Positions 1 through 51,025 of a stretch of 51,025 bases of DNA are shown piece after piece. Position 1 is the stretch's first letter; each line of letters begins with the position of its first letter. The translations under genes and the position numbers were made by a program. The notes beneath the pieces were generated by a model, which was given only the letters and a program-made list of their open reading frames with translations, did no database searches and was not told the DNA's origin. The DNA is taken from contig JAKSUR010000004.1 of the NCBI GenBank assembly GCA_024408765.1, positions 1-51,025 on the forward strand, written 5' to 3'. This DNA is from a bacterium. Lineage in GTDB: Bacteria > Cyanobacteriota > Vampirovibrionia > Gastranaerophilales > Gastranaerophilaceae.

Positions 1-233
1 GACGGAGTCGGTCAGGGTTCGAGCGATTTGTGAGCAGAGTGCGGAGTGCTTTTGCCTGAGTGATAAAATCACGAAAGGCAAAACACGGAGGCACGTTTAA
101 TGCGAACAAATCAAGAGAGTCCCTTCGTCCGCTTTTAAGTTTTAATAAAAAGATGTAAAGGGACGAGAACCCTCTACCGACGGAGTCGGTCAGGGTTCGA
201 GCGATTTGTGAGCAGAGTGCGGAGTGCTTTTGC
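1..233. repeat. 55-nt direct repeat pair in GC-richer non-coding DNA
   Basis: An identical 55-nt sequence occurs at 1-55 and 179-233, offset by 178 nt; the first copy is cut by the window edge so the unit may be longer. The second copy starts inside a hairpin (167-198) whose outer arms are GAACCCT and AGGGTTC and inner arms ACCGA and TCGGT. A second hairpin at 50-83 has arms TTTTGCCT/AGGCAAAA enclosing GTGAT/ATCAC. The repeat is clearly richer in G+C than the rest of the window. I recognise no gene. It could be the edge of a repeated element, a structured RNA, or a decayed mobile remnant. Confidence 0.8.
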
Positions 234-364
234 GATGTGATAAAGTTCACCTTACAAGCCAACAGCGAACTTAAAGACAAGCTACTAAGAAGCAAAGAAG
301 TGAGCCAATTTCATGACCTCTTAACTTCTTGGCTGTCTGACCGCTTAGTCACCCATCCGTTAAT
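234..364. other. non-coding stretch with no recognised gene
   Basis: This segment follows the second copy of the 55-nt repeat and runs to the end of acpS. It keeps the GC-richer composition of the repeat region. A frame opened by GTG at 237 stays open to a stop at 408-410, but it has no ribosome binding site and its end runs antisense through acpS, so it is not called a gene. I see no tRNA or terminator here. Confidence 0.4.
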
Positions 365-730
365 TTACGCACTCATAGCTTTGTACACAATAGCAGTTGC
401 AGTGGAATAGTTTTTGCAATGCGATAAAGATATTTTTACATTCAAATTCGCAAATTTTTTCAAATCAACTTTTGGCACATTATTTTCATCATTTAAAACT
501 TCTATATCTGACGGAAATAATTTATTTTCCCCAATTGAACAAAGAGCCTTTATGACAGCCTCTTTTGCACAGAATCTTGCACACAAATGTTGTGCCGGGT
601 GAGATTTTGAGAAACAATATTTTAATTCATTTTGAGTAAAGATTTTTTCTAAGAAATGTTTATCTTTTTCGATTGTTTTGTTTTCAAATCTTTTATTTTC
701 TTCTATATCGCAACCTACTGAAAATTCCAT
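365..730 (-). CDS. acpS: holo-[acyl-carrier-protein] synthase
   Basis: AcpS transfers the 4'-phosphopantetheine arm of coenzyme A to the serine of apo-ACP, activating the carrier encoded by acpP at 31367. At 121 residues it has the usual length of the trimeric AcpS family. The family motifs are visible: VGCDIEE near residue 5 (Mg-binding Asp), the F-x-x-KEA-x-x-KAL stretch near residues 53-63 with the conserved Glu and Lys, and ISLSH near residue 100. The ATG at 730 is preceded by a GAGG ribosome site and a TATAAT box further upstream. It stands alone; the divergent radical SAM gene begins 170 nt away. Confidence 0.95.
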   Translation of the reverse strand: MEFSVGCDIEENKRFENKTIEKDKHFLEKIFTQNELKYCFSKSHPAQHLCARFCAKEAVIKALCSIGENKLFPSDIEVLNDENNVPKVDLKKFANLNVKISLSHCKNYSTATAIVYKAMSA

Positions 731-902
731 GTTAAGCCTCGTATTTGTATAAAATTATATCAAACATAAAAATTTTTGTATATTTTTAAAATTCCTTGCA
801 TATTTTTTATCATTGTTCTAATATAAGACAGACCAAGCACGAAATATAAATTTAAAGAATAGCGATTATATGACGTGAATTGTGTCAGTTTGAAGAAGAA
901 TT

Positions 903-1694
903 ATGTACAATAAAAAACAAATAGAAATGATAGAGTTGCATGTAACAGATCATTGCAATCTGAATTGTAAAAGTTGTATGCACTTTTCTCCGCTTGCATG
1001 CAATGAATTTGTTAAATTAAAAGATTTTAAACAAGACTTGAAAACTTTAGCCTTTGTCGGAAGGGAAGCCATTAAAGAAATTCACATACTTGGAGGTGAA
1101 CCGCTACTTCATCCGCAACTGCTCAAAATGCTTAAACTCACAAGACATTATTTCCCTAATTCATTGATTAAACTAATATCAAACGGGATTTTGGTTGCAA
1201 AACAAAAAGATGAATTTTGGAGAACCCTAAACCGTCTTGATATAGAGCTTTCGATTACGGAATATCCGCTTGATATTAATTACAAAGAAATTAATCGGTT
1301 AGTTCAATATTATGATGTTAAATACAATTTTTACGCACCGAGCAAGGAAAATTCTCAATGGCATTTCCCGTTAGATTTGGACGGAAGCCAAGACCCTGAA
1401 TATTCTTTTGCGAATTGTTCCAAGGGAAACAATTGCACAAATGTAAATATTTATAAAGGGAAATTGTTTTTGTGTCCGATTACAGCTTATATTAATTATT
1501 TCAATAAATATTTTAATAAAAATTTAGAAATAGCTTCTTCTGACTATTTAATACTAAAAAATATTAAAAACATCAATGAAATTAATGAATTTATTTCTGC
1601 ACCGACTCCGTTTTGCAAATATTGTGATATAGATAACAGAACCTTCAATAATAAATGGGAAGTTTCAAAAAAAGATATCAATGAGTGGACATAG
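903..1694 (+). CDS. radical SAM protein, function unknown
   Basis: This 263-residue protein carries the radical SAM cluster motif CNLNCKSC (C-x3-C-x2-C, about residues 18-25) followed by the GGEP motif (about residue 65), so it should bind a 4Fe-4S cluster and cleave S-adenosylmethionine. The C-terminal part has further cysteines (CSKGNNC, a lone C in FLCP, and CKYC near residue 240) reminiscent of an auxiliary-cluster or SPASM-like region, though the spacing is not a clean match. The substrate cannot be told. It ends 8 nt from the convergent stop of a Gly/Cys/Met-rich protein. The ribosome site (GAAGAAGAA) is weak. Confidence 0.8.
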   Translation: MYNKKQIEMIELHVTDHCNLNCKSCMHFSPLACNEFVKLKDFKQDLKTLAFVGREAIKEIHILGGEPLLHPQLLKMLKLTRHYFPNSLIKLISNGILVAKQKDEFWRTLNRLDIELSITEYPLDINYKEINRLVQYYDVKYNFYAPSKENSQWHFPLDLDGSQDPEYSFANCSKGNNCTNVNIYKGKLFLCPITAYINYFNKYFNKNLEIASSDYLILKNIKNINEINEFISAPTPFCKYCDIDNRTFNNKWEVSKKDINEWT

Positions 1695-1702
1695 ATATAG
1701 CG

Positions 1703-2848
1703 TTACTCTTTAGTGGCGACTTTGCCCGTTGTTTCCATATAATCTTTTCCTTGCTCAAAGGTGAATGTTACCGAAGTGTTATTATATCTCCAACCTGTGC
1801 GTAGGGTTTGACTAGTAACCGGGGTTTCAGTATACTCAGTGCTATTTTTTTCTTTTTGTGTAAATTTATATTTACCGCCTGCTTGACCAACATTTTTGCA
1901 ATCTATGGTAAATGATATTTTACCATCTGTTTCTGTTATATCATCAATTTTACCTGCAACCCATTGATCAACTGTGTCTTTGTCATTGTGTCCGCATGCA
2001 ACAGGAATACTATGTTTATTAGCAATTGTTTTTAATTTATCAAGGTGATCTTTGGTAATTTTGGTTGGCAAACCAAGACCAACCGCTGGTTGCGATGTAG
2101 TATAACCGGTTAAAGCTACTTTTTTAACTCCGATTCCATGTAAAGTTACTATTTCCTCAGCAGTTATATTTTTTATTGCTTCTTTAAATCCGATTACATC
2201 ACTAGCAGGCACAGATTTCAGCTTAATAATATCATCAACGTCAAAGTCTTTTTCTTTCAGTTTGACTATGTTATCAACTTCAATGCCTTCTTCTTTCAGC
2301 TTCTCATAATCAGCAAATGTAATGCCGGCATCCGTTAGTTTCTTTTTATCGGCATCATTTATGGAGATTTTTTCCCATTCATCATTGCTATCGTTGGACT
2401 TGACTTTCTTGGCAGGTTTGGCGAGTGGTTTTGCATCAGTTTTAGCTGTTTTATCTGTTTTATTGCCACCTCCGATATACATTGGCGAGCAATCCGACAT
2501 ACCAAACGGACTCATCCAACCGCCCATCATGTTGAAAGAACTCATCCAACCGCCCATCATGCTAAACGGACTCATCCAGCCACCCATCATGCTGAACGGA
2601 CTCATTAAACCATTCAAAAATCCTGAGCATAAATTGGCAAGACCTAAGCCAAATCCTGCGCCAAAGTTGCTCCAAAAGTTTCCGCCACCACAGCAACCGC
2701 TATTATAACCGCCGTGTCCGCCACAGCATGTGTTGCCGAAATTAAATATCAACGTATCTCCACTGTGCGCACGCTGGTATCTCTTCCAGGAACTATCCGC
2801 AAAGAAACAGTTGTCGCCATATAATTTTCTGCATGAATGGTGTACCAT
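1703..2848 (-). CDS. Gly/Met-repeat protein of unknown function
   Basis: I do not recognise this 381-residue protein. Three parts are visible. Residues 1-80 are rich in Gly, Cys, Phe and Asn with CCGG and GCCGGG clusters. Residues 82-116 are three to four copies of a ten-residue unit close to MSPFSMMGGW. From about residue 125 there is a Lys/Ala linker and then short helical units (TDAGITFADYEKLKEEGI and similar, residues 165-240), ending in a possible beta-rich domain with WRYNNTSVTFTF. No signal peptide is seen. The ten-residue units come from a 30-bp tandem DNA repeat. An HLR1-like site lies about 80 nt upstream of the ATG. Confidence 0.7.
   Translation of the reverse strand: MVHHSCRKLYGDNCFFADSSWKRYQRAHSGDTLIFNFGNTCCGGHGGYNSGCCGGGNFWSNFGAGFGLGLANLCSGFLNGLMSPFSMMGGWMSPFSMMGGWMSSFNMMGGWMSPFGMSDCSPMYIGGGNKTDKTAKTDAKPLAKPAKKVKSNDSNDEWEKISINDADKKKLTDAGITFADYEKLKEEGIEVDNIVKLKEKDFDVDDIIKLKSVPASDVIGFKEAIKNITAEEIVTLHGIGVKKVALTGYTTSQPAVGLGLPTKITKDHLDKLKTIANKHSIPVACGHNDKDTVDQWVAGKIDDITETDGKISFTIDCKNVGQAGGKYKFTQKEKNSTEYTETPVTSQTLRTGWRYNNTSVTFTFEQGKDYMETTGKVATKE
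2511..2600. repeat. 30-bp tandem repeat, three units, in frame
   Basis: Three consecutive 30-bp units at 2511-2540, 2541-2570 and 2571-2600 differ by only a few bases each, with partial copies on both sides. They encode, on the minus strand, the MSPFSMMGGW-type decapeptides of the surrounding gene. Because the unit is a multiple of three, copy-number change would alter protein length without a frameshift. Confidence 0.95.
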
Positions 2849-2927
2849 GACTTATCCTTTTGTGTTAATCTATCTTATATATATTAAGTATATAAGTTTT
2901 AAATAATTGCGTTTTTTAAGTATGTTT

Positions 2928-2945
2928 GTTACAAAACTTAACATG
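2928..2945 (+). promoter_or_regulatory. HLR1-like direct-repeat site A
   Basis: GTTACAAA-AC-TTAACATG: two half-sites with a 10-bp period. The first half fits the cyanobacterial RpaB box half-site (G/T)TTACA(T/A)(T/A) exactly; the second differs in two positions. It lies 80-97 nt upstream of the start of the Gly/Met-repeat gene at 2848. Confidence 0.5.
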
Positions 2946-3064
2946 ATTTTATACTTTGCAATTATAAAAAATTCAAAGAAATGTTAAAAAATATAGGTTA
3001 ATAATTTACTTAAACAACACATTTATTAAAATACATAAAATAAATTAGGCTAACACTTATCCTG

Positions 3065-4282
3065 TTATTTTCTGTTTAACAATTTTAAAAGCATATTGAT
3101 TATACTTGTCAAATTACCATAATTGAAATCTTCACCAAAAACATTTCCTAAATCATCTTTTCCAATTGAAGCCGCCCAAGTTTCTTTTTCAGCAATTTCT
3201 TTTTCTATCAAATCCGCAGTAATTTGCGCTTTTGTATCATTTACATTTGCACCAAACTTATTTATAGCGGAATCAACTATATTCGCAGTATCTCTTTGCG
3301 TACCCTGTTTATCACAAAGTTGTTTTGCTATTTTTTTTAATGCATTTTCATCATTTAACAAAATCTTAGCTATAGGATATTGTTTTAAGGTATATTTAAG
3401 ACATGCAAGTTGCTCTTTTTCGTTAGGATGTCCGATTTCTACAACATTTAACCTGCTTAATAACGCAGGATCAAGCTTTGCACTTTTAGGATTTACGTTT
3501 GTTGTAAAAATAATAGTTAAATTAGGACAATCTTTTACTATATCAAGTCCGTTAATTTGAGCTGTTCTGTTTTGACCAAGGTGTTCATTATTTGCACCTA
3601 ATCGTTCTACATTATTAAATAATGCATCACATTCATTAACTATATATACAAATTCTTCTTTTGGATTTTCGTCACAAATTTTTTTAATCAGTTTATAATC
3701 TTTTGTGATATTGACAGCTGTTTCTCCTACATAAATAGATGAATAGTCGGCAAATTGCCTCTCGACACATCTTGCATCAAGGGCTTTTGCAAATATTTTT
3801 CCTGAAAGAGTTTTCCCTGTGCCGGGATCTCCGTGAAATACATAAAAAGTCGCTTTATCTTTCTTGCCTATATGTTCCAATACGGCTTTTGACTTACCTT
3901 TTAATTTTAATTTATATTCAATTGCATCTCTTACTTTTAAATTTACACAATCATCAGTATAATCAGGAATGTTGCCCTCGCACTTTTTAAAAACAAGCTT
4001 GGTAGCACTTCCGTGACCTTTTAACGCTTGCCATATCATTAACCCTGTTGATAATGCAAACATACAGGTTAGTGCAATACTTGCGCCTAATGACAATTTT
4101 CTGCGTTTTTCTTCTTTTTTTATCGCTTTTTGCTGTTCTTCCACCATTTTATTAAACTTATCAGCATCAGGTATACTTCGCTGTATATTATAATCAACTG
4201 TTTGTCTTGGCGTAGATACATTATCTTCTTCCGCTCTAAATGTAAGAGAATAATTCTGCAATAAACTTGTTTTGTTTAACAT
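3065..4282 (-). CDS. membrane-anchored AAA+ ATPase with N-terminal F-R-A tag
   Basis: A 405-residue protein. Residues 1-17 carry the recurrent tag (ending TFRA). Residues 40-62 are charged and helical, a single transmembrane segment spans about 65-87, and a AAA+ module follows: Walker A GDPGTGKT at 151-158, a Walker B-like strand FVYIVNECDA at 211-220, sensor-1 asparagine in IFTTNVN, and the arginine-finger region LDPALLSRLN. In Walker B the usual Asp before Glu is Asn. I chose the ATG at 4282 because GGAG lies seven bases before it. The function is unknown; the architecture suggests an ATPase facing the cytoplasm at the inner membrane. A HLR1-like site sits upstream at 4355. Confidence 0.75.
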   Translation of the reverse strand: MLNKTSLLQNYSLTFRAEEDNVSTPRQTVDYNIQRSIPDADKFNKMVEEQQKAIKKEEKRRKLSLGASIALTCMFALSTGLMIWQALKGHGSATKLVFKKCEGNIPDYTDDCVNLKVRDAIEYKLKLKGKSKAVLEHIGKKDKATFYVFHGDPGTGKTLSGKIFAKALDARCVERQFADYSSIYVGETAVNITKDYKLIKKICDENPKEEFVYIVNECDALFNNVERLGANNEHLGQNRTAQINGLDIVKDCPNLTIIFTTNVNPKSAKLDPALLSRLNVVEIGHPNEKEQLACLKYTLKQYPIAKILLNDENALKKIAKQLCDKQGTQRDTANIVDSAINKFGANVNDTKAQITADLIEKEIAEKETWAASIGKDDLGNVFGEDFNYGNLTSIINMLLKLLNRK

Positions 4283-4354
4283 AATAAACTCCATTTCACA
4301 CATTATCATTTTTCTTAAAACAAAACATAAACGAAATTTGACTAAAAAAAGAGA

Positions 4355-4372
4355 ATTGTTAAGAATTGTAAA
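4355..4372 (-). promoter_or_regulatory. HLR1-like direct-repeat site D
   Basis: Read on the minus strand it is TTTACAAT-TC-TTAACAAT: first half-site exact, second with one mismatch, 10-bp period. It lies between the divergent AAA+ ATPase gene (start 4282) and the MGLAASQ gene (start 4450), so it could serve either. Confidence 0.55.
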
Positions 4373-4449
4373 AATATTCTTTGTTTGTTTAAAGAATTAA
4401 AAAAAAATGCCGATAAACATGATACAAAAGGAAATTTAAAGGAAAGATT

Positions 4450-5427
4450 ATGGGATTAGCAGCATCACAATCCAGATATTTGTTTCTTACAAATCGTAAA
4501 GCCGATGTTGAGTTTGAAATATTCAAGTGCTCCAATAGAAAAATGCAGTATACACGAAAAATGTCCCAACTTTCGCAAGAATATAACAGCAAGCTGAGTC
4601 AGAAAAAGCTGGCTTTTTATCAGGATGGTCATTATGAGGACATAAATTATAATTATTTGATGGGTTATGGTGCAAATTATTTTACTGCATTTAATCATTC
4701 AAAACCGTTAAAAGATGACAACAGGATGTTATTGACAGATTATAAAGGTCAAGTCGTATTGTCAGACGCTTATGCACAAGCAATTATGGATGTATTAGGT
4801 ACATCCGTTATGAATGCTTACGGTCAAGGCGGTACTTTTGATTCAAGTAAAATTCCGGAAATTCTTGCAGCACTGTGTCCTCCTTTAACGGCAGATGAAT
4901 TTCAAAACGGTGTTGACTCTCACGAATGGAATGCTACGACAATAAATGCTCTTACAGGAGAAACTACAGGTTCTACGGTAATTAATTCGGCTGACCAATT
5001 TAATGAAAAAATTGATGCTATTTTAGATTTGTATTATCCGATTTTTCTGGCAGCTTCATGTAACGGTTGGACAACTGAATATAATGAAGAAATGAACAGT
5101 AATACTTCTTATATTTCTGATGCTGTTCAATCAGGCACTTTAGTTATTGCATCAGTCGATAATTACGGTCAATACGAATCCGGCAAAACTTTAACTTACT
5201 TTTTAACAACAGGCGCTTTAGAACAACGCAATGATTCTGATGCAAGAGAAGCTTTAACTGCCGAATATAATGCAGAAAAAGAACGTATTTCCGCAGAAGA
5301 GGAATATTTGGATCTTCTTATCAGAGATTACTCCACCGAAATTAATGCAATTACGACAGAAATAGATAGTGTTAAAAGTTTAATTCAAGAAGGGCTAAAG
5401 CCGTTTAGTTGGGGAACCAGCGGTTAA
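4450..5427 (+). CDS. MGLAASQ-type coiled-coil protein of unknown function
   Basis: A 325-residue protein that begins MGLAASQSRYLFLTNRKADV. I recall this N-terminus from many uncharacterised Gastranaerophilales proteins but cannot search to confirm. Residues 20-60 and 275-315 look like coiled coils (AEYNAEKERISAEEEYLDLL and following), flanking a middle region rich in Asn, Thr and Tyr with no cysteine-based motif. There is no signal peptide or membrane segment. A GGAAAG ribosome site precedes the ATG. A strong terminator follows at 5467. The paired coiled coils suggest a structural or assembly protein, but that is only inference. Confidence 0.7.
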   Translation: MGLAASQSRYLFLTNRKADVEFEIFKCSNRKMQYTRKMSQLSQEYNSKLSQKKLAFYQDGHYEDINYNYLMGYGANYFTAFNHSKPLKDDNRMLLTDYKGQVVLSDAYAQAIMDVLGTSVMNAYGQGGTFDSSKIPEILAALCPPLTADEFQNGVDSHEWNATTINALTGETTGSTVINSADQFNEKIDAILDLYYPIFLAASCNGWTTEYNEEMNSNTSYISDAVQSGTLVIASVDNYGQYESGKTLTYFLTTGALEQRNDSDAREALTAEYNAEKERISAEEEYLDLLIRDYSTEINAITTEIDSVKSLIQEGLKPFSWGTSG

Positions 5428-5466
5428 AATTTTTTAAATTAAAATTTCCTTTTCCTTTTATAATAT

Positions 5467-5500
5467 GAGGCTTATATTGTCATAAGCCTCTTTTGTTTTT
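5467..5500 (+). terminator. rho-independent terminator of the MGLAASQ gene
   Basis: Arms GAGGCTTAT (5467-5475) and ATAAGCCTC (5482-5490) form a perfect 9-bp stem with a 6-nt loop, followed by TTTTGTTTTT. Confidence 0.9.
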
Positions 5501-5507
5501 ACAATAA

Positions 5508-5534
5508 CTAAATAAAAAGGGTGCTAAAGCACCC
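5508..5534 (-). terminator. rho-independent terminator of yggS-sepF
   Basis: GGGTGC (5519-5524) and GCACCC (5529-5534) form a 6-bp stem with a 4-nt loop. Read on the minus strand the stem is followed by CCTTTTTATTT, placing it downstream of sepF. Confidence 0.8.
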
Positions 5535-5609
5535 TGAAAATCCAACTATCACAAATCAATATATTAAAATCTCTCTCTTCAATAATGAGTATTACTCATT
5601 TAAACCCTG

Positions 5610-6128
5610 TTACAGCGGTTTGTTCCACAAAGATTCAGAAAACTTATTTTGCGTTGCATTGTTTTCTACTGAAAGTGAAACATTACTCGGAGTAAAAATA
5701 AATACCGCATCACTAATTTTTTGAGCCGTACCGCTTAATGCATGAGTTGCTCCGCATACAAAATCAATTGTTCTTTGAGATTGTTCTTTATCCAATAAAT
5801 CAAGATGCAAAATAATAGTTTTCTTTTCAATTAATTTTTTTACAACTTGTGCAGATTCACTGAATGAACGTGGTTCAATCACTGTCACTTCACCTGATTT
5901 GTATGCATTAGGATGGCTAACCACCTTTGATTCTCTCTCAAACGAGCGTTCAGGCTTTGAAACTTTTGTACCGTACATTGCGTCTAATGCCAAAGTGCCG
6001 TCTATATCAGGATCATAAGAACCTTCCTGGTCATCTCCAAGCATAAATGCATCTCTTTCGCTTTGTTCATCGTTAAAACTCTTTGTTAAAAAGTTTACAA
6101 ATCCTTTAATTCCTTCTGATAGTGCCAT
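5610..6128 (-). CDS. sepF: cell division protein SepF
   Basis: SepF tethers and bundles FtsZ at the division site in lineages without FtsA-type anchors, including Cyanobacteria and Gram-positives. The 172-residue protein has the expected plan: an N-terminal segment (MALSEGIKGFVNFLTKSF) able to form the membrane-binding amphipathic helix, an acidic linker, and the C-terminal SepF domain from about residue 75, recognised by VIEPRSF, a central hydrophobic strand in KTIILHLDLLD, the QRTIDFVCGATHALSGTAQKI helix region and a final beta strand with VFIFTPSNV. GGAGGG precedes the ATG. It lies 17 nt after yggS, the same order as in many cyanobacteria and Firmicutes (ylmE-ylmF). Confidence 0.93.
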   Translation of the reverse strand: MALSEGIKGFVNFLTKSFNDEQSERDAFMLGDDQEGSYDPDIDGTLALDAMYGTKVSKPERSFERESKVVSHPNAYKSGEVTVIEPRSFSESAQVVKKLIEKKTIILHLDLLDKEQSQRTIDFVCGATHALSGTAQKISDAVFIFTPSNVSLSVENNATQNKFSESLWNKPL

Positions 6129-6145
6129 TTTCCCTCCAATATATT

Positions 6146-6895
6146 TTATTTAAACAACTTTCTTCCTATTCTTATCATCGTTGCGCCTTCACTTACTGCA
6201 ATAATATAGTCATCACTCATCCCCATTGATAACTCGGGAAGTTTTATTTTAAATTTCCGTTCAAGTTCGTCTCTAAAATTTCTCACATCTCTGAATAAAG
6301 CTCTTAATGTTGCTTCCGAAGCTCCAAGAGGTGCAATATTCATCAGCCCTAAAAGCTCAATGTTTTCCATTTTGATAATTTGACTCAAATCCTCTTCCAG
6401 TTGCTTTTTTGTATATCCAAATTTTTGTTCTTCACCTGCGTTATTTAGCTGCAGAAGGATTTTGGTATTCTTTCCGTATTCTTTTGAACAAGTTGATATC
6501 AAAGCAGCAAGCTTTAAAGAATCAACCGATTGGATATAGTCAAAATATTTAACCGCTTTTGAAACTTTGTTCGACTGCAAGTGTCCTATAAAATGGAAAG
6601 ATGAATCGTTTTTAATATTTTCAGGCAATCTTTCTATTTTATCTATTGCATCTAAGACTCTTGATTCGCCAAAATCTCTCAATCCGGCTTCATATCCGCT
6701 CAGAATAGCCTTTAGTCCGAAGTATTTTGTGACTCCTATTATTCGTGGTTTACAAGGTGCAATATTTTGTGAAATCTCTCGGAAATTTTTCTTGACTGAC
6801 TCTCTATTAATCTCTGTGTCAATCCCCCATTGACCGGACGGAATACAATGATTTTCCGTTTTGTGATTGTCAGCTTGCCCGCTTAAATGAGCCAT
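6146..6895 (-). CDS. yggS: YggS/PLPBP-family pyridoxal phosphate homeostasis protein
   Basis: A PLP-binding single-domain TIM-barrel protein that buffers pyridoxal phosphate and affects amino-acid and vitamin B6 balance; no enzymatic reaction is established for the family. The PLP lysine is in VTKYFG (Lys57), followed by family motifs FGESRV, FHFIGHLQSNK, IQSVDS, QKFGY, GLMNIAPLG and the phosphate-binding SMGMSDDY and GATMIRIGRKLF at the end. I start at the ATG at 6895 (AGAGAGG nine bases upstream), giving 249 residues; the open frame extends 31 codons further upstream into an apparently non-coding region. It is the first gene of a pair with sepF. Confidence 0.9.
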   Translation of the reverse strand: MAHLSGQADNHKTENHCIPSGQWGIDTEINRESVKKNFREISQNIAPCKPRIIGVTKYFGLKAILSGYEAGLRDFGESRVLDAIDKIERLPENIKNDSSFHFIGHLQSNKVSKAVKYFDYIQSVDSLKLAALISTCSKEYGKNTKILLQLNNAGEEQKFGYTKKQLEEDLSQIIKMENIELLGLMNIAPLGASEATLRALFRDVRNFRDELERKFKIKLPELSMGMSDDYIIAVSEGATMIRIGRKLFK

Positions 6896-6969
6896 TCCTC
6901 TCGACCTCTCTTGTATTATATATCCTTTTTCATGTACTGTACAAATATTGAAATGTAACAGTTTTTCTG

Positions 6970-7105
6970 CATCATGCCAACATGCCAAAATGCATGATTT
7001 ACATGGATTTCAACCATGTGACAATTGTTAAGTTTTGTAAATTTAAACATGTTTTGTTAAGAACTTGACATGGTTTTTATAATTACATACATGTCATTGG
7101 CATGC
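6970..7105. promoter_or_regulatory. CATG-rich intergenic region upstream of yggS
   Basis: The tetramer CATG occurs nine times in this stretch (starts at 6973, 6981, 6993, 7002, 7015, 7048, 7068, 7090 and 7101), far more than an AT-rich sequence should give. Two copies form the inverted repeat ACATGG/CCATGT at 7001-7019, and TGGCATGCC is near-palindromic. A HLR1-like site is embedded at 7024. The function is not known. Confidence 0.5.
7024..7041 (-). promoter_or_regulatory. HLR1-like direct-repeat site B
   Basis: On the minus strand it reads TTTACAAA-AC-TTAACAAT: first half-site exact, second with one mismatch, 10-bp period. It is about 130 nt upstream of the yggS start and downstream of flgE. 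Confidence 0.55.
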
Positions 7106-7161
7106 CTTTTAATTTAATAGCGTAAAGGAGCAATATTGAATCACTCCTTCACTTACTTAAA

Positions 7162-8505
7162 TTATTGTCCGAGATATGCCAAACTTTCCATAACCGAGCT
7201 TGCAGTTGAAAATACCCTTGAATTCATTTGAATCATTCTCTGTGCCGTAATCATTGTTGATAATTCATGTGCGATATCAACATTTGATTCTTCATAACCT
7301 CCTGATTCAATTGAACCTATTGACATTTCTCCTGCAACGCCATAATATATCTGACCAACATCAGGCCCCCATTCCCAGAGGTTATTACCAACAGAAACGA
7401 GCCCGCCTTCATTAACCATGGTTGCAAGCTCTAATGCAAAACAAGAATTTGCAATGGAAGAACCTGATGCGGTAACATCACTTCCCGTTATATTTACACC
7501 TTCTTTTGTTGTATATTTCCATTGTAAAGTGCTTGCATTATCGACATATTGCGTTAAAACAGAACCGTCGCTGTATGTTGCAACTAAAATTCCATTTTCA
7601 TCGATTCCCGTACTTTTTAGGGATATTGCATCTACGTCATTATAGTTTATCATATCCAGAATGGAAACAGTTTGATTTAATTCATAAGAGGTTGAATTTG
7701 TATCACTCAAACCTGTTTCGCCTAAAAAGTTACTTGTAGTAATAGATGATAAAAATGTTGGTGTTGCAGTACCTGTGTATGAAATCGTCCCATTACCGTT
7801 ATCAACGAATCTGAATGTTGCCGCATCAATACCCGCATTTGTCAATGCTGTATTAAAATCAGTAATTATATCAGAAACTTTTTTTTGAGCAGCCGGCGTA
7901 GTTGCATCACCAACAGGCAAAGTTACTTCGGCTGTTCCTATTCTTACACCGACTTGACCCTGCGTAATACTTGCGTTATTTAATTCAGCCAGCGTTTTAT
8001 TACCCAGATTGGTGTCTCCGCTTACTCTCGTAACTATATTAGTAGGTACTTTTACTGTACTATTCGAACCTGCATTGGAATATACAGATTTTGCACCAAC
8101 TACTTTCATACCTTTTTGAGTACACAAATTTCCGTCCGAATCTATTATAAAAACTCCGTCACGAGTAAAATAACTTGCTCCTCTGGCATCTTTTACTACA
8201 TAATATCCCGTACCTGAAATCATAGTATCAAGATCTCTTCCGGTTGAAACAAATGTACCTTGTGTAAAGTTTCTTGTAATTCCGCCAACTTTTACCCCAA
8301 AGCCTATTTGCTTAGGATTTGTACCACCACCATCTTTTGTTGCGGCACTTCCGTAAGAAAGATTGTTTGAGTATAAATTTTCAAATGTCATATTTGCCGA
8401 TTTGTATGCTGTTGTGTTAATATTTGCCACATTATGAGCAACAACATTAATTTGTGATTGACCGGCATTTATACCGGTGCTTGATGTATGTAACGCTTGC
8501 GACAT
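7162..8505 (-). CDS. flgE: flagellar hook protein FlgE
   Basis: FlgE polymerises into the hook joining the flagellar rod to the filament. The 447-residue protein begins with the rod/hook N-terminal helix (ALHTSSTGINAGQSQINVVA, then HNVANINTTAYK) and ends with the matching C-terminal helix (SNVDIAHELSTMITAQRMIQ and following), the pair that forms the D0 core. Between them are the NFTQGTF and GTGYYVVKDARGASYFTRDG signatures of the FlgE/F/G family and a Ser/Thr-rich domain. Length and position right after flgD favour FlgE over the rod proteins FlgF or FlgG. AGGAGG precedes the ATG. It is the last gene of fliJ-fliK-flgD-flgE. Confidence 0.9.
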   Translation of the reverse strand: MSQALHTSSTGINAGQSQINVVAHNVANINTTAYKSANMTFENLYSNNLSYGSAATKDGGGTNPKQIGFGVKVGGITRNFTQGTFVSTGRDLDTMISGTGYYVVKDARGASYFTRDGVFIIDSDGNLCTQKGMKVVGAKSVYSNAGSNSTVKVPTNIVTRVSGDTNLGNKTLAELNNASITQGQVGVRIGTAEVTLPVGDATTPAAQKKVSDIITDFNTALTNAGIDAATFRFVDNGNGTISYTGTATPTFLSSITTSNFLGETGLSDTNSTSYELNQTVSILDMINYNDVDAISLKSTGIDENGILVATYSDGSVLTQYVDNASTLQWKYTTKEGVNITGSDVTASGSSIANSCFALELATMVNEGGLVSVGNNLWEWGPDVGQIYYGVAGEMSIGSIESGGYEESNVDIAHELSTMITAQRMIQMNSRVFSTASSVMESLAYLGQ

Positions 8506-8519
8506 TTCTCCTCCTGTCT

Positions 8520-9026
8520 TTATTTATTATTTGCTGGTATTGAACTGCTATCTTTTACGTTTAATATATATGCAATAGAGTAATATTTATCACCTACTTT
8601 AATTTTTCCTGTTCCGTCCTCAAAACTTGCTTCCGTAACAGTTCCGCTAATTTTCTTAACACCTGCCGGATCATCAGGATCTTTTAAGGTTACATCTTTT
8701 CCTATCAAAGATAATGTTTGAGTTATTTCAGAATTTGTGGTCATATCATTATAAATTGATGACATGTATTCCATGCAATTACTCATACCGTTGTTTAAGT
8801 TTGTCATTTGCTCTAATGATGAGTATTGAGCCAACTGCGACAGCCACTCCGTATTATCCGTAGGTTCAGTAGGATCTTGGTGCTGCATTTGTTCTAACAT
8901 TAAAGTTAAGAACATACTGCTGTCATTTGAATCCTCAATGGAATTCCCCATTTTTTGTTTGTTTTCTTGTAATTTGTAGAATGCAGTTTGATTTTGCATT
9001 GCCGTTATTTCACTTGTTACTGACAT
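8520..9026 (-). CDS. flgD: flagellar hook assembly scaffold FlgD
   Basis: FlgD caps the growing hook and is needed for FlgE assembly. The N-terminal family motif is clear: FLTLMLEQMQHQDPTEPTDN followed by LAQYSSLEQMTNLN (about residues 40-75 of this form). The C-terminal half has the expected beta-rich part with IGKDVTLKD and GKIKVGDKYYSI. I use the ATG at 9026, 168 residues, because GGGGGAAGG lies directly upstream; the open frame runs 11 codons further, into the end of fliK. It sits 19 nt after fliK and 14 nt before flgE. Confidence 0.9.
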   Translation of the reverse strand: MSVTSEITAMQNQTAFYKLQENKQKMGNSIEDSNDSSMFLTLMLEQMQHQDPTEPTDNTEWLSQLAQYSSLEQMTNLNNGMSNCMEYMSSIYNDMTTNSEITQTLSLIGKDVTLKDPDDPAGVKKISGTVTEASFEDGTGKIKVGDKYYSIAYILNVKDSSSIPANNK

Positions 9027-9045
9027 AACCTTCCCCCGTTTATTT

Positions 9046-10071
9046 TTATACCTTACCATTATCGTTTTTCATATTTTCCGCTATTGTTTTTTCAAACAGC
9101 CCCTTTTCTTTTTCTTCCCGTTGTTGTCTGCTAAAATTTTGTCCTTGCTTTTGTGCATCACCTTGTTCTGTCCAGTCAGGATTATAGGAACTTTCTTCTG
9201 TTTCAGCCAGTTTGATTGAAAGATTATCAACACCGATTCCGCTAGTTATAAGAGTCTCTTTTAATCCGTCAAGCCCTTTCATTAATAAATTTCTCGCTTC
9301 ATTAGTAGTTACCGTAAATTGCGCCGACAAACCATCCTTTGTATTTATTATTTGCAAATTTACTTTACCAAGTGATTCCGGATTTAAAACCATTTTTATA
9401 CCTGAATTGCCCTTTAAAGAATCAATATGTTTTGTTATTTGCTCTATAATTTTTTCGGGTGTGATATTTTGGGATTTAACATTTGTTGCGGAAGCAATTG
9501 TTTTGTCAAAAGTCATATCAGCTTTTTCAACGGAATTGCTTAGCATAACTTTTAAACCCAATTCTTCCGGCGATTCTTGTTGAGTCATTGTTTCATTATT
9601 TAAAGAATCGCTATTGGCTTCTATTGATTCAATATTAAGTTCGTTTAATATTTCTTCATCTATACATTTATCTGTGTTATTTTTAGTTGCTTCCGTTTCG
9701 ATTTCTTCGTAATTTTTAGGTTTAAATAACATAATTTCCGGCGATTCTTCTTCAATGTCAATTTGATTTATTAAAGACTCATCAGTTGAATTTATTTCTT
9801 TGTTATTATTTGCAGATATATTGTCAATGATTGCTAAACATTCTTCAATAAGAACCAACGCAGTTTCTTCATTATCATTTTGTTTTAAATCATCCGTTTT
9901 AACAGCAGCACCAATAGTTTTATCAAGAATTTCATCAAAATTTTGTGAAAGACTTTTGTCAGTACCTTCCGTTGACGCTTCAGCAGAAGGATTTGCCACT
10001 GTAGTCTGTACATTGGCTAAGAATTCGTTGTTTTGAAAAATTTCTGTGTTGTTTATAAGTGCTTGTGTCAT
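9046..10071 (-). CDS. fliK: flagellar hook-length control protein FliK
   Basis: FliK is exported through the flagellar secretion apparatus and measures hook length before switching export to filament proteins. The 341-residue protein has a low-complexity, acidic, Asn/Glu/Thr-rich N-terminal two thirds, typical of the ruler domain, and the conserved C-terminal domain at about residues 215-295: MVLNPESLGKVNLQI, AQFTVTTNEARNLLMKGL and LKETLITSGI. A Gln/Lys-rich tail follows. Its start overlaps the fliJ stop by 4 nt (ATGA), indicating translational coupling. Confidence 0.88.
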   Translation of the reverse strand: MTQALINNTEIFQNNEFLANVQTTVANPSAEASTEGTDKSLSQNFDEILDKTIGAAVKTDDLKQNDNEETALVLIEECLAIIDNISANNNKEINSTDESLINQIDIEEESPEIMLFKPKNYEEIETEATKNNTDKCIDEEILNELNIESIEANSDSLNNETMTQQESPEELGLKVMLSNSVEKADMTFDKTIASATNVKSQNITPEKIIEQITKHIDSLKGNSGIKMVLNPESLGKVNLQIINTKDGLSAQFTVTTNEARNLLMKGLDGLKETLITSGIGVDNLSIKLAETEESSYNPDWTEQGDAQKQGQNFSRQQREEKEKGLFEKTIAENMKNDNGKV

Positions 10072-10511
10072 TCTATATTAAACCTTGCTGATGTTATATC
10101 ATCTGTTTCTTTTATTTCAGAATCTAAAAAGTCTTTATAATATTGCTTTTCTTGTTTTTCTTTAAGTTTTTTTAATATTTCCGCTTTTTTATGTGCTTCT
10201 CTAACTTCTTCCTGTTTTTTTTCTAAAATAGCTTTAGTATTTTCAATAATTCTTTGCTGATTTTTTTCATCTGTTATAAGTTTTAATCCGTAATCTCGAT
10301 GTCCTTCTACCTGTGGAATATCAAAAACTTCTTGATTATATAGCGATTCCATTTCTTCACTGTTTCTTTTTTGAGTAGCTATAATTTCTTCTAATTTTGC
10401 TTTTTGTTCATTTAATACAGCGAGTATCTTAGCCGCTTCTATTCGGCGTTTTTCAAGTTCGTTTTCTCGCATATCAAGCACGACCTGTAATCGAAACTTG
10501 AATTTTTTCAA
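10068..10511 (-). CDS. fliJ: flagellar export chaperone FliJ
   Basis: A 147-residue, almost wholly alpha-helical coiled-coil protein beginning MKKFKFRLQVVLDMRENELE, the usual FliJ opening (FxFRLQxVLxxR). FliJ is the stalk-like component of the flagellar FliH-FliI-FliJ ATPase complex. The start codon is TTG at 10511-10509, preceded by GAGAGG five bases away, which is a good site. It is the first gene of the hook operon. The identification rests on the N-terminus, the coiled coil and the neighbours, as FliJ sequences are poorly conserved. Confidence 0.8.
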   Translation of the reverse strand: MKKFKFRLQVVLDMRENELEKRRIEAAKILAVLNEQKAKLEEIIATQKRNSEEMESLYNQEVFDIPQVEGHRDYGLKLITDEKNQQRIIENTKAILEKKQEEVREAHKKAEILKKLKEKQEKQYYKDFLDSEIKETDDITSARFNIE

Positions 10512-10619
10512 TTTTCCTCTCCGTTAAATTGCCTGATTTTAGACAGCGTACCATGTACCTCTCTAAATTTAACCCATGTTCACATGCTTCCCATCATTTA
10601 TTTGGTTGAATTTCATTTT

Positions 10620-10637
10620 GTAACAATACTTTACAAT
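10620..10637 (+). promoter_or_regulatory. HLR1-like direct-repeat site E
   Basis: GTAACAAT-AC-TTTACAAT: here the second half-site is exact and the first has one mismatch, 10-bp period. It lies between the divergent hook operon (start 10511) and the HEAT-like gene (start 10710). CATG occurs three times nearby (10552, 10575, 10583). Confidence 0.5.
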
Positions 10638-10660
10638 ATGCAAAATTAAAGCAATTTTTA

Positions 10661-10689
10661 TTGATTTTGTGACTTTATACTAATATATA
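10661..10689 (+). promoter_or_regulatory. predicted promoter of the HEAT-like protein operon
   Basis: TTGATT at 10661-10666 and TATATA at 10684-10689 with a 17-bp spacer, 20 nt before the ATG at 10710. HLR1-like site E lies 23 bp upstream of the -35 box, a position compatible with activation. Confidence 0.45.
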
Positions 10690-10709
10690 AAAGTGTGAAA
10701 GGTAATAAT

Positions 10710-11642
10710 ATGTCAGATTCGTTTAACTGTGCAGGCATGCAAAATCCTTGCTATTCCGGTATAACTATAAATATAACAAATCCTTCAACAGCTTTTCCTT
10801 CACCGTCGAATACGCAACAAAAAGGTCAACATCCGAGTGTATATGCGATAACTAATCCCAATGCACAACAATTACCGTATAATGTTGATGGAAACAACCG
10901 TATTGAGCCTATTAATGCTAATTGTACAGACAATAGAGCTTATAATAACAAGAATATTTATCAAATTGAAAATCATGAAGGCTCTTTGCCACAAGCATAT
11001 CCGAGTGAATATTATATAAACAACTATAATTCTAATCAAATACATACTACAAATCCGATTGGAGAAACGAATCGAGAAGCCACACTACAATTACAATCAA
11101 CGGGAAATAGTCAAGAAGAAATAAATACAGATATTTCACAAGAAATTATAAATGAACTTGATTTAAAAAATGCTGAACAAAAAGAACTGGAAAAGAACGG
11201 CAAGAAAGAGAAAGTCGTTGCACTTACAAATGAATATATAATGTCGCTTGAAAATTATTTAAACAACCCTAACACAGAAATTAGATTAATGGCTGCAAAA
11301 GAAATTTTAACAAGACTTGATGAAGATAAAAATAGATATAATGATGCTGCATTGAATGCGCTATTAAATAAAATGCTTCAAGATCCCAATAAGCTTGTAA
11401 GAATTGCAGCAATGAGTGCATTTTCATCTGAACTTGCGAGCGGAAACGATTACACAATCCAACTTTTAAAACAAATTCAACAAAATCCGGAAGCTGATCC
11501 TGAGGATGTTTTAGAAGCTTCTCAAATCCTTTTAAAACAATCAACTTCAACAGAAGTTCGATATACCCCCGTAGTGAATAATGAATTACAAACAGTTAAT
11601 AAACCAAACATACAAACACAACAAAAGGTTGAAATGCAATAA
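10710..11642 (+). CDS. protein with HEAT-like repeats, function unknown
   Basis: A 310-residue protein. Residues 1-130 are rich in Asn, Pro, Gln and Tyr and look disordered (SGITINITNPSTAFPSPSNT). Residues 150-170 are strongly charged. Residues 170-270 form paired helices with the HEAT/PBS-lyase-like pattern, for example NPNTEIRLMAAKEILTRL and DPNKLVRIAAMSAFSSELAS. A Gln-rich tail follows. Such repeats usually bind proteins, but no enzyme or partner can be named. I use ATG 10710 (AAAGG seven bases upstream) rather than the in-frame GTG at 10695. The stop overlaps the next ATG (TAATG), so the two genes are co-translated. Confidence 0.75.
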   Translation: MSDSFNCAGMQNPCYSGITINITNPSTAFPSPSNTQQKGQHPSVYAITNPNAQQLPYNVDGNNRIEPINANCTDNRAYNNKNIYQIENHEGSLPQAYPSEYYINNYNSNQIHTTNPIGETNREATLQLQSTGNSQEEINTDISQEIINELDLKNAEQKELEKNGKKEKVVALTNEYIMSLENYLNNPNTEIRLMAAKEILTRLDEDKNRYNDAALNALLNKMLQDPNKLVRIAAMSAFSSELASGNDYTIQLLKQIQQNPEADPEDVLEASQILLKQSTSTEVRYTPVVNNELQTVNKPNIQTQQKVEMQ

Positions 11643-12079
11643 TGAGAATGGTAACTAAAATAGCTTGCAGAACATTAGGTGTAGCAGGAATGACACTGGC
11701 ATGTGTTGATTCCGCAAAAGTTGCCAAGCAATTTTCTGAAGTAGGCTCTGAACATGCACAAGAAGAACATTTAGAAAAGGTTTATTACAGTACCAGAACG
11801 CTTGACAAAGTAAGTTACACCGACAATGTCCTTAGAGAAAAAGGATTTGATTTACGCTCAAAGAATCCTCTACCGTCGATTAAAGGGAAAATCCATGGAG
11901 GATTTCAAGGTTTTATGTATGGAATGGCAAATTTTCTTCCTGTAATTGCTTGCTCTTCATTAGCAATATTAGGCAAAAACTTTCTTGCAAAAGCTGGAGC
12001 TATCGGACTCGGATGTATAGCGACTTATAAAATTTTAAATAACAGCTTTGGTTTAGGGAAAAATAATCCGATGAATTAA
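11642..12079 (+). CDS. small membrane-associated protein, function unknown
   Basis: I do not recognise this 145-residue protein. It has a hydrophobic N-terminal stretch (CRTLGVAGMTLACVD), a central charged part with YYSTRTLDKVSY, and a hydrophobic C-terminal region from about residue 88 (FMYGMANFLPVIACSSLAIL then GAIGLGCIATYKI) that could form one or two membrane helices. It begins at the TAATG overlap with the HEAT-like gene, so the two proteins probably act together. Its last codons overlap the convergent 12076-12465 gene by 4 nt. Confidence 0.65.
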   Translation: MRMVTKIACRTLGVAGMTLACVDSAKVAKQFSEVGSEHAQEEHLEKVYYSTRTLDKVSYTDNVLREKGFDLRSKNPLPSIKGKIHGGFQGFMYGMANFLPVIACSSLAILGKNFLAKAGAIGLGCIATYKILNNSFGLGKNNPMN

Positions 12080-12465
12080 GACTGTCCAAATTGCACCAGT
12101 TTTTTTGTTGGTTTTAACACTTCTTTAACTGTCGCAGCAACTTTTTTGTTCTCAGCAGATGTCATTTTTCTTTCTTGTGCAGAGTTTTTTGAAAGTTTAA
12201 AAAAATTGGTATTCTCCACTAAGAACGGTGCAATAAAAAACATCGTTAACATAGAGCCGAACAGACCAAGAACTCCGGCATGTGCCCAAGAAGAAGTATA
12301 ACTTCTGGCAACAGCTGTAGTCAAACCGCCTGCTGCTATGGATGTCGTTGTTGCATTAATAAGTGCAATTTGTGATTTTGATTTCTCTTCGGATAATTTA
12401 TGCACATTCTTTGCTGACCCTCTGAAACATACCCGAGGGCTAAGGGCATTAACAGATTGAATCAT
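12076..12465 (-). CDS. small membrane protein with N-terminal F-R-G tag
   Basis: About 129 residues from the ATG at 12465; an in-frame GTG at 12471 is the alternative and neither has a strong ribosome site. The first 20 residues, MIQSVNALSPRVCFRGSAKN, carry the recurrent tag seen in three other proteins here. Two hydrophobic segments follow, about 38-55 (LINATTTSIAAGGLTTAVA) and 65-88 (AGVLGLFGSMLTMFFIAPFL), then a basic tail. Function unknown. It converges on and overlaps the preceding gene by 4 nt. Confidence 0.65.
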   Translation of the reverse strand: MIQSVNALSPRVCFRGSAKNVHKLSEEKSKSQIALINATTTSIAAGGLTTAVARSYTSSWAHAGVLGLFGSMLTMFFIAPFLVENTNFFKLSKNSAQERKMTSAENKKVAATVKEVLKPTKKLVQFGQS

Positions 12466-12774
12466 CTTCACACACTTTCTTTTTATACTCTTATAGTCTA
12501 ACTTGAAAATTACGGTCTGTAAAGTGGGGTTTACTAATACTAAAGTATAATCTTTTAAGTGTAATATGTACGCTATTATTGAATTATAAGGATTAATTCA
12601 ATAACATAATAAGGTATATACCTAACGATTTTACTACATTTTTGCTTTTATAAATAAACTGTCAATCAAACTTATAATTTATATTGACTCAAATTTAATT
12701 TTTCAGTATCATTGTATAGCTGAGCGGTTATATCGTACAGTTAAAAATATAATTTAGAATGGGGATATTTCAAT
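12466..12774. other. intergenic region between divergent genes
   Basis: About 300 nt, strongly AT-rich. The clear element is the yebC promoter at 12684-12712. The rest holds short A/T runs and no ORF, tRNA or terminator that I can support. Confidence 0.5.
12684..12712 (+). promoter_or_regulatory. predicted sigma-70 promoter of yebC-ybaB-recR
   Basis: TTGACT (12684-12689) and TATCAT (12707-12712) are separated by exactly 17 bp and lie about 60 nt before the yebC ATG. Confidence 0.7.
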
Positions 12775-13527
12775 ATGAGCGGACATTCAAAATGGTCTAC
12801 GATTAAACATAAAAAAGCAAAAACAGATTCACTCAGAGCGGCTGAATTTCAGAAATTTTCAAGGGAAATTATTGTTGCTTCAAAGCTTGGCGGGGGTGAT
12901 CCGACAGGAAATTTCAGGCTAAGAACAGCTATAGAAAAAGCTAAAGCGGCAGGATTACCAAATGATAATATAAAACGTGCCATAGAAAAAGGTTGTGGTG
13001 CCGGTAATAATGAAAATTATGAAGAAATGACCTATGAAGGTTATGCAGCAGGTGGTGTAGCCGTAGTTATTGAAGCAATGACCGATAACAAAAATCGAAC
13101 AGCCGGTGATATCAGGAGTTATTTTACAAAATTTAACGGAAATCTTGGGGAAACAGGCTGTGTCGGTTGGATGTTTGACAAAAAAGGTTGTATAACATTT
13201 GATTCAGATTCGGTTGATTTTGATGCTTTATTTGAAGCGTCTATTAATCTTGATGCTGATGATATTCAAGAAGAAGAAGGTGAATATAAAGTTTATACAT
13301 CCGTTCAAAATTTGCAACAAATTGTCGAGGGATTGGAAAAGGAAGGTTTTAAATCCGTAACGGCAGAATTTACAAGAATTCCTCAAAATACAATTTCAGT
13401 AACGGATGAAAAAATTGCAACAAACATAATGAGACTTTTGGGAAAACTTGAAGAACATGATGATGTTCAAAATGTTTATGCAAATTTTGATATTGACGAC
13501 GATTTAATGGATAAATTAGACATATAA
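12775..13527 (+). CDS. yebC: YebC/PmpR-family protein (TACO1-like)
   Basis: The 250-residue protein begins MSGHSKWSTIKHKKAKTDSL, the family signature, followed by KFSREI, NFRLRTAIEKAKAAGLPNDN and the TYEGYAAGGVAVVIEAMTDN motif near residue 95; three-domain length is standard. YebC proteins associate with translating ribosomes and help resolve stalling at certain motifs, and some members act as DNA-binding regulators; which role applies here cannot be told. A promoter lies upstream. It leads yebC-ybaB-recR with a 20-nt gap to the next gene. Confidence 0.93.
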   Translation: MSGHSKWSTIKHKKAKTDSLRAAEFQKFSREIIVASKLGGGDPTGNFRLRTAIEKAKAAGLPNDNIKRAIEKGCGAGNNENYEEMTYEGYAAGGVAVVIEAMTDNKNRTAGDIRSYFTKFNGNLGETGCVGWMFDKKGCITFDSDSVDFDALFEASINLDADDIQEEEGEYKVYTSVQNLQQIVEGLEKEGFKSVTAEFTRIPQNTISVTDEKIATNIMRLLGKLEEHDDVQNVYANFDIDDDLMDKLDI

Positions 13528-13547
13528 GTATATGGGAGGGTACCGTA

Positions 13548-13883
13548 ATGATGAATATGATGAATATGATGAAACAAGCTCAAAATATCCAAAAAAAACT
13601 GGTAGAAGCACAGGAAGAATTATCAAAAACAGATGTTTCTGCTGAATCAGGAAACGGCTCTGTTAAGGTTATATGCGACGGCAAGGGAGTTTTTAAGTCA
13701 ATAAAATTATCCGCTGAAGCTATAAATTCAGAAAATCCTTCTTCCGTATCACAAGACGATATTGAGATGTTAGAGGACTTAATCGCATCTGCTATGAATA
13801 ACGCAACGATAAAATCAAAATCCATTATGGAATCTAAAATGAAATCAATAACAGGCGGTGTTAACATTCCGGGGTTGATGTAG
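13548..13883 (+). CDS. ybaB: YbaB/EbfC nucleoid-associated protein
   Basis: A 111-residue protein of the YbaB/EbfC family, small dimeric DNA-binding proteins found with recR in most bacteria. Family features are the Met/Gln-rich helix MMKQAQNIQKKLVEAQEELS, the beta strands GNGSVKVICDGKGVFKSIKL, and the C-terminal helix with DLIASAMNNA and the GGVNIPGLM ending. GGGAGGG precedes the start. The repeated MMNMMNMM start leaves alternative ATGs three codons apart. The 4-nt gap to recR implies co-expression. Confidence 0.93.
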   Translation: MMNMMNMMKQAQNIQKKLVEAQEELSKTDVSAESGNGSVKVICDGKGVFKSIKLSAEAINSENPSSVSQDDIEMLEDLIASAMNNATIKSKSIMESKMKSITGGVNIPGLM

Positions 13884-13887
13884 AAAC

Positions 13888-14484
13888 ATGATTTATCCAA
13901 AATCGATTGCCGCTCTAATTGAGCAGTTTCAAAAATTACCGTCAGTAGGGCCTAAATCGGCTCAAAGAATGGCTTTTCATGTTTTAAAAATGCCTATAAG
14001 TGAAGTCGAAAAATTTACTGATGCAATTTTAAATGCAAAAAGAAGTGCAAAAACTTGTGAAATTTGCTACAACATTTCAACCCAAACTCCTTGTGAAATA
14101 TGTTCTTCGCATAATCGCAATCGCTCTGTTATTTGCGTGGTTTCAGAAACAAAAGATTTGATTGCAATTGAAAAAACCAATGAATACAAAGGTTTATACC
14201 ACGTTTTGCAGGGTTTAATTTCTCCTATGGACGGAATAGGCGCAGAAGATATTAGAATCAAAGAGCTGTTAAACAGACTTACTAATGAAGAAGTTCAAGA
14301 GGTTATACTTGCACTTTCTCCGTCTGTCGAGGGCGAGGCAACCAGTCTGTATTTAACTAAATTGATAAAACCTTTCGGAATTAAAATTTCTCGCATAGCT
14401 TTCGGACTGCCTGTCGGTGCGGATTTGGAATACGCTGATGAAATCACTTTAGCACGAGCTATTGAGGGACGTCGGGAACTGTAA
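13888..14484 (+). CDS. recR: recombination mediator RecR
   Basis: RecR works with RecF/RecO to load RecA on gapped DNA. At 198 residues it has normal length and all domains: the helix-hairpin-helix at LPSVGPKSAQRMAFHVL, the Cys4 zinc finger CEICYNISTQTPCEICS (about residues 57-73), and the Toprim domain with ICVVSETKDLIAIEKT and HVLQGLISPMDGIG, followed by the Walker-B-like LALSPSVEGEATSLYL region and FGLPVGADLEYADEITLARA. There is no ribosome site of note; the ATG lies 4 nt after the ybaB stop, suggesting coupling. Confidence 0.96.
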   Translation: MIYPKSIAALIEQFQKLPSVGPKSAQRMAFHVLKMPISEVEKFTDAILNAKRSAKTCEICYNISTQTPCEICSSHNRNRSVICVVSETKDLIAIEKTNEYKGLYHVLQGLISPMDGIGAEDIRIKELLNRLTNEEVQEVILALSPSVEGEATSLYLTKLIKPFGIKISRIAFGLPVGADLEYADEITLARAIEGRREL

Positions 14485-14495
14485 TACTTTTATCC

Positions 14496-15125
14496 TTAAA
14501 ATATCTTTCCATGAAAATCATTCCCGCCGGTTTGAATAAGTTCAGGGTATTTATCTGCAATTTTTTTTACGGAGGATGCGGAGTGAAATTTTACAATACT
14601 TCTAAATCTTGAATACGGATAATAAACTTCTACTCCGTCAAGTCCGATTTTTATAAGATTTTTAATTAATCTTTCCAATGACAATGCCCAACAACACGCC
14701 GGATGAGCAAGAACAGCGATTCCACCTGCCGAATGAATTGCTTTTATAAGTTCTTTTATGTTTCGGAACGCAAAAAGTCTTGTTAAAGCGTGGTCTGTAC
14801 CATTTTTACCTTTTGAATAAAATTTTTGCATATCAGGATGAGCAATATCAATTCCATAAGCAAGCAAATGAACAAAAACATAACCTGCCCAGCAATCAAA
14901 CTCAACTCCTGTAAGTAATATATCATCTTTTATTAATTTATGAACATCAACCGTATTATGATCCGTAATTGATATTAATTTGTATCCGCTTTCTTTTGCG
15001 GAAGTTAATATTTGTTCAGGATTCCCTTCTCCATCAGAATAAATCGTGTGAATATGAAGATTTACTTTTTTATTTATATAATCTTCTTTTGCAAAGTTTT
15101 TCAGTTTTTCTCTTAAATTATCCAT
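14496..15125 (-). CDS. PHP-domain metal-dependent phosphoesterase
   Basis: A 209-residue PHP protein. Metal-binding motifs are in the expected order: LHIHTIYSDGEG (residues 23-34, motif I HxH), ITDHNTVD (motif II), a His in FVHLLAYGID, AHPACCW near residue 140 (motif III) and GGNDFHG at the end (motif IV). Stand-alone PHP proteins of this type hydrolyse phosphate esters or nucleotides, for example TrpH-like 3',5'-nucleotide phosphatases; the substrate cannot be told. No ribosome site precedes the ATG and TATAAT-like boxes lie very close upstream, so a very short leader is possible. It converges on recR with an 11-nt gap. Confidence 0.88.
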   Translation of the reverse strand: MDNLREKLKNFAKEDYINKKVNLHIHTIYSDGEGNPEQILTSAKESGYKLISITDHNTVDVHKLIKDDILLTGVEFDCWAGYVFVHLLAYGIDIAHPDMQKFYSKGKNGTDHALTRLFAFRNIKELIKAIHSAGGIAVLAHPACCWALSLERLIKNLIKIGLDGVEVYYPYSRFRSIVKFHSASSVKKIADKYPELIQTGGNDFHGKIF

Positions 15126-15181
15126 ATTTATAATAAAATTATATTATAAAATTATTGAAATATTAATGGAGAAACAATCTA

Positions 15182-16219
15182 ATGCCCAGAAAGAATAAAA
15201 ATCCGTTTGGAATATTTACAGAATCAATAGGACTCTATTTTTCAAACTTCGGTAAATTTATAAAATACATGACTTTTCCTGTCATCGGTCAAGTTGTTGG
15301 GTTGTTAATAGTGTTTTTATGTACATATTTTTATTCCAAAAATTTACCGATATTAATAGAAAAATATTCCGCTTTTAATAATTTTAACACACTTGTTTTA
15401 ATGTCTGTTATAGTTGCAATTCCCGGACTTTTAATATTTACAAAGGCATTTTGGGAATATCTTGTAGCTTATGGAGCAATAAATTCAATGCTTGATAATA
15501 TGTTAAAATCAGGAAAAGTTTATGATTTTAACGCACACACCGAGCTTATTAAAAGAAGAACGGTTAGCTTTATCGGCTTGTGGATGTTATTTGGCATTTT
15601 TTCAATAATAACATTATGTCCGCTTTTCTGGGTGCCGGCTTTGGTTTTAGCGGTATATTTTGTTTTAATATTTCAAGTATTCACTTATGAATCAGAACTT
15701 TCTCCTATAGGATGTGTAAAAAAGAGTTTTATGCTTGTAAAAGGTCGTTTTTTACCGACTTTTATCCTTATGACAATGGCAGGTTTACTTACTTGGGTTT
15801 TTATACCTCAAATTATCAACAATATTTTTAATATGATTGGAATTAATAAATTTTTTGCGAATTTAATTGTTCCTTTTATGGATATTTTGCCATTAAACGA
15901 AATTAATACATATTTTACACAGTTTCGAATTCCTGTTATTAAAACTGATGATGTTGCAATACTTATTGTAACAACAACTGTTATACAGATACTAATTCAA
16001 TATACATTACCTTTACGTTCATTGCTGTTTGGAATGTGGTATAAAGAATTAAATAAATTTTCCGAGTCAAAAGATGAAAAAAAGAAGAAAAAATCTTCAT
16101 CAAAACGACCAAGCGAAAAGCTTATGGAAGAATCTCACAAAAAATATTCAGGAGCTTCAAAAAAACTTGACAGAAATATTTTAAAACGTGCTATGGAAAA
16201 AGATGAAGAGGAAGAATAA
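15182..16219 (+). CDS. multi-pass membrane protein with charged C-terminal tail
   Basis: A 345-residue integral membrane protein with roughly six hydrophobic segments, the clearest being VIGQVVGLLIVFLCTYFY (about 34-51), VLMSVIVAIPGLLIF (72-86), LWMLFGIFSIITLCPLFWVP (133-152) with a following helix, FILMTMAGLLTWVFIPQII and VAILIVTTTVIQILIQY. The last 50 residues are very rich in Lys, Glu and Ser (KKKKKSSSKRPSE) and should be cytoplasmic. The layout recalls the uncharacterised YciC/DUF975-like groups but I cannot assign it. A related-looking protein lies at 46934-47752. It starts 56 nt from the divergent PHP gene. Confidence 0.75.
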   Translation: MPRKNKNPFGIFTESIGLYFSNFGKFIKYMTFPVIGQVVGLLIVFLCTYFYSKNLPILIEKYSAFNNFNTLVLMSVIVAIPGLLIFTKAFWEYLVAYGAINSMLDNMLKSGKVYDFNAHTELIKRRTVSFIGLWMLFGIFSIITLCPLFWVPALVLAVYFVLIFQVFTYESELSPIGCVKKSFMLVKGRFLPTFILMTMAGLLTWVFIPQIINNIFNMIGINKFFANLIVPFMDILPLNEINTYFTQFRIPVIKTDDVAILIVTTTVIQILIQYTLPLRSLLFGMWYKELNKFSESKDEKKKKKSSSKRPSEKLMEESHKKYSGASKKLDRNILKRAMEKDEEEE

Positions 16220-16259
16220 ATTTTTATCATAAAAATCCGTATTCTAAAACTTTCTTTTT

Positions 16260-16267
16260 GGTATAAT
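16260..16267 (+). promoter_or_regulatory. extended -10 promoter element of pgk
   Basis: TGGTATAAT (the first T is 16259) is an extended -10 box. The 12-mer GGTATAATTAAG here is identical to that in front of the tRNA-Arg at 36812. No good -35 hexamer is visible, as expected for extended -10 promoters. Confidence 0.55.
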
Positions 16268-16300
16268 TAAGATATCGTTAAAAGAAAGGAAGAGATTATT

Positions 16301-17497
16301 ATGAAAAAATCAATCAAAGATTTAGGTGACATCAGAGGTAAAAGAGCTCTTGTCAGAGTTGATGTTAATGTCCCCTTAGATGAAAACAAAAATGTTACTG
16401 ATGATACAAGAATTCAGGCTATTGTTCCGACTGTTAACTTTTTAAAGGAAAAGGGGGCTAAGATTATTTTAATGGCACACTTGGGACGTCCAAAGGGTGA
16501 AAAGAATCCCGAATTCACATTAGAACCTGTTGCTAAGTATATGGCTCGTGTTTTTGGCGAAGATATTATGTTTATTCCGTCAGTTGAAGAAATGGCTCAT
16601 TATGTAGAAAAACTTGCAGATGGTAAAATAGCTTTGTTAGAAAACATCCGTTATTACAAAGCAGAAGAAGCAAAAGATGATGACATGACTTTTGCAAAAG
16701 AATTAGCACAGTATGGCGATTTTTATGTAAATGATGCTTTTGGTGCTGCACACAGAAATCATACTTCAACCGCAAAACTTGCGAAAATTCTTAAGCCTGC
16801 TGTTTCAGGTTTATTGATGGAAAAGGAAATCAGATGTTTATCACAAGCACTTGATAATCCTACAAGACCATTTACGGCAGTAGTTGGCGGTGCAAAAGTT
16901 TCATCAAAAATAGGTGTTTTGGAAAACTTGTTGGACAAAGTTGATAACATGATAATCGGTGGCGGAATGGCTTATACATTTGTTAAAGCAAGAGGCGGTA
17001 AAATCGGTAATTCTATTTGCGAAGATGATCAACTTGAAGTTGCAACAGCAATTGTTAAAAAAGCACAAGAAAAAGGTGTAAAACTTGTTATGGCAACAGA
17101 TGTTCTTGTAACAGATGATTTTTCAGGCAATGGTACAAACAAATTTGTAAAAATTGACGAAATTCCTGACGGATTTGAAGGTGTTGATGCAGGCGAAGAA
17201 TCAAGAAAAGCTTTTGCTGATGTTTTAAAATCATCTAAAACAATTTTGATGAACGGGCCGGTTGGTGCTTTTGAAAATCCAAAATTTGCAGAAGGAACAA
17301 AGGCTGTTTTGGCAGCTATTGTTGAAGCTACAAAAAATGGTGCAACTTCCGTAATTGGTGGCGGTGATTCTGTTTCTGCCGCTAAGAAATTCTGTAAAGC
17401 GGAAGATTTCACTCATGTTTCAACAGGTGGAGGTGCTTCTCTTGAATTTATAGAAGGAAAAATTCTTCCTGGTGTTGCAGCATTGGATGACAAGTAA
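16301..17497 (+). CDS. pgk: phosphoglycerate kinase
   Basis: Pgk transfers the phosphate of 1,3-bisphosphoglycerate to ADP in lower glycolysis. The 398-residue, full-length enzyme shows the family landmarks in order: RVDVNVPLDENKN near residue 20, HLGRPKG near residue 60, LLENIRYYK and NDAFGAAHRNHTS in the N-lobe, the linker GGAKVSSKI, and the C-lobe nucleotide site with NGPVGAFE and GGGDSVSAAKKF, ending TGGGASLEFIEGK. AAAGGAAG precedes the ATG. It is monocistronic: a promoter and a strong terminator flank it. It acts just after the GAPDH encoded at 33832. Confidence 0.97.
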   Translation: MKKSIKDLGDIRGKRALVRVDVNVPLDENKNVTDDTRIQAIVPTVNFLKEKGAKIILMAHLGRPKGEKNPEFTLEPVAKYMARVFGEDIMFIPSVEEMAHYVEKLADGKIALLENIRYYKAEEAKDDDMTFAKELAQYGDFYVNDAFGAAHRNHTSTAKLAKILKPAVSGLLMEKEIRCLSQALDNPTRPFTAVVGGAKVSSKIGVLENLLDKVDNMIIGGGMAYTFVKARGGKIGNSICEDDQLEVATAIVKKAQEKGVKLVMATDVLVTDDFSGNGTNKFVKIDEIPDGFEGVDAGEESRKAFADVLKSSKTILMNGPVGAFENPKFAEGTKAVLAAIVEATKNGATSVIGGGDSVSAAKKFCKAEDFTHVSTGGGASLEFIEGKILPGVAALDDK

Positions 17498-17516
17498 AAT
17501 TTAAAATTGTATTTTA

Positions 17517-17551
17517 AAAACGACATAGATTTTTCTATGTCGTTTTTTTAT
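17517..17551 (+). terminator. rho-independent terminator of pgk
   Basis: AACGACATAG (17519-17528) pairs with CTATGTCGTT (17535-17544), a perfect 10-bp stem followed by a T run. Confidence 0.95.
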
Positions 17552-17630
17552 TTTACTTACTTTTTGCTAAATTACCTTTTATGTTAAAATGACAAAACAG
17601 AGAATAAAGAATTGAAAAAGTTTAAACTCA

Positions 17631-19154
17631 ATGGAAAAATTTTTATATACACCAAATACAATTAACAGAAATTATAAACTTACAATGGCATATCCTTCCA
17701 AGGAGGAATTTGCACTATCCTCATTGGGTTATATGTGGTTGAGCAAAATTGCTGACACAACAGAAGGTATTGATTTAAAAAGAATTTCTACGGATACCCC
17801 GAATTTACCATTCAAAAACACAGACGCTATAGCTTTTTCAATGTCATTTGATTTTGATTATTATGGTGTATTCGAAATTTTAGAAAAAAATAATATTCCG
17901 TTTTTTTCATCAGAAAGAGATGAAAATCAACCTTTAATCTTTGCTGGAGGCCATGTAATAACAACAAACCCCAGACCTTATGATAAAATTTTTGATTTTA
18001 TGATGATAGGTGACGGTGAAGATTCTTTTAAAGAAATTCTTGAACTTTTTAAACTCGGTTATGATAAGAAAACATTGCTTGAAAAACTTTCAGAAATTGA
18101 AGGTATTTATGTGCCAAACAAAACATTAAAAGTTAAGAAATGCACAGCTAAGCTTAACAGCGTAATATACACGCCTGTTTTGAACGAAAAAAGTTATTTT
18201 AAAAATACATTTATTGTAGAACTGCAAAGAGGCTGTATGAACAGATGTGCATTTTGTACCGCTTCATATTTGAATTTTCCGTTTAGAAGCTATTCTTATA
18301 AAAATATAATATCGGCAATAGATGATGGACTTAAATATACGGATAAAATTGCACTTCTTGGAGCACAAATCACATCACATCCGGATTTTAACCAAATAAT
18401 GGACTACATAAAAACAAAAATGCTTGCAGGAGAACAGATTAAACTCGGAATTTCTTCATTAAGAACTGATTCAATTACGGCTGAAATAATAAAAACACTT
18501 GTCCTTGGCGGACAAAAAACTTCTACAATAGCTATTGAAGCAGCTAGTGAACATTTGCGAAAGTTTATTAACAAAAATTTAACGGATAAACAAATTTTTA
18601 ATGCGGTAAAAATATGTTCGGAAAACGGATTAACAGGTTTAAAAATATATTCAATGATAGGAATTCCGACCGAAACACAAGATGATATTGAATCTTTTTT
18701 AACACTTGCTAAAAAACTAAAATTGGAATTTAAAGGGTTCGATTTATCATTTTCATTCTCAAGCTTTGTTCCAAAACCTAATACTCCTTTTGAAAGAATG
18801 CCGAGAGAAGAAACAAAAAGTCTTGAAAAAAAACAAAAATATCTTGAAAAAGAGTTTGCAAAATTAGGAATTGAAAGCAAATTTTCGAGTATAAAATGGG
18901 ACTATTGGCAAACCGTTTTATCAAGAGGAGATTCAAGCTTTGGCGAATTTTTAGTAAAAACTTATCTGAAAGGCAAAGGGCTCAGTTCGTTTAAATCCGC
19001 AATAAAAGAAGTCGGGATTGATATTTCAAAAGCTGTTAACGGCCGGTCTTATGATGAAAAACAACCTTGGGATTTTATTGATATCGGAATCAGCAAAACC
19101 CAACTTGCAACAGAATTAAAAAGACTAAAAAATATATCAAACAGAATGATATAA
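17631..19154 (+). CDS. radical SAM protein with cobalamin-binding-like N-terminal domain
   Basis: A 507-residue protein. The N-terminal 190 residues resemble the Rossmann-like B12-binding domain that precedes many radical SAM modules (FAGGHVITTNPRPYDKIFDF then MMIGDGEDSF). The radical SAM motif is CMNRCAFC (C-x3-C-x2-C) near residue 202, followed by LGAQITSHPDF and the IAIEAASEHLR strand. The C-terminal part has FSFSSFVPKPNTPFERMP, typical of the family sometimes paired with a DUF2344 protein (the TIGR03960 type). No DUF2344 gene is adjacent. The substrate is unknown. A conventional ribosome site is not evident before the ATG. Confidence 0.82.
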   Translation: MEKFLYTPNTINRNYKLTMAYPSKEEFALSSLGYMWLSKIADTTEGIDLKRISTDTPNLPFKNTDAIAFSMSFDFDYYGVFEILEKNNIPFFSSERDENQPLIFAGGHVITTNPRPYDKIFDFMMIGDGEDSFKEILELFKLGYDKKTLLEKLSEIEGIYVPNKTLKVKKCTAKLNSVIYTPVLNEKSYFKNTFIVELQRGCMNRCAFCTASYLNFPFRSYSYKNIISAIDDGLKYTDKIALLGAQITSHPDFNQIMDYIKTKMLAGEQIKLGISSLRTDSITAEIIKTLVLGGQKTSTIAIEAASEHLRKFINKNLTDKQIFNAVKICSENGLTGLKIYSMIGIPTETQDDIESFLTLAKKLKLEFKGFDLSFSFSSFVPKPNTPFERMPREETKSLEKKQKYLEKEFAKLGIESKFSSIKWDYWQTVLSRGDSSFGEFLVKTYLKGKGLSSFKSAIKEVGIDISKAVNGRSYDEKQPWDFIDIGISKTQLATELKRLKNISNRMI

Positions 19155-19180
19155 TAATTAACTTAGTTTGTGAAATAAAT

Positions 19181-19210
19181 TTTAAGGATAGTTTTATAAC
19201 TATCCTTAAA
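19181..19210. terminator. hairpin between convergent genes, probable bidirectional terminator
   Basis: TTTAAGGATAGTT (19181-19193) and AACTATCCTTAAA (19198-19210) form a perfect 13-bp stem with a 4-nt loop between the radical SAM gene and malQ. The flanks are AT-rich without a long T run, so termination is likely but not certain. Confidence 0.7.
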
Positions 19211-19242
19211 TAAATTAATACATTTAAACTTGATAAAATAAC

Positions 19243-21099
19243 TTATCCCAATTTTTCAATCAGCGTTGCATGTTTAGAAGCAAAGTCTTTGCCTCTTGCT
19301 ATAATTGCAGCTTTCAGTATAGCCTGCATGTTAATTGATTGAATATCAGCATAGTTATTCGGAAGCCTTAATGACCAGTTTTGATCACCTGATGTTCCCG
19401 GTGTATTATATGTTTCCTTAATTTGAAAATAATCGGTGAAAAATATTTGAACATTTCTTGCTTTTGAAGCAAATATTTCAACCAATTTTACAAATGTCAA
19501 ATAATCCTTATCCTGAGTTAATCTTACAATAATATCATCTTTGTTTTCAGCGTCAGCAAATAAATCTTCTACAAGATTTTTTGCGTGTAAGTAACCTTCA
19601 TGAGTATTAATCATAGATTCAGCCCAACTTGCAATCGGGTTGTTGTCATGTGTTCCTACCATATTCCAAACATGTTCGGTTATATTTTTACATCTGTATG
19701 GGTGCTCAGGCTTTTCAGGTACTACAAATTGAGTTAATCTCATACCTTGAAGCTCATATTTTTTCATTACAGCGTCAACCGGATTCGTTAATGTTCCCAA
19801 ATCCTCGCATACGATTGCATTTTTATCCAATCCACATTCTTTAGCTGCCGCAATAACAACTTTTTCAATTAATCTTCCGTACAATTTTATTTGTTCATCA
19901 GTTAAAGATTTCACCCTTTTTTCTTTGTCAGCTTCCAATGTCCAATCCAAATCCTCGTTTCTTGCAATTGCATATTTTGAAAGTTCAGGATGTTCAGGAG
20001 AAGAATAGAGTCTTCCTGCACCATCTTCACACATAGGTTTTTTGCCTGCTTTATATACCCATGGGTCAATCAAACCTACAATATGATCAATTCTTACTCC
20101 GCCTTGGTTTTCTTTAAACATTTTTTTATAAAGATTTTTCATCAAAATTCCGCCCTCACCGAGAGAACCGTCATTTTTAAACATTTTTTCAGGATCCATA
20201 ACAGGAAATCCCCATGCCTGACCGTTCTTTGAAAAATAATCCGGAGGACAACCAAGATACCAACCCGGCATAAACAACGATTGGTATGCCCAAGCATCTC
20301 TGTCTGAAAATGCGACCTGTCTGTCCGCTATCATTTTGATACCATGTTTTAGTGCAAATTTTTTGGTTTCTTCATTTTGAATTTCAAGAACAAATTGGCA
20401 GAACTTGTAAAATTCAATTTCATCTTGATATTTATTTTTAATTTCTTTGATTCTACTCGCATACATTTTCTTTTCATCATCAGACTTAGGATTCAAAAGA
20501 TTTTTATCGATTTCATTTTCCCATATATACCAATAATCGTTGCCATTCTCGATTGACAGTGCTTCATACAACGAATCGTTGTCCAGCCAGAATGAATTCT
20601 CTTTTTTAAATTTCTCAAATTCTTTTTTCATAAGTTTAGAATTTTTAAAATTATTCCATCCCTCTTTCAAAGCTTCCATTTGAGCTTTATGAATATATGA
20701 ATAAGCTGTTCTTCCGGAATTTTGTTTTGGATTATTTGACACAACCTTGTCAAAAGTTTTCTGTGACAAAATATTACCCCACTCTTTTTCCGTTAATTTT
20801 TTCAAATCGATAAATAACGGATTTCCCGAAAAAATTGTTCCGCAATAAGGCGATGAATCAGTAGATTTTGTTCTTCCTGCCGGCCCTAATTGAAGTGCAT
20901 TGAATATATCGGAAGCATAACTGATTAATTCATGTCCGGCTTCGGAATTATATGTACCAAAGCCTGTGTCCTCTCCGTTTTTTGAAGGAAAACTGCTTCC
21001 ATGCACGATTAAAGCAAGATTGTCTTTACCTAAAACTTTTAAAGCTTCTTTAATTAATTTAGTATCTTTTTTTTCTTTTGTTAATGTCAAACCTACCAT
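19243..21099 (-). CDS. malQ: 4-alpha-glucanotransferase (amylomaltase, GH77)
   Basis: MalQ moves maltooligosaccharide segments between glucans, linking glycogen or maltodextrin to glucose phosphate pools. Glycoside hydrolase family 77 signatures are present: GPAGRTKSTDSSPYCGTIFS near the N-terminus, FSDRDAWAYQSLFMPGW with GCPPDYFS, VRIDHIVGL containing the nucleophile Asp, VCEDLG with the acid/base Glu, MRLTQF, and VGTHDNNPIASW with the third catalytic Asp. The C-terminal TPGTSGDQNWSLRLP completes the fold. I choose the ATG at 21099 (AAGGAG upstream; 618 residues), not the longer frame from 21147. At 618 residues it is longer than many bacterial forms, by insertions in the N-terminal third. 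Confidence 0.93.
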   Translation of the reverse strand: MVGLTLTKEKKDTKLIKEALKVLGKDNLALIVHGSSFPSKNGEDTGFGTYNSEAGHELISYASDIFNALQLGPAGRTKSTDSSPYCGTIFSGNPLFIDLKKLTEKEWGNILSQKTFDKVVSNNPKQNSGRTAYSYIHKAQMEALKEGWNNFKNSKLMKKEFEKFKKENSFWLDNDSLYEALSIENGNDYWYIWENEIDKNLLNPKSDDEKKMYASRIKEIKNKYQDEIEFYKFCQFVLEIQNEETKKFALKHGIKMIADRQVAFSDRDAWAYQSLFMPGWYLGCPPDYFSKNGQAWGFPVMDPEKMFKNDGSLGEGGILMKNLYKKMFKENQGGVRIDHIVGLIDPWVYKAGKKPMCEDGAGRLYSSPEHPELSKYAIARNEDLDWTLEADKEKRVKSLTDEQIKLYGRLIEKVVIAAAKECGLDKNAIVCEDLGTLTNPVDAVMKKYELQGMRLTQFVVPEKPEHPYRCKNITEHVWNMVGTHDNNPIASWAESMINTHEGYLHAKNLVEDLFADAENKDDIIVRLTQDKDYLTFVKLVEIFASKARNVQIFFTDYFQIKETYNTPGTSGDQNWSLRLPNNYADIQSINMQAILKAAIIARGKDFASKHATLIEKLG

Positions 21100-21211
21100 A
21101 TTAATGCTCCTTATCTCTTCTTTATATATAAAGTTTAGATAAAACATGCTATGATTTCAACGGTTATTAGATAAATTTGAAAAAAATAATAATGTATTAT
21201 AAAATTTAACT

Positions 21212-21784
21212 ATGGGGATAAGAAGGGTAATTTTAGTTTTCATATTGTTTTTATTTGCAAATATTTGTTTTGCATCAAGTGAGTTGTCGCAACAAGCAAC
21301 TGCTTTTTATAGTGATAATAATTTTGATAAAACAATGGAATTAATTTTACAAATTCCGCCAAACGACCGTTCAGCACAAGATTGGTTAATTCTTGGAAAC
21401 CTGCTGGATGAAAAAGGTGAAAAAGAACAAGCTCTTTTTAAGAATCAAAAGGCTCTGAGAGTAAATTCAAAATATAATAAAACATATTACAATATGAGTA
21501 ATATTTATATGACACAAGGTCGATATCTTTTGGCAATTGACAGTTACAAAAATGCAACAAAAATTAATCAAAAAAATCCATATCTATACTACAATCTGGC
21601 TTGTGCATATTTAAAAAAAGGAAAAACAAAAGAAGCAAAAACAGCTCTTTTGAAAGCTGTCACACTAAAAAACAATATCCCTGAAATACACTATAATTTA
21701 GCTTTTGTCTACCAAAAATTGGGCAACACAAAACTTGCTCAAACATATTTGGATAATTATAATAAACTAACCGCAACTTATTAA
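21212..21784 (+). CDS. exported TPR protein
   Basis: A 190-residue protein with a signal peptide: MGIRRVILVFILFLFANICF then AS, with cleavage plausible after ICFA. From about residue 50 there are three tetratricopeptide repeats (AQDWLILGNLLDEKGEKEQA, YYNMSNIYMTQGRYLLAIDS, LYYNLACAYLKKGKTKEAKT and a last partial one). It is probably a periplasmic protein-interaction module. No ribosome site precedes the ATG, and TATAAA ends 8 nt before it, suggesting a leaderless or nearly leaderless transcript. The stop overlaps the convergent dapL stop by 4 nt. Confidence 0.82.
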   Translation: MGIRRVILVFILFLFANICFASSELSQQATAFYSDNNFDKTMELILQIPPNDRSAQDWLILGNLLDEKGEKEQALFKNQKALRVNSKYNKTYYNMSNIYMTQGRYLLAIDSYKNATKINQKNPYLYYNLACAYLKKGKTKEAKTALLKAVTLKNNIPEIHYNLAFVYQKLGNTKLAQTYLDNYNKLTATY

Positions 21785-22950
21785 GCAAAAAGCTTTTTTA
21801 TTCTATCCATTGCTTCAAGAGTGTTTTCATACGAACCGAAAGAAGTAAGTCTGAAATATCCTTCTCCATTCTTACCAAAGCCTGCCCCCGGTGTACCTAC
21901 AATTTGTGCATTTTCCAACAAATAATCAAAAAATTCCCACGATTTCATATTGTTTGGGCATTTTAGCCATATATACGGAGAATGTTTCCCTCCTATATGC
22001 CATATATTGCAAGATTTTAGTGTATCAGAAATCAGTTGTGCATTATTTTTATAATAATTTATATTTTCCAAAATTTCCTTCTGACCTTCTTCCGTAAATA
22101 CAGCTTCTGCTCCACGTTGTACAATATATGGAACTCCGTTAAACTTTGTTGTTTGACGTCTCAGCCACATTTTGTTAAGTTTACCAAGTTCAATCGGCAC
22201 AATTGTATATCCGCATCTTGTACCGGTAAATCCTGCCATCTTGGAAAGTGAACAAAACTCTATTGCACAATTTTTTGCACCTTCTATTTCATATATACTG
22301 TGCGGTATTTCAACTCCTTCAACAAAACATTCATAAGCGGAATCAAAAAGTATAACCGCATTTATAGAATTTGCGTAGTCTACCCATTCTTTCAATTGCT
22401 TTCTGTTGTACGTTGCCCCCGTTGGGTTATTTGGCGAACATAAATAAATTATATCCGCCTTGAAACTTTTATCGGGCAACGGTAAAAATTCATTTTCACC
22501 GTTTGCATTCATAAAATGAACTTCACGACCTGCCATTATATTTGTATCTGCATAAACAGGATAGACAGGATCAGGAACAATCACTTTGTTATCTTTATCA
22601 AACAAGTCCAAAATATTGCCCAAATCACTCTTTGCACCGTCGGAAATAAATATTTCATCTAAGCATAAGTCAACATTATGTTTTTTGTAATAACCTTGAA
22701 TTGCTGTTCTTAGAAAATCATAACCTTGCTCCGGCCCATAACCCCTGAATGTTTCCTGAGCACCCATTTCATCAACCGCTTTATGCATAGCTTCGATTAC
22801 AGTTTTGCAAAGTGGTCTTGTTACGTCACCAATACCAAGTCTGATAATTTTTTTATCAGGATTTTTCTCTGCATATTCTTTTACTTTTTTATTTACTGTT
22901 GAAAATAAATAACTCTGTTCAAGATTGTCATAGTTATCATTAAGCTTCAT
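21781..22950 (-). CDS. dapL: LL-diaminopimelate aminotransferase
   Basis: DapL converts tetrahydrodipicolinate directly to LL-diaminopimelate in lysine and peptidoglycan synthesis, the route of Cyanobacteria, Chlamydiae and plants. The 389-residue class I/II aminotransferase begins with LEQSYLFSTVNKKV and RLGIGDVTRPL, contains GYGPEQGYDFLR, the SDGAKSD substrate/PLP loop, CSPNNPTGATYN, the FDSAYECF strand and the PLP-lysine motif SLSKMAGFTGTRCGY. AAGGAAG precedes the ATG. It is third in the operon DUF151-hyp-dapL, 10 nt after the 102-residue protein. DapL is one of the clues to a cyanobacterial-lineage host. Confidence 0.95.
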   Translation of the reverse strand: MKLNDNYDNLEQSYLFSTVNKKVKEYAEKNPDKKIIRLGIGDVTRPLCKTVIEAMHKAVDEMGAQETFRGYGPEQGYDFLRTAIQGYYKKHNVDLCLDEIFISDGAKSDLGNILDLFDKDNKVIVPDPVYPVYADTNIMAGREVHFMNANGENEFLPLPDKSFKADIIYLCSPNNPTGATYNRKQLKEWVDYANSINAVILFDSAYECFVEGVEIPHSIYEIEGAKNCAIEFCSLSKMAGFTGTRCGYTIVPIELGKLNKMWLRRQTTKFNGVPYIVQRGAEAVFTEEGQKEILENINYYKNNAQLISDTLKSCNIWHIGGKHSPYIWLKCPNNMKSWEFFDYLLENAQIVGTPGAGFGKNGEGYFRLTSFGSYENTLEAMDRIKKLFA

Positions 22951-22960
22951 TCAATCTTCC

Positions 22961-23269
22961 TTATTTTACTTTTGTAATACTGTCACGAACCATTTGCGCA
23001 CCGTCGTAATAAGCTTTACGAACCATACTGTCTATTTTAATAGAATCGTTGATTTTCTTTAATTCACGCTTCCAATCCACGTCAGACATATATTCTTTTG
23101 TATTTCTATCAAGCAATTCAATATATTTTATTGTATCTTTTTTCAATATCTCGGATTTATAATACTCTCTTCTCTTGTTGACACCTTGTCGTCCTTTTTC
23201 ACAGTAATGCAGTGTTCCAATCGTTAGTAAACCGATTGCTGTCCACTGCGCAATCTTTTTTATGTTCAT
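22961..23269 (-). CDS. small single-pass membrane protein, function unknown
   Basis: I do not recognise this 102-residue protein. It has a short basic start, one hydrophobic segment at about residues 8-22 (WTAIGLLTIGTLHYC) and a highly charged, helical remainder (YYKSEILKKDTIKYIELLDR and following) that would face one side of the membrane. Its ATG overlaps the stop of the DUF151 gene by 4 nt (ATGA), and dapL follows after 10 nt, so it is a genuine operon member. Confidence 0.75.
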   Translation of the reverse strand: MNIKKIAQWTAIGLLTIGTLHYCEKGRQGVNKRREYYKSEILKKDTIKYIELLDRNTKEYMSDVDWKRELKKINDSIKIDSMVRKAYYDGAQMVRDSITKVK

Positions 23270-23775
23270 TGGTCAGATTCCTCATGTTTACCCTTCATTA
23301 ATTTTTCAAAGTCTGATGGTTTTATATTTTGAATAAAATCTTTAAATTCCTGAGCTTCTTCTTCATCCTTAGCTGAATCGGTTGAAACAGAACCGTTCAT
23401 CAAAACATTAGCCGTAACATATATAGGAGCTTCCGCTCTCATTGCTACTGCAATAGCGTCTGACGGACGTGAATCAATTTCTAATGTTTTGTCCCCGTTT
23501 GTTAAAAATATGGTTGCATAATAAGTTTCTTTTTCCACATCATTAATTTCAACTTTTTCAACACTATAACCGACTTCCTTAACAATATTTGTAATTAAAT
23601 CATGTGTCATAGGTCTTGCTACAACAAGCCCTTCAATACATCTTATAATGGCACTCGCTTCCGCCGAACCTATCCAAATAGGAAGCGCTTTTCTGTTCTC
23701 TAAATCGTGAAGAACAACAATCGGTGAATTTGTTCTTACATCAAGTGCTATACCCATTACGTTCATTTCAATCAT
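23266..23775 (-). CDS. DUF151 bifunctional nuclease family protein
   Basis: The 169-residue protein has the single-domain DUF151/BFN layout: MNVMGIALDVRTNSPIVVLH, the core LPIWIGSAEASAIIRCIEGL, RPMTHDLITNIV, FYATIFL-like strand YYATIFLTNGDKTLEIDSRP and the signature SRPSDAIAVAMRAEAPIYV. Family members in plants, Thermotoga and Cyanobacteria have been linked to nuclease activity, but the catalytic role is not settled. An acidic tail of about 40 residues follows the domain (KDEEEAQEFKDF). It is first in the operon with a small membrane protein and dapL. Confidence 0.9.
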   Translation of the reverse strand: MIEMNVMGIALDVRTNSPIVVLHDLENRKALPIWIGSAEASAIIRCIEGLVVARPMTHDLITNIVKEVGYSVEKVEINDVEKETYYATIFLTNGDKTLEIDSRPSDAIAVAMRAEAPIYVTANVLMNGSVSTDSAKDEEEAQEFKDFIQNIKPSDFEKLMKGKHEESDQ

Positions 23776-23839
23776 AGTAAAATCTCTTTTCCTTGTATTA
23801 ATCCTTTATACCACTTTATCACAAAATCTTATTCCATGA

Positions 23840-23845
23840 TATAAT
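23840..23845 (+). promoter_or_regulatory. -10 box placing the nadK start at its ATG
   Basis: TATAAT ends 7 nt before the nadK ATG at 23853, so transcription should begin at or next to the A of ATG. There is no ribosome binding site. This suggests a leaderless mRNA. Confidence 0.45.
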
Positions 23846-23852
23846 CAATTGT

Positions 23853-24635
23853 ATGAAAATTAATATAGTTTTTAACAAAAAAATACCCGAATATGCCGAA
23901 ACCCTTGAAAAAGTTGAAAAAGAACTTGAAAATTTTAGTATTGAGTATCAAGCATTTGATATTGCTAATCTCAAAAATTTTGGAGATTTTACAATCGTTC
24001 TGGGCGGAGATGGAACGATTTTAAGAACAGCAAGGTTTTATTCCGATTTCAAAACTCCTGTTTTAGGAATAAATATGGGAAGATTGGGATTTTTGTCTCA
24101 ACCTGAAGATATACACGACATTATAAAAGCGATTGTCGAAAACAAATATTATACAGAGGATAGATTAATGCTTTGTTCAGGCACTCATCCGGCTCTAAAT
24201 GATTTTGTAATAAAAGGTTGCAATCAATCACGTTCATCAAAATTTTATCTTGAAATAAATAATGAGGTTGTATGCAATTATATTGCAGACGGTATAATTA
24301 TTTCAACTCCAACCGGTTCTACTGCATACTGTTTATCCGCAGGTGGCCCCGTTCTGTATCCGACATTGGATTCTATAGTAATTGTTCCCGTTTGTCCGCA
24401 TACGCTTAATGCAAGACCGCTTGTTGTACCTTCAAAAGAAAAAATAGCCGTTAAAACAAATGATATGCTTTTGTCTGTATCAATAGACGGCTATGATACA
24501 ATTAAATGTATTGATAAAATATCTATTGAAGCTTCTCCTCAAAAAGCAAAACTGGCATTTTTAAATGAACGCAAGTTTTACTCCGTTATAAGAAACTCCC
24601 TTCATTGGGGAGTCCCGCCTGTTAATATTGCTTGA
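23853..24635 (+). CDS. nadK: NAD kinase
   Basis: NadK phosphorylates NAD to NADP. The 260-residue protein has the hallmark VLGGDGTILRTAR (catalytic Asp and phosphate loop, about residues 50-62), GINMGRLGFLSQ, the NE/D-containing region LNDFVIKGC, and the second motif IADGIIISTPTGSTAYCLSA with GGP. The end (SVIRNSLHWGVPP) is short but normal for the family. The mRNA may be leaderless, given the TATAAT 7 nt from the ATG. It converges on mutL with a 17-nt gap. Confidence 0.95.
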   Translation: MKINIVFNKKIPEYAETLEKVEKELENFSIEYQAFDIANLKNFGDFTIVLGGDGTILRTARFYSDFKTPVLGINMGRLGFLSQPEDIHDIIKAIVENKYYTEDRLMLCSGTHPALNDFVIKGCNQSRSSKFYLEINNEVVCNYIADGIIISTPTGSTAYCLSAGGPVLYPTLDSIVIVPVCPHTLNARPLVVPSKEKIAVKTNDMLLSVSIDGYDTIKCIDKISIEASPQKAKLAFLNERKFYSVIRNSLHWGVPPVNIA

Positions 24636-24652
24636 CAATATTAAAAAACCTA

Positions 24653-26428
24653 TCATTTATTACGTTCAAAAAATTTTGCAATGTCTTTATGTTCAAAGAA
24701 TTTAGAAATTGGTCTGCCATGCGGGCAAGTTTCCGGATTTTTGCAAGTTCGCCAATTTCTTATAATTTCTTCCATTTGATATTGATTTAAGTATGTATTA
24801 GCTTTGACAGCCGCTTTACATGATGTTGTTATAAGTATTTTTTCTTCAATATTATCAATATCGCCTGAAATATTTTCAAGAATATCCGCAAGTATTTCCT
24901 TGGGGGCAATTTTTGACAAAATTTGCGGAATTTTTCTAAAAATAACCTCCGTATCAGATATAAAATCTATTTCATATCCGAATTTTGAAAGCTTGTCTTT
25001 ATTAGTATCAAGAATATTTTTATCCGTTACTGAAATCGGAATGACATCAGATATAAATAAGAGTTGGCAATCAATGTTTTTATTTTCTTTTAATTTTTCG
25101 TATATATATCGCTCTTCTGCAATATGTTGGTCGACAATTTCCAAACCGTTTTCTTTTTCAATAAGGATATATGTTTTTTGATATTGACCTATTATAACAT
25201 CCTCTTGAGTATATGTAGGAGTATCAATAAGCTTTGATTGCACGGGTGAAGATGATTTAAATTCATTCGGAGTATGTTTTACAAGTGTTAAAGGTGTAAC
25301 TTGATTATCGACTGCCTCTTTTTTTTCTGATGAAAAAATATCCGAAATATTGACATCTTCATATACATAGGCTGATTCATTTTGAATTTTTTGAGGTTTT
25401 TGATATTCTTTAATTTCAGGTTTTTGCGGAATTATTTTTTCTCTGTTTTTTAAAGCTGAATCAATTGATGCATAAATAAAATTGAAAATCTGATTAGGGT
25501 TTTTGTACTTAACCTCACGTTTTGAAGGATGAACATTTACGTCAACATCAGCAGGAGGAATTTCTAAATTTAATACTATAAAAGGATATTTTGAACCGCC
25601 CGTAAGATTTCTGTATACCATATCAATCGCTTTTTGAAATACTGGGCATTTTACCAGTCTTGAATTTACATACAAATAATAGTCTTTTTTACTTGCTCTT
25701 GTATAGTCAGGTGTACTTATGTATCCTGAAATATTCAAATTAGAAAGCTTGTCTGTGTTTAAAACTTGCTTTAAATTAGAAGCAATATCCGGTGAAAAAA
25801 TTTCTTTTATACTCAAAAGTTGATTATCCGAAGGAGCTGTTTTGAAAGTTGTTTTTCCGTTAAGTTTCAACTCAAATGAAATATCCGAATGTATTAGTGC
25901 AATTGCTTGCATAAATTCACTTATATAAGCATATTCTGTTTTAGCGGTTTTAAGGAATTTAAGTCTTACAGGCAGATTAAAAAACAAATCTTTTATATCC
26001 ATTATAGTTCCTATTGCGCAACCGGTTTTAGAATATTTAACTTCCGAGTTTTGACATTCTGCTTTTGTTCCATAGTCAAACTCTTTTGTTCTCGTTATAC
26101 AAGTCAACTTGGAAATAGAAATTATACTTGCAAGTGCTTCTCCTCTGAAACCCAGTGTATTTATATTGTATAAATCTTCGCATGTACTGATTTTGCTTGT
26201 AGCATGTTTTGAAAAAGCAAGCTCAATATCATCCGGAGATATTCCCGAACCATTATCCGCAACTCTAATATCACGGCAATCATTACATATTTCAACACTT
26301 ATTCTCGTTGAACCGGCATCAATTGAATTTTCAACAAGCTCTTTTACAACAGAATACGGACGTTCTATTACTTCCCCCGCAGCAATTTGATTTATTATAT
26401 GTTTTGATAGTTGAACAATTTTCCCCAT
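24653..26428 (-). CDS. mutL: DNA mismatch repair protein MutL
   Basis: MutL couples mismatch recognition by MutS to strand removal. From the ATG at 26428 it has 591 residues. The N-terminal GHKL ATPase shows INQIAAGEVIERPYSVVKEL, VENSIDAGSTRI, VADNGSGI, KHATSKI and LGFRGEALASI. The C-terminal dimerisation/endonuclease domain has VDQHIAEERYIYE (the usual DQHA motif has Ile for Ala) and CPHGRP near the end, so it is the endonuclease-type MutL found in bacteria without MutH. A Pro/Lys/Ser-rich linker separates the domains. TATAAT lies 6 nt before this ATG, favouring it over the in-frame TTG at 26446. No mutS is nearby. Confidence 0.95.
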   Translation of the reverse strand: MGKIVQLSKHIINQIAAGEVIERPYSVVKELVENSIDAGSTRISVEICNDCRDIRVADNGSGISPDDIELAFSKHATSKISTCEDLYNINTLGFRGEALASIISISKLTCITRTKEFDYGTKAECQNSEVKYSKTGCAIGTIMDIKDLFFNLPVRLKFLKTAKTEYAYISEFMQAIALIHSDISFELKLNGKTTFKTAPSDNQLLSIKEIFSPDIASNLKQVLNTDKLSNLNISGYISTPDYTRASKKDYYLYVNSRLVKCPVFQKAIDMVYRNLTGGSKYPFIVLNLEIPPADVDVNVHPSKREVKYKNPNQIFNFIYASIDSALKNREKIIPQKPEIKEYQKPQKIQNESAYVYEDVNISDIFSSEKKEAVDNQVTPLTLVKHTPNEFKSSSPVQSKLIDTPTYTQEDVIIGQYQKTYILIEKENGLEIVDQHIAEERYIYEKLKENKNIDCQLLFISDVIPISVTDKNILDTNKDKLSKFGYEIDFISDTEVIFRKIPQILSKIAPKEILADILENISGDIDNIEEKILITTSCKAAVKANTYLNQYQMEEIIRNWRTCKNPETCPHGRPISKFFEHKDIAKFFERNK

Positions 26429-26511
26429 AAAATTATTATATCTCAAAATCGAAAAGGATTTTTTCTTAACTTCTATAGAAATTAAAAAACTTTACAACTT
26501 CTTTTAAAATG

Positions 26512-29076
26512 TTAAAGAGTGGTTTTCTCAACTTCTTTTGTTGTAATAAATTTAACAATATCACCTTCTTGAATATCATTAAATTTTACAAACGAAATAC
26601 CACACTCAAAACCTTGTGCAACTTCTTTTACATCATCTTTAAATCGTTTTAGCTGATCAACCGCACCTTTAAATATTTCTTGACCATCTCTTATAATTGT
26701 TGCTGTGTCATTCTTGTTTATTTTACCATCTGTTACATAGCAACCTGCAATCTTAGTGGTTTTACCGATTGTAAATATCTGTCTGATTTCAGCTTCTCCT
26801 GTTGCAACTTCTTTTATTTCAGGTGTTAAAAGTGAAATCATTGTACTTTCGATATCTTCAAGAACCTGATAAATGATATCATATTTCTTAATGGTAACAC
26901 CCTCTTTTTCCGCTGCAACAAGTGCGTTTGTATCTTCTTTGACAGTAAATCCTAAAATCAGAGCACCTGATGCTGACGCTAACATAACATCCGCTTCTGA
27001 AATATCTCCGACTCCGACATGTATAATTTTCGTACTGATTTCTTTTGATTCTAATTGAGCAATAGCTTGTGATACAGCTTCTGCTGAACCATGAGTGTTG
27101 GCTTTTATTATCAAATTAAGATGAGGAATATCGCCATCCGCTTCTCCTGATTCTCTTCTCATGTGAGCCGGTAACATTGCATCAAGACGTTTATTACGTT
27201 CTTTTTCTTTTCTCTTATCAACAATAGCCTTCATTTCTTTTTCATTTTGAACCACCTCAAAATAATCGCCGGCATTAGGTACTTCTGTTAAGCCTAATAT
27301 CTCAACAGGAGTTGAAGGCTCTGCTTTTTGAATTCTTTCGCCGGAATCTGAAAGTAAAGCTCTGACCCGACCACAGGCAGTACCTACAACTACACAATTT
27401 CCTGCTCTTAATGTGCCGTTTTGAACGAGCAAGGTCGCAACAGGGCCTTTACCTTTATCAAGATATGCCTCAATAACTACACCCGAAGCTTCTGCTTTTG
27501 GATTTGCTTTTAAATCTTGAACTTCTGCTACAAGCAAAATATATTCAAGAAGCTCATCAATGCCTAAACCTTGTAATGCAGAAACTTTCACCGTAATTGT
27601 GTCACCGCCCCATTCTTCAGGAACAAGTCCATGCTCGGTCAATTGCTGTAACACTCTATCAGGATTAGCTCCCGGTTTATCTATCTTGTTAACAGCGACA
27701 ATAATAGGTACTTCGGCTGCTTTTGCGTGACTGATTGCTTCTATTGTTTGAGGCATGATACCATCATCAGCGGCTACAACAAGAATTGCTATATCAGTAG
27801 CTTTTGCGCCTCTTGCACGCATTTCTGTAAATGCTTCGTGCCCGGGAGTATCAACAAATACTATTTTCTTTTCTTGTTTATTATCAAGATAAACTGTATA
27901 TGCACCTATTGATTGAGTTATTCCGCCGACCTCAGTTGCAACAATTTTGTGTTTTGAAGCTCTGATACTATCCAGCAATGTTGTTTTACCGTGATCAACG
28001 TGTCCCATAATTGAAACAACAGGAGCACGTTTCTTTAAAAGTTTTTTATCAACCTCGGTTAATACTTTTTGTTTTTCTTCTTTTTCAAGCTCTTCTTCCA
28101 TAAAAGCTTCGATATCTTCATCCAACACTTCAAGTTCATATTCTGCGCAAACTTGTTTTATGGTTTCAACGTCAATAAGTTGATTAACAGTAGCCATTAC
28201 ACCACGAAACATCAAAAATCTTACAATATCAGCAGGAGTTTTTTGAATTTTATCAGCAAGCTCTTGAATCGTCATTGGTCTGTTTACTACAATTGAAGTT
28301 ACGGCTTCTTTTTCTTCTTCTTTGTGAGAACGCTTTTTATGTTTTTGCGCAGCAGCCTTTTCAAGAGAAATCATTTCTTGATCTTCTTTTTTGGAATTGT
28401 AATCTTTCTCTTTTTTCTTGTTGTCACCACGTCTTTTAGAAGAACTTTTTCCTTCATATATTTCTTGCGGGATAATTCTGCGTTCTACTAATTTTTTATC
28501 CTTAACATCTTTTTTGAAAGGCTTTGCACCATCAGCTGATTTTTGTTGAGTTTTTGATGCTTCAATTTGCGGTTTTGGTTGTGCCTTTCTAACAATTTCT
28601 ATTCTTGATTGATTTTTGGGATATTCAATTTTTGTTCTTTCAATACGAATAGCAGGTCTTTTTTCAGTCGGTTTTGCAAAATTTTCTTTGTTTGAAACTT
28701 CTTTTGCTTCTTCTACCGCTTCAACTTTTTTTGTTTGTTCTATTTGAGGTGATTTTGAAACTTTTTCAACTCTTTCAATTCGTTCTATTCTTTGTACACG
28801 CTCTACTTTTTCAATTTTTTCAGGTTCAGTTGGCGTAGTTTTTACAACTTCAGGTTCTTGAGATGGAGTTTTTGCTTTTTTTACAATAAAAGCCTTCTTC
28901 GGAGCTGTTCTCTGTGCAGATAAACCTAAGTGTTCTTTTAATTTACTTATCTGAACAGGTGTAACGGTATTTGAATGGGACTTTACGCTTATAGAAATTT
29001 CTGCGAATTTTTCTATAACCTCCTTGCTGGTTAAACCTAACTCTTTTGCTAACTCGCTAACTCTTAAATTGTCCAT
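26512..29076 (-). CDS. infB: translation initiation factor IF-2
   Basis: IF-2 is the GTPase that places initiator tRNA on the 30S subunit and promotes subunit joining. The 854-residue protein starts with the IF2-N domain ([20 protein letters not shown]), then about 200 residues of low-complexity Lys/Glu/Pro linker with repeated [16 protein letters not shown], a second IF2-N-like domain ([20 protein letters not shown]), the G domain with [21 protein letters not shown] and NKIDKP, and domains II to IV to the end. It overlaps the upstream ylxR by 20 nt. Unlike many bacteria, nusA is not in front of ylxR here. Confidence 0.97.
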
Positions 29077-29344
29077 CCGTTGTCCCTTTCAAATTCTGAA
29101 TCATTAAATCTTCCAGAATTTTTTTGTCAATATTTACATTTGTTTTTAATGCTTTATTGATTCTTTTTTTTCTAAAAGCTTCATCAATACATTCTTGATT
29201 ATAACAAAGATATGCAGATCTGCCAAATGTCTTAGAATTAGGCTCTATGACAACATTTCCGCTACAATAATCTTTGGTTATTTTAATCATTTCACTGCGA
29301 TTTTTTAATTCTTTACAGGAAATACATTTTCTTTTTATATTCAT
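29057..29344 (-). CDS. ylxR: YlxR/RnpM-family protein (DUF448)
   Basis: A 95-residue basic protein of the DUF448 family, normally encoded just before infB. The conserved features are RKCISCKELKNRSEMIKI near the start, GRSAYLCYNQECIDEA in the middle, and the Lys-rich end. Members bind RNA; in Bacillus the family member RnpM modulates RNase P, so a similar role is plausible but not shown here. The 3' end overlaps infB by 20 nt, which implies coupling. A hairpin terminator of the upstream gene precedes it at 29361. Confidence 0.88.
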   Translation of the reverse strand: MNIKRKCISCKELKNRSEMIKITKDYCSGNVVIEPNSKTFGRSAYLCYNQECIDEAFRKKRINKALKTNVNIDKKILEDLMIQNLKGTTDGQFKS

Positions 29345-29360
29345 TCTCTATTTATACCAT

Positions 29361-29388
29361 AAAAAAGAGGCGTTATTGACTCTTTTTT
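29361..29388 (-). terminator. rho-independent terminator upstream of ylxR
   Basis: AAAAAAGAG (29361-29369) and CTCTTTTTT (29380-29388) form a 9-bp stem. On the minus strand the second arm ends in a T run, placing a terminator after the 29453-30040 gene. The stem is mostly A-T. Confidence 0.65.
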
Positions 29389-29452
29389 ATTCCTCTAATT
29401 TATATATCATCAAAAAACGCTTAAAAGATGTTTATTTAAGTATAAATAATGA

Positions 29453-30040
<588 letters not shown>

Positions 30041-30097
30041 TTTATACCACCTTTTGTAATAAGTATAATTAACTAACGCACGTAAAAATATTTTTTG

Positions 30098-31180
30098 CTA
30101 GTTAGTTTCTGCAAGTTTTTCAAGTTTAAGTTTTTGGTCATATTCAACAAGAAGATTAATAAGTTCGTCTAAATCACCGTCAATAACAGTCCAAACATTA
30201 AGGTTTTGTCCTATTCTGTGGTCAGTAAGACGACCTTGCGGAAAATTATAAGTTCTGATTCTTTCAGACCTATCACCTGTTCCGACTTGCGATCGCCTTA
30301 AATCAGTTATTTCCTGCATTTGTTTTTGTACTTCCAAATCATAAAGTTTTGAACGTAAAATTTGCATTGCACGTTCTTTATTTTGCAATTGAGAACGCTC
30401 TTCTGTACAGAAAATCATTATTCCCGTAGGTTTGTGAAAAAGCCTTGCTGCTGTTTCAACTTTATTTACATTCTGTCCGCCTGCACCACCTGAACGTGCT
30501 GTTGACATTTCAATATCTTCGGGACGGATTTCTATTTCTACATCATCAACTTCAGGCATAACCGCTACGGTTGCGGTTGATGTGTGTACTCTTCCCTGTG
30601 ATTCAGTTTCAGGAACTCTTTGAACTCTATGGACTCCGGATTCGTATTTTAATCTTGAATACACGGCATCACCTTTCATAGAAATAATTATTTCTGAATA
30701 TCCGCCCGCTTCACATTCTGTTTTGGAAAGAATTTGAGTTTGCCATCCCAATTTATCGGCATATTTGAGATACATTCTTGCCAAATCTCCCGCAAAAATA
30801 TTTGCCTCATCTCCGCCTGCTCCGCCTCTAATTTCAAGCATAATATCTTTATCATCCATCGGGTCACGAGGAAGAAGAAGAATTTTCATTTTTTCTTCAA
30901 ATTCGGGCAATTTAGCTTCATTTTCTTCCATTTCCGCTTTTAAAAACGCTTTCATTTCTTCATCTTTTTCTTCATGAATCATTTGCTTGGCATCTTCAAT
31001 TGCATCAATGGCATTTTTCCATTCATAATAAAGGTTAACCGTTTCTTCCATTGATTTTCTTTGTTTTGACAGATCTCGAAATCTGTTATAATCCTGTATT
31101 ATAGCAGGGTCGGATAAAGTTACCCCGAGTTCATTGTATCTTTTTTCTATCTGAATGATTTTATCAAGCATGTCTTTCAT
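30098..31180 (-). CDS. prfA: peptide chain release factor 1
   Basis: RF1 reads UAA and UAG stop codons and triggers peptide release. The 360-residue protein is full length. The peptidyl-transferase motif GGQ is at 234-236 within [16 protein letters not shown], and the stop-codon recognition tripeptide is P190-E-T192 in [18 protein letters not shown], which fits the PxT of RF1 rather than the SPF of RF2. The stretch [15 protein letters not shown] in domain 1-2 is also typical. AGAGG precedes the ATG; a second in-frame ATG three codons later is the alternative. It is followed by the PVPV-repeat gene. Confidence 0.97.
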
Positions 31181-31293
31181 AATTTATTACCTCTTTATAT
31201 AGAAGTATAAATTAAACATGTATGTCGGTAAAGTATCGAAATAAATTTAATATATTTATATTTGCTGTATCTTTGTAACAATTTTTTAAAAAA

Positions 31294-31322
31294 TTTGCAA
31301 AATTTTCTTTAATTAGTATAAT
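31294..31322 (+). promoter_or_regulatory. predicted promoter of acpP-fabF
   Basis: TTTGCA (31294-31299) and TATAAT (31317-31322) with a 17-bp spacer, 45 nt before the acpP ATG. The -10 is perfect; the -35 is a weak match. Confidence 0.55.
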
Positions 31323-31366
31323 TTTGTTTGGAAAGTGTATTACACATTAAATAAGAGGAAAAAAGA

Positions 31367-31597
31367 ATGAGTACATTAGAAAAAGTAAAAAAAGTTGTTG
31401 TAGACCAATTAAGCTGTGATGAAGCTTTAGTTACTCCTGAAGCTAGTTTTACTGCTGACCTTGGTGCTGATTCTTTGGATACAGTTGAATTAGTTATGGC
31501 TTTCGAAGAAGAATTCGGTTGCGAAATTCCTGATGAAGAAGCTGAAAAGATTCAAACAGTTCAAGATGCAGTTAACTATATTGAGGCTCACTCATAA
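31367..31597 (+). CDS. acpP: acyl carrier protein
   Basis: The 76-residue acidic carrier of fatty-acid intermediates. Ser36 in [18 protein letters not shown] is the phosphopantetheine attachment site filled by AcpS (365-730). The protein is of standard length and composition. GAGGAAAA precedes the ATG. It is followed by a hairpin and then fabF 96 nt downstream, the common acpP-fabF order. Confidence 0.97.
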
Positions 31598-31621
31598 TTA
31601 GTTATGCAAACATGGTTTAAA

Positions 31622-31665
31622 GGGTGGGAAGTATTGTAGAAGTATAATATTACCCGCCTTTTTTA
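31622..31665 (+). terminator. imperfect terminator or attenuator between acpP and fabF
   Basis: GGTGGG (31623-31628) pairs with CCCGCC (31653-31658) with one G-T pair, extended by an imperfect AT stem, and is followed by TTTTTT. It may reduce read-through so that acpP is made in excess over fabF. Confidence 0.7.
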
Positions 31666-31693
31666 ATACAAATAATTATCAAGAGGAAATATA

Positions 31694-32947
31694 ATGACAA
31701 ACAGAAGAGTAGTTATAACCGGCATGGGAGCAGTTACTCCATGCGGAATCGGAGTAGATAAATTTTGGAAATCTATGAAAGAAGGTAAAAGTGGCATTTC
31801 CAGTATTGAAAACGTATCTCATGAGGGTCAAGCTGTCACAATTGCAGCCGAAATAAAAAAGGCTGATTTTAATCCTGATGAACTTTTTGGAGCCAAAGAA
31901 GCCAGAAGAATGGATAGATTTACCCAATTTGCAATGATTGCAGCAGAAGAAGCAATTAATGATGCAAAGCTTAAAGAGGCAAATATCGATCCATATAGAA
32001 TAGGGGTTATTGTAAGTGCCGCAGCAGGCGGTTTTGATACTTATGAAAAAAGCCACCTTGCAATGATAGAAAAAGGACCGACTAAATGTTCTCCGTTTAC
32101 AATCCCAATGCTTATTGTAGATATGGCATCAGGCAGAATATCTATGAAATATGGTTTTAAGGGAGTAAATAAAGCTGTGGTATCCGCTTGTGCAACAGGA
32201 ACGCACTCAATCGGCGATGCACTTAGAAGTATCCAATATGGTGATGCTGATGTAATTGTTGCCGGCGGATGCGAAGCTACTGTTACAACGCTTGGAATGG
32301 GCGCTTTTGCAGCATGCAGGGCATTGTCAAAAAGAAATGATGAACCACAAAAAGCATCAAGACCTTATGACAAAGACCGTGACGGGTTTGTAATGGGAGA
32401 AGGCGCAGGAGTATTGATTCTTGAGGAATATGAGCATGCACTAAAAAGAGGAGCAAAAATTTATGCAGAAGTTATCGGTTACGGTCAAACAGCAGATGCA
32501 CACGATATTGTAGCACCAGATCCCGAAGGTAACGGAGCATTAAAAGCTATGGAATTTGCACTTAAAGATGCAAAAATCGAACCTGAAGATGTTGATTATA
32601 TCAATCCTCATGGCACAAGCACAGGGCTTGGTGATATAGCTGAATCACAAGCTATTGCTCAAATATTTGGCGACAAAGAGAAAAATCCTAATTTATTGGT
32701 AAGTTCAACTAAGAGTATGCACGGTCACATGCTTGGTGCAACCGGTGCAGTTGAAGCTATTATATGTACAAAGGCTATTACAGATGGGATTATTCCTCCT
32801 ACCATTAACCTTGACAATCAGGATGAACATGTTGCAAACCTCGATTACGTTCCGCACAAAGCAAGACAAAAGAATGTAAAGATAGCTTTGTCAAATTCAT
32901 TTGGTTTTGGCGGACATAATGCTACATTAGTATTTAAAGCGATATAA
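31694..32947 (+). CDS. fabF: beta-ketoacyl-ACP synthase II
   Basis: FabF condenses malonyl-ACP with acyl-ACP to lengthen fatty acids. The 417-residue thiolase-fold enzyme starts RRVVITGMGAVTPCGIGVD. The catalytic Cys166 is in VSACATGTHSIGDA, and the two catalytic His are in NPHGTSTGLGD and STKSMHGHMLGATGA. The C-terminus ends ALSNSFGFGGHNATLVFK as in the family. AGAGG precedes the ATG. It follows acpP and leads into a small unknown gene 14 nt downstream. Confidence 0.97.
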   Translation: MTNRRVVITGMGAVTPCGIGVDKFWKSMKEGKSGISSIENVSHEGQAVTIAAEIKKADFNPDELFGAKEARRMDRFTQFAMIAAEEAINDAKLKEANIDPYRIGVIVSAAAGGFDTYEKSHLAMIEKGPTKCSPFTIPMLIVDMASGRISMKYGFKGVNKAVVSACATGTHSIGDALRSIQYGDADVIVAGGCEATVTTLGMGAFAACRALSKRNDEPQKASRPYDKDRDGFVMGEGAGVLILEEYEHALKRGAKIYAEVIGYGQTADAHDIVAPDPEGNGALKAMEFALKDAKIEPEDVDYINPHGTSTGLGDIAESQAIAQIFGDKEKNPNLLVSSTKSMHGHMLGATGAVEAIICTKAITDGIIPPTINLDNQDEHVANLDYVPHKARQKNVKIALSNSFGFGGHNATLVFKAI

Positions 32948-32961
32948 TCGGAGAATATAAA

Positions 32962-33537
32962 ATGGAAACAAAAACAGCACTGGAATTTGACCCGGGATTT
33001 GCGCCTTATATTCTTGCTTTTCAAGGCACTGTTCAATATTTATATACGGATATAAACCGATTTAAAAACCTTTCACAAAAGAAAACCAAGTTCATGCAAT
33101 ATCATAAAAAAATATTAGATATTTTTTATAATAATGTTGGTTTTTATGTCGGATGTCTTATGTGGGCGGTTTATTTGAAAGCTCAAAATGAAGGCGAAAT
33201 TCTTTCAAATCATTGTTACGGAACTAAATATGATGAAAATGAAAATGTTTTGGACACACAATATATGTTAAAATTTGTTGAGCTTTTTCCAAAAGATATG
33301 AAATATTATCTGGGAAAAGACTTTTTGTTTGAACCTGATATAATCAAGCTTATAAAAACTTATGAAGAGTTTTTGGTTTTAAATAAAGGGTTCACCGAAA
33401 CGAAATTAAATTCCGACTTAATTTTACCCAAAGCTATTAAAACAGATAACGCTGATATATATAAAACCTTTATAGATAAATCTATCGCTAACGGTAATCT
33501 TACCGAATTAAAAGAACACATCACAGATATTTTATAA
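32962..33537 (+). CDS. unknown protein downstream of fabF
   Basis: I do not recognise this 191-residue protein. It is rich in Phe, Tyr, Lys and Asn, has no signal peptide, and one moderately hydrophobic stretch (NNVGFYVGCLMWAVYLKAQN, about residues 51-70) that could be buried or membrane-touching. A CGGAGAA site precedes the ATG and it starts 14 nt after fabF, so it is co-transcribed. A weak hairpin with TTTTT follows near 33543-33574. Nothing shows that it acts in fatty-acid synthesis. Confidence 0.7.
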   Translation: METKTALEFDPGFAPYILAFQGTVQYLYTDINRFKNLSQKKTKFMQYHKKILDIFYNNVGFYVGCLMWAVYLKAQNEGEILSNHCYGTKYDENENVLDTQYMLKFVELFPKDMKYYLGKDFLFEPDIIKLIKTYEEFLVLNKGFTETKLNSDLILPKAIKTDNADIYKTFIDKSIANGNLTELKEHITDIL

Positions 33538-33613
33538 AAAAAACTGACTTTATAGAGCCAGTATAAGTATTTTTCTCTAATCATTTTGGGAGGAGATTTG
33601 GGGATAGTTGATA

Positions 33614-33652
33614 CATGGCATGATACTACAAATTTTAAAATCATGTGCCATG
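33614..33652. repeat. CATG-containing inverted repeat upstream of the GAPDH gene
   Basis: CATGGCATGAT (33614-33624) is the inverted counterpart of ATCATGTGCCATG (33640-33652) with a single-base bulge. Four CATG tetramers fall within about 40 nt. The style matches the CATG-rich region before yggS. Confidence 0.6.
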
Positions 33653-33695
33653 CCAAATAGTAAAGTTTTACAAAATTTAATAATTATAACTTTGC

Positions 33696-33713
33696 TATGT
33701 TAAGTTATGTAAA
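33696..33713 (-). promoter_or_regulatory. HLR1-like direct-repeat site C
   Basis: On the minus strand it reads TTTACATA-AC-TTAACATA: first half-site exact, second with one mismatch, 10-bp period. It lies 118 nt upstream of the GAPDH start. A weaker forward copy (TTTACAAA-AT-TTAATAAT) is at 33667-33684. Confidence 0.55.
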
Positions 33714-33831
33714 ATTTTTTTGTTTAAAAATAAGTTAAATAACAAATAATATTTTTATATGATTTAATGTCAGTGTGTGGGTATATAAGTATATATCTGT
33801 GGATACTAGATAGAATTTATTAGGAGGAAAA

Positions 33832-35088
33832 ATGGAAATTCAATCTATCAGACCTTATGGTAATAATACCAATTTTAAGGGTATTGAAAAAATGGCAAGC
33901 AAGAATGTTGCCAATTTAGCTTTAGTAGGCGGGGGCGGAAGAATCGGAAGAAATACTTTTCGCGAATATCTTTTGGCTAAACATGCGCCCCAAGGAGTAT
34001 GCAAAACTTGGGACAGATTAAAACAAGTCATGCCGTTATTAAATCTTGTTGCAATAAACATGGGTTCAATGGGTTTAAAAGGCGGAAAAACTATTAAAGA
34101 TATAGGTGATGAAGATTTAATTGCACAACTCAGAAACGACAGTGTGTTAGGCAGACTCCCCGATTGTATTGGTACTTCAATTGTACGTAATAATGATGGC
34201 GATGTTTTCTTAAAAGTTAATTCAGAAGTAGGCGGAGAAGAAACAATTAATCTTGTTGCAACAAGAGATGATGTTGACTTTTCTAAATATAATGCTGAAA
34301 TTATGCTTGATGCAACAGGTGCAAGAACAAGTAAAGCTGCAATGTCAGAACTATTGGATACAACATCTACAGCTAAATATGCTCTTCTTTCAGCTCCGAG
34401 CAAAGAAAAAGATAAATCAATAACACCAATGCCAACAATAGTTGCAGGTGTTAATAATGAAAGAATTGCTGATATTAAAAACGAAGGAAGAATAGCTTCG
34501 GCCGCAAGTTGTACAACTACTTGTATCGCACCTATTATTAAATTAATGAATGATAAATTTGGTGTTGCAAGCGGTTATATTGAAACAGTTCACGCTGCAA
34601 CAGCTACACAATTTACAGCTGATAAATCTAATAAAGAAGCTGATTCTAAAAAACGTGGCTCATTTGATTCTATGATACCTACTACAACAGGAGCTGCTAA
34701 GGCTGTAGGATTGGTTCTCCCTGAATTAAAAGGAAAACTTAACGGAACTGCGACTCGTGTTCCAACTACTGACGGCTCTTTAGCTGTTATCACTTTGAAC
34801 TTAAAGAATGGTACAACTGTTGATGAAGTTATGACTGTTCTTAAAGAAGCATCGACAAGTGAAGCATACAAAGATTTAATAGCTTTTGCACCAAAAGGCT
34901 CAAGTTCAAGAGATGTAATCGGAAGACACGAAAGTGCACTTGTTGTTCCTGAAAGTGTTATGATGATTGGTGATAATATGGCTGTTATCAAAGCATACTA
35001 CGATAACGAATTTGGTTACACAAGAAGCTACTTAACTCTTGCAAATGAAGTTGCAAAAGACGTTATTGCTGAAAAAGCAAATGTATAA
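33832..35088 (+). CDS. gap: divergent glyceraldehyde-3-phosphate dehydrogenase with N-terminal tag
   Basis: GAPDH oxidises glyceraldehyde 3-phosphate to 1,3-bisphosphoglycerate, feeding Pgk. At 418 residues it is about 80 longer than usual. Residues 1-25 are an extension with the recurrent tag (MEIQSIRPYGNNTNFKGIEK); the NAD site follows (VGGGGRIGRNTF). SAPSK, the active-site Cys in SAASCTTTCIAP (usually SCTTNC), ETVHAATATQ with the catalytic His, TTTGAAKAVGLVLPELKGKL and YDNEFGYTRSYL are clear. RVPTTD replaces the common RVPTPN, and the usual RGGR loop is absent (SKKRGSFD). AGGAGG precedes the ATG, so the tag is translated. Whether it is the glycolytic or biosynthetic form cannot be told. 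Confidence 0.85.
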   Translation: MEIQSIRPYGNNTNFKGIEKMASKNVANLALVGGGGRIGRNTFREYLLAKHAPQGVCKTWDRLKQVMPLLNLVAINMGSMGLKGGKTIKDIGDEDLIAQLRNDSVLGRLPDCIGTSIVRNNDGDVFLKVNSEVGGEETINLVATRDDVDFSKYNAEIMLDATGARTSKAAMSELLDTTSTAKYALLSAPSKEKDKSITPMPTIVAGVNNERIADIKNEGRIASAASCTTTCIAPIIKLMNDKFGVASGYIETVHAATATQFTADKSNKEADSKKRGSFDSMIPTTTGAAKAVGLVLPELKGKLNGTATRVPTTDGSLAVITLNLKNGTTVDEVMTVLKEASTSEAYKDLIAFAPKGSSSRDVIGRHESALVVPESVMMIGDNMAVIKAYYDNEFGYTRSYLTLANEVAKDVIAEKANV

Positions 35089-35105
35089 TTTTTGCAAATG
35101 TAAAT

Positions 35106-35174
35106 AAAAAACTAAACTGATTCCTAAAATCAAACAAAATACAAAGTCAATATTGGGAGTCAGTTTAGTTTTTT
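35106..35174. terminator. long bidirectional terminator hairpin
   Basis: AACTAAACTGATTCCTA (35109-35126 region) pairs with TGGGAGTCAGTTTAGTT (35154-35170) using two G-T pairs, with a loop of about 27 nt. It has A run before and T run after, so it can end both the GAPDH transcript and the opposing 35207 gene. Confidence 0.8.
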
Positions 35175-35206
35175 ATGCACTTTTTGTAATCAATTATAAT
35201 ATGATT

Positions 35207-35539
35207 TTATTTATTTTTTTCAACCTCTACTTTTACAGGAAAATTTTTGTCAAAATTTTTCTTTTCCATCTTAATTCTGTGAAAATCACCTCTTTGTCCA
35301 CGGTCAAAATGGTGTGCACAAGGCATTGGCATACATTGATGCATCATTCTTGGACAAGGAGGAAACGGGCGCATTGGCGGTTTGTGGAGTGCTGCAAATA
35401 AACTTAGCGCTAAAAATACACCAACAAAACTACCTACTGCTATTTTTAAGAAATCTTTAAAAGTTTCAGAACAGCACCAGCAGCCACATTTACATTCATG
35501 TTTCTCTTCTTTAATTTCGTTGTTCATTTCTTCTGTCAT
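35207..35539 (-). CDS. Cys/His-rich single-pass membrane protein, function unknown
   Basis: A 110-residue protein with three parts: an acidic N-terminus with a dense Cys cluster (ECKCGCWCC, residues 15-23), one membrane helix (IAVGSFVGVFLALSLFAALH, about 33-52), and a Pro/Met/His/Cys-rich segment (PPMRPFPPCPRMMHQCMPMP then CAHHFDRG) before a Lys-rich tail. Cys on one side and Met/His/Cys on the other suggest metal (for example copper) binding or thiol chemistry; this is inference. GGAGAT lies 8 nt before the ATG. It follows the thioredoxin-CcdA pair on the same strand after 77 nt. Confidence 0.7.
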   Translation of the reverse strand: MTEEMNNEIKEEKHECKCGCWCCSETFKDFLKIAVGSFVGVFLALSLFAALHKPPMRPFPPCPRMMHQCMPMPCAHHFDRGQRGDFHRIKMEKKNFDKNFPVKVEVEKNK

Positions 35540-35616
35540 AGTAAAATCTCCTATTTTTTAATCGTGTTTACCTCTTACAATTGTTTAACGATTAGGATAA
35601 ATAATTTGTTCATTTT

Positions 35617-36318
35617 TTATAAAAACACTTTAAATATATGCCAATATAAATATGCAGATGCCAAAATCAGAAGCACTCCGCTAAATTTCATTCCCCATTC
35701 GGTAAATGCAGACATTGATTTTATATTTTTTAAAACAGAAGTAAAAAGTCCTGCAAGTATAAGGATTAGACCTTGCCCCGCAGAAAACAAAAATAGCATC
35801 AGAATCGCTAATCCTGTGTGTTTTCCGATTGCAGCAAATGCCATTATACTTGCGAGAATTGGTGTTGAACATGGAGTGCCTGCAAGAGCAAATGTCATTC
35901 CTAAAAGGACAGGATAAACAAATACTGAATTATACTTATTTTGCGGCATCGATTTTATTATTGTAGGTATTTCAAAATCCAATAATCCGAATAATTTTAG
36001 TCCGAGTATTAATAATATTGATGCAACAATAAGCGTAAAATATCCGCCAAATACGGATGCAAAAACTTTTCCCGTAACAGCACAAATTATTCCTATTATT
36101 GAAAAAACTATTGCAGTTCCTAAAATAAAACAGCATAATTGTAAAAAAATCTTAAAAGGCGCTTCTTTTGAATAACCTCCTACATAACCCACTATTAATG
36201 GTAGCATTGCAATTGAACAAGGTGAAACGGATGCAAGAAGTCCGCCAAAAAATGATATTAAAAGAAGCATGTACCATGCGTGTGTTGAATCAGTAAATGC
36301 TAAAAACGAACTATCCAT
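35617..36318 (-). CDS. ccdA: CcdA/DsbD-type transmembrane thiol reductant carrier
   Basis: A 233-residue, six-helix membrane protein of the CcdA family, which passes electrons from cytoplasmic thioredoxin to extracytoplasmic thiol proteins. The two redox cysteines are recognisable: Cys34 in ASVSPCSIAMLPLIVGYVGG and Cys150 in LAGTPCSTPILASIMAF. The hydrophobic segments between are about 15-45, 55-80, 90-112, 133-160, 165-190 and 205-230. Its start overlaps the stop of the thioredoxin-like gene by 8 nt, a close functional pair. No cytochrome c gene is nearby, so it may serve thiol repair or metal handling instead of cytochrome maturation. Confidence 0.88.
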   Translation of the reverse strand: MDSSFLAFTDSTHAWYMLLLISFFGGLLASVSPCSIAMLPLIVGYVGGYSKEAPFKIFLQLCCFILGTAIVFSIIGIICAVTGKVFASVFGGYFTLIVASILLILGLKLFGLLDFEIPTIIKSMPQNKYNSVFVYPVLLGMTFALAGTPCSTPILASIMAFAAIGKHTGLAILMLFLFSAGQGLILILAGLFTSVLKNIKSMSAFTEWGMKFSGVLLILASAYLYWHIFKVFL

Positions 36319-36706
36319 TTAACTGTTCCTTTATATAATTTTCTAAAATCTTTGGTTGAATCATTCCTTCTGTGGTTCTTATTACATCGCCTTTGCTGTC
36401 TTTAAATACGCAGGTCGGAACTAATTTAACATTATATTCTTTGATTAATTGTTGGGTAATTTTATCTTTTTGTGTTACATCAATTTTTCTTAACCCTACT
36501 TCATTTGAATAATTAGGATAAACTTCTTTAAAAATTTTTTCTAATTCTTGACATTCATAACACATAGGTGATGAAAATTTAATAATTTCTGCCCCTGATG
36601 ATGCAAAACTTGGAATTGTTGTCAATGCCCTGCTTTGAGTTAATCCCCAATATACGCATAACGGCACAAATAAAATAAGTAAAACAGTAACCAGATTTTT
36701 GTTCAT
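36311..36706 (-). CDS. membrane-anchored thioredoxin-like protein
   Basis: A 131-residue protein with an N-terminal signal anchor (LVTVLLILFVPLCVYWGL, residues 5-22) and a thioredoxin fold with the active site Cys49-Tyr-Glu-Cys52 in SSPMCYECQELEKIF. The cis-Pro appears in NVKLVPTCVFKDSKG and the fold ends in an amphipathic helix (PKILENYIKEQLNG). The CYEC motif differs from the CGPC of general thioredoxins. It overlaps ccdA by 8 nt; CcdA probably reduces it on the outer side of the membrane. Confidence 0.88.
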   Translation of the reverse strand: MNKNLVTVLLILFVPLCVYWGLTQSRALTTIPSFASSGAEIIKFSSPMCYECQELEKIFKEVYPNYSNEVGLRKIDVTQKDKITQQLIKEYNVKLVPTCVFKDSKGDVIRTTEGMIQPKILENYIKEQLNG

Positions 36707-36811
36707 ATTTAGTTCCCTCCTTAGTTTAACACAGAATATAATAATTCGTGATTATGTAAAATACCCGAATCGGATAATTTGCAGATAACGAATTATTATA
36801 ATCAATTTTGT

Positions 36812-36819
36812 GGTATAAT
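36812..36819 (+). promoter_or_regulatory. extended -10 promoter element of tRNA-Arg
   Basis: GTGGTATAATTAAG contains TG-N-TATAAT, 18 nt before the tRNA. The 12-mer GGTATAATTAAG is shared exactly with the pgk promoter. Confidence 0.6.
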
Positions 36820-36837
36820 TAAGTTGTTATTTCACAT

Positions 36838-36913
36838 GCGCTTGTAGCTCAGTAGGATAGAGCGGAGGTTTCCTAAACCTTGTCTGTCGTGGGTTCGACT
36901 CCCTCCAGGCGCA
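36838..36913 (+). tRNA. tRNA-Arg (anticodon CCT)
   Basis: The 76-nt sequence folds as a cloverleaf: acceptor arms GCGCTTG and CAGGCGC (one G-T pair), D arm GCTC...GAGC, anticodon stem GAGGT/ACCTT enclosing TTCCTAA with anticodon CCT (reads AGG), and a T arm GTGGG-TTCGACT-CCCTC. The T stem has a T-T mismatch at its second pair. The discriminator is A and CCA is not encoded, so CCA must be added enzymatically. AGG is a natural minor arginine codon. Confidence 0.95.
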
Positions 36914-37008
36914 TTTATTAGTTGTTAATTTAAACGTAATAAACATTATAACCTTTCTGTTCTATTTGGTTTGAATTTGGCTTATAGACAACTTGCTTGT
37001 TATAAAAG

Positions 37009-37026
37009 AATGTAAACTTTTGTTAA
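37009..37026 (-). promoter_or_regulatory. HLR1-like direct-repeat site F
   Basis: On the minus strand it reads TTAACAAA-AG-TTTACATT: second half-site exact, first with one mismatch, 10-bp period. It is 93 nt upstream of the 95-residue gene at 37120. Confidence 0.5.
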
Positions 37027-37119
37027 TTGGAAAATATATTAGCGTCTATTTTCTATAACTTGTTATAATACAATTACTCGGAATTAAGATATAAAATACA
37101 TAGAATTGGAGATGTTGTC

Positions 37120-37407
37120 ATGAATGATTTTTACAAAAATGTACAGCTTTGTTGTGAGGACTCAATTAATCAATTATTATGCTTAGAAAGTATTATCAAA
37201 ATAACTAAAGAATCTTGTTTGGAGCATGAAAGCTCTGCAAAATATTATAATCTGCCTCCAAAAGATAAATATATATTGAGTGAAGAAAGGAATCACTATA
37301 TTAATATGCTTGATATTGCTCTGGATAAGCTTAACAAAGTTATTAAGCTCAACACAACAATGGAAACGGAGTTTGCAGAAAAATTTAAAAATGTTGCCGT
37401 TTATTAA
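37120..37407 (+). CDS. small helical protein, function unknown
   Basis: I do not recognise this 95-residue protein. It is soluble, alpha-helical, and has three cysteines in the first 33 residues (QLCCEDS and KESCLE). The C-terminal half has a coiled-coil pattern (NMLDIALDKLNKVIKLNTTM). TTGGAG precedes the ATG by a good distance. A HLR1-like site lies upstream. It ends immediately next to the convergent nucleoside transporter stop. Confidence 0.65.
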   Translation: MNDFYKNVQLCCEDSINQLLCLESIIKITKESCLEHESSAKYYNLPPKDKYILSEERNHYINMLDIALDKLNKVIKLNTTMETEFAEKFKNVAVY

Positions 37408-38676
37408 TTACAAAAGTATTCCAACTATTGCGGCAGAAAGATAACAACTTAAAGTTCCGCAAATCAAAGCTCTTATACTCAATCTCGCAAGATTCTTTCT
37501 TTGATTTGGTGCAAGTTCACCAATACCGCCAATTTGCATTGCTATAGAACCGAAATTGCCAAAAGAACATAGCGCAAAGCTGGCAAGCATAAAGCTTTTC
37601 GGATTCAGAGTCGATGCAATGTGAGCTAAATCAACATATGCAACCATTTCGTTTAAAACTATTTTGGTTCCCATTAATGCACCGACGGTCGAAATATCCG
37701 GTAGCGGAACTCCTATAATAAATGCAAATATTGCAAATACTTTACCTAAAATTAATTTCAATGAAAGGTGCGAAAGAAATCCTAAATTTGAAAATCCCGG
37801 AATGTAATGATATAAAAATTCACCCGTTAAACCTAAAATCCAATCAATAAATGTCACTAAGGCAACAAGTGCAAGAATCATAGCTGTAACATTAATAGCA
37901 ACTTTCATTCCTTCAGATGCCCCACTTGAAATTCCGTCAAATACATTCGCAAAAGTTCTTCTTCTTGAAATTTTAATATTATCTCTTGTTTCAGGTTCGC
38001 CTGTTTCGGGGTATATAATTTTTGCCAGTATTAAAGCACCGGGGGCTGCCATAACTGATGATGCCAAAAGATATTGAGCCGGAATCCCCATTCCTATATA
38101 TATGGGCATAATCGCTCCTGAAATACAAGCCATAGAACCTGCCATAGATGCAAGCAGTTCGGAACGTGTCAATTTTTCTAAGTACGGTTTAATCATAATT
38201 TGTGCAACAATTTGTCCGACAAAAGAACTTGCAACATTGGATAGAGCTTCCGCACCTGAAACTTTCATAACTTTATTCATTGCTTTACCCAAAACTGCAA
38301 CGACTCTTTGCATTATACCGTAATAATAAAGTATATTTACCAAAACCATCATAAAAATCGTTGAACAAATAAGCTGTAAAGCGAATATACTGTAATTATT
38401 ACCGAATAATTCCGCCAATCTTGTATTATTTAATAAAGGTCCAAATACAAAATTCCCGCCTTCATAAGCAAATTCAAGGATTTTGCGAATAAAAGCGCCA
38501 ATTAAAAGAAATATTTTTTGACCAATTGGGACTTTAAATATAAAAACAGCAAGCGAAACTTGCAAAAGAAAACCCATACCAATTGTTTTATAATTTATAG
38601 CTTTTTTGTTATTTGACATTAAGTAACAAATTAAAAATATAACTGCTATACCAATAAGACCTACAAATCTAGACAT
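37408..38676 (-). CDS. nupC: concentrative nucleoside transporter (NupC/CNT family)
   Basis: A 422-residue multi-pass symporter that imports nucleosides with H+ or Na+. Family features: the N-terminal helices (FVGLIGIAVIFLICYLM), the gate domain with GGNFVFGPLL, a region with FVGQIVAQIMIKPYLEKLTR followed by SELLASMAGSMACISGAIMP, AINVTAMILALVALVTFIDW, and the C-terminal FALCSFGNFGSIAMQIGGIG motif. I use the ATG at 38676 (AAGGAG five bases upstream); the open frame begins with GTG two codons earlier. It directly follows the gcvPA relic. It suggests salvage of nucleosides from the environment. Confidence 0.93.
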   Translation of the reverse strand: MSRFVGLIGIAVIFLICYLMSNNKKAINYKTIGMGFLLQVSLAVFIFKVPIGQKIFLLIGAFIRKILEFAYEGGNFVFGPLLNNTRLAELFGNNYSIFALQLICSTIFMMVLVNILYYYGIMQRVVAVLGKAMNKVMKVSGAEALSNVASSFVGQIVAQIMIKPYLEKLTRSELLASMAGSMACISGAIMPIYIGMGIPAQYLLASSVMAAPGALILAKIIYPETGEPETRDNIKISRRRTFANVFDGISSGASEGMKVAINVTAMILALVALVTFIDWILGLTGEFLYHYIPGFSNLGFLSHLSLKLILGKVFAIFAFIIGVPLPDISTVGALMGTKIVLNEMVAYVDLAHIASTLNPKSFMLASFALCSFGNFGSIAMQIGGIGELAPNQRKNLARLSIRALICGTLSCYLSAAIVGILL

Positions 38677-38688
38677 TAACACTCCTTT

Positions 38689-38805
38689 TTATATTGTATT
38701 TACAATTACATATATCTGTTTAAATAAATCTCCTACAGAACTATAACCAATGCAGTGAAGCATTTTAGTTTCGGTTTTGTTTGTATGTGCAATAAAAATT
38801 TTCAT
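38689..38805 (-). pseudogene. relic of gcvPA (glycine dehydrogenase subunit 1), first ~38 codons
   Basis: On the minus strand the ATG at 38805 overlaps a TAA that ends the upstream repeat copy (TAATG) and opens 38 codons: MKIFIAHTNKTETKMLHCIG, then YSSVGDLFKQI and a short unrelated tail before the stop at 38689. This matches the N-terminus of GcvPA (consensus MxYxPHTxxDxxxMLxxIGxxSxxxLF) in spacing and key residues, with normal position just after gcvH. Everything after about residue 31 is gone, replaced by the nucleoside transporter gene. No gcvPA or gcvPB elsewhere in the window. I call it a remnant of a deleted gene rather than a functional peptide. Confidence 0.72.
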
Positions 38806-38973
38806 TATAAAAGCTCTTCTTTGACATAAAGCTGTGAGCATTTGGTTAAAAAATTATGAAGACAAAAATTAATTTTTTTTAGTTTCATTACTTCTCTTGC
38901 CATTAGAATACTGCTTAGAACTTTTTGAAACTCAGATAAACTATAAAAATTTTCATTATAAAAGCTCTTCTTT
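38792..38973. repeat. 31-bp direct repeat derived from the end of gcvH
   Basis: Identical 31-nt sequences are at 38792-38822 and 38943-38973. The second includes the last codons of gcvH (KEELL and stop) and the following TAATG; the first sits at the start of the gcvPA relic. They flank a 120-bp block of unknown origin at 38823-38942. On the minus strand one frame stays open across the block and ends in the repeat copy as KEELL. Confidence 0.93.
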
Positions 38974-39333
38974 ATAATCAGAATAATCCATTAAATCTGC
39001 AAATTCCAGTTGATCAGCTTCAGATTCAAACTTGACAAGCCATTTGTCATTATAGTTTTCGTCATTCAATCGCTCAGGTTGATTAACAACTTCATCATTT
39101 ATTTCAATAATTTTACCTGAAACAGGCATATAAATTTCTGAAGCTGCTTTAACCGATTCAACAGTCGCAAAAACTTCATTTTTAACAAATTCCGAACCGA
39201 CTTCCGGTAATTCTATAAAGACTATATCACCTAATTGTTCAATTTCATAGTCAGTTATACCGGTTTCAAACGTATTATTCCCGAGGTCTAAAACATATTC
39301 ATGTGTTTTCGTACACAACGCATTTTCATTCAT
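38956..39333 (-). CDS. gcvH: glycine cleavage system H protein
   Basis: GcvH carries the lipoyl arm that shuttles the aminomethyl group between the P and T proteins, and in some organisms it also serves as a relay for lipoate attachment to other enzymes. The 125-residue protein is complete: HEYVLDLGNNTFETGITDYE, LGDIVFIELPEVGSE and the lipoylation site Lys62 in ATVESVKAASEIYMPVSG, then NDKWLVKFE. AGGAGATAAG precedes the ATG. The P-protein gene that would follow survives only as a relic, so GcvH may be kept for its lipoyl-relay role. Confidence 0.95.
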   Translation of the reverse strand: MNENALCTKTHEYVLDLGNNTFETGITDYEIEQLGDIVFIELPEVGSEFVKNEVFATVESVKAASEIYMPVSGKIIEINDEVVNQPERLNDENYNDKWLVKFESEADQLEFADLMDYSDYKEELL

Positions 39334-39599
39334 CTATTCTTATCTCCTATAAATTATTTATTTCGTTTTTGAACAAAAAGTTTTTACGATTTCCGCATTA
39401 CAGAATTTATTTTGTATTAATACTTGAATTGTAGAGCCTACAGATAAATTGTCAAGATTTTTAATATGTAAGAGCTACATTGTTTCCGCTCATCGGTAAA
39501 ATACTGCCACATGTTACAACATCTATTTTAATTTTCCATATAAATTTACAAAGTGTCAAGCAATATTAACAATATAACTTGCTTTTTAGTTTACTTGAT

Positions 39600-39605
39600 T
39601 ATAAA
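39600..39605 (+). promoter_or_regulatory. predicted -10 box of metK
   Basis: TATAAA(AT) at 39600 would start transcription near 39612, giving a leader of about 70 nt before the metK ATG. Confidence 0.45.
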
Positions 39606-39611
39606 ATGTTG

Positions 39612-39682
39612 CTGATACATAGTAGCCGGGTCGGAATTAAAAACCTTACCGGCAGAGTAATATAAATTAAGGAGAACAAAAA
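39612..39682 (+). promoter_or_regulatory. structured metK leader, possible cis-regulatory RNA
   Basis: GCCGG (39625-39629) pairs with CCGGC (39649-39653) around a 19-nt loop that contains TCGG and CCTTA. It is G+C-rich compared with its flanks, and lies between the -10 box and the AAGGAG ribosome site. metK leaders in other bacteria often hold SAM riboswitches, but I do not recognise the SAM-I, SAM-II or SMK consensus here. A simple hairpin is the alternative. Confidence 0.35.
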
Positions 39683-40951
39683 ATGACATCAAAAAAATTT
39701 TTATTTACTTCGGAGTCAGTAACCGAAGGTCATCCTGACAAAGTTTGCGATCAAATTTCAGATGCAATATTGGATGAGTTTTTAACAAAAGACCCACTAT
39801 CAAGAGTAGCCGCAGAAACAACAGCGACAACCGGCATGGTGCTTGTATGCGGTGAAATCACATCAAACTGTTATGTTGATATTCCGCAAGTAGTAAGAAA
39901 TACCATTAAAAATATTGGTTATGAGGGTGTATCAGGCGGAGGCTTTGATGCTAACACATGTGCTGTTTTAACAAGCATTGATGAACAATCTTGTGATATA
40001 GCAGGCGGTGTAAACAAAGCTTATGAATCAAGAAGTGAAAATTCAGATACTTCTTTATCCGAAACGGAAAATATCGGTGCCGGTGATCAAGGTATAATGT
40101 TCGGTTACGCTTGTAATGAAACACCGGAGTTAATGCCACTGCCTATAAGCTTAGCTCATAAACTTTCGTACAGATTAGCACAAGTTAGGAAAGAAGGCAT
40201 TTTAAATTACCTAAGACCTGACGGAAAGTCACAAGTTACAGTTGAATACACTGATGGAAAACCGTCAAGAATTGATACCGTTTTATTATCAACTCAACAT
40301 GAACCTGAAATAAACGGAATCAGCGATAATTCTAAAATTCAAACAATCATATACAATGATTTAAAAAAATATGTAATAGATTACGTTTTTGAAACAGAAT
40401 CAATTAAACCTGACTCAGAAACAAAAATTTTGATAAATCCATCCGGCAGATTCGTTGTCGGTGGCCCGCAAGGTGATTCCGGTTTGACAGGAAGAAAAAT
40501 AATTGTCGATACTTACGGTGGATATTCTCGTCACGGTGGCGGTGCTTTTTCAGGAAAAGACCCGACAAAAGTTGACCGCTCCGCAGCCTATGCAGCAAGA
40601 TATGTAGCAAAAAATATTGTTGCTTCAGGATTAGCTGAAAAATGTGAAATAGAACTTGCGTACGCAATCGGTGTGGCAGAACCGGTTTCTATATTTGTTG
40701 ATACATTTGGGACAGGAAAAATATCAGATGACGATATTTCAAGTTTAATTCGTGCCAATTTTGATTTGAGGCCTGTTGCTATTATCAAAGACTTTGATTT
40801 AAGAAATTTACCTGCAAAAAACGGCGGTAAATTTTATCAAAAACTGGCTTCATACGGGCATTTGGGAAGAACGGACATCAATGTTCCATGGGAAAAAACA
40901 GATAAAGCAGATATATTAAAAAAGTCATTAGAGTCATATAGCTATTGCTAA
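39683..40951 (+). CDS. metK: S-adenosylmethionine synthetase
   Basis: MetK makes SAM from methionine and ATP, the cofactor for the two radical SAM proteins and RlmB methyltransferase in this window. The 422-residue protein shows [20 protein letters not shown] (metal and substrate motif), [35 protein letters not shown], the [20 protein letters not shown] motif and [20 protein letters not shown]. It ends [20 protein letters not shown], as in the family. AAGGAG precedes the ATG. It is monocistronic with its own promoter, leader and terminator. Confidence 0.97.
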
Positions 40952-40973
40952 TTGACTCATATAATTAAAATAG

Positions 40974-41013
40974 AAAGATGTAATTCAAGATAAATTGAAT
41001 TACATCTTTTTTA
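40974..41013. terminator. bidirectional terminator of metK and pilO
   Basis: AAAGATGTAATTCAA and TTGAATTACATCTTT form a perfect 15-bp stem with a 6-nt loop followed by TT, between convergent genes. A and T runs on both sides allow use in both directions. Confidence 0.95.
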
Positions 41014-41026
41014 CTAAAAATATTTA

Positions 41027-41623
41027 CTATTGCATTGGTTCAACCGGTGCAGTATGCGCATATAGTCTTAAACTTACATCAGATATAAGAACCTTTTTAT
41101 CTTTTTCGTACGGTTGAACTTGAATGCGATTAATTTTTATATAATACGGATATTGAACTATATCTTGTATCAGTTTACCTAAATTAGTATAACTGGAAAC
41201 TAATTCCATATTAATTTCACACACAAAATACACATCTTGACCAAATTTAACAAAAGCATCATTTTCAGGATTATATGTATATTCCATTGACTTAATTTTG
41301 ATTGAATTAGAACGAACCATTTCTATTAAATCATTGTATAGCGTAAAAAATAAAGAATCATTTCCTAAATCAGAATCAACAGGTAAATAAATCTTTTTCT
41401 GCGAATTAACTATTGAATATTTCATTTGAGCTAATCTTTTTTCTACATTTACTTTTTGCTCAACTTTAGTATTAAATTCTTTTCCCTTTTGTTCCAACTG
41501 TGATTTAATATTAGTAACTTTCTGGATTGCAGGAGTTGCTATATTATAAGCAATTAAACCTGATATTAAAACTATTCCGACAAAAATTAAAATTCCGTAA
41601 TATCTTCTATATTTATCCATCAA
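41027..41623 (-). CDS. pilO: PilO-like pilus/secretion inner-membrane protein
   Basis: A 198-residue protein with a short cytoplasmic start, one membrane helix (GILIFVGIVLISGLIAYNIA, about 10-29), a coiled coil (ATPAIQKVTNIKSQLEQKGK and following) and a C-terminal alpha/beta domain with VCEINMELVSSYTNLGKLIQ, the PilO ferredoxin-like fold. PilO pairs with PilN in the periplasm to align the assembly platform of type IV pili; GspM is the type II secretion counterpart. It lies 12 nt after the PilM/PilN fusion and a terminator follows, so the operon ends here. Confidence 0.85.
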   Translation of the reverse strand: MMDKYRRYYGILIFVGIVLISGLIAYNIATPAIQKVTNIKSQLEQKGKEFNTKVEQKVNVEKRLAQMKYSIVNSQKKIYLPVDSDLGNDSLFFTLYNDLIEMVRSNSIKIKSMEYTYNPENDAFVKFGQDVYFVCEINMELVSSYTNLGKLIQDIVQYPYYIKINRIQVQPYEKDKKVLISDVSLRLYAHTAPVEPMQ

Positions 41624-41635
41624 TTAATCCTTTAT

Positions 41636-43288
41636 TTATTCTTCTATTGGTTCTAAGTTATTTGGCAGGTTATCATTGCTCTCTGTTTTTTCAGGTTTTT
41701 TAGCAGATTCTGCAATATCAGAAATTCTGAATTCATAAAAATCTGCATTTAATGATGTTAAAATTGAATCTGTATCAGGAGTATCACCTTCAATTTCTGA
41801 AAATTCTTTATTACCGATAGATTTTCCTGCCAATCCGAGCTTTTGAAGTTTGATTTCAGAACTCGGATTATAATCTTTAATATTTCTGTAGAAACTGTAT
41901 ACACTTTCCAAATTATCGGCCTGTCCTGTTATTGTAATATGCTGACCTATATCTAATGACGTTAGCCAAAGCTTTTTAGGTATTTCCGTTCCAACTATTG
42001 TATAATATGAATATATATGCTTATTTTCAATTAAACCACTTTTTATTTCATCAGGTTCTGAAAATTTATTTGATGATATATCTTTATTTTCTTCTAAAAA
42101 TTTGTCAATTGCAGCGATATCTTCGTTAATTTTTTGCAATTTTGCATCTTGATTGACCATAGCTTTGTTAATAATAAAAAGCATAGAAAAAGCTGCAACG
42201 AAAAGGACTATTGCAATCGCAATGCCATATTTAAGCATATTCTCAATTGACAATTCAATACCTTTAAAGACAGGAGGGACTTGACTTGTATAGATATCAC
42301 CCAATAATTTGTTAAACATATTGAACTGTGCTACCGAATTGTCACCATAATCCTTTCTGATAGCTGCACCTACAACATCAAGAGATACCAGCTTTCCAGC
42401 TTCCGGAGCAATGCTCGGAGCAAGCTCTAACAAAGGTTCAGACGCATACATATTTGCTTCCATGTGAACGATTTGAGATTTATATTGAAGTTTATCAGCA
42501 AGAATTTTTGCACTGATTAAATCTGTTTTAGATAGAACATACAACATTGATGACGGAGTATTTTTTAATATAGAACGCACTGCGTTAACAACAACATCAT
42601 AATTTTCAGCATCTTCCAGCACTTTGCCAATATTAATTTTTTCTTCGATACAATCGACATAAATGCGTCCTTGCATCGTAACTATTCGGCAACAATTGTT
42701 TTCAACAACAAGCATTACCCATACAGTATCTCTGTCAACTTCGACTCTGTTACTATAAATCAATGCATTTAAACACGCATTTAAGGATGTATCAATCGCA
42801 ACCAACTTATATTTTAAGTCTTGTATTTGAATCGCAATTTCCGTAACCAAACTTTTATTTAAAGCAGTATACACAATTTTATTAAATTGTATTGTAGAAT
42901 TTGGCATTGTTTTCCAATCATAAATAGGTTCATCCATCTCGTTCTGAAACAATGGGTTTTCAGCGATTTCATCTTCAATATTGTTAATAATTTGTGCCGT
43001 ATCCATTGAAGCAGGCCAATCTTTAACATTAAATATAGCGGTTGGTAATGTTAAAATGATTTCACTTCCTTGCGGTGCTCCGATTTCAAGTAGTGCATCA
43101 TGCAAAACCTCTTTAAAAATATCCAAGTCAAAACTTGTATTCTGCATTTTTGTATCAAATTCAAACGGTTTTGATAAATAATTTAGCAAAATGCCTTTCT
43201 CATAATCTATCTGCGCAACTTCAATACCAATATCAGGAGTTACGGAAACACCATAAATATTCTTCTTATTAATAAGATTTAAACTCAT
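41636..43288 (-). CDS. PilM-PilN fusion (GspL-like architecture)
   Basis: A 550-residue protein. Residues 1-335 look like the actin-fold PilM domain (IYGVSVTPDIGIEVAQIDYE, EIILTLPTAIFNV, YKLVAIDTSLNACLNALIYS, GKLVSLDVVGAAIR). One membrane helix follows at about 354-375 (YGIAIAIVLFVAAFSMLFII), then a coiled coil and a periplasmic PilN domain (YYTIVGTEIPKKLWLTSLDI and ITITGQADNLESVYSFYRNI), and an acidic tail. PilM and PilN are normally separate genes; joining them gives the layout of GspL of type II secretion. With PilO next door it forms the inner-membrane alignment complex. No pilin, ATPase or secretin gene is in the window. Confidence 0.82.
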   Translation of the reverse strand: MSLNLINKKNIYGVSVTPDIGIEVAQIDYEKGILLNYLSKPFEFDTKMQNTSFDLDIFKEVLHDALLEIGAPQGSEIILTLPTAIFNVKDWPASMDTAQIINNIEDEIAENPLFQNEMDEPIYDWKTMPNSTIQFNKIVYTALNKSLVTEIAIQIQDLKYKLVAIDTSLNACLNALIYSNRVEVDRDTVWVMLVVENNCCRIVTMQGRIYVDCIEEKINIGKVLEDAENYDVVVNAVRSILKNTPSSMLYVLSKTDLISAKILADKLQYKSQIVHMEANMYASEPLLELAPSIAPEAGKLVSLDVVGAAIRKDYGDNSVAQFNMFNKLLGDIYTSQVPPVFKGIELSIENMLKYGIAIAIVLFVAAFSMLFIINKAMVNQDAKLQKINEDIAAIDKFLEENKDISSNKFSEPDEIKSGLIENKHIYSYYTIVGTEIPKKLWLTSLDIGQHITITGQADNLESVYSFYRNIKDYNPSSEIKLQKLGLAGKSIGNKEFSEIEGDTPDTDSILTSLNADFYEFRISDIAESAKKPEKTESNDNLPNNLEPIEE

Positions 43289-43391
43289 TTTATTTCTTCC
43301 TATTTTTTTTTATTGTACAATAAAATTTAAGATTTGTATACATTGAATTAATTAAATTATTTAAATTTTTGACAAAAGAAAGAATATTAAT

Positions 43392-44153
43392 ATGAACGAC
43401 AATACGTTTATTTATGGAAAAAATGCGATTATAGAAGCATTAAGCAATGGCGACAGGGAGTTCAACAAAATATATATTTCCGAAAATATAAGATCGGATG
43501 AAAAGCTGGAATTAATAAAGTATAAAGCGAAATCAGCAGGAATTGTATACCAATTTGTTAATAAAGAAAAACTTGCTCAAATAGTTCAAACAACACAGCA
43601 TCAAGGTGTAGTAGCGCAATTGTCACCTGTTAAATATGAAGAATTGGAAGCTTTTATAAAAAATCATTCGAACGAACTGACTTCCGTTATAATTGCAGAC
43701 GGAATTGAAGATTCACACAATCTTGGAGCAATGATACGTTCCGCGGTTTGCGCAGGAGTTAAAGGAATTATAATTCCGTCCAGGAGAAGCGTTTTAATTA
43801 ATTCCACAGTGGAAAAAACCAGTGCAGGTGCAGTTAACCGAATATCCGTAATTAAAGTTAACAGTTTGGTAAATGCAGTTCAAATATTAAAAGAAAGCAA
43901 CTACTGGGTAATTGCTTCAGATCACCATGCTGTGGATAATTATTGTGATATTGATTATACGAATATGAGTTTTGCACTTATTATGGGTGCGGAACACACA
44001 GGTATATCAAGATCTTTAATGAAATTAGCAGATTTTAGAGTTAAAATCCCTATGTTAACAAATTTTAATTCTTTAAATGTTTCCAATGCAACTGCTATAA
44101 TATTATTTGAAAGCGTTAGACAAAAATTGAATAAGAAAAAGAGGATGAGTTAA
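43392..44153 (+). CDS. rlmB: TrmH-family rRNA 2'-O-methyltransferase (RlmB-like)
   Basis: A 253-residue SPOUT methyltransferase. The N-terminal substrate-binding domain begins [12 protein letters not shown] and the catalytic domain has the family motifs [20 protein letters not shown] (motif 1), [20 protein letters not shown] (motif 2) and [20 protein letters not shown] (motif 3 in the SAM-binding knot). RlmB methylates a guanosine of 23S rRNA; a related target is possible. The stop overlaps the ATG of the sigma factor (TAATG), so the two are co-translated. Confidence 0.93.
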
Positions 44154-45157
44154 TGGCAAAAAATAAAAATGATATAACTATTTCTTTTGATGAAATCTCA
44201 GACGAAGGAGTAGATTTCAACAGCATTGAACCGATTGAGGATTTAGATGATGATGAAAACATTTCAATTGAAGAACCAAAAACGCAAGAAAGCTTAAATT
44301 CAGTTAACTCTGATGATTCAGTAAGAATATATTTGCAACAAATAGGTAAAATTCCTTTGTTATCAGCAGAAGAAGAGCTGGAAGTTGCAAAACAAATTTA
44401 TGAGACACAAAATGAGTTTGCAAGAAAAGTTCTTATAAATGCAAATCTAAGACTTGTTGTAAGTATAGCAAAAAAATATATAGGAAGAGGTTTATCATTT
44501 CTTGATTTAATCCAAGAAGGTAATATGGGGCTTATCCGTGCAACAGAAAAATTTGATTATACAAAAGGTTATAAATTTTCAACTTATGCAACATGGTGGA
44601 TTCAACAATCAATAACAAGAGCTATTGCCGATAAAGCCAGAATTATAAGACTTCCGATTCACCTTATTGAGTCAATTAATAAAATAAAAAAAGCTACAAT
44701 AGAACTGACGACCGAACTCGGAAGAATACCTGTAAAGCAAGAAATTGCTGATAAGTTAGGCATTTCTGTTGCAAAGCTGACTTCTATAATAAAATCGACA
44801 CAATCAACAATCAGCATTGACACACCAACAGGTCAAAAAGATGATTCCAATAAAATCATTGATTACATTGTGGATGAATCAACATTGGCGCCTGAATCAA
44901 GAGTTTCACAGGAAAATATGCTGGATGACATAAAAATAATGCTTGAACAGTTGAGTCAAAAAGAAAGGGATATTTTAATTCTTAGATTTGGTTTAAATAA
45001 TGACGGAAATAAAAAAACGCTTGATGAAATAGGTTCTATCTATGGTGTTTCAAGAGAGCGTATACGTCAGATTGAAAACAGAGCAATTTCGAAATTAAAG
45101 AAATTATGCAAAAATAAAAATATGTCATCAGGACTGAAAAATTATTTTGGAGGATAA
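44153..45157 (+). CDS. rpoD: sigma-70 family RNA polymerase sigma factor (RpoD-like)
   Basis: A 334-residue group 1 or 2 sigma factor. An acidic N-terminal 55 residues lacks region 1.1. Region 1.2 is [20 protein letters not shown]; region 2 has [34 protein letters not shown] and [19 protein letters not shown], including the -10 recognition residues; region 3 follows ([19 protein letters not shown]); region 4 is [20 protein letters not shown] with the -35 helix-turn-helix and ISKLKKL. The short N-terminus resembles cyanobacterial group 2 sigmas, so it may be the housekeeping or an alternative sigma. It sits between rlmB (1-nt overlap) and a TPR gene (9-nt gap). Confidence 0.92.
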
Positions 45158-45166
45158 CAAATAATT

Positions 45167-46930
45167 ATGGCTGATATGGATAAAATTAATGAATTAGTTG
45201 GTGATAAAAAGTTTGAAGAAGCAATAATTATAATTGAAGAAGCCTTAAAAGATGAACCGAATAACCCTGAACTTTTAAAGCTTGCAGGACTTTCTTATGT
45301 CAACATTTGCAATTGGAAACAGGCATGCAAAAATTTTGAATCAGCCGTTAAATATATTTCAGACGATGCTACGGCATTTTTTTATTTGGCAAAGTGCTAC
45401 GAAAAATTAGGGGAATTCAATTATGCAAAAAGTAACTATTTAAAAGTCATAGAACTTAGACCTGAATATGAAGAAGCTCATAAAAGTTTATGTTTAATTT
45501 GTATGAAGCTAAGGCAAAATGCAGATGCCATAAAATACACCGAAAGGGCTTCCGAAATATATCCGGATTCATACATTTTTTATTTTATAAAAGGTATGAC
45601 ACAGATGGATTCAAAAGATTTTGAGCATGCACTGGAATCCCTGCAAAAAGCTTCGGAAAAAGCACCATATTTACCTGAAATCATAAACAGCCTCGGAACA
45701 TGTTATATGACATTGGGTAAAAAGCAAGAAGCTATACAAGCATATAAAAAAGTTTTCGAATATGATTCTAAAAATGCTATGGCGTATTTCAATATAGGTT
45801 CAGTTTACCAAATTGATAATGACCACGAAAAGGCCGTTGAATATTTTGAAAAAGCCGTTGAATTAGAAGAAGATGATGAACGATTCCTTTCGGCACTTGC
45901 TATGTCCGAAGTTAAAATTCAAGACTATCATTGTGCATTGGAGCATTACAAACAACTTTCAATTATTTGTCCAAACAAAGAAAATTATAAATACAATATG
46001 GTAATTTGTTATGAAGCATTGCATGATTATAATACAGCCATTTCAATGTTGGAAGGTATGGTTTATTTGAATCCGAAATATATACTTCCGGCACAAAAGC
46101 TGGCCAGCCTATATATCAAAACGAATCAATTAAACAAAGCAAAAGATATATACGAAAAAATACTTTTAAAAAACAAAGTTACAGCAGAAATCTTACACCA
46201 ATATGCAATTTTATCATCAAGCTTATGCGATACGGACACAGCAGAAAAAATGTTAAAAAAAGTTATTAGAATGAATCCGAATATAGCAAAAGCTCATAAA
46301 GATTTGGCAATAATTTATCTTAACAAAAGACTTTTTGATTATGCTGAAGATGAATTTAAAACTGCATTAAACCTTGCACCGAATGATTTTGAAATAATTT
46401 TTGAATACGGAAACTACTTATATTCAATTTCAAAAAACACAGAAGCCGAACGCTATTATACAGAAGCACTTGAGCTTGAGCCGAAAAATGTTCTGGTGCT
46501 TGTATGTACGGCGTTAAATAAATCGATATTAAATCAAGTTGATGAGGCATATAAATATATCATGAAGGCTATTGAGAGTGAACCTGAGCATGAATATGTG
46601 CAATTTTGTGCAGGAAGAATATTGTTTGCTAAGGGCGAATATGAAGAAGCAAAAAGATACTTAGTTAGAGCAGTAGAACAAAATCCTGACATAGAAACAA
46701 TGAATACACTTGCTTTAACATATTTTAAATTGGAAGATTACAAACAAGCTTTAAATATATTTGCTACCATAAACAAAAAATCACCAAACAGTATATCTGT
46801 TATGATGGATATTGCAAGATGTTATAAAGCTTTGGGAGAAAATGACAGTGCATTAGTATACCTGAATAAAGTAACTGATATTTTCTCTGAAAATGAAGAA
46901 GCACAAGAAATGATTAGAGAATTGTCATAA
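45167..46930 (+). CDS. large TPR-repeat protein
   Basis: A 587-residue soluble protein made almost entirely of tetratricopeptide repeats, around 15 by eye, for example YKKVFEYDSKNAMAYFNIGS, VYQIDNDHEKAVEYFEKAVE and AEDEFKTALNLAPNDFEIIF. No signal peptide or membrane helix, so it is cytoplasmic. TPR solenoids bind other proteins; the partner is unknown. It is third in rlmB-rpoD-TPR, with a GGAGG site and a 9-nt gap. Co-transcription with the sigma factor is notable but does not prove a regulatory role. Confidence 0.85.
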   Translation: MADMDKINELVGDKKFEEAIIIIEEALKDEPNNPELLKLAGLSYVNICNWKQACKNFESAVKYISDDATAFFYLAKCYEKLGEFNYAKSNYLKVIELRPEYEEAHKSLCLICMKLRQNADAIKYTERASEIYPDSYIFYFIKGMTQMDSKDFEHALESLQKASEKAPYLPEIINSLGTCYMTLGKKQEAIQAYKKVFEYDSKNAMAYFNIGSVYQIDNDHEKAVEYFEKAVELEEDDERFLSALAMSEVKIQDYHCALEHYKQLSIICPNKENYKYNMVICYEALHDYNTAISMLEGMVYLNPKYILPAQKLASLYIKTNQLNKAKDIYEKILLKNKVTAEILHQYAILSSSLCDTDTAEKMLKKVIRMNPNIAKAHKDLAIIYLNKRLFDYAEDEFKTALNLAPNDFEIIFEYGNYLYSISKNTEAERYYTEALELEPKNVLVLVCTALNKSILNQVDEAYKYIMKAIESEPEHEYVQFCAGRILFAKGEYEEAKRYLVRAVEQNPDIETMNTLALTYFKLEDYKQALNIFATINKKSPNSISVMMDIARCYKALGENDSALVYLNKVTDIFSENEEAQEMIRELS

Positions 46931-46933
46931 GCT

Positions 46934-47752
46934 TTAAATGTATGTGTCAATCGAACTCCCAAAATGTGTTCGGACAAATGTTTTATTATAATAATAAAAG
47001 ACACCGACTGAAATACAACATATAAAATAAAAATTAATTAATGTTGCTACAAAATTCATTATAACATTACTCGCAAAAATTGTTGAGAATATTGAAATTA
47101 AGAAATTCATACCAAATATCAAAAGATATATTCCCATTGTATTGAAAAAATTTTTACTAAAAATATTTTTTATTGATATAAACAATGCCTTAAATGGATT
47201 TTTACATGTAAAAAACAAAGCCGGTAAAAATAAGAACAGTAAAAACGATGAAATCATCATAACTCCGAGTATAAGCATATTCCAAGCATTAATTTTTATA
47301 AGCTGTGAAGTGGTAAGTCCTGAAAGAAAAGCTTTTAATGTTTCTTGATTAGACAACGCTTTTGAAAAATCGTTCATATTTATACCGATTTCTCCGATAT
47401 AATACATTCCTGTTTTATAGGCTAAAAATAAAAACATGCCGGTTACAATGCCTGCGATAATAATAAGCCCTAATACCGGCAGAAAATATCCGCCAACCCC
47501 GAATGAAAAATTTTTGATAATAGAATTAGGATTATCAGGTGATTCGTCCAATGCCGCTAATTTTACCATTTGTCCCCAGCCCGCAACAAATGTAACGCTC
47601 ATTAAAAAGAGAATTACAACAGCAACAGCCATTCCTATAACATTTTTTCCGTTTACAGATATCGTTGCATACACGCCTGACAATAGCGAAAACAAAATTA
47701 ATGGTGTTGCAACAACTATATACCTGTTTGTAAGCTCAAATATTTTCTTCAT
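46934..47752 (-). CDS. multi-pass membrane protein, function unknown
   Basis: A 272-residue protein with about six membrane helices: IVVATPLILFSLLSGVYATI, IGMAVAVVILFLMSVTFVAG, FLPVLGLIIIAGIVTGMFLF, MLILGVMMISSFLLFLFLPA, MGIYLLIFGMNFLISIFSTI and LINFYFICCISVGVFYYYNK. No catalytic motif is seen. It resembles the 345-residue protein at 15182 in its cytoplasmic loop after the fourth helix (TCKNPFKALFISIKNIFSKN), a pattern of the YciC/DUF4013-like groups. It converges on the TPR gene and follows the Hcp-like gene with 29 nt between. Confidence 0.72.
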   Translation of the reverse strand: MKKIFELTNRYIVVATPLILFSLLSGVYATISVNGKNVIGMAVAVVILFLMSVTFVAGWGQMVKLAALDESPDNPNSIIKNFSFGVGGYFLPVLGLIIIAGIVTGMFLFLAYKTGMYYIGEIGINMNDFSKALSNQETLKAFLSGLTTSQLIKINAWNMLILGVMMISSFLLFLFLPALFFTCKNPFKALFISIKNIFSKNFFNTMGIYLLIFGMNFLISIFSTIFASNVIMNFVATLINFYFICCISVGVFYYYNKTFVRTHFGSSIDTYI

Positions 47753-47781
47753 AGACTTAATATAAACTAAACTATATTATT

Positions 47782-49356
47782 TTACAAATTATTTATACTT
47801 TCAGCATCTTTTTGAGGAGTGCTTATTAAATTTATTTTGAATTCTTGACTCAATGTATTTATTAAAGACGGATTAATTGTGATTGGTTCACAAATTCCCA
47901 AATAAACATTTACAATATCAAATGCATTAAAATATAAAAGTTCAGCGACAGTATTCCTGTTACATTTAGGTAAAAAAGCATTCATAGATATTTTATACTT
48001 CAAAAGTTTTTCAGAAACTCTTACTATCGCATAATAATCAAAACATGTATTAAAATATAAAAAGTTTTCCTGATTTACATTATATGAAAATGAAATAATT
48101 AAAACATCTTTATCAAGTCTTTTAACGAGATTTTCAAAATAATTGTTTATGTTATCCGCATAATCTTTTAATCCGAATATTACCATTTTCTTATACTTAC
48201 CCGAAGAAAGTTTTTCGTCAATCAAATTCAGACACTCTTCTAAGTTATAACCTATATTGATAGTTTCACAAACTCTGCCATTTTTAAATCCTTTTGCCAA
48301 CTCCGCAGCTTCTATAACGGGTTGAAAATTGTCATTTTCAATTTTGACTACACCTTTATAAAAATTTAAATCTGTTGTAAAAAGCCTTCCACGATAAAGA
48401 TTTTCGATATTATGTAAAGAATGCTTTGTTAAAATTATAGGGCCCGGGAAAGTAGAAAAATCAAGCAAACAATTTTCCAATCCATATCCATACTGACCTT
48501 TAAGATGTGAATATTTATGAAAATACGGATAAGTATGAGCTACCATCATTTCATCATGAGTATAGATATCTATATCTGTTTCCTTTAAGTTTTCTAAAAT
48601 ATTTTCCAGTTCTCTTATATTAGAACCAACTACCAAAACTGCTTTTGAAGGAGTAGTTGAATACGAAACTTCACAAAAGCCTTGCTTGCCATAACGAGCT
48701 TCCCGTGCATTATATAATTTTATCATTAAATCAGTATTGCATCTCGCACCCTCTTGTATAATATCCTTTATTGTATTTTTTTCAGTGCAATTAACCCTTA
48801 CTGAATCAAGCAAATTCAAAAGAGTTTCAAACCCTTCTGAATCTTCAATTCCAAAACTTTTTAATTCAAGTAAATTAATACTTATACTTTTTGCGACAAT
48901 CAGCATTATATTATACAAATCATATATTTCAGAAGGCATAACTGTTATAATTTCTCTGAATATACGTTCGCCAAGCTTAATAGCATCTATAATATCTTTG
49001 CAATTTTTAAAAATATCTGAATCAAAAAGATTTTCGCCCTTGAAATCATCTTGATTATAGATTTCATTATATTTATCTATAACGAGCACCATGTTTTCTT
49101 GAAGTTTTGCAATTACTGTCATAAAAGCATATTCAGTAAATGCTGAATTTGCAACTGCAATAGCCGTTGCATTTAAGATAAAATCTTTTATTTTAGTATC
49201 CAATTCATTTTTTTCAAAAAGTTTAATACAATACTTTGAAAATAAATGTAAATAAAGTATAAGAACATTTTGCAAAGCAGTTGTTCTGGGATTAACGGAG
49301 CAAATGCCTTTTGACACACAACTATTGTACTGTGGATTATCAGAATTATTTTTCAT
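47782..49356 (-). CDS. Hcp (hybrid-cluster protein) homologue lacking metal ligands
   Basis: About 524 residues with the fold signposts of hybrid-cluster (prismane) protein: SCVSKGICSVNPRTTALQNV at the start, KAVLVVGSNIRELENILENL, IDIYTHDEMMVAHTYPYFHK and KGQYGYGLENCLLDFSTFPG then PIILT, and the PITINPSLINTLSQEFKINL end. From memory of the family, Hcp needs a first CxxC pair, a Cys after PILLT, and Cys in the MAGCDG, AGCAKYR and QCNDSYS motifs plus the WYEQK Glu/Lys. Here these are replaced (TKHSL, IFGLKDY, SFSYN, FDYYAIV and LPKCNRN). It probably does not hold the hybrid cluster. No ribosome site; GTG 49362 is the alternative start. Confidence 0.78.
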   Translation of the reverse strand: MKNNSDNPQYNSCVSKGICSVNPRTTALQNVLILYLHLFSKYCIKLFEKNELDTKIKDFILNATAIAVANSAFTEYAFMTVIAKLQENMVLVIDKYNEIYNQDDFKGENLFDSDIFKNCKDIIDAIKLGERIFREIITVMPSEIYDLYNIMLIVAKSISINLLELKSFGIEDSEGFETLLNLLDSVRVNCTEKNTIKDIIQEGARCNTDLMIKLYNAREARYGKQGFCEVSYSTTPSKAVLVVGSNIRELENILENLKETDIDIYTHDEMMVAHTYPYFHKYSHLKGQYGYGLENCLLDFSTFPGPIILTKHSLHNIENLYRGRLFTTDLNFYKGVVKIENDNFQPVIEAAELAKGFKNGRVCETINIGYNLEECLNLIDEKLSSGKYKKMVIFGLKDYADNINNYFENLVKRLDKDVLIISFSYNVNQENFLYFNTCFDYYAIVRVSEKLLKYKISMNAFLPKCNRNTVAELLYFNAFDIVNVYLGICEPITINPSLINTLSQEFKINLISTPQKDAESINNL

Positions 49357-49444
49357 AAACACATGATAAATATAGTTATAATGATTTTAATTCCCCGACA
49401 AGGTTAGTTTATGCTATAATTTTACTTAACATCGGAGGTATAAA

Positions 49445-50275
49445 ATGTTCAGTACAGAAAACCATTATGAAGTAGTTACTTTTTCAATCGGTGATACAAA
49501 AGCCGGTACAAAAATGGGTAAATTACAACTTAAAGATATTGAAAATGAAGAAATTTTGAATTGTATTTTATGGGAAGAGGCACTGAACAGAATGGATTCC
49601 AAGCTTTTTCGTTCGGGAAATATATTGAGAATAGTATCAGGTTCATTTAATGAAAAATTTAATAATTGTCTTGTATCAGCGCTTGAGCTTATAAAAGAAG
49701 CTAAAACAGGATTGGATGTAACTCAAAGGACAGAAGTTTATGGAATTTTAGAAGGATATATAAATAAGATTAAAGATGAAAAGCTTAAAAATTTTGTTTC
49801 TCAAATATATTCTGAGAATAAGGAGAGTTTGTTAATTGCTCCCGGTGCAAAGCTTATGCATCACAATTATATTGGTGGTCTTATCGTTCATATTTCCGAG
49901 TGTTTAAAATATGCTGATGCCAATATAGATGTGTTTTTCCAAAGAGTAAACAGAGATGAAGTATATGCAGCATGTCTGCTCCACGATATAGGAAAAATAT
50001 TTGAATACACAGTCGATTTAGAATCAGGTTTAATTGATTACAACGAAGATTTCAGAAAAGAATGGAGAACTCATTCTCAATACGGTTTTTCAATATGTAT
50101 GAATGCAGGTTTTAAACGTATTGCAAGAATGATAGCCGCACACCATGCCAGAGCTGATTGGGGAGCAATCATTGATCTTAGTGAAAAAGATTTAGAACCT
50201 ATTTTATATCTTGTACATCATATTGATGACTTATCCGCAAAATTCGGAAAAATTAATGTCGCAATGCTGGATTAG
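49445..50275 (+). CDS. YhaM-type OB-fold/HD-domain 3'-5' exonuclease
   Basis: A 276-residue protein of the YhaM/Cbf1 family, which degrades RNA or single-stranded DNA from the 3' end. The N-terminal 90 residues form an OB-fold nucleic-acid-binding domain (GTKMGKLQLKDIENEEILNC). The HD domain carries PGAKLMHHNYIGGLIVHISE, AACLLHDIGKIFEY with the metal-binding HD pair, ARMIAAHHARADWGAI and LYLVHHIDDLSAKFG, all family signatures. It is somewhat shorter than Bacillus YhaM. CGGAGGT precedes the ATG. It converges with the SDR gene with a 6-nt gap. Confidence 0.88.
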   Translation: MFSTENHYEVVTFSIGDTKAGTKMGKLQLKDIENEEILNCILWEEALNRMDSKLFRSGNILRIVSGSFNEKFNNCLVSALELIKEAKTGLDVTQRTEVYGILEGYINKIKDEKLKNFVSQIYSENKESLLIAPGAKLMHHNYIGGLIVHISECLKYADANIDVFFQRVNRDEVYAACLLHDIGKIFEYTVDLESGLIDYNEDFRKEWRTHSQYGFSICMNAGFKRIARMIAAHHARADWGAIIDLSEKDLEPILYLVHHIDDLSAKFGKINVAMLD

Positions 50276-50281
50276 CAAATT

Positions 50282-51025
50282 TTACTTTATTCTTTGTTTA
50301 ACTCCGAACTTTATAAGTTCATTTATTATATTTTGAGGTAATTTAGAAACTAGCTGTGCAAAAAATGCATCTTTACCAACCGTATAAGATAGTTTTGGAT
50401 ATTTTACATTATCTGCTTTTATAATTATATCTACAACTTTATCAACACTCAATCCTTTTTGTTCATTGTTTTTCGCATTTTTTAAAATATAATCCATTTC
50501 TTTTTCATAACCTGATTTTAAACTTTTGTGTTTGGAATTTTCTTCAATCGATTTTCCCCATAGCGGAGTCGAAATAACTCCGGGTTTGACGGAAATTACT
50601 TTTATATTTCGTTTGTTTTCAACTAAAAGAGAATTAAAAAACATATCTAAACATTTTTTTGAAGCACAATAAGGCGAAATAAACGGAAATATTCCGAAGC
50701 TCGCCATTGAACTCACATTTATTATTCTTCCGTTATCTAATAAATCAAGAAGGTTTTGAGTCATATCCAGATGCGAAAAAACATTAACATCAAATTGCCT
50801 TCTTATTTCATTTGTTTTTATATTTTCAATCGGCCCTGCAACAACACATCCTGCAATATTTACAAGCGTATTTATTTTATCACATTTCGATTTTATATAA
50901 TCACAAGCACTCTTAATAGTTTCAGGAACAGAATAATCAACATAAAACGGAATAATGTTTTCAGATATATCAGCAAGTTCTTCCAGCTTATTTTCATTTC
51001 TGTATCCGGCAAAAATAATATTGCC
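50282..51025 (-). CDS. short-chain dehydrogenase/reductase, 5' end cut by window
   Basis: 247 residues are visible; the start lies beyond the window edge (the frame stays open to 51025). It is a classical SDR: a Rossmann segment (NIIFAGYRNENKLEELADIS), NTLVNIAGCVVAGPIENI with the NAG-like motif as N-I-A-G, INVSSMASFG with the catalytic Ser, and the YCASK motif (Tyr-x-x-x-Lys) in FISPYCASKKCLDMFFNSLL. PGVISTPLW follows as in the family. The ATG at 50764 is internal, so it is not a separate shorter gene. Substrate and coenzyme preference cannot be read. Confidence 0.88.
   Translation of the reverse strand, partial: GNIIFAGYRNENKLEELADISENIIPFYVDYSVPETIKSACDYIKSKCDKINTLVNIAGCVVAGPIENIKTNEIRRQFDVNVFSHLDMTQNLLDLLDNGRIINVSSMASFGIFPFISPYCASKKCLDMFFNSLLVENKRNIKVISVKPGVISTPLWGKSIEENSKHKSLKSGYEKEMDYILKNAKNNEQKGLSVDKVVDIIIKADNVKYPKLSYTVGKDAFFAQLVSKLPQNIINELIKFGVKQRIK

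Follow-up and report, generated by a model that had tools for sequence, protein, structure and literature searches.

Introduction

Hcp is a nitric-oxide-detoxifying hybrid-cluster protein, the physiological role of which was a matter of dispute for decades. In Hcp from D. vulgaris (Dv), after which ligand positions are numbered here and on the sequence of which the numbering was verified, we take it as established from the structure that the cubane cluster is bound by C3, C6, C15 and C21 and the hybrid cluster by H244, E268, C312, C406 (the persulfide), C434, C459 and E494. Genes of class I and III Hcp are usually isolated and have no conserved operon partner (PMC10210160). In Ni-CODH, the structural groups A-4, A-6 and clade C have incomplete active-site motifs, and some of them carry novel Cys motifs (PMC6344411). 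Our literature search, with most subscription journals outside its reach, found no paper on an Hcp relative devoid of its ligands in the way described below.

The window, i.e. the whole stretch of 51,025 nucleotides analysed here, encodes an Hcp-like protein of 524 amino acids on the minus strand at 47782..49356. The original prediction described it as an Hcp homologue that had lost its cluster ligands. Like class-I Hcp (prismane; D. vulgaris 1e1d, M. thermolithotrophicus 8cnr), the protein has the three-domain fold over its whole length (Z 30), the C-x5-C of the cubane motif and many core motifs. Unlike class-I Hcp, it lacks the cubane CxxC and five of the seven hybrid-cluster ligands, all seven being gone in most of its relatives; it has new conserved cysteines at Dv 493 and 517 (and, in the window's genus, at 295 and 370) and scores below the equivalog cut-off. 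With the Ni-CODH groups mentioned above (PMC6344411) it shares the superfamily and the partial replacement of cluster ligands. However, it is a homologue of Hcp (Z 30 against Hcp versus 16 against CODH), and its ligand loss is far fuller and hits both clusters. Its gene is isolated, as are the genes of class I and III Hcp (PMC10210160).

Results

The reading frame runs unbroken over 524 codons from the ATG at 49354-49356 to the stop codon at 47782-47784, in agreement with the original prediction; a GTG at 49362, six bases upstream of the ATG, is a possible alternative start. Homology to Hcp was found by profile, sequence and structure searches. Residues 14-520 match Pfam Prismane (PF03063) with 2.3e-34 and 119.4 bits and pass the gathering cut-off of 27, while TIGR01703, the hydroxylamine reductase equivalog, is matched over residues 1-523 with 221.8 bits and thus below its cut-off of 360.8. 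In a search of PDB sequences the alignment covered residues 10-546 of D. vulgaris Hcp. This search returned Hcp chains and no CODH, the sole other listed match being weak and unrelated (E 0.14). An AlphaFold2 model calculated from an alignment of 48 homologues reached a mean pLDDT of 86 and a pTM of 0.89, with low pLDDT for residues 1-20. Hcp structures were the top matches of this model in Foldseek (E 2.5e-27, TM 0.79), and in VIA-align the model reached Z 30 against Hcp (rmsd 3.8, 490 residues aligned) and Z 16 against CODH. The window protein is a full-length Hcp homologue with the three-domain Hcp fold, and the end-to-end homology claimed originally is confirmed by the extent of the Prismane, TIGR01703 and D. 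vulgaris Hcp alignments. Membership in another family, either CODH or an unrelated one, is ruled out by the Prismane match, the Hcp-only homologues in the PDB, the Foldseek result and the Z-scores of 30 versus 16. A second Prismane protein was not detected in the genome to which the window belongs (1.58 Mb assembly, 94.6% complete), so that no canonical Hcp was found there. For RpoB of a family member, the best PDB matches were three RNA polymerase beta chains of cyanobacterial origin (8syi, 8gzg, 8h3v); taken together with the small genomes and the presence of type IV pilin genes, this makes Gastranaerophilales the likely assignment.

In the cubane motif CxxC-x(7-8)-C-x5-C two of the four cysteines are left. 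The first CxxC is lost, as predicted, with C3 and C6 both absent, and the second part is retained as C13-x5-C19 (49300..49320, minus strand like all codons given below), which corresponds to C15 and C21 and is present in 38/38 sequences of the genus. Among the hybrid-cluster ligands, C312 is replaced by S313 (48418..48420), a serine that is invariant within the genus, the persulfide C406 by K397 (48166..48168) and C434 by Y425 (48082..48084), while E494-Q-K496 of D. vulgaris Hcp aligns with N466-R-N468 (47953..47961). The original prediction had recognized these three exchanged cysteines as well as the loss of Glu (now N466) and Lys (now N468) from the WYEQK motif; it had overlooked the replacement of H244 by S245 (48622..48624). 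Two of the seven hybrid-cluster ligands are present. E268 is found as E269 (48550..48552), the Glu of the YTHDEM motif, which had not been named as a ligand before, and C459 is found as C438 (48043..48045). The Cys of QCNDSYS had been listed among the losses; this was incorrect, because NTCFDYY aligns with GQCNDSY and includes the cysteine. The statement that only C-x5-C is retained is therefore right for the cubane site and wrong for the hybrid site. With this set of residues the window protein does not have the means to build either the hybrid cluster or a standard cubane.

Of 33 further genomes searched in the genus, 32 have an orthologue, with about 36-59% identity, and at the level of the order 141 of 146 genomes have an Hcp-type match. 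Of these 146 genomes, 56 contain a canonical Hcp that scores above the curated cut-off; the form conserved across the order is not canonical Hcp. Nearly every genome of the window's family (25 genera sampled) encodes the ligand-less form, TIGR01703 scores of family members are about 130-240 bits versus the cut-off of 360.8, and full-length matches below the cut-off were confined to this family in a phylum-wide sample. Ligands were counted in 120 sequences from 25 genera of the family. Of the cubane ligands, C3 and C6 occur in none of them, C15 in 113 and C21 in 111. At the hybrid site, H244 is present in one sequence, E268 in 30 (many relatives have Asp or Asn instead), C434 in 11, C459, which is unconserved in the family, in 32 and E494 in 7, and neither C312 nor C406 was found in any of the 120. 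No hybrid-cluster ligand whatever is left in 70/120. Losses that recur in this way across 25 genera and 120 homologues are far beyond chance, and the check for the same losses in related genomes showed that close relatives are without the ligands, too. With a modified cluster, the protein could still reduce nitric oxide or hydroxylamine, given that the fold and its domains are kept and that E268 and C459 are present in the window protein. However, the complete absence of the persulfide C406 and of C312 from the family, the rarity of H244, C434 and E494 and the large number of sequences lacking every hybrid-cluster ligand make such an activity very unlikely.

Frames are intact in almost all of the more than 120 independent genomes. 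Pairwise dN/dS (NG86) was about 0.05-0.15 in pairs with estimable dS; since dS approaches saturation in most other pairs, the closest pair (95% identity) provides the firmest estimate, with 0.056 by NG86 and 0.031 by YN00. The Hcp-like gene is under purifying rather than relaxed selection and is not decaying. Loss of cofactor residues across orthologues and purifying selection, two marks of a conserved pseudoenzyme, are both found here, and the earlier view of a conserved protein instead of simple decay is supported by the intact frames, the low dN/dS and the shared losses. Ligand loss alone would be compatible with the early decay of a pseudogene, or an assembly artefact might be suspected, but frames that stay open across relatives and dN/dS values far below 1 led us to reject decay, the probability of which is negligible. 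Canonical Hcp, by contrast, is missing in many of these genomes and apparently fragmentary in a few. Genomes G103 and G084 contain an intact degenerate Hcp-like gene beside fragmentary extra Hcp matches; these short fragments, at G103:C19:7640-8064 and G084:C6:4815-4988, are possibly decaying canonical copies.

In a tree of 62 rows (LG+C20+F+G4 by PMSF) all degenerate proteins of the families f1, f6 and f7 form one clade (bootstrap/SH-aLRT 100/99) within class-I Hcp, a placement to be read with the long branches in mind, which make a tree-building artefact possible despite the choice of the more robust model. The clade adjoins the canonical long Hcps of f2, f3, f4 and f8, and the short canonical Hcps of f1, f6 and f7 fall apart from it. 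Such short canonical Hcps (L035 in G016, L078, L079) belong to the same Pfam family and are co-resident with the degenerate form in some genomes; they differ from it in having all cubane and hybrid ligands, in their separate branch and in their occurrence in only a part of the family. Neither of the two findings that had been named beforehand as speaking against the original prediction was obtained: alignment and phylogeny against the Hcp classes gave a clade nested in class-I Hcp and not another family, and the ligands are missing from close relatives.

Within the degenerate clade, the protein L044 from the neighbouring family f7 (803-2437) represents an intermediate. It has C3, C6, C15, C21, E268, C312 and C406 and is without H244, C434, C459 and E494, that is, without four of the seven hybrid-cluster ligands, and with 374 bits it scores above the TIGR01703 cut-off of 360.8. 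L038 and L040 have C15, C21, E268 and C312. Because of the residue pattern of L044, the cubane ligands appear to have outlived the hybrid-cluster ligands; read on the tree, the latter were probably lost before the cubane CxxC. A further degenerate type of Hcp was seen in family f6 (L047:2954-4600, L050:2072-3709), with C406 and C434 and without C15 and C21, a residue set that differs from that of the window's family.

The window protein contains 13 cysteines, six of which (13, 19, 296, 363, 465, 489) are conserved at the family or genus level; six others (43, 119, 190, 206, 228, 375), which serve as an internal control, occur in 1-14 of 120 relatives. C465 (47962..47964) is a gained cysteine at Dv Y493, directly beside the lost ligand E494, and is present in 114/120 family sequences; C489 (47890..47892), gained at Dv 517, is present in 109/120. 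Both are absent from all 18 canonical Hcps, in which Y493 and T/S517 occupy these sites, and in a genus-weighted ranking of conservation they come 14th and 16th of all positions. C296 (48469..48471), gained at Dv Q295, was found in 38/38 sequences of the genus and in 73/120 of the family, and the genus-specific C363 (48268..48270; Dv 370) in 37/38 and 37/120, respectively, again with 0/18 canonical proteins for each. Within the window's genus (g1), C13, C19, C296 and C363 show no or almost no variation, and most members of the genera g20, g21 and g27 have both C292 and C296. A cluster of the four cysteines C13/C19/C296/C363 was considered as a family-wide model and dropped once the other genera were read, C363 being genus-specific. 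The loss of ligands is accompanied by the fixation of other cysteines, which is new compared with the original claim of ligand loss: that claim is correct for most ligands and tells half the story, as some of the best-conserved positions are other cysteines.

The full quartet C13/C19/C465/C489 is present in 100/120 family sequences. Among the incomplete ones, seven have C465/C489 only, six have C13/C19 only, five lack C489 alone and two lack C19 alone, so C13/C19 and C465/C489 tend to disappear as pairs. On the tree, C465 and C489 changed in the same way in about three out of four independent comparisons and never in opposite ways, the comparisons being too few for significance. C13/C19 are gone in the genera g36 and g41, and C489 is lost and C465 partly lost in one subclade of g1, in each case with an intact protein; thus, no single set of cysteines is indispensable. 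The sole g38 sequence has C13/C19 and neither C465 nor C489. In the AlphaFold2 model C465 and C489 each come after a beta strand in domain 3 (457-462 and 482-486, respectively), probably on that side of the domain which bears the hybrid-cluster ligands in Hcp.

The main rival of the explanation that we favour is a metal-free pseudoenzyme that uses the Hcp fold as a scaffold or for binding a partner, the conserved cysteines being structural or accidental. Nearly all ligands are lost, the cysteines differ by lineage, as in g36 and the g1 subclade, and many of the top-conserved positions are Gly, Pro and aromatic residues of the fold core, all of which would fit a mere scaffold. However, C465 and C489 were gained rather than inherited and are conserved above almost all other positions, and C13-x5-C19 is conserved where C3 and C6 are not, and we regard a metal-free protein as somewhat unlikely. 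The favoured explanation, in which the cysteines themselves form a metal or thiol site, also has a more specific form, namely an electron carrier whose [4Fe-4S] cluster would occupy the former cubane position and be held by C13, C19 and two of C296, C363, C465 and C489. C3 and C6 are never present in the family while C15 and C21 stay, C296/C363 in g1 and C292/C296 in g20, g21 and g27 provide at least four conserved cysteines in most lineages, and the cubane ligands outlive those of the hybrid cluster in L044. Yet the cysteine pairs are lost separately and not as a foursome, and the g38 sequence has no partner for C13/C19 at either 465 or 489, which makes this specific form decidedly unlikely.

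Discussion

We propose that the window protein is a selected paralogue of class-I Hcp which lost the hybrid cluster, was kept for another task and functions by means of a metal or thiol site formed by its cysteines. We assign this explanation a probability of roughly 0.5. The paralogue would have originated once, in an ancestor shared by three related families of the order, and it would have lost first the hybrid cluster and later the standard cubane while under selection for another task. The cysteines in question would be C13-x5-C19, where the cubane cluster was formerly bound, and C465/C489 in domain-3 loops near the old E494, with C296/C363 as an addition in the window's genus. They might form a metal site, with a simpler iron-sulfur cluster or another metal, or dithiol pairs, and this new site could lie partly inside the emptied active-site pocket. 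Its role might be cytoplasmic redox sensing or the handling of metal or electrons, instead of the reduction of nitric oxide or hydroxylamine. Since the best-conserved positions include C465 and C489, joined in the genus by C296 and C363, the structural or sensory function suggested originally is only one option, and its likelihood is at most equal to that of a rebuilt metal or thiol site.

Under selection, this lineage has retained the scaffold and dispensed with both clusters, and a living intermediate is present. The sequence of steps by which a complex metal site is taken apart can therefore be read and put to the test. The findings suggest the remodelling of an ancient metalloenzyme for a different function in one family of small-genome bacteria. 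Tentatively, we speculate that its clusters were dismantled stepwise and replaced by a Cys-bound metal or thiol site with a new function throughout the family. The protein descends from class-I Hcp but fails the ligand tests, and therefore it should not be named Hcp or hydroxylamine reductase by function. L044 serves as a warning for annotation, since its score lies above the equivalog cut-off despite four missing hybrid-cluster ligands. The family-wide protein could be misread as a defence against nitrosative stress in bacteria to which this gene provides no such protection.

The gene neighbourhood was also examined. A gene for a 272-amino-acid membrane protein lies downstream on the same strand at a distance of 29 bp (46934..47752, minus strand); its product matches nothing in NCBIfam, nor any Pfam model above the cut-off. 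Among 19 other genomes tested, 18 have a homologue (17/17 of the same family and 1/2 of other families), and its linkage to the Hcp-like gene is limited to the genus, the gene being located elsewhere in the genome in other genera. In about a dozen species a CpaE-like gene (receiver and ParA/MinD ATPase) intervenes between the two (L004:284-1468, L006:3074-4258, L011:3150-4304, L032:7659-8816). It is absent at the window's locus, and elsewhere in the window's genome there are remote matches only. Within the genus the Hcp-like gene adjoins a divergent HD-domain gene. No conserved operon partner was found outside the genus, so gene order does not suggest a task, and a functional partner inferred from gene order was rejected because the linkage to the membrane-protein and CpaE-like genes is restricted to the genus. 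Elsewhere in the window, at 41636-43288, a chain of 550 amino acids resembles, by eye, a PilM-type ATPase domain joined through a transmembrane segment to a PilN-like part, and it is possibly a PilM-PilN fusion.
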